A stretch of DNA of 64,000 bases, taken from contig NZ_CP029480.1 in NCBI RefSeq assembly GCF_003258705.1, positions 1,364,001 through 1,428,000 of the forward strand, given 5' to 3'. Origin of the DNA: Arcticibacterium luteifluviistationis. GTDB taxonomy: Bacteria > Bacteroidota > Bacteroidia > Cytophagales > Spirosomataceae. Below the pieces are notes generated by a model, which was given only the letters and a program-made list of their open reading frames with translations, searched no databases and was not told the origin of the DNA. A program made the position numbers and the translations under genes. Of this stretch, positions 1 through 64,000 are shown piece after piece; the stretch's first letter is position 1, and each line of letters begins with the position of its first letter.

Positions 1-16448
<16,448 letters not shown>

Positions 16449-19415
16449 TCAGGTATATCGTGGGTCTGGGATATAATTAATACGTTGCATTTGGGTGATT
16501 TCTAAGCTTAAGAAATCAAATTCAGAGACCACCTTACCTACTAATTTATAGACGCCACGACCTCGAAAAGGGTACCGTGCCGCTACTGGAGGAAAATGAA
16601 CTGTGTCTATCCATTGGCCATGTTTATCTAAAAAAGTACCGAAAAACATACTTGTTCCTTTTGATGTTGACGTTCTCTTATAGGTTACTAGATAACCATA
16701 TAAAGTCAGTTGTTTATTTATAAAGTCTGGCATGTCTAACGAATAGTGTTGTGTTTTTTCAGTTTGTTCAACTAATAAAAAGGGGTTGCAAAGGGGGTAT
16801 CCTAATATTTCCATTTGGTCAAATACGTCTTCTAGTTCTGTTGAAGTAAGTTTTGGAAGCGATACAGCTTTACTTTTTATTTTGAAGAGTTCATTTTGGT
16901 GTGTTTTTTTGTGTTCTGTATTGAGTCTATATAGAGCTGTCCAAAGTAATTCACGTCTATTTATTCCAGTAAAATTGAAGGCTCCTATTCTTAATAGAAT
17001 TTGTATTTGTTCTGTTTTTGTATCTATACGATCTAGAAAATTTTCAAGGTTAGTGTATGGACCGTTCTTTTCTCTTTCATGCAATATAGTAGCCACAAGA
17101 TCTGTGTCTAAATTGTGTAAATGAGCTAGTCCTAGAAAGATATCTTGACCAATTATTGTTGTTTCTATATTGCTTAAGTTGATGTTTGGGCTGTGTATTA
17201 CGCCGCCATGCAGTCTGGCCTCGTGTATATAAGTTTCGGTTCTATAGAATCCACCACCATTATTTAAAACGGCTACCATATATTCTAAAGGGTAATAGGT
17301 TTTTAGAAATAGGCTTTGATAGCTTTCAATAGCGTAAGAAGCAGAGTGACCTTTTGCAAAGGCATAGCCAGCGAAGCTCTCTGTTTGATTCCATACATCT
17401 TTGATTGTTTCTTCTGGAATACCTTTTAGTCGGCAGTTTGTAATGAATTTTTGTTTGACTTTAACAAACTCTTCTCTGGAACGGAATTTACCGCTCATTC
17501 CGCGTCTTAATTGGTCTGCTTCAATTAGATTTAGATCTGCAAAGTAGTGAGCTACCTTAATTACATCTTCTTGGTAGACCATCACACCATATGTTTCTGG
17601 CATTATTTCTAACATTACAGGATGACCTTGTTTAGCTCTTTCAGAGTCACGGTGTCTTAGAATGTACTCTCTCATCATGCCGCTTTTGGCTACACCTGGC
17701 CTAATGATAGAACTAGCGGCTACAAGGCCTAAGTAAGTATTGACGCCTAATTTTTTTAAAAGCATACGCATGGCAGGTGATTCTACGTAGAAACAGCCAA
17801 TACATTTTGCGTCACTAATGTTCTTATTAATTACTGGGTCTTCCATGAAACGTTTTACATCATGAATATCTATTGGCGGAAGTTCAGGGCGGTTTTTGCG
17901 TATAATGGAAAGGGTATCTTTTATTTTCCCTAAACCTCGTTGTCCTAGGATGTCATATTTGAAAAGGCCTACGTCTTCTGAAATTTCCATATCAAACTGC
18001 ACCGTGGGGAAGCCTTTGGGAGGGAGGTTGGTTGCAGAAAAATAATGAATAGGTTTTTCTGAAATTATAATGCCGCTAGAGTGAACGCTAAGATGATTAG
18101 GAATACCAATTAATAGTTGAGAATATTTGACCACAAGGCTCTGAAGGCTATCGAGTTTGTTTATATCAAACTTACCGTCGCTTAGTATGTCAAGTTCAGC
18201 TTTAGGTAAACCAAAGACTTTACCCAACTCTCTAACAGCACCACTATGTTTAAAACAATTATATGTGGCTAGAAGAGCTACTTGTCCATGGCCTTTGAAG
18301 TATTCAAAAATGAAGTTGGTGATGTCGTTTCGGTCTTTTGAAGAAAAATCTATATCAAAGTCTGGAGGATTCGCTCGATGGATATTCATAAAGCGTTCAA
18401 AGTATAAATCCAAATGAATAGGGTCAACGTCGGTGATACCGAGTAAATATGCCACGATACTGTTGGCTCCGCTTCCTCTTCCTACATGGTAATAACCTTT
18501 ACTTTTGGCGTATTGAATGATTTTCCAATTAACTAGAAAGAAAGCGACGTAATCCATTTCTTTGATGGTTTCTAGCTCCTTCTTTATCCTATTTGTAATG
18601 ATAGGTGTTATTTCATCATATCTTTTTTTTAGGCCTTTTTGACATAGTATTTCAATGAATTTATAATCCCCATTACGGTCGCCGAAAAAGCTGAGTAGGT
18701 TTTGGTGTTGTCTTTTAGGCTTAAAGTCAAAATGAATACTGCATTCATTCTGGAGAGTTTCCGTGTTTTTTATAATAAGAGGGTATTGTTCTGCTATGTT
18801 GTCGAGTGTTTCTGCATTTAGAAAGGTGTCAGAAGCTTGGCCTTCTTCTGTTTTTGGTAGTTTACTTAGGAGTGTGTTATTGTCAATGGCTCTTAATAAA
18901 CGATGTACGTTAAAATCTCTTTTATGTCTGAACGTGACTTGATTAAGAAGAACCATCTTCTTTTGAAATTTGAAGTATGGAGAGCGATGTAAAAGTGGTA
19001 TGTCACTTATGGCTATACCTATATATTCGTTAGAGCTAAAGTTTTCTTTGGCTAATGAAATTACTTGTGATAATGGATAAATTATTTTGACGGAAGTGAA
19101 TTGTGGAGCTTCTTCTGGAATGGGTTGTTTGCTGTGCGTGTAGAAAGAGAGGTAACTGTTTAATTCATGAAAACCTTTGTTGTTTTTGGCTAAGCCTACA
19201 AAAAGCTGTTTTGCTCCGCATCTAAAATCGATTCCTATAATAGGTTTGATATCAAAGTCGGCGGCTTGTCTGACAAAAGACATGCAGGCGGAAGTATTAT
19301 TTATATCCGTTAAGGCAAGTACTTTTTGACCATGTTTTTGTCCAAGTTCCAATAATTCTTTTTCTGAAAAAGTGCCATAGCGGAGACTATAATAGGAGTG
19401 ACAATTTAGGTACAT
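16449..19415 (-). CDS. dnaE: DnaE-type DNA polymerase III alpha subunit of a translesion cassette
   Basis: The 988-aa protein is a C-family DNA polymerase, shorter than the usual replicative DnaE of about 1,160 aa. An N-terminal PHP domain (residues 1-90) has the first metal motif as LNCHSYYS instead of the usual HxH. The palm carries GRGSGANS (about 313-320) and PDFDIDF with D352, D354 and D356. A third acidic residue sits in FKYDILG (D488). A helix-hairpin-helix region follows, and the C-terminus has an OB fold. Catalytic acids are kept, so it should polymerise. It starts 4 bp after dinB, so the two are cotranscribed. This matches the Bacteroidota arrangement of an error-prone DnaE beside a Y-family polymerase. 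The main replicative dnaE should be elsewhere in the genome. Confidence 0.9.
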   Translation of the reverse strand: MYLNCHSYYSLRYGTFSEKELLELGQKHGQKVLALTDINNTSACMSFVRQAADFDIKPIIGIDFRCGAKQLFVGLAKNNKGFHELNSYLSFYTHSKQPIPEEAPQFTSVKIIYPLSQVISLAKENFSSNEYIGIAISDIPLLHRSPYFKFQKKMVLLNQVTFRHKRDFNVHRLLRAIDNNTLLSKLPKTEEGQASDTFLNAETLDNIAEQYPLIIKNTETLQNECSIHFDFKPKRQHQNLLSFFGDRNGDYKFIEILCQKGLKKRYDEITPIITNRIKKELETIKEMDYVAFFLVNWKIIQYAKSKGYYHVGRGSGANSIVAYLLGITDVDPIHLDLYFERFMNIHRANPPDFDIDFSSKDRNDITNFIFEYFKGHGQVALLATYNCFKHSGAVRELGKVFGLPKAELDILSDGKFDINKLDSLQSLVVKYSQLLIGIPNHLSVHSSGIIISEKPIHYFSATNLPPKGFPTVQFDMEISEDVGLFKYDILGQRGLGKIKDTLSIIRKNRPELPPIDIHDVKRFMEDPVINKNISDAKCIGCFYVESPAMRMLLKKLGVNTYLGLVAASSIIRPGVAKSGMMREYILRHRDSERAKQGHPVMLEIMPETYGVMVYQEDVIKVAHYFADLNLIEADQLRRGMSGKFRSREEFVKVKQKFITNCRLKGIPEETIKDVWNQTESFAGYAFAKGHSASYAIESYQSLFLKTYYPLEYMVAVLNNGGGFYRTETYIHEARLHGGVIHSPNINLSNIETTIIGQDIFLGLAHLHNLDTDLVATILHEREKNGPYTNLENFLDRIDTKTEQIQILLRIGAFNFTGINRRELLWTALYRLNTEHKKTHQNELFKIKSKAVSLPKLTSTELEDVFDQMEILGYPLCNPFLLVEQTEKTQHYSLDMPDFINKQLTLYGYLVTYKRTSTSKGTSMFFGTFLDKHGQWIDTVHFPPVAARYPFRGRGVYKLVGKVVSEFDFLSLEITQMQRINYIPDPRYT

Positions 19416-19419
19416 AGGG

Positions 19420-20634
19420 TTAAGCTGTTCTATGTGCTAATACGGTAGGTGGCTCGCCATTAAAGGGATTTGTTATCCCACCAATGGAACGAGCACCAAA
19501 AGTAGAGGCTCTCATAATACTTCTGGCACCAAAACGGTCTCTAATCTTATCCATTCCAGAATAAAGATTGGCTGTTTTTCTGGCATCTTCAAATATGCTA
19601 AGTTGGTAACTTCCGCTGGTGATGTCGCTGAATTTGACACCTACAAGACGAACTAAGAGGCGTTTGTTATATAGACTTTCAAAGAGTTCCATGACTTTAG
19701 GTGTCATAATATGGTCGGCGGATGAGTATGCTATTCTTGATTGCTTTGAATAGGTGTTAAAGTCGGAATAGCGAATTTTGACAGAAATACAGCCAGCTAT
19801 TTTTCCACCAGAACGTAATTGATAGGTGAGTTGCTCTGCCATGGCTTCAATGGTTGTTTTTAATATAGCGACATCAGTAGTGTCTTTGCCGAATGTTCGT
19901 TCATTAGAAATTGATTTTCTTTCATGATATTCAACCACAGGACTGTTGTCTAAAGCATTGGCTTTATGCCATAAAGAGAGTCCGTTTTTGCCCAGTACAG
20001 AGCTAATCACGTCCATGGGTAACTCTTGTACGTTTTTGACAATTTTGACGCCAAGGTTACACAGCGTGTGAAAGGTGTTTTCACCTACCATTGGTATTTT
20101 TCTGACAGAAAGCGGGGCTAAAAACCTCTTTTCGGTGCCAGGCTCAATTTTTAGCTTATTATTAGGTTTGATTTCATTGGTGGCTACTTTTGATACGGTT
20201 TTGTTTATTGACATTCCTAAGGAGATAGGTAGGCCAGTTTCATTAATGATGGTATTTCTTAACTCAGATGCATATTTGAAGCAACCGTAATGCTTGTCCA
20301 TACCTGTGAAGTCTGCATAAAACTCGTCAACACTTGCTTTTTCTAAGATAGGGACACGTTCTTTTAATATTTCTGTTACCATTCTGGAGTAATCAGAGTA
20401 AACACCAGCGTTACCTTTAATAATGATAGCTTCTGGGCAGTAGAGACGTGCTATTTTCATAGGCATACCCGAATGGACATTGAATTTTCTAGCCTCATAG
20501 CTAGCGGCAGAAACCACTCCTCTGTCACCTGTGCCGCCCACTAGAATAGGTAAACCATCCAATTTACTATCTAGTTTGCGTTCCACAGACACGAAAAACG
20601 TATCGAGATCCATGTGTAGAATGGTTCTTTCCAT
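19420..20634 (-). CDS. dinB: Y-family DNA polymerase IV (DinB)
   Basis: The 404-aa protein is a full-length Y-family translesion polymerase. It begins MERTILHMDLDTFFVSVE, giving the first metal-binding acid (D9), and has SVDEFYAD with D103/E104. The finger, palm and little-finger regions are all present. The motif QLSIF at 344-348 fits a beta-clamp binding site. It is the first gene of a two-gene unit with dnaE, and a plausible promoter lies about 60 bp upstream. No LexA-like or ImuA-like gene is next to it, so SOS control is not evident. The intact active site separates it from catalytically dead ImuB proteins. Confidence 0.93.
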   Translation of the reverse strand: MERTILHMDLDTFFVSVERKLDSKLDGLPILVGGTGDRGVVSAASYEARKFNVHSGMPMKIARLYCPEAIIIKGNAGVYSDYSRMVTEILKERVPILEKASVDEFYADFTGMDKHYGCFKYASELRNTIINETGLPISLGMSINKTVSKVATNEIKPNNKLKIEPGTEKRFLAPLSVRKIPMVGENTFHTLCNLGVKIVKNVQELPMDVISSVLGKNGLSLWHKANALDNSPVVEYHERKSISNERTFGKDTTDVAILKTTIEAMAEQLTYQLRSGGKIAGCISVKIRYSDFNTYSKQSRIAYSSADHIMTPKVMELFESLYNKRLLVRLVGVKFSDITSGSYQLSIFEDARKTANLYSGMDKIRDRFGARSIMRASTFGARSIGGITNPFNGEPPTVLAHRTA

Positions 20635-20693
20635 TATTGTTTTTGATATAGATTCTCCGTAGGCTTTGACTGAAAAAGTCTAAGGGTTTTTAT

Positions 20694-20726
20694 CAAAGGT
20701 AATGGCGACTTGTGCCGTGCTACAAA
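20694..20726 (-). promoter_or_regulatory. Bacteroidota-type promoter for dinB-dnaE
   Basis: On the minus strand TTTG (20726-20723) is followed after 21 bp by TACCTTTG (20701-20694). This matches the -33 TTTG and -7 TAnnTTTG consensus of Bacteroidota sigma factors. The start of transcription would be near 20687, about 50 nt before the dinB ATG. Confidence 0.6.
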
Positions 20727-20802
20727 TAATTGCTTTTATTGCTAATTATATTAGACTTGCAAGTGTCTGTGTTTAGTATGGAGTTTTTTTGAGAAGTCAA
20801 TC

Positions 20803-21303
20803 TCAAGCTAAGCTTAGGCTGAGAACAGCATCTTCCATCAGAAAGCCTTGTCCAATGTCTATATCTTCGTTTTTTACTAAGACAAATCCTTGCTTCAAAT
20901 AAAAGTTATAGGCTTTGTTGTATTTATTGACGTTTAGCGTCAATGCTCTTTGTTTATTCTCAATAGCTATTTTTTTTGCGTAAGCTATTAGCTCTTTTCC
21001 ATAGCCTTTTCCTTGGGTTGATGGGTGTAGGTAGATTTTATGGATTTTAGTGATGGATTCATTTTTGACATTCAGTTCATAACTGAGATAGCCTATATCT
21101 TTTCCAGCTTCTGATACAATGATAAAAACATGGTTTAATTCGCTTAGTTGCTTCTTAAGTGAAGCCAAGGAGTACATCATGTCAAGCATGTATTCTAGCT
21201 GCGTTTTTGATAGGATTTGACCGAAGGTAGCTGGCCAAATTTCTTTAGCTAAAGATTGGATGATGGGTAATTCTTTAATGGTTGCTTTTCGGAGTGAAAT
21301 CAT
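20803..21303 (-). CDS. GNAT family N-acetyltransferase
   Basis: The 166-aa protein fits the Gcn5-related acetyltransferase fold. The acetyl-CoA pyrophosphate loop reads HPSTQGKGYGKELIAYAKKI (about 92-111), with the Q/RxxGxG/A signature as QGKGYG. The tail NKYNKAYNFYLKQGFVLV is the typical C-terminal part of the family. The substrate cannot be named. It lies between the dinB promoter and the exuT terminator and is probably transcribed alone. Its length is normal for a single GNAT domain. Confidence 0.85.
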   Translation of the reverse strand: MISLRKATIKELPIIQSLAKEIWPATFGQILSKTQLEYMLDMMYSLASLKKQLSELNHVFIIVSEAGKDIGYLSYELNVKNESITKIHKIYLHPSTQGKGYGKELIAYAKKIAIENKQRALTLNVNKYNKAYNFYLKQGFVLVKNEDIDIGQGFLMEDAVLSLSLA

Positions 21304-21319
21304 GCTGTAAAACTAAGAA

Positions 21320-21353
21320 AGCCAAATCAGAGTTTATGTACTCTGATTTGGCT
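21320..21353 (-). terminator. Rho-independent terminator after exuT
   Basis: Perfect 14-bp arms (agccaaatcagagt / actctgatttggct) surround a 6-nt loop. The hairpin begins 25 bp after the exuT stop. On the minus strand it is followed by TTTCTTAGTTTT. Confidence 0.85.
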
Positions 21354-21377
21354 TTTATATAAAAACGAATGACAAAT

Positions 21378-22664
21378 TTATAATTTAACCTTAGTCATTT
21401 TAGGGGCTAAGAAGTGCATGCAAAGCCATGCTATCAAATATGCAAATCCACAGATAATAAAGATGATATTATAACCGGCTCCAATGTTGCCAGCTAACTC
21501 AAATTTATCAAGTATAAAACCTACCAACCAAGGAAATAAAACGCCACCTACGGAACCAGCCAAACCACCAATTCCTACTACGGAACTTACTGCCTTTTTA
21601 GGAAACATATCAGAAGCAGTGGTAAACATATTAGCACTCCATGCTTGGTGTGCCGCACAGGCCAAACTAATTAATGCTACAGCCCACCAGATACTAGGGG
21701 CGTATTTGGCTGCCATAATTGGCATTACTGCAAAGGCTACTATCAACATAGTTGCTTTTCTGGCTTTATATATAGGCCAGCCTTTCTTGATGAAGTAACC
21801 TGATAAATAACCACCACCTACTGAGCCAATGGTAGCTACAACATATAGAACAGCGATATGAATAGATGGCTTTTTTAAATCCAAATCAAAAATATCTGAG
21901 AAATAAGAAGGTATCCAGAATAAGAAAAACCACCAAATAGGATCTGAGAAAAACTTACCTAAAACGTAAGCCCAAGTTTGTCTTAAGCTAAAGAGTTTAC
22001 CCCAACTAACGCCTTCATCCGATTCTCCAGTGTCATCTTCTTCAACATCGCTATTTATGTAGGCTAATTCTTCTTGACTAACGCCTTTCTTTCTCTCTGG
22101 TCTTTCATACATAATCCACCAGAAAATAAGCCATACAAAACCAACTGCACCTGTAAGAATAAAGGCCATTTCCCAGCCATAAACCCCCAGAATCCAAGGG
22201 ACAAAAAGTGGGGCGATAACTGCTCCTATGTTTGTCCCGGCATTGAATATTCCGGTGGCCAAGGCTCTATCTTTTTTAGGAAACCATTCTGCTACAGTTT
22301 TTATTGATGCGGGGAAGTTACCTGCTTCTCCAGCTCCCAAAAGTACTCTCCAAAAAGCAAAACCAAATGTTGAACTAGCTAATGCATGTCCCATGGCGGC
22401 AACAGACCAAACGAAAATAGAAACGCTCAAGCCAATTTTAGTACCTATCTTATCAATAATACGTCCGAAGATTAAATAACCAAATGCATAAGCGGCTGTA
22501 AAAGCCATTACTATATAACTGTAGTCTTTTTCGGTCCAACTAAATGCTTTTTCTAAGGTTGGCTTAAGTAGGCCAATAACTTGCCTGTCTAGGTAGTTAA
22601 TAGTAGTAGCGGTGAATAAAAGTATCACCACCGTCCACCTAAATACTTTAGGCTTATTTTCCAT
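21378..22664 (-). CDS. exuT: Hexuronate transporter, MFS superfamily (ExuT-like)
   Basis: The 428-aa inner-membrane protein has about 12 hydrophobic segments and the anion:cation symporter signature of the ExuT/GudP group. It opens WTVVILLFTATTINYLDRQV and has GAGEAGNFPASIKTVAEWFP in the first half, which are family hallmarks. The predicted role is proton-coupled uptake of galacturonate and/or glucuronate. It is the last gene of the uxaB-uxaA-uxaC-kdgK-kdgA-exuT series. A strong terminator follows, and a hairpin separates it from kdgA, so its expression may be partly uncoupled. The neighbouring catabolic genes make the substrate assignment stronger than sequence alone would. Confidence 0.88.
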   Translation of the reverse strand: MENKPKVFRWTVVILLFTATTINYLDRQVIGLLKPTLEKAFSWTEKDYSYIVMAFTAAYAFGYLIFGRIIDKIGTKIGLSVSIFVWSVAAMGHALASSTFGFAFWRVLLGAGEAGNFPASIKTVAEWFPKKDRALATGIFNAGTNIGAVIAPLFVPWILGVYGWEMAFILTGAVGFVWLIFWWIMYERPERKKGVSQEELAYINSDVEEDDTGESDEGVSWGKLFSLRQTWAYVLGKFFSDPIWWFFLFWIPSYFSDIFDLDLKKPSIHIAVLYVVATIGSVGGGYLSGYFIKKGWPIYKARKATMLIVAFAVMPIMAAKYAPSIWWAVALISLACAAHQAWSANMFTTASDMFPKKAVSSVVGIGGLAGSVGGVLFPWLVGFILDKFELAGNIGAGYNIIFIICGFAYLIAWLCMHFLAPKMTKVKL

Positions 22665-22739
22665 TTTTATAGGGTTATTTTTCTAGCTAAAAGAAGCTAA
22701 ATGCTTTATTGAAGTAGAGTAGGGAATCTGAATGATTAT

Positions 22740-22775
22740 AATCGGAGAGCTAATGGTCTATTTAACTCTCCGATT
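22740..22775. terminator. Hairpin between kdgA and exuT
   Basis: Arms aatcggagag (22740-22749) and ctctccgatt (22766-22775) are perfect 10-bp complements with a 16-nt loop. On the plus strand a T-run follows. On the minus strand, the direction of the operon, the tail is ATAATCATTC, so it may act as a partial terminator or an mRNA-stabilising hairpin rather than a full stop. Confidence 0.6.
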
Positions 22776-22782
22776 TTTTTGA

Positions 22783-23448
22783 TTAACGAAGTGTTTTTAT
22801 CAAAGCCAAAGCATCTTTTACTTTGTTCTTTAAGCCTTCGAAATCTTTATTTTTTAGTATTTCTTTTGAAATAAGCTGTGAACCCATTCCAACGCAAGTA
22901 ACGCCAGCGTCAAACCAACCTTTTAAGTTAGCTTCGTCAGGAGAAACACCGCCTGTAGGCATAATGCTAGTCCATGGCTGAGGGCCTTTGATTCCTTTTA
23001 CGAATTTAGGACCGTATAAGTCACCAGGGAATAATTTCACAATTTCGCAGCCCATCTCTTCTGCCTTACAAATTTCTGTAAGACTTCCACAACCAGGAGA
23101 CCAAAGTACTTTGCGACGGTTACAAACTATTGCGATGTCTTCTCTTAGTACAGGAGTAACAATGAAGTTAGCTCCCAGTGCCATGTATAATGAAGCAGAT
23201 GCTGCATCTGTAACAGAGCCCACGCCTAAAATCATACCTGGAAGTTCTGCAAGAGCATACTTGTTTAACTCTCCGAAAACTTCATGAGCGAAATCTCCTC
23301 TTGATGTAAATTCCATCAATCTAGAACCTCCGTCATAACAAGCTTTTAAAACATCTTTACAAAGCTCAATGTCAGAATGGAAAAATAAAGGAACCATCCC
23401 GTTATCTTTCATTACTGCAGCTACTTCTAATCTTGTATATTTTGCCAT
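22783..23448 (-). CDS. kdgA: KDPG / KHG aldolase
   Basis: The 221-aa cytoplasmic class I aldolase splits 2-keto-3-deoxy-6-phosphogluconate into pyruvate and glyceraldehyde-3-phosphate. The Schiff-base lysine is in CEIVKLFPG (K138), and the catalytic glutamate fits LMEFTSRG (E46). The phosphate-binding end MPTGGVSPDEAN is present. It lies 15 bp after kdgK, clearly in the same operon. It is the last enzymatic step of galacturonate breakdown in this cluster. The Escherichia coli counterpart is eda; the protein could also act on 4-hydroxy-2-oxoglutarate. Confidence 0.92.
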   Translation of the reverse strand: MAKYTRLEVAAVMKDNGMVPLFFHSDIELCKDVLKACYDGGSRLMEFTSRGDFAHEVFGELNKYALAELPGMILGVGSVTDAASASLYMALGANFIVTPVLREDIAIVCNRRKVLWSPGCGSLTEICKAEEMGCEIVKLFPGDLYGPKFVKGIKGPQPWTSIMPTGGVSPDEANLKGWFDAGVTCVGMGSQLISKEILKNKDFEGLKNKVKDALALIKTLR

Positions 23449-23463
23449 TTTTCTGTTATAAAT

Positions 23464-24504
23464 TTATCTAGCTACTCGACCTGATGCATCGCCGCCCATT
23501 AATTTTTCTACTTCTGGAACTGTTACCAAGTTAGCATCTCCTTTGATGGTATGCTTAAGACATGATGCCGCTACCGCAAAATTAAGTGCGTTTTGGTCGT
23601 CTTCTGGGTATTTCAATAAACCATAAATTAAACCTCCCATAAATGAATCACCACCACCTACACGATCCACAATGTCCGTGATTTGATATTGAGGAGACTC
23701 AAACATGTTTTTACCGTCATACATTACGCCAGCCCATGTATTATGTGATGCTGAGATAGAACCTCTAAGGGTAGTAATTACTTTTTTCGCCTTAGGGAAT
23801 TTTTCCATCATTTGTTTACAAACAGAAAGGAAAGCTGTGGCAGTAACATCGTGACCTTGTGTAGTAATATCAAGACCTTCTGGCTTAATTCCGAAGTGCT
23901 TTTCTGCATCTTCTTCGTTTCCAAGGATAATGTCGCAATGTGATGTAAGCTCGGTCATGATGGCTTCTCTGTCTCCACCATAATTCCATAACTTAGCTCT
24001 GTAGTTAAGGTCTGTAGATATGGTAATACCTTTAGCACTCGCAGCTTTTACTGCTTCTAAACAAGTATCTGCAGCACTTTGAGAAATTGCTGGTGTAATA
24101 CCTGTCCAGTGAAACCATTCTACTCCTTCAAAAACTTTATCCCAATCAACCATTCCTGGCTCAATCTCACTTACAGAAGAGCCTGCTCTGTCGTAAACCA
24201 CCTTACTTCCTCTTGAAACAGCTCCGGTTTCTAAGAAGTAAATACCTAATCTTTCTCCACCAAAAACTATGTTATCAGTGTTGACACCACGTTTTCTCAT
24301 TTCCATTAAGGCACATTCTCCTATGTCGTTTTTTGGTAAACGAGTTACAAAACTTACCGGAACGCCGTAATTGGCAAGGGATACAGCCACATTGGACTCA
24401 CCACCACCATAGACTACGTCAAAGCTATTTGTTTGAGAAAATCTTAAAAAACCTGGAGGTGAAAGGCGTAACATGATTTCACCGAAAGTGACTACTTTTT
24501 TCAT
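23464..24504 (-). CDS. kdgK: 2-keto-3-deoxygluconate kinase
   Basis: The 346-aa PfkB/ribokinase-family kinase phosphorylates 2-keto-3-deoxygluconate to KDPG. The N-terminal motif reads VVTFGEIMLRLSPPGFLRF, followed by the substrate loop VYGGGESNVAVSLANYG. The C-terminal signature DRVGGGDSFMGGLIYGL holds the catalytic Asp of GGGD. Length is normal for KdgK. It sits between uxaC and kdgA, directly upstream of the aldolase that uses its product, which fixes the substrate choice among PfkB kinases. Confidence 0.92.
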   Translation of the reverse strand: MKKVVTFGEIMLRLSPPGFLRFSQTNSFDVVYGGGESNVAVSLANYGVPVSFVTRLPKNDIGECALMEMRKRGVNTDNIVFGGERLGIYFLETGAVSRGSKVVYDRAGSSVSEIEPGMVDWDKVFEGVEWFHWTGITPAISQSAADTCLEAVKAASAKGITISTDLNYRAKLWNYGGDREAIMTELTSHCDIILGNEEDAEKHFGIKPEGLDITTQGHDVTATAFLSVCKQMMEKFPKAKKVITTLRGSISASHNTWAGVMYDGKNMFESPQYQITDIVDRVGGGDSFMGGLIYGLLKYPEDDQNALNFAVAASCLKHTIKGDANLVTVPEVEKLMGGDASGRVAR

Positions 24505-24574
24505 TTTGTTATTTTTTTGACTTTTTAAATGTCTTTTTATTAAATAATTAACCCCTAAAGTTCGGTTTTAATGA

Positions 24575-25966
24575 TTAAAAGCCAAAGTACTCTTTAGTGT
24601 TATTATAACAGATGTCTTGTATAACCTTACCTGTCCAAGGAATATCGTTAGGAAGCTCTCCATTTTCAATGTCATTACCAAAAAGGTTACATAGAATTCT
24701 TCTAAAGTATTCATGCCTTGGAAAAGAAAGAAAGCTTCTAGAGTCTGTTAACATTCCAACAAACTTGCTAATTAGACCCATGTTTGATAAAACATTCATT
24801 TGTTCTTCCATGGCATCTTTTTGATCTAAAAACCACCAACCTGAGCCAAACTGTACTTTACCAGCTACCGAACCATCGTTAAAGTTACCAATCATAGTAG
24901 CTATAACGGCATTGTCTGAAGGGTTTAGGTTGTATAAAACGGTTTTAGCCAGTTGATTAGTGTCATCCAGTTTGTTTAAAAAACGAGAAATAGCACTGGC
25001 TTGTGGCCAATCTCCCATGCTGTCCCATCCTGTGTCTGGTCCTAGCTCTCTTAAACCTCTTTTATTGTTATTTCTTAATGCACCTAAGTGAAACTGCTGT
25101 ACCCAGCCTAATTCCGAGTACATTACACCTAAAGCATGGAGAATGGCAGATTTGAATTCTAGAGCTTCTTCGTCTGAAATGTTCTGTCCATCTAATGCCT
25201 TTTTCAAGACTTTATCGGCTCCTTCTTGTGTGAAGTCTGCTGAGTAAATTTGTTCAAGACCATGGTCAGATATTCTACAGCCGTTTTTTTTGAAGAAGTC
25301 AGCTCTGCTTCTTAAAGCTTTCTGAAGTCCATCAAGGTCTTTTATTGGTGAGTTTACTATTTCTCCAAGCTTTTCTATATAAGCTACGAATCCTTCGTTT
25401 TCGATTAGGATAAATTTATCTGGTCTAAATGCAGGGTACATGTTAACGCCAGAATTATCATAAGCAATATGATGCTCAAGAGTATCAAGTGGGTCGTCTG
25501 TAGTACATACCGCTTCCACGTTCATTTTACCCAATAAACCTTGTACAGAATACTCTTTGGTTTTGAGTTTTTCAGTGGTTTCTGTATAAATGTTTTTGGC
25601 GGAGTCGCCGTTCAAAACATCGTGAATACCGAAATATCTTTGTAACTCTAAGTGAGTCCAATGATATAGCGGATTTCTTAATGTAAATGGAACGGTCTCG
25701 GCCCATTTTTGAAATTTTTCTTCGTCCGTTTTATTTCCTGTACAGTAAGCTTCATTAATTCCATTAGCTCGCATGGCACGCCACTTATAGTGGTCACCCG
25801 CTAACCAAGCATGACTGATATTGTTGAAATTGATATCGTTCAATATTTGATCAGGTGGCAAATGATTATGATAATCAATGATGGGCATGTTTTTGGCATA
25901 CTCATGATAAAGCCTTTCTGCAGTTTTGGTTTGCAGGAGGAAATTGTCGTCTAAGAAATTTTTCAT
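24575..25966 (-). CDS. uxaC: Glucuronate/galacturonate isomerase
   Basis: The 463-aa cytoplasmic enzyme of the amidohydrolase-like UxaC family converts D-galacturonate to D-tagaturonate and D-glucuronate to D-fructuronate. Near the N-terminus it has MPIIDYHNHLPPDQI with the HxH metal motif. Family blocks include HWTHLELQRYFGI, EAVCTTDDPLDTLEHH and GWWFLDQKDAMEEQMNVLS. Length is close to the typical 460-470 aa. It follows uxaA after about 130 bp and precedes kdgK by 70 bp. No uxuA or uxuB is seen, so the complete route here is the galacturonate one. Confidence 0.94.
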   Translation of the reverse strand: MKNFLDDNFLLQTKTAERLYHEYAKNMPIIDYHNHLPPDQILNDINFNNISHAWLAGDHYKWRAMRANGINEAYCTGNKTDEEKFQKWAETVPFTLRNPLYHWTHLELQRYFGIHDVLNGDSAKNIYTETTEKLKTKEYSVQGLLGKMNVEAVCTTDDPLDTLEHHIAYDNSGVNMYPAFRPDKFILIENEGFVAYIEKLGEIVNSPIKDLDGLQKALRSRADFFKKNGCRISDHGLEQIYSADFTQEGADKVLKKALDGQNISDEEALEFKSAILHALGVMYSELGWVQQFHLGALRNNNKRGLRELGPDTGWDSMGDWPQASAISRFLNKLDDTNQLAKTVLYNLNPSDNAVIATMIGNFNDGSVAGKVQFGSGWWFLDQKDAMEEQMNVLSNMGLISKFVGMLTDSRSFLSFPRHEYFRRILCNLFGNDIENGELPNDIPWTGKVIQDICYNNTKEYFGF

Positions 25967-26100
25967 TTTATATATTCAATAGGCCAGAATTAGTGGTTGT
26001 TTGATGGGTTTTAGTTCAAACTGTTTTTATCAAATTATATGTACCGAAATCCATTGTTTGATAATTCTAAACTCAAGCGTTTTAGTTTTTATGCTATTTT

Positions 26101-27750
26101 TTATAAACTCACACCTCTTTTCCAGGGGATAAAGTCGTCTTGTTGATTAATTACGGCTTTACATTGAGTCTCTCCACTGGCTACTGCAATTATATAATCT
26201 AGCATTCGCCTTCCGCTGTCTTCAATGTTTTCTTCACCTTCTATAATAGGTCCTGTATTAATGTCAATAATGTCAGGCATCTTTTCTGAAAGTTTGGTAT
26301 TGCTTGCTACTTTGATAACGGGAGCAATTGGGTTTCCTGTAGGAGTGCCAAGGCCGGTAGTAAAGAGCACAATATTAGCACCAGAGCCAACCATACCTGT
26401 GGTGGATTCTACATCATTACCTGGTGTGCAAAGTAGGTTTAAGCCTTTCTTGCTTACCATTTCTGGATAATCCAGTACATCGGTAACGGGAGATGTACCG
26501 CCTTTTTTTGCTGCTCCAGCAGATTTAATAGCGTCTGTAATTAATCCATCTTTAATGTTTCCTGGAGATGGGTTCATGTCAAATCCTGAACCTGCTCTTA
26601 CTGCACTGGCTGCATATGCCGTCATAAGTGAGTTAAATTTCAAAGCAGTTTCTTCGTCTACACAGCGGTCGCTTAACTCTTGCTCTACACCACATAATTC
26701 AGGAAATTCAGAAAGGATAGTGGTGCCACCAAGTGTAACTAATAAGTCGCTAACGTAGCCTAATGTAGGATTTGCAGAAATACCCGAGAAACCATCAGAA
26801 CCACCACACTCTAGTCCCAATACCAGTTTTGATAAAGGGGCTGCTTGACGAGTCTGTTTGTTTGCTTCCATTAGTCCTGTAAAGGTCTCTTTTATAGCTT
26901 CGGTTATTAATTTTTCTTCTGTGCCTTCTTCTTGCTGCTCCAGAAAAACTATAGGCTTATCTGTGCACTGTCTCTTGAGTAATTCTTCTTGTAAAATGCT
27001 ATACTGAGCATTTTGACATCCTAGGCTTAAAACCGTGGCACCTGCTACGTTAGGATGGGCAATATAGCCTGCTAGTAATCCACAAAGACTTTGAGCATCT
27101 TGGCGGGTTCCGCCGCAGCCCATATCGTGGTTAAGAAACTTTACTCCGTCTACATTTTCAAATATACGGGTAGGATTTGGATTTTCTGCAACCGATTGCA
27201 ATTCACTTGTCAAAATATCCTGAAGTTCTTCTCCTTTTTGGTATTTTGATATTAAATCTTGGGCAAAATCTTTGTATTTGTCACTCTTACCATAGCCTAA
27301 TTGGTTTACAAGTGCATCCTTTATAACATCTAGATTTCTGTTTTCACAAAAGACTAAGGGTAAAACTATCCAGTAATTTGCGGTACCTACTGAGCCATTG
27401 GCTCTATGATAACCTTGGAATGTTTTGTCTTTGAAATCACCTTGCTCAGGTTTTTCCCAAGTGAGTTTTCGTTCTCCTAATTTAAAAGGAGCAGCGGCAT
27501 GTTTAACGTTAAATGTAGTTATCATGCTTCCAGCAGGAATGTCATATTCTGCTTTACCAACCAAAACACCGTACATGAAGATTTCTTCACCCTTTTTTAA
27601 GTCACTTTCGTTAAACTTATGTTTGGGAGCGATGGCCTCAATTAATGTGACTTCTTTATTGTTGTAAGTGATTACTTCGCCTTTTTTAAGATGATCAAGG
27701 GCAACTATGAGATTATCTTGGGATTGTACTTTTAATACACGATTCTTCAT
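26101..27750 (-). CDS. uxaA: Altronate dehydratase
   Basis: The 549-aa cytoplasmic enzyme dehydrates D-altronate to 2-keto-3-deoxygluconate. An N-terminal SAF domain (about residues 1-90) precedes the large UxaA catalytic part, with blocks GYHRANGSVGTANYWIVLPL, DMGCGGTRQDAQSLCGLLAG and LECGGSDGFSGISANPTLG. The conserved cysteines and GGSD motif fit the Fe-dependent dehydratase family. Its ATG directly abuts the uxaB stop, so the two are translationally coupled. It is longer than E. coli UxaA (about 495 aa), as is common in Bacteroidota. Confidence 0.94.
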   Translation of the reverse strand: MKNRVLKVQSQDNLIVALDHLKKGEVITYNNKEVTLIEAIAPKHKFNESDLKKGEEIFMYGVLVGKAEYDIPAGSMITTFNVKHAAAPFKLGERKLTWEKPEQGDFKDKTFQGYHRANGSVGTANYWIVLPLVFCENRNLDVIKDALVNQLGYGKSDKYKDFAQDLISKYQKGEELQDILTSELQSVAENPNPTRIFENVDGVKFLNHDMGCGGTRQDAQSLCGLLAGYIAHPNVAGATVLSLGCQNAQYSILQEELLKRQCTDKPIVFLEQQEEGTEEKLITEAIKETFTGLMEANKQTRQAAPLSKLVLGLECGGSDGFSGISANPTLGYVSDLLVTLGGTTILSEFPELCGVEQELSDRCVDEETALKFNSLMTAYAASAVRAGSGFDMNPSPGNIKDGLITDAIKSAGAAKKGGTSPVTDVLDYPEMVSKKGLNLLCTPGNDVESTTGMVGSGANIVLFTTGLGTPTGNPIAPVIKVASNTKLSEKMPDIIDINTGPIIEGEENIEDSGRRMLDYIIAVASGETQCKAVINQQDDFIPWKRGVSL

Positions 27751-29256
27751 CTATTTTTCTGTTTTAGAAATTATTTCTGATAAGGTTTTGTCTATTCCTT
27801 TCTCTTCAAATGTAGAAAAGGTATTATAAACATGCCCTGCAAAGCTATTTAGATTATTTAAATTTTCACCCCAAAGTTCTTCGTTTTCAAGGATTTTTTG
27901 AATTTTCAATTTGTCAGAACCGGTTGAAGACCAAGTCTTATAAAAGAAATCTGCGTGAGGGTCATTAATAATGTATTCTTCGCCGTTTACTTCTCCATAG
28001 TATTTTCCTTCAATGATTTTTACCGGCCTTAAAAAGGCTAGATGAGCGGTGAAACCCAAAAGCATAAGCTGCGGAACTTCTTTTTTTTCTTGGTAATATG
28101 ACTTTATGAGAGGTAGGCATCGCATAGTCATTTTGTAACTATAGTTCATGCAGATGCTGAGCCATTGATGTTCTAAAAACGGGTTTCTAAATCTGTCGAG
28201 AACTTTTTGAGCAAAATCTTTTTTTTCTGTATCTGAAATTTCTGAAGTCATGGCTTCAGAAATTTCTTTCGCCATTATGGTTTTCATAAATGCGTAGAAA
28301 ACTTGATTTTTCATTGCATCTTTCACCAAACGATATCCAGATAAAAATGCTAAACCTGAAGAGAAGGTGTGAGCAGCATTTAGAATTCTGAGTTTTATCT
28401 CTTTATACTTTTCTATGTTTGGAGCTACAAAAGCCCCATTCTCTGGTAAGCAGAAAGTAAGTTTATCCTTAATTGATTGGTCGCCTTCAATAGCCCATAA
28501 TGCATAAGGTTCCACCACAATGGCGTTTTGATCTTTGTATGGTAGTTTGTCATCTAAGGCGTTATTTGCGGCCCCAGGCACTATTCTGTCTACAAGTGTA
28601 TTACAAAAAGTATTGGCTGATTTTAACCACGAGAGAAAGGCCATGTCTGTAAAATTCTCTTTAGCTAATTGAAATACAATCCTTTTGAGTTCGTCTCCAT
28701 TGTTTGAGATTAGTTCTGTCGGAAGAAATATTAAACCTTTAGAAAGATCGCCATTGAAGTGTTCAAACCTACTCTTAAGAATGGCTAAAACTTTTCCAGG
28801 AAATGAGTTTGGACACTCACCGGGAGTAATTTTTTCTGGTTCGTAGGTGATTCCTAGTTCTGTGGTATTAGAAAAAACGAATTGAATTTCTTCTTTTCTA
28901 GATAAAGACAAGATTGACGCCCATTGGGTTTTAGCTATTAGTATTCGACTAATGGAGGTGCATATGTCTTGCTTGTCTATTAGTCTTTTATCTGAAATTC
29001 CTCTTGTGGCCACCGTATAAAGGCAGTCTTGACTAACTAAAGACTCTACAGTTCCTTTAGCATCAGTAGACTTAATCATCACTATTTTACCTTCAAATGC
29101 TCCATTTTTATTGGCGTGATCTATTATGATATCAGGAAGACCTTTAAGAAGGACACCTGTTCCAAATTGAATGATTTTTTCAGGATAGTATAGTACTCTT
29201 CTTTCAAATCCTAAATCAGATTTTTTAGTGAGATAATTTAGGGATAAGTAGTCCAT
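27751..29256 (-). CDS. uxaB: Tagaturonate reductase
   Basis: The 501-aa NADH-dependent reductase of the mannitol dehydrogenase family reduces tagaturonate to altronate. The nucleotide-binding start is seen as IIQFGTGVLLKGLPDIIIDH. Later blocks NTTELGITY, PTELISNNGD and LRILNAAHTFSSGLAFLSGY carry the family lysine/asparagine/histidine pattern. It is the first intact gene of the galacturonate operon. Upstream lies the decayed GH105 gene. The choice of UxaB over fructuronate reductase (UxuB) rests on length, motif and the adjoining uxaA. Confidence 0.9.
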   Translation of the reverse strand: MDYLSLNYLTKKSDLGFERRVLYYPEKIIQFGTGVLLKGLPDIIIDHANKNGAFEGKIVMIKSTDAKGTVESLVSQDCLYTVATRGISDKRLIDKQDICTSISRILIAKTQWASILSLSRKEEIQFVFSNTTELGITYEPEKITPGECPNSFPGKVLAILKSRFEHFNGDLSKGLIFLPTELISNNGDELKRIVFQLAKENFTDMAFLSWLKSANTFCNTLVDRIVPGAANNALDDKLPYKDQNAIVVEPYALWAIEGDQSIKDKLTFCLPENGAFVAPNIEKYKEIKLRILNAAHTFSSGLAFLSGYRLVKDAMKNQVFYAFMKTIMAKEISEAMTSEISDTEKKDFAQKVLDRFRNPFLEHQWLSICMNYSYKMTMRCLPLIKSYYQEKKEVPQLMLLGFTAHLAFLRPVKIIEGKYYGEVNGEEYIINDPHADFFYKTWSSTGSDKLKIQKILENEELWGENLNNLNSFAGHVYNTFSTFEEKGIDKTLSEIISKTEK

Positions 29257-29276
29257 TTGTGTGCTTTCAGTTTTTT

Positions 29277-29296
29277 TTAAAATGGGTCATTTTTAA
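29277..29296. promoter_or_regulatory. Imperfect AT-rich inverted repeat before uxaB
   Basis: TTAAAATG (29277-29284), spacer GGT, then CATTTTTAA (29288-29296) form an inverted repeat with one extra T, about 20 bp upstream of the uxaB start. It shares the TTAAAAT core with sites upstream of kdgF. It could be an operator, but the AT-rich context makes chance plausible. Confidence 0.3.
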
Positions 29297-29384
29297 CCGA
29301 TAGCCATATTACTATTTTTTTGACAAATATCTTTTTGAATTTGAAGTCTTTTTCACCAAAATTCATGTTATTCTGATGCTAATC

Positions 29385-29920
29385 ATAATTTTTCGCTTGT
29401 TCTGAGTGATTAAATACCTTTCTGTGTTGGGCAGAGAGTGCTTGGGCGATAAAAAGATCGTTTAACCATATTTGATATGGGTAACATCTTTGTGCCAGTA
29501 TCTGCCTTCATCTACATGTCATTAGTCTTCTAACTGCTCCTAAAGGTGGTCGGTAGCTTTTCTTTATCAGGCAGTTATTACTGATAAAGAAGCATTAAAA
29601 CTCTATTTGTAGATATGTTATCTATCTATAATCTTTTAAAGTATATGTTCACTTAGAACCACCTTAGCCCACATATCTGTCAATATCGTTTTGGATATAA
29701 TTGAAATATTTAGGTTCGGCTGTACATCGTCATACTTTTGCTTTTAACATGAGTCCTTGCTCATAATCCCATCTGGCGGGTTTATCATCTTTTGCTGCTA
29801 TTGAGCCTACATGAACTTTCATGAAAGAAGGTGCCATTTTTTCAGACCAGATTGTCTTGAGCAAGGGCGGTAAAACTAATCCCGCATAAGGTTTAGAAGT
29901 AAGATTGATTTCTATTTCAT
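29385..29920 (-). pseudogene. Decayed GH105 unsaturated rhamnogalacturonyl hydrolase
   Basis: No open frame survives, but fragments of a GH105 (YteR/RhiN-type) protein read in order on the minus strand through several frames. First a signal peptide begins at an ATG at 29920, reading MK-stop-KSILLLNLM and then FTALAQDN after a shift. Next SEKMAPSFMKVHVGSIAA and KPARWDYEQGLMLKA (about 29738-29785), then PKYFNYIQNDIDRYVG (about 29668-29714), EGRYWHKD, and YPYQIWLNDLFIAQALSAQH (about 29430-29483). These match the N-terminal half of GH105 enzymes; the C-terminal half is gone. At least one nonsense codon and several frameshifts are visible. It begins 6 bp after the kdgF stop, so it was once the second gene of that unit. 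Living relatives release unsaturated galacturonate from pectin oligomers. Confidence 0.8.
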
Positions 29921-29926
29921 ATTATT

Positions 29927-30265
29927 TCAAATAAAATCTTCACGTTTAGGATTAAAAATGTCTACTAATTCTCCTTCTTCTAGGCATACTACGCCATGTA
30001 CTAAGTTAGGGTTAACAAAGAAGACATCACCAGCACTTAGTACTTTTTTTTCTTTTGCTATGCTTACCTCAAATTTTCCGCGACTTACGTAGCTTGCCTG
30101 TGTATGTGGATGGTGGTGTAAATCGCCTTTGCCACCCTTTTCGAAACCAACTTTTAGAATCATTAAACCATCATTATAGGCCATGATTTTTCTTTTAATA
30201 CCTTTTCCTAAGTCTTCCCAAGGAATATCTTGGTCTTCTAAGAGTGCTTTGCTTTGAACTGTCAT
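29927..30265 (-). CDS. kdgF: KdgF-like cupin (pectin/uronate metabolism)
   Basis: The 112-aa protein is a single cupin domain. The metal motif reads LHHHPHTQASYVSRGKFEV (H50, H51, H52, H54, Q56), with a later histidine in NLVHGVV (H90). KdgF proteins linearise 4,5-unsaturated galacturonate released from pectin or alginate to 5-keto-4-deoxyuronate. The assignment leans on context: a dead GH105 hydrolase directly downstream and the galacturonate operon beyond it. No signal peptide is seen, so it is cytoplasmic. Genes for the next steps of that branch (kduI, kduD) are not in the window. A general cupin role cannot be excluded. Confidence 0.75.
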   Translation of the reverse strand: MTVQSKALLEDQDIPWEDLGKGIKRKIMAYNDGLMILKVGFEKGGKGDLHHHPHTQASYVSRGKFEVSIAKEKKVLSAGDVFFVNPNLVHGVVCLEEGELVDIFNPKREDFI

Positions 30266-30308
30266 TATTGGTTGAATATTAAATTAGGATATTATCAATA
30301 AAATTGTA

Positions 30309-30353
30309 AAAATAGGTATCTATTTTAAGAATGCATTAGCTGTTTTAAAATAG
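30309..30353. promoter_or_regulatory. Candidate operator cluster upstream of kdgF
   Basis: AAAATAG (30309-30315), GTAT, CTATTTT (30320-30326) is a perfect palindrome with a 4-nt centre. CTATTTTAA (30320-30328) pairs again with TTAAAATAG (30345-30353). The three half-sites lie about 45-90 bp before the kdgF start. They could bind a repressor of pectin genes; no regulator gene is adjacent. Confidence 0.4.
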
Positions 30354-30548
30354 TGAATTTCGGAGTAGGTTTTGTGCTGGTCAAAGATATTGATATAATC
30401 TTCGCAATTGTATCCATTCTAATTATCGGTTGAGTATATTGCTATTCGAGATAAGGTGCTGAAAAAATGATTTCGTATCAGACCCTTTTCTTGAGTTTTA
30501 CCCAAGACTGGGGTGAAATTAACTTTTGAAACAAGTATCTTCGCGGCT

Positions 30549-31451
30549 ATGTGGATGTATTTAGGTCTTTTAGCGGCACTTTTTTTAGGATTACATAATT
30601 TGTGTAAAAAGCATGCAGTACAAGGAAACGAGATTTTCCCTGTACTCTTAGGCACTGTTTCTGCTGGTTTTTTATTGATTCTTCCTTTTTTTCTAGGCTC
30701 TGTTTTTTATCCAGAAGCTACCAAAGAGATTGGCTTTTATGTCAATGATATTCCATGGTCTACACATGGGTTTATATTTATTAAATCTATGATAATGGCA
30801 GCTTCTTGGGTGCTAGCCTATGAAGCCTTAAAGCATTTACCTATCACCATTGTTACTCCTATTCGGTCTGCAGGGCCTTTTTTTACTTTTATAGGGGCTT
30901 TGGTGATTTATCAAGAACGCCCAAACTTTTACCAATGGATTGGCTTTTTCCTTATTATCTTTTCGGTATTTCTTTATTCTAGAATTGGTAAAAAAGAAGG
31001 AATAAATTTCAAAAACAATAAGTGGATTTACGCCATTATTGGAGCCACGTTTTTAGGAGCCACTAGCGGGCTTTATGATAAATATTTGGTGCAGAGTCTT
31101 AACTTAAATCCACAAACCTTACAGTTTTGGTTTTGCTGGTACACCATTCTCATATTGTTGGTGATATTATCTATTACGTGGTTTCCTTATAAAGCAAAAC
31201 GACAAGCCTTTATATGGAGATGGAGTATTCCTGCCGTGGGGATTTTATTACAAACAGCCGACTACTTCTACTTTAAAGCCTTACAAGATCCTGATGCTCT
31301 CATTATGTTACTTTCTGCCATAAAACGTAGTCAAATCTTAATAGCAGTAGTGGTAGGAGGTTTGATTTTTAAAGAAAAGAACAAACGGAAAAAGCTGATT
31401 CCTTTGGCAGGAATAATGCTTGGCGTAGCCTTGATTATGTTTTTCAAATAA
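30549..31451 (+). CDS. EamA/DMT-type transporter
   Basis: The integral membrane protein of about 300 aa has ten predicted hydrophobic segments and two EamA halves, typical of the drug/metabolite transporter superfamily. Motifs such as APIRSAGPFFTFIGALVIYQ in the first half (as TPIRSAGPFFTF) and ALIMLLSAIKRSQILIAVVV in the second are characteristic. The frame opens at a GTG at 30513, but MWMYLGLLAALFLG from 30549 is the more natural start, because it puts the first membrane segment at the N-terminus. The substrate is unknown. It runs opposite to kdgF and ends at a bidirectional hairpin shared with the next gene. Confidence 0.82.
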   Translation: MWMYLGLLAALFLGLHNLCKKHAVQGNEIFPVLLGTVSAGFLLILPFFLGSVFYPEATKEIGFYVNDIPWSTHGFIFIKSMIMAASWVLAYEALKHLPITIVTPIRSAGPFFTFIGALVIYQERPNFYQWIGFFLIIFSVFLYSRIGKKEGINFKNNKWIYAIIGATFLGATSGLYDKYLVQSLNLNPQTLQFWFCWYTILILLVILSITWFPYKAKRQAFIWRWSIPAVGILLQTADYFYFKALQDPDALIMLLSAIKRSQILIAVVVGGLIFKEKNKRKKLIPLAGIMLGVALIMFFK

Positions 31452-31457
31452 AGAAAA

Positions 31458-31484
31458 AGCCAAAAGATGCATTATCTTTTGGCT
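31458..31484. terminator. Bidirectional terminator
   Basis: Perfect 11-bp arms (agccaaaagat / atcttttggct) with a 5-nt loop lie between convergent genes, 7 bp after the transporter stop. It serves the transporter and probably the gene ending at 31512. Confidence 0.85.
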
Positions 31485-31511
31485 CGTTCAAAGAGGAATA
31501 AGTTCTCAGGA

Positions 31512-32381
31512 TTAATCAAATCCGTACTTAATTAAACCTTGCTTGCTTAATTTTAGAGCTTCCATAGGCTCCATGCCATCAAAAACTTGGTCTTGCTCTA
31601 CAATGTAGTATTTCATACCAGATAGCTTAGCCTTGTCCAATATTTTTGCGAAGTCAATAGTTCCTTGTCCCACTGGGGCAAATCTACCTTGCTCGTCCAT
31701 ATCTTTTACATGCCAGATTTTAAAACGACCTGGATATTTTTCAAAATAGTCGATTGGATCTGCACCAGCTTTTGTTACCCAGTAAAGGTCCATTTGGAAG
31801 TTTACATATTTTGGGTCTAGGTGTTCAAGTAAATACTCAATAGGCACTATGCCGTTGGCATCTTCTTTAAACTCAAAGTCATGATTGTGATAAAGAAACT
31901 CTAAACCAGCCTTTTTTGCTTTACGAGAAATTACGTCTAATATGTTTGTTAGCTTCTCTATATTATCTTCCATAGAGAGTGTTCTGGTTTTTGGGTCAAA
32001 CTTAAACATGCCCATTGGAGGTACTGGAGCTATGAAGTATTTGAAACCAGCTGCTTTAACATCGGCTACTAACACATCAGCATTATCTAAAGTCATAGCA
32101 CCCATGTGAACACTGATTGGCTTTAGCCCTAGACTTTTTAAATAGCTTTTGAATTCTTTTGGAGCCATGCCATAAAACTTACCGTCTTTATAATCAACCG
32201 CCTCAATGTATTTATAGCCTAAATCTGCAACTTCCTTTAAGGTGGTTTTTGCATCTTTGCCCATTTCGTTTCTTACGGTATACAGGGTCATGCCGCCCCA
32301 CTTCTCTTGAGCCATCATGGATGTACTCATAGCGAAGAACAGAATGATGCTCAAAACCTTTGTGAAAACTGTCTTTTTCAT
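31512..32381 (-). CDS. Exported sugar phosphate isomerase/epimerase-like TIM-barrel protein
   Basis: The 289-aa protein has a Sec signal peptide (residues 1-24, ending MSTSMMAQ) and an AP-endonuclease-2-type xylose-isomerase-like TIM barrel. Motifs include GYKYIEAVDY, ISVHMGAM, LEFLYHNHDFEF and KIWHVKDMDEQGRFAPVGQG, with candidate metal ligands E, H, D and H. Proteins of this kind are abundant in Bacteroidota and often act on sugars in the periplasm; the substrate is not known. It is not in an obvious operon, with terminators on both sides. Confidence 0.82.
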   Translation of the reverse strand: MKKTVFTKVLSIILFFAMSTSMMAQEKWGGMTLYTVRNEMGKDAKTTLKEVADLGYKYIEAVDYKDGKFYGMAPKEFKSYLKSLGLKPISVHMGAMTLDNADVLVADVKAAGFKYFIAPVPPMGMFKFDPKTRTLSMEDNIEKLTNILDVISRKAKKAGLEFLYHNHDFEFKEDANGIVPIEYLLEHLDPKYVNFQMDLYWVTKAGADPIDYFEKYPGRFKIWHVKDMDEQGRFAPVGQGTIDFAKILDKAKLSGMKYYIVEQDQVFDGMEPMEALKLSKQGLIKYGFD

Positions 32382-32519
32382 TTCTTATTTAGATTAAAAT
32401 ATGGTGTTAGTTTGAAAAGCTCACAATTTACTGAATGTTGAAATATATAAAGATGATTTTAGATATAATCTATGTTTTGTATGATGAATGGCTAAGTTTG
32501 AATGTGATTGAACATAAAA

Positions 32520-32551
32520 AAGCTACCCCGAATTTTAAATCGAGGTAGCTT
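32520..32551 (-). terminator. Terminator after the SOD lipoprotein gene
   Basis: Arms agctacc-cga and tcg-ggtagct, with one mismatch, close a loop of 8-10 nt. It lies about 20 bp after the stop at 32573. An A-run on the plus strand supplies a T-rich tail on the minus strand. Confidence 0.75.
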
Positions 32552-32572
32552 AAATTCTGTGGTGCTTTAAGA

Positions 32573-33133
32573 TTATATCACGGTGCTTTCCACTATTTCA
32601 CCGCAGCCAATTCTTGGTCCTGCTGCTCCCGAAGGTTGACTAGAAAAATCGTCTGGCCCTTCGTGTATTATTATCGCTTTTCCGGTAATGTCTTTGTTGG
32701 CGTCATTACAACTTATACACCATTTGTCTGTTTTTAAAGAGAGCGTTCCTATGCTATCTTCTCCCACTTCTAAATTTCCTATATCTCCAACATGAAATGG
32801 CGATATTCCCCATTTTCCATGAGCTTTGTTAGTTGGGTTCCAGTGTCCTCCAGCACTTTTACCATCAGCTGCACTGCAGTCTCCTTTTTCATGTATGTGA
32901 ATAGCGTGACTTCCTGGAGTTAGGCCTTCTATCTTGGCGGTTATTTTTACCATGCCATCTGATTCCATAAAGTCCACTTTCCCAGTGGTCTTGCTTCCGC
33001 TTTTAGCATCTATCACGGCTACTGCATTTTTTGCTTCACTGAGTAAAATGCTTTGCTCTTCTGTTTCTGAGTTGGAGTTTGAACAGGAAAACAAGAAGGG
33101 TAGAAATGCTATTGATAAGATTGTCTTTTTCAT
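32573..33133 (-). CDS. sodC: Cu/Zn superoxide dismutase family lipoprotein
   Basis: The 186-aa protein starts with a lipoprotein signal (lipobox LFSC, Cys at about 17) and carries a SodC domain. All metal motifs are visible: HAIHIHEKGDC (copper HxH), GGHWNP (bridging histidine), KAHGKWG, FHVGDIGN (zinc site with Asp) and IIHEGPDD. The structural disulfide fits GDC with PRIGCG, and the active-site Arg precedes that Cys. It would dismutate superoxide at the periplasmic face or surface. An extra CISC pair (in KWCISCNDANKD) is not part of the standard fold. Flanking terminators suggest it is monocistronic. Confidence 0.9.
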   Translation of the reverse strand: MKKTILSIAFLPFLFSCSNSNSETEEQSILLSEAKNAVAVIDAKSGSKTTGKVDFMESDGMVKITAKIEGLTPGSHAIHIHEKGDCSAADGKSAGGHWNPTNKAHGKWGISPFHVGDIGNLEVGEDSIGTLSLKTDKWCISCNDANKDITGKAIIIHEGPDDFSSQPSGAAGPRIGCGEIVESTVI

Positions 33134-33355
33134 GCTTTATACTTTTTAGTTACACATATGATGTACTAAATAAATGTTCCAAGCATTTTTGACAGTGAAC
33201 TGTGGAGGTTTCTCAACTGTTAACGTGGAATTTGTTGTGAGCAATAAGAGCTTAACTTCTTGCCAAGGCAAACAATGTCTGAAACCAAACTTTCTAGGTT
33301 GGGTTCATTCTTGGTTTTGAAGTATTTTAGCAATCCATTTCAAATCGAAATTATT

Positions 33356-33649
33356 ATGATACGCCATACCGTAGTTTTAAAACTCAAATATCCAAAGGGA
33401 TCGGTCAAAGAACAAGATTTCTTAGCTGCCGCTCAAAAACTAGAAGCATTGCCAGGCGTTCAAAAGTTTGAATGCCTACGACAAATAGGGAAGAAAAATA
33501 ACTTTGATTTTGGCTTATCTATGGAGTTTGAAAACATGGAAGCTTACGAGGGCTATAATAATCACCCTGAGCATACCAGTTTTGTCCAAACGTATTGGTT
33601 AAGAGATGTAGCTGATTTCTTGGAAATAGATTACGAGCCTTACGCCTAA
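33356..33649 (+). CDS. Dabb (stress-responsive A/B barrel) family protein
   Basis: From ATG 33356 the product is 97-98 aa and fits a single Dabb ferredoxin-like barrel. It begins MIRHTVVLKLKYPKGSVKE and has the family end block YEGYNNHPEHTSFVQTYWL, then VADFLEIDYE. A longer reading from 33260 adds 32 residues unlike the family, so the internal start is preferred. The function of bacterial Dabb proteins is mostly unknown. Its stop codon overlaps the stop of the convergent ugpQ-like gene by two bases. Confidence 0.82.
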   Translation: MIRHTVVLKLKYPKGSVKEQDFLAAAQKLEALPGVQKFECLRQIGKKNNFDFGLSMEFENMEAYEGYNNHPEHTSFVQTYWLRDVADFLEIDYEPYA

Positions 33650-34416
33650 CGAATTTTCAGGGCTTTTTCTGGGTAGTTGGTGATGATTCCATCAATTCCC
33701 AAGTCTACCAGCTCTTTCATTTTGGCTTCATCATTTACAGTCCATTGCCATACCTCCAAACCTTGTTTGTGAGCTTGGGCTATGTATTCTTTCGTTATCT
33801 CTGTTCTGGTTCCTACACCTATGGCCGTTGCGTCTAATACATTGGCGTAGTCTAGCATATGTTCGTCGGCCGTTCCTTTTAGGTAAAGAATAGGTATTTG
33901 ACTGTCTAGTTTTCTGAATTTTGCTAACACAGGGTAGTAAAAAGAAAAGATTATTACCTCATTATTTACTTTAAGGTCATTGACGGTTTTCATTACACCT
34001 TCTTCTATGCCATAAACTTTGACCTCAATACATACTTTTATTTTGCCTTTGGCCATTGCCAAAGTTTCTCTTAAAGTTGGGATTTTGACATCCGCGTATT
34101 GCTTACCAAATTCTTTAGGAGCACCCACGGTCACTTGAGTTATTTCCGCGTAAGTCATTTCCTCTATTTTGCCTTGCTTATTATTTGAGCTGGTTCTTTT
34201 AACATCATAGTCATGAATGACCACTAATGAGTCGTCTTTGGTTCTGTGAACATCTAGTTCAAAATATTCCGCACCTGCATCTATCGCTTTTTGAAAAGCA
34301 ACAATCGTGTTTTCTGGGGCAGCACTTGAGAAACCGCGATGAGCGATGATTTTGGTTTGAGCTTGTGTAGCTAAAACAGATAAGATGGCGAACGTACTAA
34401 GAATTACTTTTTTCAT
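33646..34416 (-). CDS. ugpQ: Exported glycerophosphodiester phosphodiesterase
   Basis: The 256-aa protein has a Sec signal peptide (about residues 1-19) and a GDPD domain. The catalytic start IIAHRGFSSAAPENTIVAF contains HRG and the E-N pair. YFELDVHRTKDDSLVVIHD holds the ExD and HD metal ligands. The C-terminal GLEVWQWTVNDEAKMKEL and GIDGIITNYPEKA complete the family signature. It would hydrolyse glycerophosphodiesters to glycerol-3-phosphate in the periplasm. It converges tail to tail with the Dabb gene. Confidence 0.93.
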   Translation of the reverse strand: MKKVILSTFAILSVLATQAQTKIIAHRGFSSAAPENTIVAFQKAIDAGAEYFELDVHRTKDDSLVVIHDYDVKRTSSNNKQGKIEEMTYAEITQVTVGAPKEFGKQYADVKIPTLRETLAMAKGKIKVCIEVKVYGIEEGVMKTVNDLKVNNEVIIFSFYYPVLAKFRKLDSQIPILYLKGTADEHMLDYANVLDATAIGVGTRTEITKEYIAQAHKQGLEVWQWTVNDEAKMKELVDLGIDGIITNYPEKALKIR

Positions 34417-34541
34417 GAGCTAAGGTTGATAATAAATGAAAGGTCAAATTAAGTCAAAATTATAGGCAAAATGACTTTTTACAAATGAAGGTTTTGTTAA
34501 GAATAGGCTTTTGTCAATTAAGCCAGATTATTTTTTTAAAG

Positions 34542-34580
34542 AAAGGACAAAGGAACCCACAATGGGTTTCTTTGTCCTTT
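34542..34580 (-). terminator. Terminator after the mutarotase gene
   Basis: Long arms (aaaggacaaag-aaccca / tgggtt-ctttgtccttt) with one mismatch and a 3-nt loop. On the minus strand it follows the stop at 34603 and has a T-rich tail. Confidence 0.82.
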
Positions 34581-34602
34581 AGTGCATCTATTTTTAGATT
34601 AT

Positions 34603-35748
34603 CTACTTCGCAGAAAACTTATACATGGTAGTAGTTTCATAAGTTTCACCAGGTCTTAGCGTAGTACTTGGATAATCTGGTTTGTTAGGAGCATCTGGAT
34701 AGTGCTCTGTTTCTAAACAGAATCCCCATCTTTTTTTGTAATTCACTCCTTTATGTCCAGTCAGATTTCCAGCCAAAAAGTTTCCTGTGTAAAATTGAAC
34801 CGCAGGTTCCGTAGTATAAACCTCCATAACTCTACCAGTGGTAGGCTCATATACAGAGGCTCCCAGTTTCATTTGGTCAGACTTGTCAGTAAATACCCAC
34901 GCGTGGTCATACCCACCGCCTCGGCTTATTTGTGTATCGGTAGTATCATTAATTCTTTCAGCAATTACATGTGAAGTAGTAAAGTCAAAAGGAGTTCCTG
35001 CTACTGGTGCTGGCATTCCAAAAGGAATTAAACCTTCATCCACTGGCAAATAAGTGTCTGCATGAATGGTTACCTCATGTTCTAAAACATCTCTTTTAAA
35101 ACCACCAAGGTTAAAATAAGAATGATTTGTCATGTTAACCACCGTTGGTTTATCGGTGGTAGCTTTATAATCAATTTTGAGAGCGTCGTCTGGCATTAAA
35201 GTATAAGTAACCGTAACACTTAAGTTTCCAGGAAATCCACCTGCTCCGTCTGGAGAAACTGTCGTTAGTTTTAATGTAGGGTTTTCGCTGTCTACTATTT
35301 CGGCATCCCAAAGGTTTTTATCAACGCCAAAACCGCCACTATGGAGGTTATTGACTCCGTTATTGGCTATCAATTGAAATTCTTCTCCGTCTAAGGAAAA
35401 TTTAGCATTTCCAATTCTGTTTCCAAAACGTCCTACTAGCGTTCCAAAGAAAGAGGCTCCACCAAAATAGTCTTCTAATTTGGTCATGCCTAAATTCACA
35501 TTTTCATAATTACCATCTCTATCTGGAGCTGTCCAAGTAATTATTTTACCACCATAATTGGTAATGGTGACTTCCATGCCTTTGGCATTTTTTAAAGTAA
35601 ATATGCTGGCTTCTCTGCCATCGGCTAAGTTGCCATAAACAGCTTCAGAAATGCTAGCGAGTTTGCTTTGGTTTGAAGATTCTTCCGAATTTGAATTACA
35701 GGATGTTGTCATAAGTATAGTTAAAAAGAAAAGAGTAAGTTGTTTCAT
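34603..35748 (-). CDS. galM: Aldose 1-epimerase (mutarotase) lipoprotein
   Basis: The 381-aa protein has a lipoprotein signal (MTTSC, Cys at 17) and a GalM domain. Conserved parts include TITNYGGKIITWTAPDRDG, GRFGNRIGNAKFSLDGEEF, NGVNNLHSGGFGVDKNLWD, NMTNHSYFNLGG (catalytic histidine) and a late Glu in GFCLETEHYPDAPN (catalytic base). It interconverts alpha and beta sugar anomers at the periplasmic side. It lies just downstream of a sodium/sugar symporter gene, separated by a hairpin. The pair suggests mutarotation before uptake of galactose or glucose. Confidence 0.92.
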   Translation of the reverse strand: MKQLTLFFLTILMTTSCNSNSEESSNQSKLASISEAVYGNLADGREASIFTLKNAKGMEVTITNYGGKIITWTAPDRDGNYENVNLGMTKLEDYFGGASFFGTLVGRFGNRIGNAKFSLDGEEFQLIANNGVNNLHSGGFGVDKNLWDAEIVDSENPTLKLTTVSPDGAGGFPGNLSVTVTYTLMPDDALKIDYKATTDKPTVVNMTNHSYFNLGGFKRDVLEHEVTIHADTYLPVDEGLIPFGMPAPVAGTPFDFTTSHVIAERINDTTDTQISRGGGYDHAWVFTDKSDQMKLGASVYEPTTGRVMEVYTTEPAVQFYTGNFLAGNLTGHKGVNYKKRWGFCLETEHYPDAPNKPDYPSTTLRPGETYETTTMYKFSAK

Positions 35749-35818
35749 GATTGAAATTTTAATGAGGGTTGTTGAAGTAATTGACCGGAGGTATTACTCA
35801 AGGCTAAATTTAACATAA

Positions 35819-35855
35819 AAAACCCTCTTCCTAATAAGATTAAGAAGAGGGTTTT
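35819..35855 (-). terminator. Terminator between the symporter and galM
   Basis: Arms aaccctcttc (35821-35830) and gaagagggtt (35844-35853) are perfect complements, extended by flanking A/T bases, with a 13-nt loop. It lies 19 bp after the symporter stop. Confidence 0.8.
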
Positions 35856-35873
35856 GATAATTAGTCTAAATGC

Positions 35874-37493
35874 CTAGCTGAAATAAATCATTACCCAGAC
35901 TACGATAGAAATTACGAATAAACTGGCTCCAATGTCAATCCAGTTGAAACTTGCTTTGTTTTTAGCTTTGTCTTCATCACTAACCGTGCTAAGCGTAAGT
36001 CCAGCGATGTTTTTTTTGTCTTGCTCCTTTGTAAACATAGATACTATAACGGCTATAGCCACACAGTATAAGAAGAAGAAAGAGGAGAACTTCAAGAAGT
36101 TCATGTCGGCAAAATTATAAATCAAGCTTCCTTCTGTCATAGAGTCTTTGGTGACCTCTAAGGTTAAACGAATACCGGCTATGATTATACCCGAGAATAA
36201 AGTCGCCAATGCTCCTTTGTTGTTAATTCTACTAGAGAAAATCCCTAATAAGAATACAGCGGTAATAGGCGGAGCTATATAAGACTGCACATTTTGTAGA
36301 TACTCATAAAGTGTACCTCCAGCGAGTCTTTCAATAATAGGAACCCAAAGGATACCAAGTAAAACCACCACACCAGTGGCTATTCTACCAACTTGAACCA
36401 TTTTCTTCTCAGAAGCATCTGGTTTTAGTTTTTTGTAGATATCAATAGTAAATAGGGTAGAGCAGCTATTAAATACCGATGCCAAAGATGACATCAATGC
36501 CGCCATAAGTCCTGCTGCGACTAAACCTCGCAAACCAGCTGGTAAAACGTGCATCATTAATGCAGGGAATGCTCTGTCTGGCGTAGCCCATTCTAGCTCG
36601 CCTCTCATTTTTAATACAAGAGCAATTACCCCAGGAATTAAGAATAAGAATACTGGCATCAATTTTAAGAATGCTCCAAAAATACTTCCTCTTCTTCCTT
36701 CTTTAATGTTTTTGGCGGTAAGCACACGCTGCACTATAACTTGGTCAGTACACCAATACCAAATACCGACAATAGAGGAGGAAAGTACCAGCCAATGCCA
36801 TGGATAATCTTTGTCGTCCATAGAACGCCACATGTTCATATACTCTGGGCCTACGGTGTCTACCACACTATTCCAACCACCTGCTGCATCTAAACCTAAG
36901 AAAGTTAACATGGCAGCACCTATTACTAGAATAATGGCTTGTAGTGTTTCTGTGTAAACCACGGCTCTCATGCCGCCTAATACGGTGTAAATTCCTGTTA
37001 GAATTACTGTTGCCAAGGCTCCTTGCATAAATGTTACACCCAAAAGCGTAGAGATTACAATTCCTCCAGCGTAAAGTGTTACAGAAACTTTGGTCAATAC
37101 GTATGCCGCTAAACTGAAAAGAGACAAGAACCATCTGGCTTCAGAACCAAATCTTTTTTCAAGAAACTCAGGCATGGTGAAAACATTGCTTCTCACATAA
37201 AAGGGAAGGAATAACCAACCTAATAAAACCACTACCCATGCATGTAGCTCGTAAATTAATAAAGGGAATTTATCTGCAGCTCCTGAACCTGCAAGGCCTA
37301 CTACGTGTTCTGAGCCAATGTTAGACGCGAAAATAGACGCACCTACCACAAACCAGCCCATGTTCCTTCCGGCTAAAAAGTAATCTTCGCTGTTTTCGGC
37401 CTTCTTTTTAGATACCACATACCAGGCTACTGCTAGCAGTAAGGCGAAATACGCCGCTATAACTACCCAGTCAAGGGTTGCTAAAGTATTCAT
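35874..37493 (-). CDS. Sodium/sugar symporter (SSS family)
   Basis: The 539-aa membrane protein has about 14 hydrophobic segments and is like Vibrio SGLT. The family signature is seen in SEDYFLAGRNMGWFVVGASI, ASNIGSEHVVGLAGSGAA, YTVLGGMRAVVYTETLQAI and LVAAGLMAALMSSLASVFN (a sodium-binding segment). It probably imports galactose or glucose with Na+. GalM follows on the same strand after a hairpin, supporting a hexose substrate. The exact sugar cannot be told. Confidence 0.9.
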   Translation of the reverse strand: MNTLATLDWVVIAAYFALLLAVAWYVVSKKKAENSEDYFLAGRNMGWFVVGASIFASNIGSEHVVGLAGSGAADKFPLLIYELHAWVVVLLGWLFLPFYVRSNVFTMPEFLEKRFGSEARWFLSLFSLAAYVLTKVSVTLYAGGIVISTLLGVTFMQGALATVILTGIYTVLGGMRAVVYTETLQAIILVIGAAMLTFLGLDAAGGWNSVVDTVGPEYMNMWRSMDDKDYPWHWLVLSSSIVGIWYWCTDQVIVQRVLTAKNIKEGRRGSIFGAFLKLMPVFLFLIPGVIALVLKMRGELEWATPDRAFPALMMHVLPAGLRGLVAAGLMAALMSSLASVFNSCSTLFTIDIYKKLKPDASEKKMVQVGRIATGVVVLLGILWVPIIERLAGGTLYEYLQNVQSYIAPPITAVFLLGIFSSRINNKGALATLFSGIIIAGIRLTLEVTKDSMTEGSLIYNFADMNFLKFSSFFFLYCVAIAVIVSMFTKEQDKKNIAGLTLSTVSDEDKAKNKASFNWIDIGASLFVISIVVWVMIYFS

Positions 37494-37684
37494 ATAGTTT
37501 TAAGGTTAAAATTAAATAAGTGTAAGGTTGACAATTATAAATATTCTATTTGTTTTTGACTAACTTTTCGAAGAAAAAATATGATTTAACTCAGGATAAA
37601 CTTACAAATATATATCTAGCAGATAGCCGAAAACTTTAGAAGTTTGCTTTGAGGGTTATATAATTTGAGAACTGTAATGAAAGT

Positions 37685-38452
37685 TTAAAGGAAGAATTTT
37701 GATGCTGAAATGGCTACCACCACTATAAGTATGCGATATATCCAAACATTGGCATTTGGGATTTTGGCAATAAATTTTACACCTAACCAAGCTCCAATGG
37801 ACTGGAAGATGCCCATGAGGATTCCGTAACCAAAATGAACCTTGCCGTAATAAATAAATAGAGCTAAAGCAGGAACGGTAAATATGAATGTTATTAAAAG
37901 CTTGATTCCATTGGCTTGCTTAAGGCTGTATTTAGAAACTAGTACCATACCTGCAAGAAGAAAAACGCCCACACCTGCTTGAAGGAAGCCACCATAAATA
38001 CCGATGAAGAAAAAGGCAAGTAAAGAAGACCAATGTTTTTTCTTTTCCCCACTGTCTAAAGTTTCTTGAAGCCATTTCTGAGGTTTGAATAGTAAAACTA
38101 TGAGCATAACTATCATTAAGACACCTATGCTATAATTCATGGTTTTTTCATCTAAGTCTACAGCTATTTTAGAACCGATAATTGACCCAAATACAGCAGG
38201 AATGGCAAGCCACTCAACACCTTTATATAAACCAGGAAACGTTTTATTATACCTAAAAGAAGCTACTCCAGATTGCATAAAAACACCTATTCTGTTGGTG
38301 GCATTAGCCACAGATGGAGGCAAACCGCACATGAAAATGAAAATAGGAAGCGTGATCAGAGAGCCGCTTCCTGCCAATGTGTTTATAACACCCGTGAATA
38401 ATCCAGCAAAAGCGAAAAGTAGAAAATCAACGAGCGATAAGTCTATGTCCAT
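37685..38452 (-). CDS. TSUP (TauE/SafE) family membrane protein
   Basis: The 255-aa protein has 7-8 hydrophobic segments and two half repeats of the TauE/SafE domain. Typical blocks are AGLFTGVINTLAGSGSLITL near the N-terminus and GIYGGFLQAGVGVFLLAGMV in the middle. Family members export sulfite, sulfoacetate or other sulfur-containing anions; the substrate here is unknown. It stands alone, with about 190 bp of gene-free DNA (37494-37684) upstream of it on the right-hand neighbour's 3' side in which I see no other feature. Confidence 0.85.
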   Translation of the reverse strand: MDIDLSLVDFLLFAFAGLFTGVINTLAGSGSLITLPIFIFMCGLPPSVANATNRIGVFMQSGVASFRYNKTFPGLYKGVEWLAIPAVFGSIIGSKIAVDLDEKTMNYSIGVLMIVMLIVLLFKPQKWLQETLDSGEKKKHWSSLLAFFFIGIYGGFLQAGVGVFLLAGMVLVSKYSLKQANGIKLLITFIFTVPALALFIYYGKVHFGYGILMGIFQSIGAWLGVKFIAKIPNANVWIYRILIVVVAISASKFFL

Positions 38453-38517
38453 TTAAAAAGTAGTTTTAGACAAATGTAAACATGCTGGTTTAACTTTTTG
38501 ATAATCTGTTAATCAAA

Positions 38518-40899
38518 TCAGTCAGCTTGGTTTAGACGGTAGTTAAATGTCAATACCGCCGAGCGTCTGGTACGTTGTGACGTCCCTACGGTAGTGAAGT
38601 TCGGTCCAAAACCCTCATAGCGGTTTACTCTAGAGTTCAGTATGTCTAAAATACTAAGACTTAATGTTCCTTTATTGTCAAATAGTCCTTTACTAGCCGA
38701 GAAATCAAAGAAATAGATAGCTTTCCTTAAGTCTTGAGCACCTCTTTGCGGAGCATTATAATTAGCTCTGAACTGCATTTTAATGTCGTTTGACAGTGTA
38801 AATCTTGACGTTTGACGGGCAAACCATGAGTTAGTTTCGGTCAAATAAGTCTCATTAATATTGGTTCCGTCAGTTTCGCCATGAAATGCATTTACGTTAA
38901 GGTCTAATTTCCACCATTTAGCAGGTTCAAATGTGGAGGTAAATTCTATTCCGTAAGCCTGGGCAGAGTTAAGATTTTCAGGAAAAGTAGTTGCTAAACC
39001 ATCAGAAGATACCGTTCTAATTCTTTCTATAACATCGTCTGTTTGACGTAAGTAAATGGAAGAGGTGAAAGAACCTTTGTCAAAGTATTTGACATGACCT
39101 AGTTCAAACACGTCAGAGTATTCTGGGTTAAGGTCTGGATTTCCACTAAAGAAGTTTCTACTATCAGAAACGGTATAAAAAGGACTTAGGTCATTATACT
39201 GAGGCCTTCTGATACGACGACTGTAGCTCAATTGAATGGCGTGGTCTTTTGGCAAATCATAAGTAAGGTGAGCACTAGGGAATAGATTGACGTATTTACG
39301 TGGGTTTCTTTCGTTTGTTTTCTCTAAAATGGTTGCAATGTTTGTCCACTCCGAACGCAAGCCAGCTTGGTAAGAAATCTTATTCTGTTTGTTTCCAAAA
39401 ATAGCGTAGGCGGCATGAATTTGCTCATTATACCTAAAAAGGTTGTCTAACTCTGGAATAGAGGCGTTGTCAGACGAGCCACTTACCGTATTGACAAAAT
39501 AGTCGTTTACCATTTTACGGAAATTACTTCTTGCTCCAAACTCAAATTTTCCTTCCGAGCTTATTGGTTGAATATAATCTAGTTGATAAAGGAATTGTTT
39601 TTCAAACTCGTCATTGAGCGATTTTTGAACAAAAGTATTTGAAGGGTCAATGTCGCCATTGGCCAAGTTTCCTGTTTGATTAAATAACTGGTCAGAAGTT
39701 TCTGAGTGGTCTAAGTATCTAAAAGAGGCCGTTAATTCATGTCCTTTCTTTTCAAAAAGCCTTTTATAACTTACCACTGTTTCGCCTATTGGCTCTATCT
39801 CATCTTCCTCTTGAATTCTTAAACTATTAGCAATCGGGTTATTTACCGAGTTTATAAAGTCTTGGTATGCATTCTCTGTATATCGCTGACCATTGGCTCT
39901 ACTTAAAAGGTAAGACGCTGTCAATATACTTTTTTCGCTAAAGAAGTAATCTAAACCTGCTCTTACATTAGTGTTGAATCCCGTAACCTCACCATTACCA
40001 TCTTGCTGTAAAATTCTTGTTTGGTCGCCATCTTCCACTTCTTGATAAAGCTCAGAGACATATGGAGAAACATTATAAGACAAGCCGTAGTTAACAAAGA
40101 AATTAAGTTTGTCTTTTCTGTAATTAAGGTTAGCCGCTACGCCGTATCGGGTAGGAACTCCAGTGCTTAGTTCAAAAGAACCATTGAAGCCCTGCTTTCT
40201 GTCTTTTTTAAGAATGATATTTATGATACCCGCCATTCCTTCGGCTTCATATCTGGCAGATGGGTTTGTGATTATTTCTACACGCTCCACCATGCTGGCT
40301 TGTAATTGTTGTAAACCGGCTCCACCTTTAAATGTCACCAATCCTGAAGGTCTTCCGTCAATCAAAATTCTGACGTTGGAGCTTCCTCTTAGGCTAACTG
40401 TACCATCCACGGCTACATTTACTGAAGGTATGTTTATTAAAACTTCAGCAGCGGAGCCACCTGCATTGGCTAAATCTTTTCCAACATTGAAAACCCTTTT
40501 ATCTAAAGACAACTCTATACTACTCTTTTCTGCTCTTACCGTGACTTCGTCCAAACTGTTTGTAGAAGAAACTAATTCTAAAGCACCTAGGTCAATGTTT
40601 TTATTTGTGGAGTTTAGTGATATTGACGGAGTATTTAGGCTTTCATAACCCATAAATTCTACATTGACGTAGTATTGACCGAAGGGAAGAGTAAAGGTGA
40701 ATTTTCCTTCTTCGTTAGAAATATTACCATCAATAAGGCTGCTGTCTTTGGCAGAGAAAACTCTCACACTAGAAAAGCCTAATGCAGTACTGGTTTCAGC
40801 GTCGGTTATTTTTCCGGTAATTTTCCCTTGCTGGGCAAAACCAAAAGAACAAATAAGTAGGAGTAGAACGGTTTTGAATAGGGTATACTTTTTATGCAT
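38518..40899 (-). CDS. Outer-membrane beta-barrel protein, TonB-dependent-receptor-like
   Basis: The 793-aa protein has a signal peptide (MHKKYTLFKTVLLLLICSFG, ending FAQQ), then a carboxypeptidase-regulatory-like domain (about 25-110: GKITGKITDAETSTALGF). A plug region follows (about 120-230, with GSSNVRILIDGRPSG and VEIITNPSARYEAEGMAGI), and then a long beta-barrel of the Bacteroidota type ending in an aromatic-rich strand. A TTG 18 bp upstream opens the frame, but ATG 40899 gives a proper signal peptide and is chosen. No SusD partner is next to it, so it is not a classic SusCD pair. The ligand is unknown. Confidence 0.87.
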   Translation of the reverse strand: MHKKYTLFKTVLLLLICSFGFAQQGKITGKITDAETSTALGFSSVRVFSAKDSSLIDGNISNEEGKFTFTLPFGQYYVNVEFMGYESLNTPSISLNSTNKNIDLGALELVSSTNSLDEVTVRAEKSSIELSLDKRVFNVGKDLANAGGSAAEVLINIPSVNVAVDGTVSLRGSSNVRILIDGRPSGLVTFKGGAGLQQLQASMVERVEIITNPSARYEAEGMAGIINIILKKDRKQGFNGSFELSTGVPTRYGVAANLNYRKDKLNFFVNYGLSYNVSPYVSELYQEVEDGDQTRILQQDGNGEVTGFNTNVRAGLDYFFSEKSILTASYLLSRANGQRYTENAYQDFINSVNNPIANSLRIQEEDEIEPIGETVVSYKRLFEKKGHELTASFRYLDHSETSDQLFNQTGNLANGDIDPSNTFVQKSLNDEFEKQFLYQLDYIQPISSEGKFEFGARSNFRKMVNDYFVNTVSGSSDNASIPELDNLFRYNEQIHAAYAIFGNKQNKISYQAGLRSEWTNIATILEKTNERNPRKYVNLFPSAHLTYDLPKDHAIQLSYSRRIRRPQYNDLSPFYTVSDSRNFFSGNPDLNPEYSDVFELGHVKYFDKGSFTSSIYLRQTDDVIERIRTVSSDGLATTFPENLNSAQAYGIEFTSTFEPAKWWKLDLNVNAFHGETDGTNINETYLTETNSWFARQTSRFTLSNDIKMQFRANYNAPQRGAQDLRKAIYFFDFSASKGLFDNKGTLSLSILDILNSRVNRYEGFGPNFTTVGTSQRTRRSAVLTFNYRLNQAD

Positions 40900-41061
40900 T
40901 TCAATGGGGTGAACCAATTTTGGCTCTAGGGTTGAATCAATACTTCTTCTAATTAGGTAAAATTATCCTCTTAATTCTTAATGAAAGCCAAAAGGCACCA
41001 AATGAATCAATGAATATCGACAAGTAGCAAATTTAAAGAGATTTATAGTTTAAGTATGTCC

Positions 41062-41772
41062 TTAATTCTCTTCTAAAAGGATATTTGTCAATGTTTCTGT
41101 AACTTCTTTCGAATCAAGCCCTGAAGTGATTTCAGGATGATAAAGGAGTCTAATAAGTTCTTTGTCAATGAGGGCGTAGTTGGTAGTTAAAGTCCAAGAT
41201 TGTTGAAAAAGACTTTCAAGGTATAAGTCTGAGTCTTTGCCAAGTCCTAAAGATTGGGTCAACTCTTCACGAAGCAGATGTTTTTGAGCAGTTTCTTCTG
41301 CTCTTTAAATATCAACATACATTCTTCCTTTGAATAGGTTGTTTTCAGCATTCCAGTTGATGCTAAAAAGACCGTAATTATTATTGATTAAGTCTTTAGA
41401 ACCCGGAAATTTGCTTCCGTAGTCGTTTCCCGAACCAAGGAAAATATAATAGTTTGATAGTAGCGAGTCGGTGGTCACAGAAATATAGAATCCATCTGTG
41501 CTTAATGCATTGATTTCTGATACTACAGTGTTTAGTTCATTTATCAGATAGTCTTTCTTTTCTCCTCCCACAAAAATCTTCATTTCTGTATCCCATTTTC
41601 TTGTTATTTCCGAGTTGTTGCCATATTCAAAACCGAGGGCAATCTCTTTAAAATAAGAGATTGTTTCTTTTTCAAAATCGGATAATACTGTAGGCTTTAT
41701 ATCCTCTTTATTCTTGGAACAAGAAGATATAATTAAGCTAATTAATAAGATAAATAAACGTATTGTTTTCAA
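41062..41772 (-). pseudogene. DUF2927 family lipoprotein interrupted by a stop codon
   Basis: One minus-strand frame is split by a single TAA at 41305-41307. The upstream part (155 aa) starts MKTIRLFILLISLIISSC, with a lipobox cysteine, and ends RMYVDI. The downstream part continues in the same frame as RAEETAQKHLLREELTQSLG, then LGKDSDLYLESLFQQSW and IDKELIRLLYHPEITSGLD. The motif REELTQxLGLxxDSD followed by D-x-x-L-x-x-LLY-x-P is the hallmark of DUF2927, and it lies after the stop. The original protein would be about 236 aa. A point mutation or a base error at one codon explains the split. Readthrough or separate translation from TTG 41262 is less likely. Confidence 0.75.
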
Positions 41773-41805
41773 TGGTTTACTTGACTTCTACAAACTTATT
41801 TTTGA

Positions 41806-42798
41806 CTACAAAACTTCAGGATTTACACAGTGAATCATCTTACCTTTTTCAAAGTATTGAATAATATTCTCCGCCGAAAGTCTTGACATTTCGTCTCTAG
41901 CCTCTACTGTGGCTGAACCAATATGAGGTAATACGCATACATTTGGCATGTTCAAAAGCGGGTTGTCCGTTTTCATGGGTTCTGGGTCGGCAACATCTAA
42001 CCCCGCTCCCCAAATGTCACCATTTTTAAGGGCTTGTATTAGAGCTGTTTCATCATGAACTTTTCCTCTAGAGGTATTTATAAAAATACTTGTCGACTTC
42101 ATTTTAGTAAAGGCGTCAGCATTGAAAATTTGATGTGTTTGTTCGGATAAATTACTATGAACAGAGAGGACGTCAGATGATTTTAATAGTTCGTCAAAAC
42201 TCACTAAAGTAGCATTAAGCCCCATTTTTGCATTTTGATTTTCAGACCTATTACAGTAAATGATGTTCATGTCATAGGCCATTTTGCATTTTTTTGCCAT
42301 TTCAAAACCAATGGCACCAAGCCCAAAAATACCTAAGGTTTTCCCATTTAACTCTTGTCCTAGGTTTGCTCTAGGTTTAAAGCCTTCAATTTCCCCTTTT
42401 ACTAATTTCTTATGCATTTGAAAGAAGTTTCTGGCGGTAGCTATCATTAAACCAAAGGCAATATCGGAAGTGGCCCTATTCATGGCTTGGGGAGTATGGC
42501 CCACGGGTAACTTTCTCTTGTTACAGGCTTCTACGTCTACATTATCATAGCCAGCAGAGTATTGAGAAAGCATAAGTAATTGCGGATTAGCATCTAAAAA
42601 GTCTTCTGTGATTTTTTCTTTGCTGCTAGCCAAGACTACATCAGCCCACTGTGATGCATTTTTGAATTCTTCTGGAGAAAATGGATTGTCGGAAGATTGT
42701 ACCTTGAGCTCACATCCCTTTTGACGAAGTAAGTTTAACCCAATTTCTGGTATGTCACGGCTTACAAGGATTTTCAATTCGGATAGTTCTTTTTTCAT
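41806..42798 (-). CDS. D-2-hydroxyacid dehydrogenase (glycerate/2-ketogluconate reductase type)
   Basis: The 330-aa cytoplasmic NAD(P)-dependent dehydrogenase of the D-isomer-specific family has the Rossmann motif TLGIFGLGAIGFEMAKKC (about 150-170). The catalytic arginine is in NTSRGKVHDE, the glutamate in DVADPEPMKTDNP and the histidine in LPHIGSAT. Its sequence type is close to D-glycerate dehydrogenase, GhrB or 2-ketogluconate reductase, but substrates cannot be separated by eye. It is divergent from the Nramp-like gene. Confidence 0.87.
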   Translation of the reverse strand: MKKELSELKILVSRDIPEIGLNLLRQKGCELKVQSSDNPFSPEEFKNASQWADVVLASSKEKITEDFLDANPQLLMLSQYSAGYDNVDVEACNKRKLPVGHTPQAMNRATSDIAFGLMIATARNFFQMHKKLVKGEIEGFKPRANLGQELNGKTLGIFGLGAIGFEMAKKCKMAYDMNIIYCNRSENQNAKMGLNATLVSFDELLKSSDVLSVHSNLSEQTHQIFNADAFTKMKSTSIFINTSRGKVHDETALIQALKNGDIWGAGLDVADPEPMKTDNPLLNMPNVCVLPHIGSATVEARDEMSRLSAENIIQYFEKGKMIHCVNPEVL

Positions 42799-42883
42799 TT
42801 TACGAGGCTTTGATGTAAATGTAAAGGGCTTTAACCAAATAACGAAAGAAATAAAACGAACAATGTAGCCTTATTTATATTTT

Positions 42884-42891
42884 TAAATTTG
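42884..42891 (+). promoter_or_regulatory. -7 box before the Nramp-like gene
   Basis: TAAATTTG matches TAnnTTTG, 18 bp upstream of ATG 42910. No good -33 TTTG is seen at the normal distance, so support is partial. The 5' leader would be very short. Confidence 0.4.
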
Positions 42892-42909
42892 CTTAATTAA
42901 TTTGAAAGA

Positions 42910-44097
42910 ATGTTGAAAAAATTAGGTCCTGGTTTATTAGTTGCCGCAGCTGGAATAGGTGCGGGTGATATGATAATTGGTATTCAAATTGGTCTTGATT
43001 TTCAATGGATTTTTGTGGCTGCGGTTCTACTTGCCACCGTTTTGAAATACGTTATTACAGCCGGAATTGCGAAGCATCAATTAGAAACCGGAGAGTCAAT
43101 CATACAGTTTTGGAATACCAAAATCCCTTTTTGGTTAAGGTTAATCTTTATCCTCTTTTTTATTGTTTGGTCTTTTATGGTAGGGGCTGCCTTGCTTTCT
43201 GCAAGTGGCTTAGCAGCCAATTCACTGCTTTCTTTTTGGTCAAAAGAGACTTGGGCAGTTGTTCATTCTTTACTGGCGTTTTTGATGATATACTTTGGGA
43301 AGTATCAGTCGATTGAAAACCTAACCAAGGTTTTGATTTTGTTACTTTTTGTTATTCTGATTCCTACAGCCATTGTTTTACTTTTCAAAACAGAGACATC
43401 TTCCGAAATGGTGAGTGCGGCCTATGATACACCTACTTTAATTATGAGCATCATAGGTGGTGTGGGTGGAAGCGTTACCATGCTGAGTTATACGTATTGG
43501 TTGCAGGAAAAAAACTGGGATAAGAAAAGCCTTATATCCGATGTAAGGTTTGATTTAAGGTTTTCATATTTTATAACAGCTTTATTCATTTTTGCACTCA
43601 TGGTGATAGCGAGCAGGTTAAAAATGGATTCCGGCGATTTGAGTGGTCCAAAATTGATTTTCTTTTTAGGAGAAATGATAGGAGACGTTTTAGGAACTAC
43701 CATCAAATTGCTCTTTAAAATATGTTTTTGGGGTGTTGCTTTTTCCTCTGTCATTACGGTTTGGAGTGGGGTTCCTTATTTGTTTCAAGACTTTTATCAA
43801 GGTATTATTAAAAACAAAACCACTAGCACGGTGCCTGCTGCAGAATCAAAGGTTTATCGAGCTTTTTTGCTGTTTATTAGTATTGCTCCTTTGGTGTTAA
43901 CCTTTCTTCAAAACACTATTAAAAATGTAATTAACTACACGCTAATTTCTTCCGTTTTTGTGGTGGGCATTAGTATAACGTTACTTTTACTCTCCAGAGG
44001 GAAGAGCAAGGTTTCAAACAGTTTGTTTTCAAAAATTATATTGAGCTTAAGTGTTCTTGTTTTTGCGAGTTTGCTGATTTGGCAAGCATTTCATTGA
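42910..44097 (+). CDS. Divergent Nramp-family membrane transporter
   Basis: The 395-aa protein has about 11 hydrophobic segments and is Nramp-like from its first helix (LKKLGPGLLVAAAGIGAGDM). In true Nramp metal transporters helix 1 has the DPGN metal site and helix 6 has MPHN. Here these positions read GAGD and, in GGVGGSVTMLSYTYWLQE, MLSY. The metal-binding Asp, Asn and Met are therefore not conserved, and Mn/Fe transport should not be assumed. Another cation or a different substrate is possible. The gene is followed after 23 bp by an MFS gene on the same strand, probably one transcript. Confidence 0.8.
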   Translation: MLKKLGPGLLVAAAGIGAGDMIIGIQIGLDFQWIFVAAVLLATVLKYVITAGIAKHQLETGESIIQFWNTKIPFWLRLIFILFFIVWSFMVGAALLSASGLAANSLLSFWSKETWAVVHSLLAFLMIYFGKYQSIENLTKVLILLLFVILIPTAIVLLFKTETSSEMVSAAYDTPTLIMSIIGGVGGSVTMLSYTYWLQEKNWDKKSLISDVRFDLRFSYFITALFIFALMVIASRLKMDSGDLSGPKLIFFLGEMIGDVLGTTIKLLFKICFWGVAFSSVITVWSGVPYLFQDFYQGIIKNKTTSTVPAAESKVYRAFLLFISIAPLVLTFLQNTIKNVINYTLISSVFVVGISITLLLLSRGKSKVSNSLFSKIILSLSVLVFASLLIWQAFH

Positions 44098-44120
44098 TTC
44101 TAATTTTTAAGGCTCATTAG

Positions 44121-45275
44121 GTGTTACTTCAAAATACGTACAACTTTTTCAAAATTAAACCAGTAGCATCGCTAGGCTTTCTTTTTGCTACTTCTAGCTT
44201 GATGATTGGGGTTTGGGCTGGGGCTTTGCCTTTTATGAAAGAGCGAATGGGGCTAAGTGATGCCGACTTAGGTTTGATACTTCTTTTAGCTCCTTTAGGT
44301 TCATTAACCGGTGTTCTTTTGTCTACCAAAGTTTATAGAAATATAAAAGTTGGTACTTGGTTAGGTGTTGGGAATGCTGTTCAAGCACTTTTATTCTGTG
44401 TGGAGGTTTTTGCTCCTAATCCTTGGGTTTTTGGTATAGCCTTGTTTTTTAGAGGAGGTCTAGGTTTCTTAAATGGAGTAGCCACTAATGCGGTAGCGGT
44501 TAGGTTTGAAAAACAATACGACAAGAAATTTTTGAATACATTTCATGCCATTTATAGCATAGGAGGAGCCTTAGGGGCGGGCTTGGCAGCTTTAATGTTT
44601 AAGTTCAACTTAGGAAGTACCTCGCAGGTTCTCTCTGCTTTGGCTATAATCTTAATAGGCATAGCATTGCTAAAGAAAAATTACGTTTTACATGATTATT
44701 TTATCCATTCGGGTTCTGGTTTTAGCATGCCTACTAAAAGTATTTTAGGCTTATCCTTTATATGTTTGGTGGTTTTTATGGCGGAGGGCTCTGTGGTGGA
44801 TTGGAGCTCTATTTATCTTAAAAGAGACATTTTGGCTCCGCTGTCAATAATTAGTTTAGGCTATGGTGGTTTCTTTGTGGCCATGACCTTGGGCCGCTTA
44901 AACGGAGATGTTTTGGTACCTTTAATTGGTGAGAAACGAATAGTTTTATTGGGAACGTTACTCGCAGCACTTGGGCTTCTATTGGTTAGTCAAAGTGTGG
45001 AAGCTTACGTAGTGATTTTAGGTTTTGTTTTAACAGGAGCGGGCTGCTGCTTTATAGTGCCCGTTTTATTTGGGTCGGCCTCAAATATTCCGAACGTGAG
45101 TCAGGTACAAGGTTTCGGAATGATTACCTCTGGTGGTTTAATTGGCTTCCTTGCTGGGCCATCCATCATTGGTTTGATATCAGAGCAGTGGAGCCTCTCA
45201 GTAGGTTTTATGTTTGTGGTGTTTATGCTATGCCTTGCAGCCTTTGTAGGGGGTAGAAGTGGGCTTTTGAAGTAA
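44121..45275 (+). CDS. MFS transporter (YbjJ/fucose-permease-like)
   Basis: The 384-aa inner-membrane protein has about 12 hydrophobic segments. It starts at a GTG, 23 bp after the upstream stop. Blocks such as SSLMIGVWAGALPFMKERMG, LSDADLGLILLLAPLGSLTG and MAEGSVVDWSSIYLKRD resemble the YbjJ-type sugar/efflux permeases of the MFS. No substrate can be given. A terminator follows. Confidence 0.83.
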   Translation: MLLQNTYNFFKIKPVASLGFLFATSSLMIGVWAGALPFMKERMGLSDADLGLILLLAPLGSLTGVLLSTKVYRNIKVGTWLGVGNAVQALLFCVEVFAPNPWVFGIALFFRGGLGFLNGVATNAVAVRFEKQYDKKFLNTFHAIYSIGGALGAGLAALMFKFNLGSTSQVLSALAIILIGIALLKKNYVLHDYFIHSGSGFSMPTKSILGLSFICLVVFMAEGSVVDWSSIYLKRDILAPLSIISLGYGGFFVAMTLGRLNGDVLVPLIGEKRIVLLGTLLAALGLLLVSQSVEAYVVILGFVLTGAGCCFIVPVLFGSASNIPNVSQVQGFGMITSGGLIGFLAGPSIIGLISEQWSLSVGFMFVVFMLCLAAFVGGRSGLLK

Positions 45276-45287
45276 TAAAGGGCATAA

Positions 45288-45315
45288 AAAAAGACCCACG
45301 GAAGTGAGTCTTTTT
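45288..45315. terminator. Bidirectional terminator
   Basis: AAAAAGAC-CAC and GTG-GTCTTTTT arms, with one mismatch and a 4-nt loop, lie 12 bp after the MFS stop and 36 bp before the end of the convergent epimerase gene. The A-run and T-run on the two sides suit both directions. Confidence 0.82.
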
Positions 45316-45350
45316 CTTATACGATGTCTTATTTCATTTGAAAATGAGAC

Positions 45351-46412
45351 TTATACTCTCTTAGCAATATTATCATGCATTTGACTTAAAGTAGTTTTCA
45401 AGTCATATTTCCAATCCCAAGTAGGATAGTGCGACTTAAATCTGCTTAAATCAGAAATGTACCAAATATGGTCACCACTTCTGTTGTCGTCAGAAAGGCT
45501 GTAATTCATTTTATTACCTGTGATTTCTTCACAAAGGGCAATTCCTTCTTGCATAGAGCAATTTGAGAATCTACCACCACCAGCATTATAAACCTCAGCA
45601 CTTCTTGGGTTTTGATAAAAATGCCAGAACATGTTTACTAAATCCCATGAGTGAATATTATCACGTACTTGCTTGCCTTTATAACCGAAGATGGTGTAAT
45701 GATTGCCTGTAATGGCACATTTCATAAGGTAAGCTAAGAAGCCGTGTAGCTGAGCACCTGAGTGATTTGGGCCTGTTAAACAGCCTCCTCTAAATACACC
45801 TGTTTTCATTCCAAAATAACGACCGTACTCTTGTACTAATACATCTGCAGCTACTTTAGAAGCTCCAAATAATGAGTGCTTAGTATGGTCAATGCTCATT
45901 TGCTCATCAATACCATCTTTGAAATAAGCATGGTCTTCAGCTATTTCCCAACGCGTTTCTTGCTCCACAAGAGGTAAGAAGTTAGGATTGTCTCCATAAA
46001 CCTTATTTGTAGAAGTAAATATGAAAACAGCTTCTGGGCAATGTAAACGAGTCATCTCGAGCATTACCAAAGTACCATTTGCATTCACCGTGAAATCCAT
46101 AAATGGCTCACGAGCTGCCCAGTCATGCGATGGCTGTGCGGCAGTATGAATGATTAATTTAATGTCTTTGCCGTATTCCTGAAAGATTTTACCAATCTCT
46201 TCTTCAGAGCGAATATCAGCTTGATAATGCTTGTAGTTCTTGAATTGGTCCTCTATTCTTTTCTTATTCCACTCTGTAGAAGCTTCATCGCCAAAGAAAT
46301 AAGCTCTAAGGTTATTGTCAATACCTATGACTAAATCAAATTTGTCAGACATGAAGGCAACAGACTCACTACCAATTAAACCGGCCGAACCTGTAACTAT
46401 AGCTATATTCAT
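45351..46412 (-). CDS. NAD-dependent epimerase/dehydratase (CDP-paratose-epimerase-like)
   Basis: The 353-aa extended short-chain dehydrogenase has the NAD motif [11 protein letters not shown] (residues 6-16) and blocks [40 protein letters not shown] and [18 protein letters not shown]. The usual catalytic YxxxK reads HSLFGASK here, so the tyrosine position is phenylalanine. As far as I recall, that is a feature of this subfamily rather than a private mutation. It probably modifies a nucleotide sugar for surface glycans; the substrate is unknown. A small lipoprotein gene lies just upstream on the same strand. Confidence 0.82.
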
Positions 46413-46491
46413 TTTTTATATTGGGTATATCAAAAAAAGCGAACTACAAATGTCGTTCGCAATTAATCGTTATCAATTTTGAAGGTGAAGA

Positions 46492-46719
46492 TTATTCACC
46501 GTAAATTTTCACTCTTAAAGCCGCTGCTCTAGCAATGTCTTCAGGAGTCGCCTCATATTGTTTGGCAAGTTGACGTGCTGGTGCATCTGGGCCATCTCCA
46601 TAAATTCGCTCGTCACCTTCGTGAAGGTCTGCTTGCTTAATGGAGTTGTTTTTTTGATAGTTACAAGAACTAAGAATTGCGGTGGCCGCTACTAATAATA
46701 AAAAGCTGATTTTTTTCAT
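46492..46719 (-). CDS. Small hypothetical lipoprotein
   Basis: The 75-aa protein has a clear lipoprotein signal (MKKISFLLLVAATAILSSCN, Cys at 19). A charged mature part of about 56 residues follows, with EGDERIYGDGPDAPARQLAK and a predicted helix at the end. I do not recognise a family. It is 79 bp upstream of the epimerase gene on the same strand and could be cotranscribed. The good signal sequence argues that it is a real gene. Confidence 0.75.
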   Translation of the reverse strand: MKKISFLLLVAATAILSSCNYQKNNSIKQADLHEGDERIYGDGPDAPARQLAKQYEATPEDIARAAALRVKIYGE

Positions 46720-46810
46720 TGCTTATCGCTCAATAAATAAATTTGTACAAATTTAAGATTGCGAGCCGAACGGGCAAAATATATTGGACTTAAACTTTAA
46801 TTAGTATTTC

Positions 46811-48013
46811 ATGAGGTATGATGTTGTAGTGATAGGTGGGGGAATTGTTGGTTTGGCAACTGCCTTAAAAATAAAAGAACAAAAGCCACGTACTAGGTTA
46901 TTGGTACTGGAGAAAGAGTCGGGGCCAGCAAAGCACCAAACGGGTAATAATAGCGGAGTGATTCATTCAGGCCTTTATTATAAACCTGGGAGTCTCAAAG
47001 CTCTGAATTGTATAGGTGGTTATAACCAATTGCTTGCGTTTTGCGACAAAGAAGGCATAGAATATGATTTATGCGGAAAAATAGTAGTGGCAACCCAAAA
47101 GGAGCAATTGCCTATTTTAGATACTCTTTTTCAAAGAGGAGAAGAAAATGGACTAAAGAACTTGGTCTATTTAAGTGGTGATGAAATGCGTGAAATAGAA
47201 CCTCATGTAGCCGGAATCAAAGGGATAAAAGTGCCACAAACGGGTATTATTGATTACAAAAAGGTCAGTGAAAAATACGCGGAAAAGATTTTAGAGCTGG
47301 ATGGAGAAATTAGGTATAATGAAAGGGTAACGTCTGTTTCTGACTTAAATGGCGTCTCTACGGTAGTAAGTTCAAAGGGTAGCTATGAAACCACTTTGGT
47401 GGTAAACTGCGGAGGTTTATATTCTGACAAAGTGGCTCAAATGACCGAAGATGAGAAAATAGATCTGAAAATCATTCCATTTAGAGGGGAGTATTATGAG
47501 CTAAAGCCTGAAAAACAATATTTAGTTAAACATCTAATTTATCCTGTTCCAGACCCTAACTTTCCTTTTTTAGGAGTACATTTTACTAGAATGATTAATG
47601 GCGGAGTAGAGGCTGGACCTAATGCGGTTTTGGCTTTTAGAAGAGAAGGGTATAAGAAAACAGACTTTAAATTCTCTGAGTTAGCAGAAACACTCATGTG
47701 GCCAGGTTTTCAAAAAGTAGCAGCCAAATACTGGAAAACGGGTATGGGTGAGTACTACAGGTCTTTTTCAAAGGCCGCTTTTACCAAGGCACTGCAAGCT
47801 TTAATTCCTGAATTAAAAGCAGATGACCTTATTCCAGGCGGAGCAGGAGTAAGAGCACAGGCCTGTGACATTACTGGCGGCTTGCTGGATGATTTTAAGA
47901 TTATTGAAAATACGCAATCCATCAATGTTTGTAATGCTCCATCGCCTGCAGCTACTAGTTCTTTGGCTATAGGGCAAACGGTTAGCGAAATGGTTTTGAA
48001 AAGGTTAGATTAA
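46811..48013 (+). CDS. lhgO: L-2-hydroxyglutarate oxidase
   Basis: The 400-aa FAD-dependent oxidoreductase of the DAO family has the dinucleotide motif VVVIGGGIVGLATALKI (residues 4-20). The LhgO signature KHQTGNNSGVIHSGLYYKPG follows, then LKALNCIGGYNQLLAFCDKE. The C-terminal GGAGVRAQACDITGGLLDDF is also typical. It oxidises L-2-hydroxyglutarate to 2-oxoglutarate, passing electrons to the membrane quinone pool in known members. It is transcribed alone and converges with the broken GyrI-like gene. Confidence 0.92.
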   Translation: MRYDVVVIGGGIVGLATALKIKEQKPRTRLLVLEKESGPAKHQTGNNSGVIHSGLYYKPGSLKALNCIGGYNQLLAFCDKEGIEYDLCGKIVVATQKEQLPILDTLFQRGEENGLKNLVYLSGDEMREIEPHVAGIKGIKVPQTGIIDYKKVSEKYAEKILELDGEIRYNERVTSVSDLNGVSTVVSSKGSYETTLVVNCGGLYSDKVAQMTEDEKIDLKIIPFRGEYYELKPEKQYLVKHLIYPVPDPNFPFLGVHFTRMINGGVEAGPNAVLAFRREGYKKTDFKFSELAETLMWPGFQKVAAKYWKTGMGEYYRSFSKAAFTKALQALIPELKADDLIPGGAGVRAQACDITGGLLDDFKIIENTQSINVCNAPSPAATSSLAIGQTVSEMVLKRLD

Positions 48014-48014
48014 G

Positions 48015-48640
48015 TTACCTTACTGGCTCCCGTAGAATTGTTTTCAATTTTTCGGGAGCAGTTTTTCTGAAATCTGAAAGGTATATTTCATGATGTTCTC
48101 CATTTTTCTTAAAACCGTGTTCTTTACAAAAGACCTGAATTTTCGCTAAGGATTCTGGTTCTGTATCAAAAGAACCTACATGAAGCATTTGGACACATTT
48201 TCCTTCGTTCATGGTGTGAAATGTCAGCTGGTTTATAAAAGGTAGCTCACCTTTTTTGACCTTGACTTGTGCTATGCTTTTTGAACCATTTCTTCGTTCA
48301 CAAAATCAGGCATACGAATTAATAGTCGGTATAACCACTCACTTCTCGGAATCTTTTTAGGAGCATTTTCCATAGTAACTCCTTCATACTTCTCTAAATC
48401 AAAAGACTAAAGTCCTTCAAGTTTTGGTACCACGAAATCCTTCCCAAGAGCTTTGCATTCAAATTTTATGGTATAGGCTACAGGATAAAGTGCTGAAATT
48501 TTCTGAGCGAATTTTTCACCAGATGGGTCACCCACTCCCGTAATAGATAAGTAATTGACTGCGTCAAAATAGACTATCTCTGGTTTGGTCTTTGATTTAT
48601 AATAGCTTTTGTAAGTTTTACTTAGGTCTAGTTTTTCCAT
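48015..48640 (-). pseudogene. GyrI-like small-molecule-binding protein, disrupted
   Basis: An intact relative would be about 208 aa. Here the first part (77 aa, MEKLDLSKTYKSYYKSKTKP to VPKLEGL) ends at a TAG at 48407-48409, where relatives have Trp. The same frame then continues SFDLEKYEGVTMENAPKKIP and WLYRLLIRMPDFVNEEMVQK. Near 48271-48282 the frame shifts, and the rest reads on in another frame as VKVKKGELPF, then MLHVGSFDTEPESLAKIQVF and HHEIYLSDFRKTAPEKLKTI. Two independent lesions make a sequencing error unlikely. The gene sits directly downstream of a WYL-type regulator. Confidence 0.85.
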
Positions 48641-48696
48641 TCTTTTTTTTTGACAAAACTATAACATGAGGTGACAGCCTTTTGTCAGGAGACTTT

Positions 48697-49644
48697 TTAT
48701 TGAAGTCTTTCTATACCTTTTAAAAGAAGTTGTTTTACGTCTATTTTCAGTTGTTCGGGTTCAATGATGTCGGCTACTTTTCCTAGGTATAAGAACCAAT
48801 GTGCGAAGCCCATTAAATTTCCAGTCAAAAAGCTCATTTCAATTTGATCTCCTAAATCTTTTTGAGAGATAAAACCCATGTAATAGTATTGGTCACCCAT
48901 ATATCTGAATCCCGTTTTGTCAATTCTCAAAACTACCTTAGTAAGGTTTTCTTTTGATTGTGTTTTACTAATGAAGGTTTTTAGTTTAGGGTGTTTTTTG
49001 TCAAAACGTTCCGTTTGAACAGCTAGGGCTGTTATTTTATCAATTCTGAAGTTGCGATAATCTTCTCTTAATCTACACCAAGCTATCAAATACCAATTAT
49101 CATTGCTTGAAAATATACCAATAGGTTCTATGTCTCTTTCGTTTTTTTCAAATCTAGAACCCGTAAAGTATTCTATTTTAATTATGTTTTTATTCAGAAT
49201 AGCTTTTAAGATTTCTTTGATGTTCAGCTGCTCGTTTCGTTCACTAGGAAGATAATTGTTCTCTAAAACTTCTATGTGTTGATAGGCATCATCCAATAAT
49301 TCCTTGTCTACATTTTTTAAGACCGATTTTATTTTAAACAAGGCAGACTCAAAAGACTTCTGGGTGTCATTATCGGTAAACTTAGAGACTAGTTTACCTG
49401 CGGTAAGAAAAGAAAAAGCTTCGTCTTCCGTGAATTGAACAGGTGGTAGTCTGTACTCTTTCATAATAGAGTAACCTACACCAGCTTCACTTAAAATAGG
49501 CACACCAGCTACTTCTAAAGCTCTAATGTCTCGGTATACGGTTCTCAGGCTAATGTCAAACCTATCCGCTATCTCTTGTGCCTTTATAATTCGTTTAGAT
49601 TGTAGCTGAATAAGTATTTCTGTAAGTCTGTTAAGGCGAGGCAT
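48697..49644 (-). CDS. HTH-WYL transcriptional regulator (YafY-like)
   Basis: The 315-aa DNA-binding protein has an N-terminal HTH (residues 5-60: LNRLTEILIQLQSKRIIKAQ, then ISLRTVYRDIRALEVAGVPI). A WYL domain (about 140-220) has FSSNDNWYLIAWCRLREDYR and NFRIDKI, and a C-terminal WCX-like part follows. WYL proteins sense ligands, often nucleic-acid-derived, and act as repressors or activators. The nearest likely target, the GyrI-like gene just downstream on the same strand, is broken. No operator was identified. Confidence 0.9.
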   Translation of the reverse strand: MPRLNRLTEILIQLQSKRIIKAQEIADRFDISLRTVYRDIRALEVAGVPILSEAGVGYSIMKEYRLPPVQFTEDEAFSFLTAGKLVSKFTDNDTQKSFESALFKIKSVLKNVDKELLDDAYQHIEVLENNYLPSERNEQLNIKEILKAILNKNIIKIEYFTGSRFEKNERDIEPIGIFSSNDNWYLIAWCRLREDYRNFRIDKITALAVQTERFDKKHPKLKTFISKTQSKENLTKVVLRIDKTGFRYMGDQYYYMGFISQKDLGDQIEMSFLTGNLMGFAHWFLYLGKVADIIEPEQLKIDVKQLLLKGIERLQ

Positions 49645-49713
49645 AAGGAGTACGGCTGTTCTATTTTAGGTCAAATATACATTTTCCATTTAAGTTTAAT
49701 CAAACATAGAAAA

Positions 49714-49740
49714 GCCGCACTTTAATTTAAAAAGTACGGC
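49714..49740 (-). terminator. Terminator after the carboxylesterase gene
   Basis: gccg-acttt and aaagt-cggc arms with one mismatch lie about 90 bp after the esterase stop (49829), before the regulator's start. Support is moderate because of the distance. Confidence 0.55.
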
Positions 49741-49828
49741 CTAGTGGTCTAGATTATAGGTTAGGTTTTAATAGCTCATCTTTTGTGGCTGAGAACAAAC
49801 CCAACCACAAAGACGATTTTCATCAGGG

Positions 49829-51460
49829 TTAATTATTTCCAAAAGCCTTATCGTGAAAATGATATCTGGCTTCTACAGTTGATTCTGCCGCTTTACTTTT
49901 AGTGTCAATAATCATATAAGAAGGTGTACTGTCAGTTGCTTCTATTGCTGGCCATTTAGGTAAGTCTCCTCCATTCGGTGTTCCAGTTTTTATGAAATTA
50001 GCAAAGTAAGAAAACATTGTTTTTGATACTTTATGGTCGTCTTCAGTCCAAGCAAACTCTTCTATTCTGTCTAAATTACCCATGGCATATTCTATTTCAC
50101 ATGCATGTGGTGCTCCTAAAGCCTTTGGTACTGCTGGAGCTTTATCAGCTTTTACTGTTCCTCCAGCTAGACCAGTTGCCAAGTCTTTGTTAACCAAAGG
50201 AGGACGAAGTTTGCTATATAAATATCTATAAACAGGTTGATTGCTATGGTTTTTATGAAGGTCTATCCATTTCCAAGTGCTGTAAACTATAAACCTGTCT
50301 GCAGCCAAATCTGTGGCAGAACGAGCCACCTCTGCTTCTGTAGCATGAGGGTATAATTTTAAAACTTCCTCGTATGCTTCTGGGTAGGTTTGTTTCGTTT
50401 TTTCTATAAAAGCGGCTGTGGTATAAGGTTGCCCTTGCATGTATGCCATCCCAGTGATTTCTGCTGAGTTCCATCCTGCTAAAAGTGGAACTTGAGCTTG
50501 CTCTTCTGCTTTGAACGTTTCCGTTAAACTTTTAGGTAAAAAGTAACCATCAATTACTAATGGAAAACCAAACCTTTTAGATTCGTTATAAATCTCGTAA
50601 ATATCTTTGGTGCTTAGGCTTCTTAATTCGTTAATGTTTTTAATACCAGCCTTCTCTAAAAACTCAGCTCCATTTTTTTCCGCATCAGCCAATGTTACTG
50701 GACCCATGGTAGGTGGAATAGCAGCTCCACTTTCGCCTATAGCACCATTTATTAATCCCTTAGCTAGTGGTGAGGCCATTTGAGTACTCACGCCAATAGA
50801 ACCAGCTGATTCTCCTGCTATGGTTACTTTGGAAGGGTTTCCGCCAAAGGCGTGGATGTTTTTTTGAACCCACTTTAGAGCAGCTACCTGGTCTAATGCT
50901 CCATAGTTTCCAGATGCTTTGTAAGGGGCCTCGGCACTAAGTTCTGGATGAGCTAAATAGCCAAATATATTTAATCTATAGTTACACGTTACTACCACTA
51001 TACCTTCTTTGGACATATTTTCGCCATCATATCTTGGCTCTGAGGCATCGCCTGCTACATTTCCGCCACCATAAAAGTATACTAATACGGGTAAGTCTTT
51101 TGTGTTTCTGTTTGCTGGTGTCCATACATTAAGATAAAGGCAATCTTCACTTAAACCATTTGAACGTGAGTTCATATCGCCAAAAACGATAGCTTGCATT
51201 GGTCTCGGACCAAACTCTTTTGTGCTTTTAACACCGTTCCAGTTATCTAAAGGTTGAGGGGCTTTCCAGCGTAGTTCATTAAGGGGTGGTTTAGCAAAAG
51301 GAACACCGAAGTATTTTTGAATACCAGTTTTGGTGTCATAGTTTCCTTCAATTATTCCATTATCAATTTTTGTTTGTACAGCAAACCCATTTTTATTTTG
51401 TGCCACTAATAAAGTAGGTGCTAATGCGACTAGACAAAGGAGTGTCCATCTTTTTCTCAT
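49829..51460 (-). CDS. Exported type-B carboxylesterase
   Basis: The 543-aa alpha/beta hydrolase has a Sec signal peptide (residues 1-20). The nucleophile elbow is GESAGS with Ser218, and the oxyanion-hole region reads VYFYGGGN (about 127-134). The N-terminal block FGVPFAKPPLNELRWKAPQP and SEDCLYLNVWTP are type-B esterase signatures. The catalytic histidine is likely in GAPHACEIEYAMGN. It would hydrolyse esters in the periplasm. It is divergent from a Nudix-HTH regulator, with a 12-bp inverted repeat beginning 6 bp upstream of its ATG, which suggests control by that regulator. Confidence 0.92.
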   Translation of the reverse strand: MRKRWTLLCLVALAPTLLVAQNKNGFAVQTKIDNGIIEGNYDTKTGIQKYFGVPFAKPPLNELRWKAPQPLDNWNGVKSTKEFGPRPMQAIVFGDMNSRSNGLSEDCLYLNVWTPANRNTKDLPVLVYFYGGGNVAGDASEPRYDGENMSKEGIVVVTCNYRLNIFGYLAHPELSAEAPYKASGNYGALDQVAALKWVQKNIHAFGGNPSKVTIAGESAGSIGVSTQMASPLAKGLINGAIGESGAAIPPTMGPVTLADAEKNGAEFLEKAGIKNINELRSLSTKDIYEIYNESKRFGFPLVIDGYFLPKSLTETFKAEEQAQVPLLAGWNSAEITGMAYMQGQPYTTAAFIEKTKQTYPEAYEEVLKLYPHATEAEVARSATDLAADRFIVYSTWKWIDLHKNHSNQPVYRYLYSKLRPPLVNKDLATGLAGGTVKADKAPAVPKALGAPHACEIEYAMGNLDRIEEFAWTEDDHKVSKTMFSYFANFIKTGTPNGGDLPKWPAIEATDSTPSYMIIDTKSKAAESTVEARYHFHDKAFGNN

Positions 51461-51465
51461 AGTAA

Positions 51466-51498
51466 ATTATTATTGTCTCACTTTGTGACAATAATAAT
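51466..51498. promoter_or_regulatory. Perfect 12-bp inverted repeat, candidate operator of the Nudix-HTH regulator
   Basis: ATTATTATTGTC (51466-51477), a 9-nt centre, then GACAATAATAAT (51487-51498). It lies between the divergent esterase (start 51460) and regulator (start 51547). TTGTC/GACAA half-sites resemble those of NrtR-type Nudix regulators. It could block both promoters or autoregulate. Confidence 0.65.
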
Positions 51499-51546
51499 GG
51501 GCTTTGTCTGAAAATCCTATTATTTTGCAGAAAAACAATATTTAGC

Positions 51547-52266
51547 TTGGCTATACTAGACGGTGAATCTTTCTTACCAAATCTTGCTTTTGATTCTGTG
51601 GTTTTTGGTTTTTCGGGTGGGAGTTTGAAAATTCTCATCATGGAGTATCATAATACTGGGCTTTTTGCTTTACCTGGTGGTTTTGTAAAGTTTAATGAGG
51701 ATTTGAACGAGGCGGTAAAGAGAGGTTTGAAAGAAAGAACTGGCTTGGAGGATATTTATTTAGAGCAGTTTTACACCTTTGGTAATTTCAAAAGAAACCA
51801 GACCAATGATATGCGGACTATTCTAAAGACCAACGAGGTTGATTTAGATAAGAATGCTTGGCTGCTAGATAGAATGGTTTCTGTAGCCTACTATGCATTG
51901 ATTAATTATGAAGACGTAGTTCCCAAACCTGACTATCTTTCAGATTCTTGTGAATGGTATGATGTGGAGCAATTACCTGATTTGATTCAAGACCATAAAG
52001 ACATTGTAGAAAAGGCTCTAGAAACTCTTCGGGTCAATATTGACAGGAAATTAATAGGGGTCAATCTTTTACCTCAAAAGTTTACCATGAAAGAGCTTCA
52101 AGGTGTATATGAGGCTATTTTGGGTGAGAAACTTAGACGAACAAGCTTTCAACGGAAAATACTAGGACTTAGTATTTTAGAACGCCATGAAAAGCAATTC
52201 TCAGGAGCAGCCAATAAAGCCCCATTTCTATATAGCTTTAGCACAAAAAAAGAGACTCCAAATTAA
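51547..52266 (+). CDS. Nudix-HTH transcriptional regulator (NrtR-like)
   Basis: The 239-aa protein has an N-terminal Nudix fold (about 10-150) and a C-terminal winged HTH (about 165-225: LLPQKFTMKELQGVYEAILG, then RTSFQRKIL). The Nudix box reads GGFVKFNEDLNEAVKRGLKE followed by RTGLED. The canonical REUxEE is RGLKER, so key catalytic glutamates are lost. It is probably a sensor, not a hydrolase, as in Bacteroides AraR and related NrtR-type repressors. The frame begins at TTG 51547; no better ATG is nearby. It is divergent from the carboxylesterase. Confidence 0.85.
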   Translation: MAILDGESFLPNLAFDSVVFGFSGGSLKILIMEYHNTGLFALPGGFVKFNEDLNEAVKRGLKERTGLEDIYLEQFYTFGNFKRNQTNDMRTILKTNEVDLDKNAWLLDRMVSVAYYALINYEDVVPKPDYLSDSCEWYDVEQLPDLIQDHKDIVEKALETLRVNIDRKLIGVNLLPQKFTMKELQGVYEAILGEKLRRTSFQRKILGLSILERHEKQFSGAANKAPFLYSFSTKKETPN

Positions 52267-52277
52267 TTTGAAGTCTC
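52252..52277 (+). terminator. Terminator overlapping the regulator's stop codon
   Basis: gagact-caaat and atttg-agtctc arms overlap the last codons and stop of the Nudix-HTH gene. A T-rich stretch (cttatttatatc) follows. One mismatch; support is moderate. Confidence 0.5.
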
Positions 52278-52306
52278 CTTATTTATATCAAAAAAGGTAT
52301 TTGATA

Positions 52307-52906
52307 TTATTTAGTCGCAGTACTATCTGATTTCGCTTCAGATTTTTTACCGTCTTTCTTATCAGCGTATTCTTTGTTAAGACCTTCTAAAACCTCCGTA
52401 GTGATTTCTAGGTTGTTCTTAGCATACAAAACACCACCACCCTTTGAAAATCCAATAACCATATCATAACGGTCATCTTCATTGTGTTTTTCTAAATAGG
52501 CCTGAATGTTCGTAAGAATTTCGTCAGTTTGTTTTGCTTGATCTTCAGCTAAACCACTAGCGGCATTATCTCTATAAAGTAAAATGTCTTGCTCTTTTTT
52601 CTGAAGCTGCTGCTGAGTTGTTTCACCTTGCTGCTGTGTCATTCCACCCGCTTGAATTCTACGTTGGAATAACGCTACTTCGTTTTGAAAAGATTCAGAT
52701 TTCTTCTTTAACTCATTCTCTAAAGCAAATTGCTTGTTCTGGAATTCATTAACCACGTCTTTATATAAGTCGTAGTTGTTTAATAAAGTGTCTGTATTGA
52801 CATACACAATTCTTCCTGAAGACTGTCCGCCTGTTCCTTCTGAAGCTCCTTGCTTACATGATGCTAAGACTGCTACCGCAAAAAGAATACTTAAAATTTG
52901 TTTCAT
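52307..52906 (-). CDS. OmpH/Skp-like periplasmic chaperone, lipoprotein form
   Basis: The protein of about 199 aa has a lipobox (ILFAVAVLASC) and an OmpH domain. It has GRIVYVNTDTLLNNYDLYKD, a long coiled-coil middle rich in Q, K and E (about 55-135), and DMVIGFSKGGGVLYAKNNLE near the end. Skp-like proteins hold unfolded outer-membrane proteins in the periplasm. A TTG three codons upstream opens the frame, but ATG 52906 (MKQILSILF) is the natural start. The Lys/Ser-rich tail (KKSEAKSDSTATK) is variable. Confidence 0.87.
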   Translation of the reverse strand: MKQILSILFAVAVLASCKQGASEGTGGQSSGRIVYVNTDTLLNNYDLYKDVVNEFQNKQFALENELKKKSESFQNEVALFQRRIQAGGMTQQQGETTQQQLQKKEQDILLYRDNAASGLAEDQAKQTDEILTNIQAYLEKHNEDDRYDMVIGFSKGGGVLYAKNNLEITTEVLEGLNKEYADKKDGKKSEAKSDSTATK

Positions 52907-53010
52907 TAATATCAATAATTAGGTTCTCAAAAATGAGGTGCAAAGATAGGTTATTTTTTATCTCTCAGCCTTTTATGCTTGATTAAAAAATTGCTAGACT
53001 TAAATGGCAT

Positions 53011-53361
53011 CTATATTTTCTTCAAATTAAAGCCTGCAAGTCCTCCTAAACCACCCACAATGATGGCTAAAATGGTAGTCACGGCCATAATTGCAATTAA
53101 GTTAACAGAGGTGCCAAAACCAGCAGCCGAGCTTGTAAGAACTCCCATCATCTTGTTTACCAAGTTTACATCTGAGTTTAAGTAGATGTAAGTCATATAA
53201 CCAATCCAAAGTGTTATTAAGGCTAAGGTGGATTGACCAAATGCTTGTTTTGAAGATTTGGCTTTCCAGCGGCATACGATGAATGCTAAAGGTGCCACTA
53301 TCCACCAAGGTCCAAAGACGCTTAGAATAGCTCCGATTATTAAAATTATTAGGTATATCAT
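53011..53361 (-). CDS. Hypothetical small membrane protein
   Basis: The 116-aa protein has about four hydrophobic segments (residues 1-30, 42-62, 72-90 and 93-113) and little else; no known motif is recognised. Its first codons overlap the end of the penicillin acylase gene by 4 bp (ATGA), so the two are translationally coupled. It may assist membrane anchoring or simply share expression. Similar small proteins near acylase genes are not known to me. Confidence 0.75.
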   Translation of the reverse strand: MIYLIILIIGAILSVFGPWWIVAPLAFIVCRWKAKSSKQAFGQSTLALITLWIGYMTYIYLNSDVNLVNKMMGVLTSSAAGFGTSVNLIAIMAVTTILAIIVGGLGGLAGFNLKKI

Positions 53362-55805
53362 TTTGATGGTTTTAATGTTTGAAGTGTCATAATTCGCTCT
53401 GAACTCTCCTGCTCATTTTTTAGGAAAACTAATTCTTTGAGTTCTCCTTTTGACCAGGGATCCACTAAGTTGTCATAGAATTTACTTCCAGGGTTTCCAG
53501 ATTGACCGCCAGGGTAAAGTCCGTAAGCTTTAGGCCACTCTTTGTCTAGTTCTACCACCATTCGCCATGAAGGTCCCCATTTGTCCGTACTAGCGTTTAC
53601 TATGCGTTTTCCTCCGCCATTTTCAATGTTAAAAGTACTGAATGATTCAAAAGCGGGAATAAGGTGCCTGATGCCTGTTTGCTTTACTTTATACCACTGC
53701 CATGCGTCTGAAAGTGGCCCATAAGTTTTATTCAAAGAATCAATAGCTTCCTTAAAGCTTATCATAACTATATCTTCCAATTTCTCTTTCTTATCCTTGG
53801 TGTTGATGTTGTCAAACCATTTTGAATCTGGGTTGTTAAGAATAAGGTCTAATGTTTTGTCTTCACTCGGGTGCATTAGGTTTTGGTCGGTAGGGAATTC
53901 ATCGTCCCAAACTTTATCTAAAAGAATGTTTATCCACGTTTCAAAAATGCTTGCTGCTTTTTCGTGGGCATCATTCCTGTAATTCCAGTTTTTCAATAAA
54001 GCCACTTCATCAGTATTGGCAGATGCTGATTTGTCTAAAATGTCAAGTAGAGGAGGCAAAAACCATTTGGCTGCTAAGCTAAAGTTATCGTTTTGGACAC
54101 TTCTCAAACTATCTGCAGTTCCCATGGTCATGGCTGCTAGTCTATTGTTGATTTGTGTGCCACGGTATGGCGGTGCAGAAATCCAATCAATGTAGTAAGG
54201 ATAGTCTTTTGGACTAACGATTGATTGATTTGCGGAGCTTACATAACCTCTTTCTGGGTTTTTAACATGAGGGTTTTGATTGCTTGGAATATAACCTTGC
54301 CAATCATGGTCTGCCCTGGTACCGTCAAGTAAAAACTTACCTTGGTCATTCCATTTTAAAGGTAGTTTTCCATTAGGCGTGATAGCGATATCATTTTGGT
54401 TACTAGCGAAAACGAAGTTTTGTGCAGGTGCTACATAATAGCTCAATGCCTCTAAATAATCATCATAGTTTTTCGCTGTATTTAGGCCGAGAAAACACTT
54501 GATGTCGGTAGGTGAGGTGTCATGTGTTATCCATTTCATGGCATATCCAGCAGGTACAGACTTATTGAAGTTGTCTTTACTATCGTCAAAATATATAACC
54601 GGGCCATGATGCGTAGAAACCAAGGTGTCTGTTACCGTGTTGCCGTCTTTTACTACATAGGTTTCTATTCTTTTCGTGGTCTTTTTCCATTGATTGTCAT
54701 GCCAATACTCTTCCCGAGTGTTGTCTTTGAATTTTATTTTATAAAAATCCATAACGTCTGGGCCTACGTTGGTCACTCCCCAAGCGATGTCTTTATTAAA
54801 GCCAATAGTAACGCCAGGTGAACCAGGCAAACAAGAACCGTATACGTTTACATTTGGAGAGCTTAGCTGCATTTGATACCAAATAGACGGAAATGACAAT
54901 CCTAAATGTGGGTCGTTAGCAAGAATAGGTAAACCAGTTGCCGATTTTGAACCAGCTATTGCCCAGTTATTACTGCCAATTTCGGGTCTTGGGTTTTGAA
55001 GACTCATAGCTACCGTTTTATCTTCAGGAAATGAAAGTATTTCTTCAGGAGTGGTAGGAATAGGCAGGGGTTCAAATAACAAAGGACTGCCTTCTGGAAT
55101 AATAGGTTCTGCCATAACAGGGTAGTCGGGGAAAAGGTCATTGACTACATCCATTCCATATTTTTGAGCCAACTGGGTCATTCTGAAATCTGTGCTTCCA
55201 CCATTTAACTGGTTACGCATATTCATCATCATGAGCATTGATTTCTTAGGAGACCAAGGCTCAGGTGTATAACCTAGGATTTTGTATTCTAAGGGAAAGT
55301 CTTTTTCTGTCAAAGTGGCTAAGTAGGCATTAACTCCATCCGCGTAGGCTTCCAGCGTCTTTTTTAATTCTGGTTCTTCGTCTAGACGAGCTATTATGTT
55401 ATCGGCCGCTAAGTTCATGCCGCTTCGCCTGTTGTACTGGTCATAGCCTAGGGCTCTTTCTCCCACTATTTCTGTAAGTCTGCCGGCTGCTACTTTGGTG
55501 TAAAATTCCATTTGCCAAATTCTGTCAGAGGCTATAGTATAGCCTTGAGCATAATAAAGGTCATGGTCGTTTTTTGCGAAAATATGGGGAATTCTGTTTT
55601 CATCGTATTTGATGATGACTTCTTCCTGAAGCCCACTTAAAGTTAAATTCTCAGGTTTGTTGGGGTTTGTTTCTGAGTTTTGCCAAAACCCAGTGAAAGG
55701 ATTAAAGAGTTTTCCAATGGCGGGAACTGTGCCATGAGATTTGCCAAGAAGATATAACAAAGCTACAAGTAACACGGTAGGCCAAAGAGCCTTTAGTATT
55801 TTCAT
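53358..55805 (-). CDS. Penicillin acylase family amidohydrolase (Ntn hydrolase)
   Basis: The 815-aa protein has an N-terminal hydrophobic segment (residues 5-20) for export or anchoring. The autoprocessing site is RPEIGSNNWAIAGSKSATG, where cleavage after G277 would free Ser278 as the catalytic N-terminal nucleophile. Upstream is the alpha part (VIIKYDENRIPHIFAKNDHD, ASDRIWQMEFYTKVAAGRLT). The beta part has LPILANDPHLGLSFPSIWYQ and the conserved Asn in SANQSIVSPKDYPYYI. Natural substrates of such enzymes include acyl-homoserine lactones, N-acyl compounds and lactams; which one applies here is unknown. It is first in a two-gene unit. Confidence 0.93.
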   Translation of the reverse strand: MKILKALWPTVLLVALLYLLGKSHGTVPAIGKLFNPFTGFWQNSETNPNKPENLTLSGLQEEVIIKYDENRIPHIFAKNDHDLYYAQGYTIASDRIWQMEFYTKVAAGRLTEIVGERALGYDQYNRRSGMNLAADNIIARLDEEPELKKTLEAYADGVNAYLATLTEKDFPLEYKILGYTPEPWSPKKSMLMMMNMRNQLNGGSTDFRMTQLAQKYGMDVVNDLFPDYPVMAEPIIPEGSPLLFEPLPIPTTPEEILSFPEDKTVAMSLQNPRPEIGSNNWAIAGSKSATGLPILANDPHLGLSFPSIWYQMQLSSPNVNVYGSCLPGSPGVTIGFNKDIAWGVTNVGPDVMDFYKIKFKDNTREEYWHDNQWKKTTKRIETYVVKDGNTVTDTLVSTHHGPVIYFDDSKDNFNKSVPAGYAMKWITHDTSPTDIKCFLGLNTAKNYDDYLEALSYYVAPAQNFVFASNQNDIAITPNGKLPLKWNDQGKFLLDGTRADHDWQGYIPSNQNPHVKNPERGYVSSANQSIVSPKDYPYYIDWISAPPYRGTQINNRLAAMTMGTADSLRSVQNDNFSLAAKWFLPPLLDILDKSASANTDEVALLKNWNYRNDAHEKAASIFETWINILLDKVWDDEFPTDQNLMHPSEDKTLDLILNNPDSKWFDNINTKDKKEKLEDIVMISFKEAIDSLNKTYGPLSDAWQWYKVKQTGIRHLIPAFESFSTFNIENGGGKRIVNASTDKWGPSWRMVVELDKEWPKAYGLYPGGQSGNPGSKFYDNLVDPWSKGELKELVFLKNEQESSERIMTLQTLKPSK

Positions 55806-55901
55806 AAAATTTATTTAGGGTTAGTTTTGTTGATAATGCAAAGTACTAAAATACAATATATTTAGATCTCAAAAGAAGAATTAGTCGTTTATACATTACC
55901 T

Positions 55902-56408
55902 ATGAAAAAAACATTGATTGCCTTATTATTTTTTCTACTAAGTTATACGGCTAGTGTAGCTCAGGTAGAAAGCGGAACATTTAATATACTACTTAAAACT
56001 ATGCTTCATGAAACGGTACCAACCATTTCCGTATCAGATCTTTCAAAGAAGAAAGCGGATAACATAGTTTTTTTAGATGCCAGAGAAAAGGGTGAGTACA
56101 ATGTAAGTCATTTGAAAAATGCGAAATGGATAGGTTTTGAAGACTTTGATTTGGCTAGAGTTAATGGTATTGACAAAAACGCTGAGGTAGTAATCTATTG
56201 CTCCATTGGAGTGAGAAGCGAAAAAGTAGGAGAGAAGTTAATGGCAGCTGGATATACCAATGTTAAAAACCTGTATGGAAGTATTTTTGAATGGGTTAAT
56301 CAAGGGCATAGTGTTTATGATTTGGCTGGTAAGCCTACCCCAAAAGTACACGCCTATAATAAGAAGTGGGGTGTTTGGCTGAACGAAGGTGAAAAGGTAT
56401 ACGAATAA
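55902..56408 (+). CDS. Exported rhodanese-like protein
   Basis: The 168-aa protein has a Sec signal peptide (residues 1-20, ending ASVAQ) and one rhodanese domain. It has IVFLDAREKGEYNVSHLKNA and the active-site loop VVIYCSIGVRSEKV with Cys100. The C-terminal GSIFEWVNQGHSVYDLAGKP is typical for single-domain rhodaneses. It probably carries sulfane sulfur in the periplasm, or is a redox or binding protein. It is transcribed alone and ends at a strong bidirectional hairpin shared with porV. Confidence 0.9.
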   Translation: MKKTLIALLFFLLSYTASVAQVESGTFNILLKTMLHETVPTISVSDLSKKKADNIVFLDAREKGEYNVSHLKNAKWIGFEDFDLARVNGIDKNAEVVIYCSIGVRSEKVGEKLMAAGYTNVKNLYGSIFEWVNQGHSVYDLAGKPTPKVHAYNKKWGVWLNEGEKVYE

Positions 56409-56412
56409 AACA

Positions 56413-56446
56413 AAGAAAGCCGAACTCTTCAGAGTTCGGCTTTCTT
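56413..56446. terminator. Bidirectional terminator
   Basis: Perfect 16-bp arms (aagaaagccgaactct / agagttcggctttctt) with a 2-nt loop lie between the convergent rhodanese and porV genes, 5 bp after the rhodanese stop. Confidence 0.9.
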
Positions 56447-56466
56447 GTTAAATGTTTTTTGTGGTG

Positions 56467-57615
56467 CTACAGTTGGTTAACCGAAGTACTAGTAATAACC
56501 TTTTGAGGAAGGTCAATGTTTAGTGTAACTCTCCAAGTATTAGCTAATGGATTGCCAGAGGTAGTTGGAATTAAATAGGCTAAATCTAAGCCATATCGTT
56601 CTTTAAGCTTTATTCCCGCTCCCATAGTTACGTATTTTCTGCCTCCTTTTGATATAGGCTCAAAGAAGTAACCAGCTCTTATAGCTAATAAGTTTTCATA
56701 AATATATTCAGCCCCAATAGAAGTAGTGATTTCTCTCATTTCTTCGCTAAAGCCATCTGGTGCATCACCAAAAGACTTAAATACGGCCTCAAGCATACCA
56801 TAATTTGGTAGGGTGCCATCTTCCTGTGGGGTTGGAACTAATAATTTATTAAAGTCTAAAAGGAAATTAAATTTGTTTTGAGCATCTGGTGTAAGCGTAA
56901 AGCATGTGCCTAGCTTAATGTTCATTGGTAAGAAATATTCCTTATCGTAACCATAGTTTACTTTACCACCAATGTTACTAAGTGTTAAACCAAATGCTAT
57001 GTCTGTCTTTTTAAGTTCGTCTGTTGGTCTGTCTTTATGATAGTAAAAACTCAAATCAGCAGCAGCAGATTTTGCAGGCTTACTTGATTGATTGTTGATA
57101 GCAGCATTTCCAATAAGATTGGAATTGATATACTTTAAGTTAATTCCAGCTGAGAAATCTTGACCTAATTTCATGGCATAACCCACTGCTAAGGCAAATT
57201 CACGAGATTGGAAGCTTCCGGCATCTGCTCCTGTATTGGTTGTGAAATCTATTTGACCTTGGTTAAAGTAAGTGAAGCCACCTGTGATAGCTTTTCCTTC
57301 TCCTAGGTTTTTATAACCTGATAGGTTTAATAAACCCATATCGCCAACTAAATCTCTTAGCCAAGGGGCATAAGAAAAGTTTGCACCAGCATCTTTTTCA
57401 ACATAGGCAAGCTTAGCAGTATTCCAGTAAATTGAGTTTACGTCTGGAGAGGATGCTACACCCGCGTCTCCTAATGCCGCAGCACGAGAATCTGGTGATA
57501 TAGTTAGAAATGGTACTGCCGAGGAAACAACTCTATAATTATCAGGGAGAGCCTGTCCGAACAGGATGGAAGGGAAAAGACCAACTAAAACAATCGCAAT
57601 GAAACGATTTTTCAT
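56467..57615 (-). CDS. porV: T9SS outer-membrane shuttle protein PorV (LptO)
   Basis: The protein of about 382 aa has a signal peptide (MKNRFIAIVLVGLFPSILFG) and a FadL-like beta-barrel of the PorV family. The N-terminal signature VPFLTISPDSRAAALGDAGV and NSIYWNTAKLAYV is diagnostic. PorV binds the C-terminal domains of T9SS cargo after translocation and delivers them to the PorU sortase. The frame opens at a TTG nine codons earlier, but ATG 57615 gives a proper signal peptide. It is 58 bp downstream of porU, in the usual porU-porV order. Confidence 0.94.
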   Translation of the reverse strand: MKNRFIAIVLVGLFPSILFGQALPDNYRVVSSAVPFLTISPDSRAAALGDAGVASSPDVNSIYWNTAKLAYVEKDAGANFSYAPWLRDLVGDMGLLNLSGYKNLGEGKAITGGFTYFNQGQIDFTTNTGADAGSFQSREFALAVGYAMKLGQDFSAGINLKYINSNLIGNAAINNQSSKPAKSAAADLSFYYHKDRPTDELKKTDIAFGLTLSNIGGKVNYGYDKEYFLPMNIKLGTCFTLTPDAQNKFNFLLDFNKLLVPTPQEDGTLPNYGMLEAVFKSFGDAPDGFSEEMREITTSIGAEYIYENLLAIRAGYFFEPISKGGRKYVTMGAGIKLKERYGLDLAYLIPTTSGNPLANTWRVTLNIDLPQKVITSTSVNQL

Positions 57616-57672
57616 ATAATACTTATTTATTATTAGGCTCAAGCGAGCCCCAAATTTACCACCTTTTTACTT

Positions 57673-60600
57673 TTATTTCCAAAAGTACAATTTACCGCCT
57701 TTGCTGCTATTGTCTCTATTGGAAATTTGAATGGCATTTATCTTATAAAAATACTTTCCTTGAATCGGTAAATATGGTTCAAGATTCATACCAAAACTAA
57801 TATTGGTTTCACAAGAATAACAATCTCTAATTTCTTGTGCCATTATTTTGCCAGAAATATCTAAAAAAGAAATTTCAAATTGTAAATCTTCGCCTGCTTT
57901 ATTATGAGCTATTTGTAAGGTAACGATATCAAAAGCCGGGTTTGGATATAGCAGATTATGGGTTAGAGCAAATGTTTCTTGTTCAACTGTAAATTCTAAC
58001 GCCTCTTCTTTACTGTTATTATAGACATCCGCCAATTTTAAGTAAGCGGTATAGCTACCTTCAGGTAATTTAGAAAACTGATAAACTATTTGTCCCGTTT
58101 TATAGCTCTCCGTAGCTGTATAGTATTCGTTTAGGGCTATCTCTAAAGTATCATTAAGCACAAGAATCATGTTCCCATTTTCTTGATTACTGGAAACATT
58201 AATACCGCTTTCGTCAGAAGCATTTACGGTAAATGTCTGTGTGTTGGAGTTGAAATACATTTCAAACTGTGGTGGTTCATTGTCTGAGATCGGTTCATTG
58301 GAAACAGCTCCTATCATGAAATTATTATAACCGCCAATAGCCTCTTTGGTACTGTCTGTATTTACTGCATAAAAGTATATTTGCCCTTCGGCAAGTTCTT
58401 CTGAGCTGCTTTTAGGAACTGTAAACTCTATTTGAAATTTACCATTTAAAACCTTCGCTTTCCCTTCATAAAGTTTGTTTTCTATACTCTTGTAGGTCAT
58501 AGAAGGGTAGTTTTGCCCTCCGTAAGTTTTCTTTGTTACCGCTTTATCATAAAGCGTAAGATTTAAAATACCGTTAAAATTATTATCGTTTATGTTACCT
58601 TCTAGCAAAACCTTTGATTGACTTGCTAAAGCATAATTCTCAGGGTTTTCGCCATTTATTAAAGAAAGGTTTGCCTCTAAAGTTGGGTAGGCTATTGCCA
58701 TGGAAGGGTCTCCTAATAGCGAGAAATTTCTATTGACTTCTCCGTCAATTGAGTTGTTTTTTGTCTCCCTAAAAACGTCGCCTAATCTAATTGGCTTAGA
58801 AACATCTTCGAATATTCGTTGATAAAAAGCCTGATTGATTTTAAAATTAGTGCTGCTGAAAACGGGTCTCGTGGTAGTAAGTAAGGCTATTGGCCCACCA
58901 TTAGGGTTGAGTAATGCGGCTTCAGCTCCTGAGACCACGGCAGGGTTATCATATCTGCCAAATTCACAAGTTGCCGTGAAAAGAATGGGCATTCTGTCCT
59001 TGTTTCGCCATCTTAATATTTGGTTAAGAGTCAGTAGTTTTTCATCAGTCCAGCCATCTTCAGAGCCATGGCCATTGTAATTTATAATTAAAGAGCCCTC
59101 ATTCATGGCTTTTTCAAAGGCTTCTATCGCCTTAGGAGAGCGGTCGCCCAGTTCTGTGCTTATTTGAGGGTAGGCGTCTAAATAAATTTTATTTGGTTTA
59201 ATGGCGGCGTTATTTTGGATGCTCTGGTCTGAGAAAGCTTCGGCATCACGCTGATGTATATTTAAGTCGGCATCATCTGCCACAAAAGTTATTTTCCTTT
59301 TCCAGGCTCCTAAACTCTTTTTTGAAGAACTGTAATATATGAGTTTATCTACAAGAAGTTTTGCTTCAATTTTGTCTTTTACGGGTAGTCTGCCCACTGA
59401 AATGTCTAGACTATGGTCTTTGTTTGGTGTAGAACGCCAAGAGCCATTTTGCGAGTATCCTTCTGGCCATTCGCCCTCATGGTCTTCTAAAAATCCAAAA
59501 TAGTCGTCAGAAGAATAACTGTAAATAGGCTCTAAAGACTCTTTACCTTCATAGGTGGGAATAAGTCGCTCCATTTTGACATAGTCAAGGTTGTTAGCCC
59601 CTTTATAATCATAATTTGTGTCGCCAAAAAGGAGAAGATATTTAAACTTCTCTGGATTTTGCATCCACAAGGTTCTGGCAAAATCTCTTATGGCTGTTGG
59701 GTCTTGTTTTCCCCCTGAAAACTCATTATAAATGGACTGTATTTCTACATAACCAACTTCTAGCCCGTCATGATTCTTTCTGAATTCAGCAAGTTGAATG
59801 ACTTCGCTTTCAAAATACTTTGGATAAATTATTAATAGCTCGGGTGTTTCTGTCTCGGCTATGTTTTGATTTTTTACAGCTTCTATTTTTGATGGCGTAA
59901 AAACATTGTCAGTTTTGAAAAAGGAAAGTTTTCCTAGTTTATCGTTTCTTTGAAAGGAGAATTTTGAGTTTACAGGTTGAAGCATACTAGGAGAGAAGGG
60001 ATTGCTTACGTCCCAAACGAATTCTCGATCGGCCTGATGACTCAGGTCAAAAGAAATACTTTCCTTATTTATTAAGTAAGCTTGATGCTGATTAGGATAA
60101 AAAGCAATGGCTCTTTCTAAAGTCAATTCGAAAAAATCTAAATAAACGCCAGAAGAAATGTCAATGTCATTAGGAAGACTAAAGGTGTACTCGAGATTAT
60201 CCTGAATATTGGAGATTGACTTGGACGCTATTTCTCCCGCTCGATTATATCTTTTGTAATAGTCATTCCAGCGGTAGTTTATTTTTCTTAGTGGAATATT
60301 GTCTAGCACTTTGTCTTCTGATAGGATGGAAAGGTTTGTGTTTTCAAAGGTTTGACTTACAAATTGCGAAGTAAGTTTTACTGGCTGACTTTTTATGTGG
60401 CCATTTACGTCAAAAAAGAAATCCCATTCGGAGAAAAAATATTCACCCAGCCATTCTCTTCCAGAATTTAGAATATTGACAAATTCAGGCTCGTAAAACT
60501 CAAAATGTGTTAATGAGTTTATAGATTCAGATGCAAGACTTTTAGGAATGTGGTTCTGAATCTTTTTTGATTCAGAATGGCCTATTTTCATGAAAACATA

Positions 60601-61005
60601 GTTCTCATTGCTATATGGATGCTGCTTGTGTTTTAATTCAGCATTTAAGCTATCGTAAAATAGTTGGTCTGGGTTTTCAGCATAGAAAAGGATATAATCT
60701 TTCGTATCAAATTTACCATCGGTATCATTTACCTTAATACTTAGCTCTTGTAGTGTTGTATTTCTAGGCTTTGCGTTTTCTTGAGCCAGTAATTTACTTG
60801 GGCTACTAAAAAGCTGAATTTGATTCGGATTGACACTTTCGGTAGCAATTCCGAAACCTTCGAGCGTAGCTTTGTCAAGCCTATAAACACCATTTTTGGT
60901 GATTTGTATTTTGAACCAATTTCCTTCAGATAGAATACTCGTTTGACTCCAAGATTTTGGAATAAAAGTGATAAGTAGGATCAGTAAGAGGTAAACTTTT
61001 TTCAA
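57673..61005 (-). CDS. porU: T9SS C-terminal signal peptidase/sortase PorU
   Basis: The 1110-aa protein is a C25 (gingipain-type) cysteine peptidase. It has a signal peptide (residues 1-20), an N-terminal beta-rich region, and a catalytic domain with His646 in IINYNGHGSEDGW and Cys680 in LFTATCEFGRYDNP. The C-terminus (LLYPNPAFDIVTLQIAH onward) is a sorting-type domain. PorU removes the C-terminal signal of secreted proteins and attaches them to the cell surface. It starts at TTG 61005; no ATG precedes a signal peptide in frame. TACATTTG overlaps this start and looks like a -7 box by chance or design. Confidence 0.94.
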   Translation of the reverse strand: MKKVYLLLILLITFIPKSWSQTSILSEGNWFKIQITKNGVYRLDKATLEGFGIATESVNPNQIQLFSSPSKLLAQENAKPRNTTLQELSIKVNDTDGKFDTKDYILFYAENPDQLFYDSLNAELKHKQHPYSNENYVFMKIGHSESKKIQNHIPKSLASESINSLTHFEFYEPEFVNILNSGREWLGEYFFSEWDFFFDVNGHIKSQPVKLTSQFVSQTFENTNLSILSEDKVLDNIPLRKINYRWNDYYKRYNRAGEIASKSISNIQDNLEYTFSLPNDIDISSGVYLDFFELTLERAIAFYPNQHQAYLINKESISFDLSHQADREFVWDVSNPFSPSMLQPVNSKFSFQRNDKLGKLSFFKTDNVFTPSKIEAVKNQNIAETETPELLIIYPKYFESEVIQLAEFRKNHDGLEVGYVEIQSIYNEFSGGKQDPTAIRDFARTLWMQNPEKFKYLLLFGDTNYDYKGANNLDYVKMERLIPTYEGKESLEPIYSYSSDDYFGFLEDHEGEWPEGYSQNGSWRSTPNKDHSLDISVGRLPVKDKIEAKLLVDKLIYYSSSKKSLGAWKRKITFVADDADLNIHQRDAEAFSDQSIQNNAAIKPNKIYLDAYPQISTELGDRSPKAIEAFEKAMNEGSLIINYNGHGSEDGWTDEKLLTLNQILRWRNKDRMPILFTATCEFGRYDNPAVVSGAEAALLNPNGGPIALLTTTRPVFSSTNFKINQAFYQRIFEDVSKPIRLGDVFRETKNNSIDGEVNRNFSLLGDPSMAIAYPTLEANLSLINGENPENYALASQSKVLLEGNINDNNFNGILNLTLYDKAVTKKTYGGQNYPSMTYKSIENKLYEGKAKVLNGKFQIEFTVPKSSSEELAEGQIYFYAVNTDSTKEAIGGYNNFMIGAVSNEPISDNEPPQFEMYFNSNTQTFTVNASDESGINVSSNQENGNMILVLNDTLEIALNEYYTATESYKTGQIVYQFSKLPEGSYTAYLKLADVYNNSKEEALEFTVEQETFALTHNLLYPNPAFDIVTLQIAHNKAGEDLQFEISFLDISGKIMAQEIRDCYSCETNISFGMNLEPYLPIQGKYFYKINAIQISNRDNSSKGGKLYFWK

Positions 61006-61055
61006 ATGTATTTTTCTGAATTGCTATTTATTAACGTCTATACTCAAAAATCATT

Positions 61056-61745
61056 CTAAAGAACCTTGATTTCTGCCATTAACGGAATGGTATATTTTCT
61101 TTTGCTATCTAAATCAAGGCATAATGCTCTAGTTCGCCTTTTTTCTATTCTTTGGAATTTACGTTTTTTGAAAACAAAAGATTGACCGTCAGGTATATTT
61201 TCTAAATAAACTATCTCTGTAAGGTCTCCTTCATTGAAGGCCTTGATAGCTTTCATCAGTTTGGCGTCTCTGGTAGAAGAGGCCGGAGGATTTTTCATGT
61301 GAGCTGATAAAGGCCTTAGAATTTCCATTGGGAAAACAGATTCGGTAAGTAAAGGAATCATGAGCTGCTGAAAATTTAACTTCCATTCTTTGCCATGAGG
61401 AGCGGGTCTTTGCTTTATGTTTTTCTGATATTTTATAAAAACCCGTTGATGTGCTACTTCATGAATGTAAGTAATGAGGAAATTATAAGGGTTTAAGTCA
61501 TGATTGACCGTGATGGTATGGTGGCCATTGTGATATTTATAATTGCCCAAACAGCTACTTCTAGTTTTGCTGATAGAAAAAGAAAAAGGATTTTCTTCCC
61601 AGAGGTTGACACAGTATGTTAATGCGTCTGCGGGTACTTTTTTGCTTAAGGCATCACTAAAGACAGCTTTGGTCAAAACGGGTTTTGATGCCTTTTTAAC
61701 GGGTTTAGAAGTTCTTGTATTTTTTCTTTTTATGAAATCAAACAT
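61056..61745 (-). CDS. SprT-like zinc metalloprotease domain protein
   Basis: From ATG 61745 the protein is about 229 aa. The zinc motif is HEVAH (residues 119-123 counted from the longer reading at 61817), preceded by NPYNFLITYI and followed by HGKEWKLNFQQLM, whose histidine is the third ligand. SprT-like domains occur in DNA-protein-crosslink proteases and in uncharacterised bacterial proteins; the role here is unknown. The first 24 codons from 61817 are not family-like, so the internal start is preferred. It lies upstream of porU on the same strand, 51 bp away. Confidence 0.82.
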   Translation of the reverse strand: MFDFIKRKNTRTSKPVKKASKPVLTKAVFSDALSKKVPADALTYCVNLWEENPFSFSISKTRSSCLGNYKYHNGHHTITVNHDLNPYNFLITYIHEVAHQRVFIKYQKNIKQRPAPHGKEWKLNFQQLMIPLLTESVFPMEILRPLSAHMKNPPASSTRDAKLMKAIKAFNEGDLTEIVYLENIPDGQSFVFKKRKFQRIEKRRTRALCLDLDSKRKYTIPLMAEIKVL

Positions 61746-61864
61746 GAATGATGCAATGTTACCAGCAAGCCTATGTCTCCTGTATGAAATATTTATAGCA
61801 TCAAATTTAAGGTTCAAATTAGGATTGTTTGCCTTTTAGTGGAGTTCATTACTATCAAATAACT

Positions 61865-61872
61865 TAGATTTG
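61865..61872 (+). promoter_or_regulatory. -7 box before cysS
   Basis: TAGATTTG matches TAnnTTTG and lies 21 bp before the cysS ATG. A TTTG at 61828-61831 is too far for a standard -33 site, so only the -7 box is supported. Confidence 0.45.
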
Positions 61873-61893
61873 TGCTGAATTTAAAAAGACCGA

Positions 61894-63381
61894 ATGAGAG
61901 AGCTCAAGATTTATAACACGCTTAGTAGGAAAAAAGAAGTATTTACGCCTTTGACAGAGGGTTATGTAGGTATGTATGTTTGCGGACCCACCGTTTATAG
62001 CAATGCTCACTTGGGTAACGTTCGTACGTTTTTAACTTTTGACGTGCTATTTAGGTTTTTGCGTAGCATAGGCTATAAAGTAAGGTATGTCAGAAATATT
62101 ACTGATGTAGGGCACTTAGTGGGTGATGGTGACGAAGGAGAAGACAAGATTGGTAAAATGGCCAAGCTAGAGCAGTTAGAGCCTATGGAAGTGGTGCAGC
62201 GATATACTAACGACTTTCATGAAGTGCTAAAGCAATTTAACTTTTTGCCACCTAGTGTAGAGCCTACGGCTACAGGTCATTTGATAGAGCAGATAGAAGC
62301 AGTAAAAGATTTGATAGGGAAAGGTTTGGCTTATGAGTCAAACGGCTCTGTTTACTTCGATATCAATAAGTATAATGAGCAAGGTGGTAATTATGGTAAG
62401 CTTTCTGGAAGAATTCTGGAAGACTTATTAAATGAAACCAGAGTTTTGGACGGTCAGTCTGAAAAAAGGAATCCTTTAGATTTTGCCATTTGGAAAAATG
62501 CTTCGCCAGAACATATCATGCAGTGGCCTAGCCCATGGGGAATGGGATTTCCTGGTTGGCACCTAGAATGTAGCTGTATGAGTGCGAAGTATTTGGGTAA
62601 TCAATTTGATATTCACGGTGGTGGTATGGATTTGAAATTTCCACATCATGAATGTGAGATAGCTCAGGGAACCAGCCTTACAGGCCAAGAGCCCGTGAGA
62701 TACTGGATGCATACTAATATGCTTACCGTAAACGGTCAAAAGATGTCAAAGTCTTTAGGTAATAGCTTTTTACCAGCTCAGCTTTTTAAGGGGGACCATG
62801 AACTATTAGACCAGGCTTACAGCCCAATGACTGTAAGGTTTTTCATGCTTCAGTCGCAATACAGAAGTACGCTAGACTTTTCAAATGATGCCTTAAAGGG
62901 CTCGCAGAAAGCATTCAGGAGACTGCTTAATGGTTTTAGAATGATTAAGTCTATGTCTTTTGAAAGTGAAGATGTAGCGATTGACGAAAAGAAAAAAGCC
63001 ATTGTAGAAGACGCTATTGAAGGTTTTTATACTGCTTTGGGTGACGACCTTAATACTGCGGTGGGTATAGCCCATTTATTTACCTTGCTGAAGTATATCA
63101 ATATGATGTATATGAATCAGCTTCAATCTTCAGCACTAGGTGAAGAAACGTTTAACAAGCTGAAAACAAAATACCAGGAATTTTTTGAAGAAATCTTAGG
63201 GCTATCTGAAGAAGAAAACGGAACAGACACTTCTGTTCTCAACGGAATGTTGGAGCTTTATAAAGAGTATAAAGCAAACAGGCAGTTTGATAAAGTAGAC
63301 CAAATTAGAGCCTACTTTAAAGATAATGGGATGGTGATTAAAGACTTAAAGCACCGTATTGATTGGGCTTGGGAAGAGTAG
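61894..63381 (+). CDS. cysS: Cysteinyl-tRNA synthetase
   Basis: The 495-aa class I synthetase charges tRNA-Cys. The HIGH-type motif is in GPTVYSNAHLGNVRTFLTFD (about 31-50). The zinc-site cysteines and histidine are in VCGPTV, HLECSCMS and HHECEIAQ, and KMSKS is in NGQKMSKSLGNSFLPA. The C-terminal DALR-type helical domain ends in KDNGMVIKDLKHRIDWAWEE. Length is normal (460-500 aa). It is an essential housekeeping gene, transcribed alone from a TAnnTTTG box and closed by a strong terminator. Confidence 0.96.
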   Translation: MRELKIYNTLSRKKEVFTPLTEGYVGMYVCGPTVYSNAHLGNVRTFLTFDVLFRFLRSIGYKVRYVRNITDVGHLVGDGDEGEDKIGKMAKLEQLEPMEVVQRYTNDFHEVLKQFNFLPPSVEPTATGHLIEQIEAVKDLIGKGLAYESNGSVYFDINKYNEQGGNYGKLSGRILEDLLNETRVLDGQSEKRNPLDFAIWKNASPEHIMQWPSPWGMGFPGWHLECSCMSAKYLGNQFDIHGGGMDLKFPHHECEIAQGTSLTGQEPVRYWMHTNMLTVNGQKMSKSLGNSFLPAQLFKGDHELLDQAYSPMTVRFFMLQSQYRSTLDFSNDALKGSQKAFRRLLNGFRMIKSMSFESEDVAIDEKKKAIVEDAIEGFYTALGDDLNTAVGIAHLFTLLKYINMMYMNQLQSSALGEETFNKLKTKYQEFFEEILGLSEEENGTDTSVLNGMLELYKEYKANRQFDKVDQIRAYFKDNGMVIKDLKHRIDWAWEE

Positions 63382-63402
63382 ATTTTATTTAAGAATATTG
63401 TT

Positions 63403-63427
63403 AGCGAGGACTTTTAAAGTCCTCGCT
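63403..63427. terminator. Terminator after cysS
   Basis: Perfect 11-bp arms (agcgaggactt / aagtcctcgct) with a 3-nt loop are followed by a run of seven Ts on the plus strand, 22 bp after the cysS stop. It may also serve the convergent amidase gene. Confidence 0.9.
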
Positions 63428-63433
63428 ATTTTT

Positions 63434-64000
63434 TTAACCTTCTTTTTTAATACCTGCAGCAATCCAGTTTGCCATAGCCTGACGGTTATTAGGAATAAGA
63501 AGTCTTTTTTGGTCAAACTCATTAGTGATGTTACCAAGTTCAATGTAAACTGCTGTGGGCTTGGTTTCGTTTAGCATCCATAATCCACGAGATTTTACTA
63601 TTCCTTCATAACCTCTGCTACTCTGATGTTCGTCATACTTAGATTTGACAGTGCCATAGATAGAATTAGCTAAGCTTTTTCCAGAGGAACTGTATTCATT
63701 ATGATAGAAAAACACGTCTACTTTTTTATCATGGTATCTAGAGTCTACATGAGTGATGATAGTTCTTTGTGTATGAAAGCCTTTCGCTTTATTTTCATCG
63801 TAAAGTCTATTGATGATATCTGTTCGCTGACGTAATCGTGCTTTTTGGTTAAGTGGCATACTAGCCCCTCCCCAAACTGTCTCATCTTTGTCTGGAGCAA
63901 GAATTTTCTCATCTCTAATGCCGTCGTTTTCGTCACGCGTAATCATATATACTCTGGCACCATGACCTATTAGGTTTCGAGCTATTCTTAAGCTTACGTC
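63434..64000 (-). CDS. N-acetylmuramoyl-L-alanine amidase (Amidase_3), partial at the right edge
   Basis: The frame is open to base 64000, so at least 188 codons belong to a longer protein whose N-terminus lies outside. The visible part begins DVSLRIARNLIGHGARVYMI and continues TRDENDGIRDEKILAPDKD. It ends with TAVYIELGNITNEFDQKRLL, then NRQAMANWIAAGI, the C-terminal hallmark of zinc-dependent Amidase_3 enzymes, with the catalytic Glu in IELGN. The family cuts the amide bond between muramic acid and the peptide stem in cell-wall turnover and division. Relatives are exported; the signal region cannot be seen here. Confidence 0.85.
   Translation of the reverse strand, partial: DVSLRIARNLIGHGARVYMITRDENDGIRDEKILAPDKDETVWGGASMPLNQKARLRQRTDIINRLYDENKAKGFHTQRTIITHVDSRYHDKKVDVFFYHNEYSSSGKSLANSIYGTVKSKYDEHQSSRGYEGIVKSRGLWMLNETKPTAVYIELGNITNEFDQKRLLIPNNRQAMANWIAAGIKKEG

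Follow-up and report, generated by a model that had tools for sequence, protein, structure and literature searches.

In the 64,000-nucleotide stretch of Arcticibacterium luteifluviistationis DNA analysed here (the window), two divergent genes are separated by a palindrome to which, very probably, a protein resembling sugar regulators binds to control a secreted esterase. The arrangement of regulator, operator and esterase is kept in many related bacteria and appears from sequence comparison to be a genuine, if rather ordinary, switch in gene regulation. We put a probability of a little over 80% on the reading that the regulator is a dimeric repressor of the NrtR/AraR family that binds positions 51470 to 51494, represses the esterase and probably itself, and is released by a ligand. 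A regulator dimer would bind this 25-bp palindrome through its C-terminal winged helix and, sitting between both promoters and within a few bases of the esterase start codon, would block transcription of the esterase and probably also of its own gene. The signal would be a small molecule, probably derived from what is set free by the esterase and its partner enzymes, which enters the dead Nudix pocket and lowers the affinity for DNA, switching both genes on. Comparative evidence supports the family assignment, the operator, its pairing with both regulator clade and esterases, and a contact residue that varies together with the operator; dimer formation, repression and release by a ligand are carried over from AraR and NrtR, which PMC4666351 describes as ligand-released repressors.

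The regulator gene (51547 to 52266, plus strand) encodes an NrtR/AraR-family Nudix-type transcriptional regulator of 239 amino acids. It has no in-frame ATG near its N terminus and a TTG as its sole candidate start, and its close relatives at L014 and L016 likewise lack an ATG there. The protein matches Pfam families NUDIX (PF00293), NrtR_WHD (PF21906) and AraR_C (PF19368), all above cut-offs, and its best PDB relatives by phmmer are AraR (5bs6; 7.9e-34) and Shewanella NrtR (SoNrtR; 2.7e-17). An AlphaFold2 model made with 17 aligned sequences (mean pLDDT 84, pTM 0.79) has AraR as its first fold match and SoNrtR as its second. Pfam, phmmer and fold matches thus agree with an earlier note on this DNA, which had recognized a Nudix protein of NrtR/AraR type. 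In line with the family, an N-terminal Nudix-like domain precedes a C-terminal NrtR-type winged helix for DNA binding (52057 to 52239, plus strand), the Nudix signature is impaired, and a predicted palindromic operator lies beside the regulator and its targets. The degraded Nudix box (residues 45 to 67; 51679 to 51747, plus strand), of the pattern G-x5-E-x7-RGLKERTGL, reads GFVKFNE-x7-RGLKERTGL, so that RGLKER does stand in place of REUxEE, as the same note had said, and two of the three glutamates are replaced. The last of them is Arg64 in all 81 clade members (the best 80 of 440 loci plus the window), and the same kind of glutamate loss is described for AraR and NrtR in PMC4666351. An insertion of about 20 residues after Arg83 (residues 84 to 107; 51796 to 51867, plus strand) is partly helical in the model and has no counterpart in AraR or SoNrtR. 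The genome encodes four NrtR-type proteins in all.

The operator, to which no strand is assigned, contains a perfect 12-bp inverted repeat spanning 33 bp (51466 to 51498). The repeat reads ATTATTATTGTC-TCACTTTGT-GACAATAATAAT, the left arm ATTATTATTGTC at 51466 to 51477 having its exact complement at 51487 to 51498 across a 9-bp spacer. Conserved TCA and TG bases within this spacer make the operator longer than the 12-bp inverted repeat described previously: the 25-bp operator TTATTGTCTCAnnnTGnGACAATAA has the inverted repeat as its core, and the stretch 51470 to 51494 (TTATTGTCTCACTTTGTGACAATAA) is conserved at orthologous regulators. The operator lies in the 86-bp divergent gap (51461 to 51546) between the esterase ATG on the minus strand and the TTG start of the regulator on the plus strand. 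Repeat, spacer and gap match their earlier description exactly; the distance from the esterase ATG to the first arm is 5 bp instead of the 6 bp given there. The 64-kb window has six exact repeats with arms of at least 12 bp and loops of at most 20, whereas 50 dinucleotide shuffles average 0.08, so they cannot be put down to chance. Some of the six are probably terminators, such as that at 56413 between two convergent genes; unlike it, the repeat at 51466 to 51498 sits between two divergent starts. The earlier suggestion to look for the palindrome elsewhere in the genome led to a single occurrence of the exact core TATTGTCNCANNNTGNNACAATA in 5.38 Mb, the next best being sites with two mismatches. 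A sigma-70 promoter scan was disregarded because that promoter type is not the one used in Bacteroidota. In relatives, a TAnnTTTG-like box can be seen by eye downstream of the operator, and we take TAnnTTTG to be the consensus of the Bacteroidota promoter type.

Conservation of the operator was followed at 80 loci gathered from genome contigs by regulator similarity (the best 80 of 440, a regulator-seeded set that includes near copies). Scored against the site of the window, with a threshold of at least 17/22, 78 of these best 80 of 440 loci have a site near the regulator, compared with 1 of 1,600 shuffles, in keeping with the earlier proposal, which had turned on the palindrome being kept beside orthologues. 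Upstream regions of other genes reach the threshold in 3 of 889 cases, one of which is the esterase of L078, where the regulator-side score is 13 and the esterase, one gene away, bears a site scoring 21. When 80 of the 81 sites (those of the best 80 of 440 loci and the window, L078 being left out for its low score) are aligned, nine positions never vary and the core reads TTGTnnCAnnnTGnnACAA. A repeat in this position might instead act as RNA, as a hairpin that sits in the esterase leader immediately ahead of the start codon and restricts translation or RNA decay; the minus-strand RNA of the repeat does fold at -11.3 kcal/mol (z -4.4), with none of 200 shuffles as stable. We regard this as very unlikely, since in the 80 aligned sites, from the best 80 of 440 loci, Watson-Crick pairing is seen in only 41 cases at 8-18 and in 18 at 9-17 while the half-site bases are invariant, the site persists at loci that lack the esterase on that side (L081, L102, L099 and L121), and a residue of the recognition helix co-varies with the site (see below).

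Among the same best 80 of 440 loci, a directly divergent esterase with at least 58% identity is present in 67, and the remaining 13 lack a close esterase in this position. At L086 and L088 a COesterase of 30% identity occupies the divergent position, at L078 and L098 the esterase is present further away, and at L090, L096, L099 and L121 a remote COesterase (about 30%) lies downstream of the regulator; the esterase search gave no match at L081, L093, L102, L107 and L114. Relatives from the family and order whose regulators are at least 54% identical (L014 to L029) have the esterase in 16 of 16 cases, compared with 0 of 13 below 54% (L030 to L042). In a tree built from all 19 paralogue rows and 47 of the 97 from the clade, a 100/99 branch separates every sampled clade member from the paralogues, so the esterase-linked regulators form one fully supported clade with a single origin. 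The operator lies a median of 16 bp from the esterase start (65 loci including the window, in 16 of which the ORF start is a TTG inside the operator). Binding might also switch the esterase on, the regulator being an activator, or repress it without release by a ligand, and activator sites are found in divergent gaps too; we consider this unlikely, because in most of the best 80 of 440 loci the site is no more than about 20 bp from where the esterase begins, a usual position for a repressor, and AraR and NrtR act as such.

The assignment of the operator to the Nudix-type protein draws on contact residues mapped by alignment with published contacts. Residue 200 of the regulator (52144 to 52146) corresponds to the base-contacting Asn181 of AraR. 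Where this residue is Thr, Ser or Ala, operator base 8 is C in 68 of 71 cases, against 2 of 9 where it is Asn or Gly (best 80 of 440 loci; Fisher p 1.3e-6 with kinship ignored), a p-value that overstates the case because the nine Asn/Gly rows stem from few lineages (five from Algoriphagus, two from Muricauda/Flagellimonas and two others). The exceptions are L105, L108 and L120, with Thr, Ser or Ala and no C at base 8, and L082 and L118, with Asn200 and C. In Asn200 paralogues, where a palindrome was seen, it is related but different. This co-variation links the Nudix-type regulator to the palindrome. It points away from the notion that the operator belongs to another regulator, such as the WYL-domain protein encoded on the same strand as the esterase about 185 bp downstream of it (48697 to 49644), with the Nudix-type gene merely a target. 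That notion seems highly improbable, as the WYL gene is in no neighbour cluster common to at least three loci, the Nudix-type clade travels with the motif, and paralogous NrtR-type genes bear related palindromes of their own (L032, L038 and L039).

Several of these paralogues can be described further. One in the same genome (L002; 2495351 to 2496061), with 45% identity, has the imperfect upstream palindrome TTATTGTCTATTTTTTAGACATTGA and sits near a sulfatase-family gene; its relatives L038, L039 and L167 have a near-perfect TTGTCTA...TAGACAA palindrome. In another group of NrtR-type paralogues (L032, L162 and L166), TATTGTATCAnnnTGATACAATA-like palindromes adjoin the regulator. TTGTC is typical of the esterase-linked clade and of some paralogues. 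Taken with those of the esterase clade, the paralogue palindromes suggest a readable helix-to-operator code.

The presumed target is a secreted COesterase-family carboxylesterase of 543 amino acids (49829 to 51460, minus strand), with a signal-peptide-like N terminus and an intact triad, Ser218-Glu334-His452, that includes the GESAG serine and the Glu and His expected of the family. Ser218 is found in 69 of 69 orthologues, Glu334 in 68 and His452 in 67, the remainder being gaps; the characterized relatives are all distant. Terminator-like hairpins, both pattern matches, lie after the esterase and before the WYL-domain regulator gene (49712 to 49742, minus strand) and at the end of the regulator gene (52249 to 52280, unstranded, reported for the minus strand). 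Since they end both genes, the unit is minimal and self-contained in the window. The earlier view of a self-contained module thus stands here but does not always apply in other genomes, in which the operator is also found at the head of larger clusters and at esterases unlinked to the regulator.

Scanning 148 genomes of the order for the motif first, without protein seeding, gave 10 sites (control, 0), of which 7 lie beside regulator and esterase, 2, from one genus, beside a COesterase only, and 1 beside neither. Relaxed sites occur at COesterases without an adjoining regulator (L152/L172, L171 and L168), and one (L169) adjoins a pair of PF00756 esterases. Neither esterase nor regulator is near L178 or the one-mismatch site L149/L173, so the motif occurs elsewhere too; several other relaxed sites besides L173 have nothing relevant nearby. 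Among the best 80 of 440 loci, a TIM-barrel isomerase-like protein is present in 23 and often follows the regulator in marine Flavobacteriaceae, which also have a lactone-oxidase-like flavoprotein (8 loci), a second COesterase and GH3 (11). Downstream of the esterase, Runella, Emticicia and others have additional esterases, a CitMHS transporter (11 loci) and AtuA-type proteins. At L050, L056, L098 and L120, a CitMHS transporter, an AtuA protein and several esterases cluster beside the module, and the L050 cluster additionally holds an AtuA ferredoxin-like protein.

Within the genome itself, the two-mismatch sites are all inside ORFs except one at 2232679 (L125/L174), about 90 bp upstream of a gene for a TIM-barrel-like lipoprotein. 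This protein is possibly a second target, a lead and not yet a target; it has about 22% identity to two locus proteins and no match to the recurrent TIM-barrel cluster C2. A larger regulon in this genome was rejected on the grounds of the intra-ORF positions and the weak relationship of the lipoprotein. As to substrate, genes for pectinesterase, GH88 and GH28 lie beside some sites, but their homologues occur in just 1, 2 and 3 of the best 80 of 440 loci, so we do not name pectin. A citrate-like substrate was considered in view of CitMHS in 11 of the same 80. A sugar or ester product, the ligand suggested earlier, is a compatible candidate.

Overall, comparative evidence indicates a regulon that is new and specific to one branch of a known regulator family. 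No description of an esterase-linked regulon turned up in the literature searched, and the founding NrtR paper or others may mention one. A further non-NAD branch of NrtR would thereby gain a defined operator and target across several Bacteroidota orders, with a specificity residue and pocket residues named and directly testable, and identifying the ligand of the sensor would help to find what this widespread secreted esterase naturally acts on.

Among characterized proteins, the best PDB match by both sequence and fold is AraR of Bacteroides thetaiotaomicron (BT0354; PDB 5bs6, 5ddg and 5deq; PMC4666351), which shares with the window regulator its phylum, a Nudix-like domain plus winged helix, a degraded Nudix box and a semi-palindromic operator. 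The AraR target is the ara operon, whereas that of the window regulator appears to be an esterase, and AraR lacks the insertion of about 20 residues. AraR reads a GTGT half-site, in contrast to TTGTnnCAnnnTGnnACAA (TTGTnnCA), and operator motifs are highly variable within the family (PMC4666351), so the earlier statement that NrtR/AraR proteins bind TTGTC-like palindromes does not hold in general. The DNA contacts differ as well, the series Lys179/Arg180/Asn181/Lys184 being replaced by Arg198/Thr199/Ser200/Arg203, so that Thr199 and Ser200 take the places of the intercalating Arg180 and base-contacting Asn181; the regulator therefore has neither the GTGT operator nor the contact series of AraR. 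In the arabinose site, Arg86 and His131 are retained as Arg83 and His150, which all 81 clade members have (the best 80 of 440 loci plus the window), but the contact Arg34 (Arg41 in SoNrtR) is Tyr34 in all of the same 81, leaving the set Arg34/Arg86/His131 incomplete, and AraR Leu67 is Arg64. The second sugar-type NrtR regulator of Bacteroides, XylR (BT0791), predicted by comparative genomics, belongs to the same family and phylum and adjoins xylose genes; it is likened to the window regulator by its description in PMC3878776 and PMC4666351. The fumonisin B1 esterase (8s6d) and p-nitrobenzyl esterase (1qe3) share the COesterase family, GESAG nucleophile, Glu and His with the window esterase and are remote from it, and their substrates are not transferable. 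The NrtR of Shewanella oneidensis (PDB 3gz5, 3gz6 and 3gz8) has the same fold as the window regulator, which differs in the insertion 84 to 107 and in Tyr34 for Arg41. No NAD gene is found among the annotated recurrent neighbours, which are esterases, TIM-barrel isomerase-like proteins, GH3, lactone oxidase and CitMHS, and the NAD linkage of NrtR is thus absent from them. SoNrtR Asn43 and Arg95 are retained as Asn36, invariant in 17 aligned regulator sequences, and Arg83, and Lys76 is replaced by Arg64; Asn43 and Lys76 contact ADP-ribose at its alpha-phosphate (PMC4666351). The pocket comparison argues against L-arabinose and ADP-ribose as such, and because the ligand-binding Arg is Tyr and two phosphate-contact positions of SoNrtR are kept or basic, we infer that a neutral sugar is no likelier as the ligand than an anionic molecule. 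Quite tentatively, the clade may be a separate NrtR branch whose operator specificity is set partly by residue 200. Instead of a pentose or ADP-ribose, it would sense an anionic breakdown product of an ester or glycoside (a sugar acid, uronate or sugar phosphate), the acid group of which would rest on Arg64 in place of a catalytic Nudix-box glutamate.
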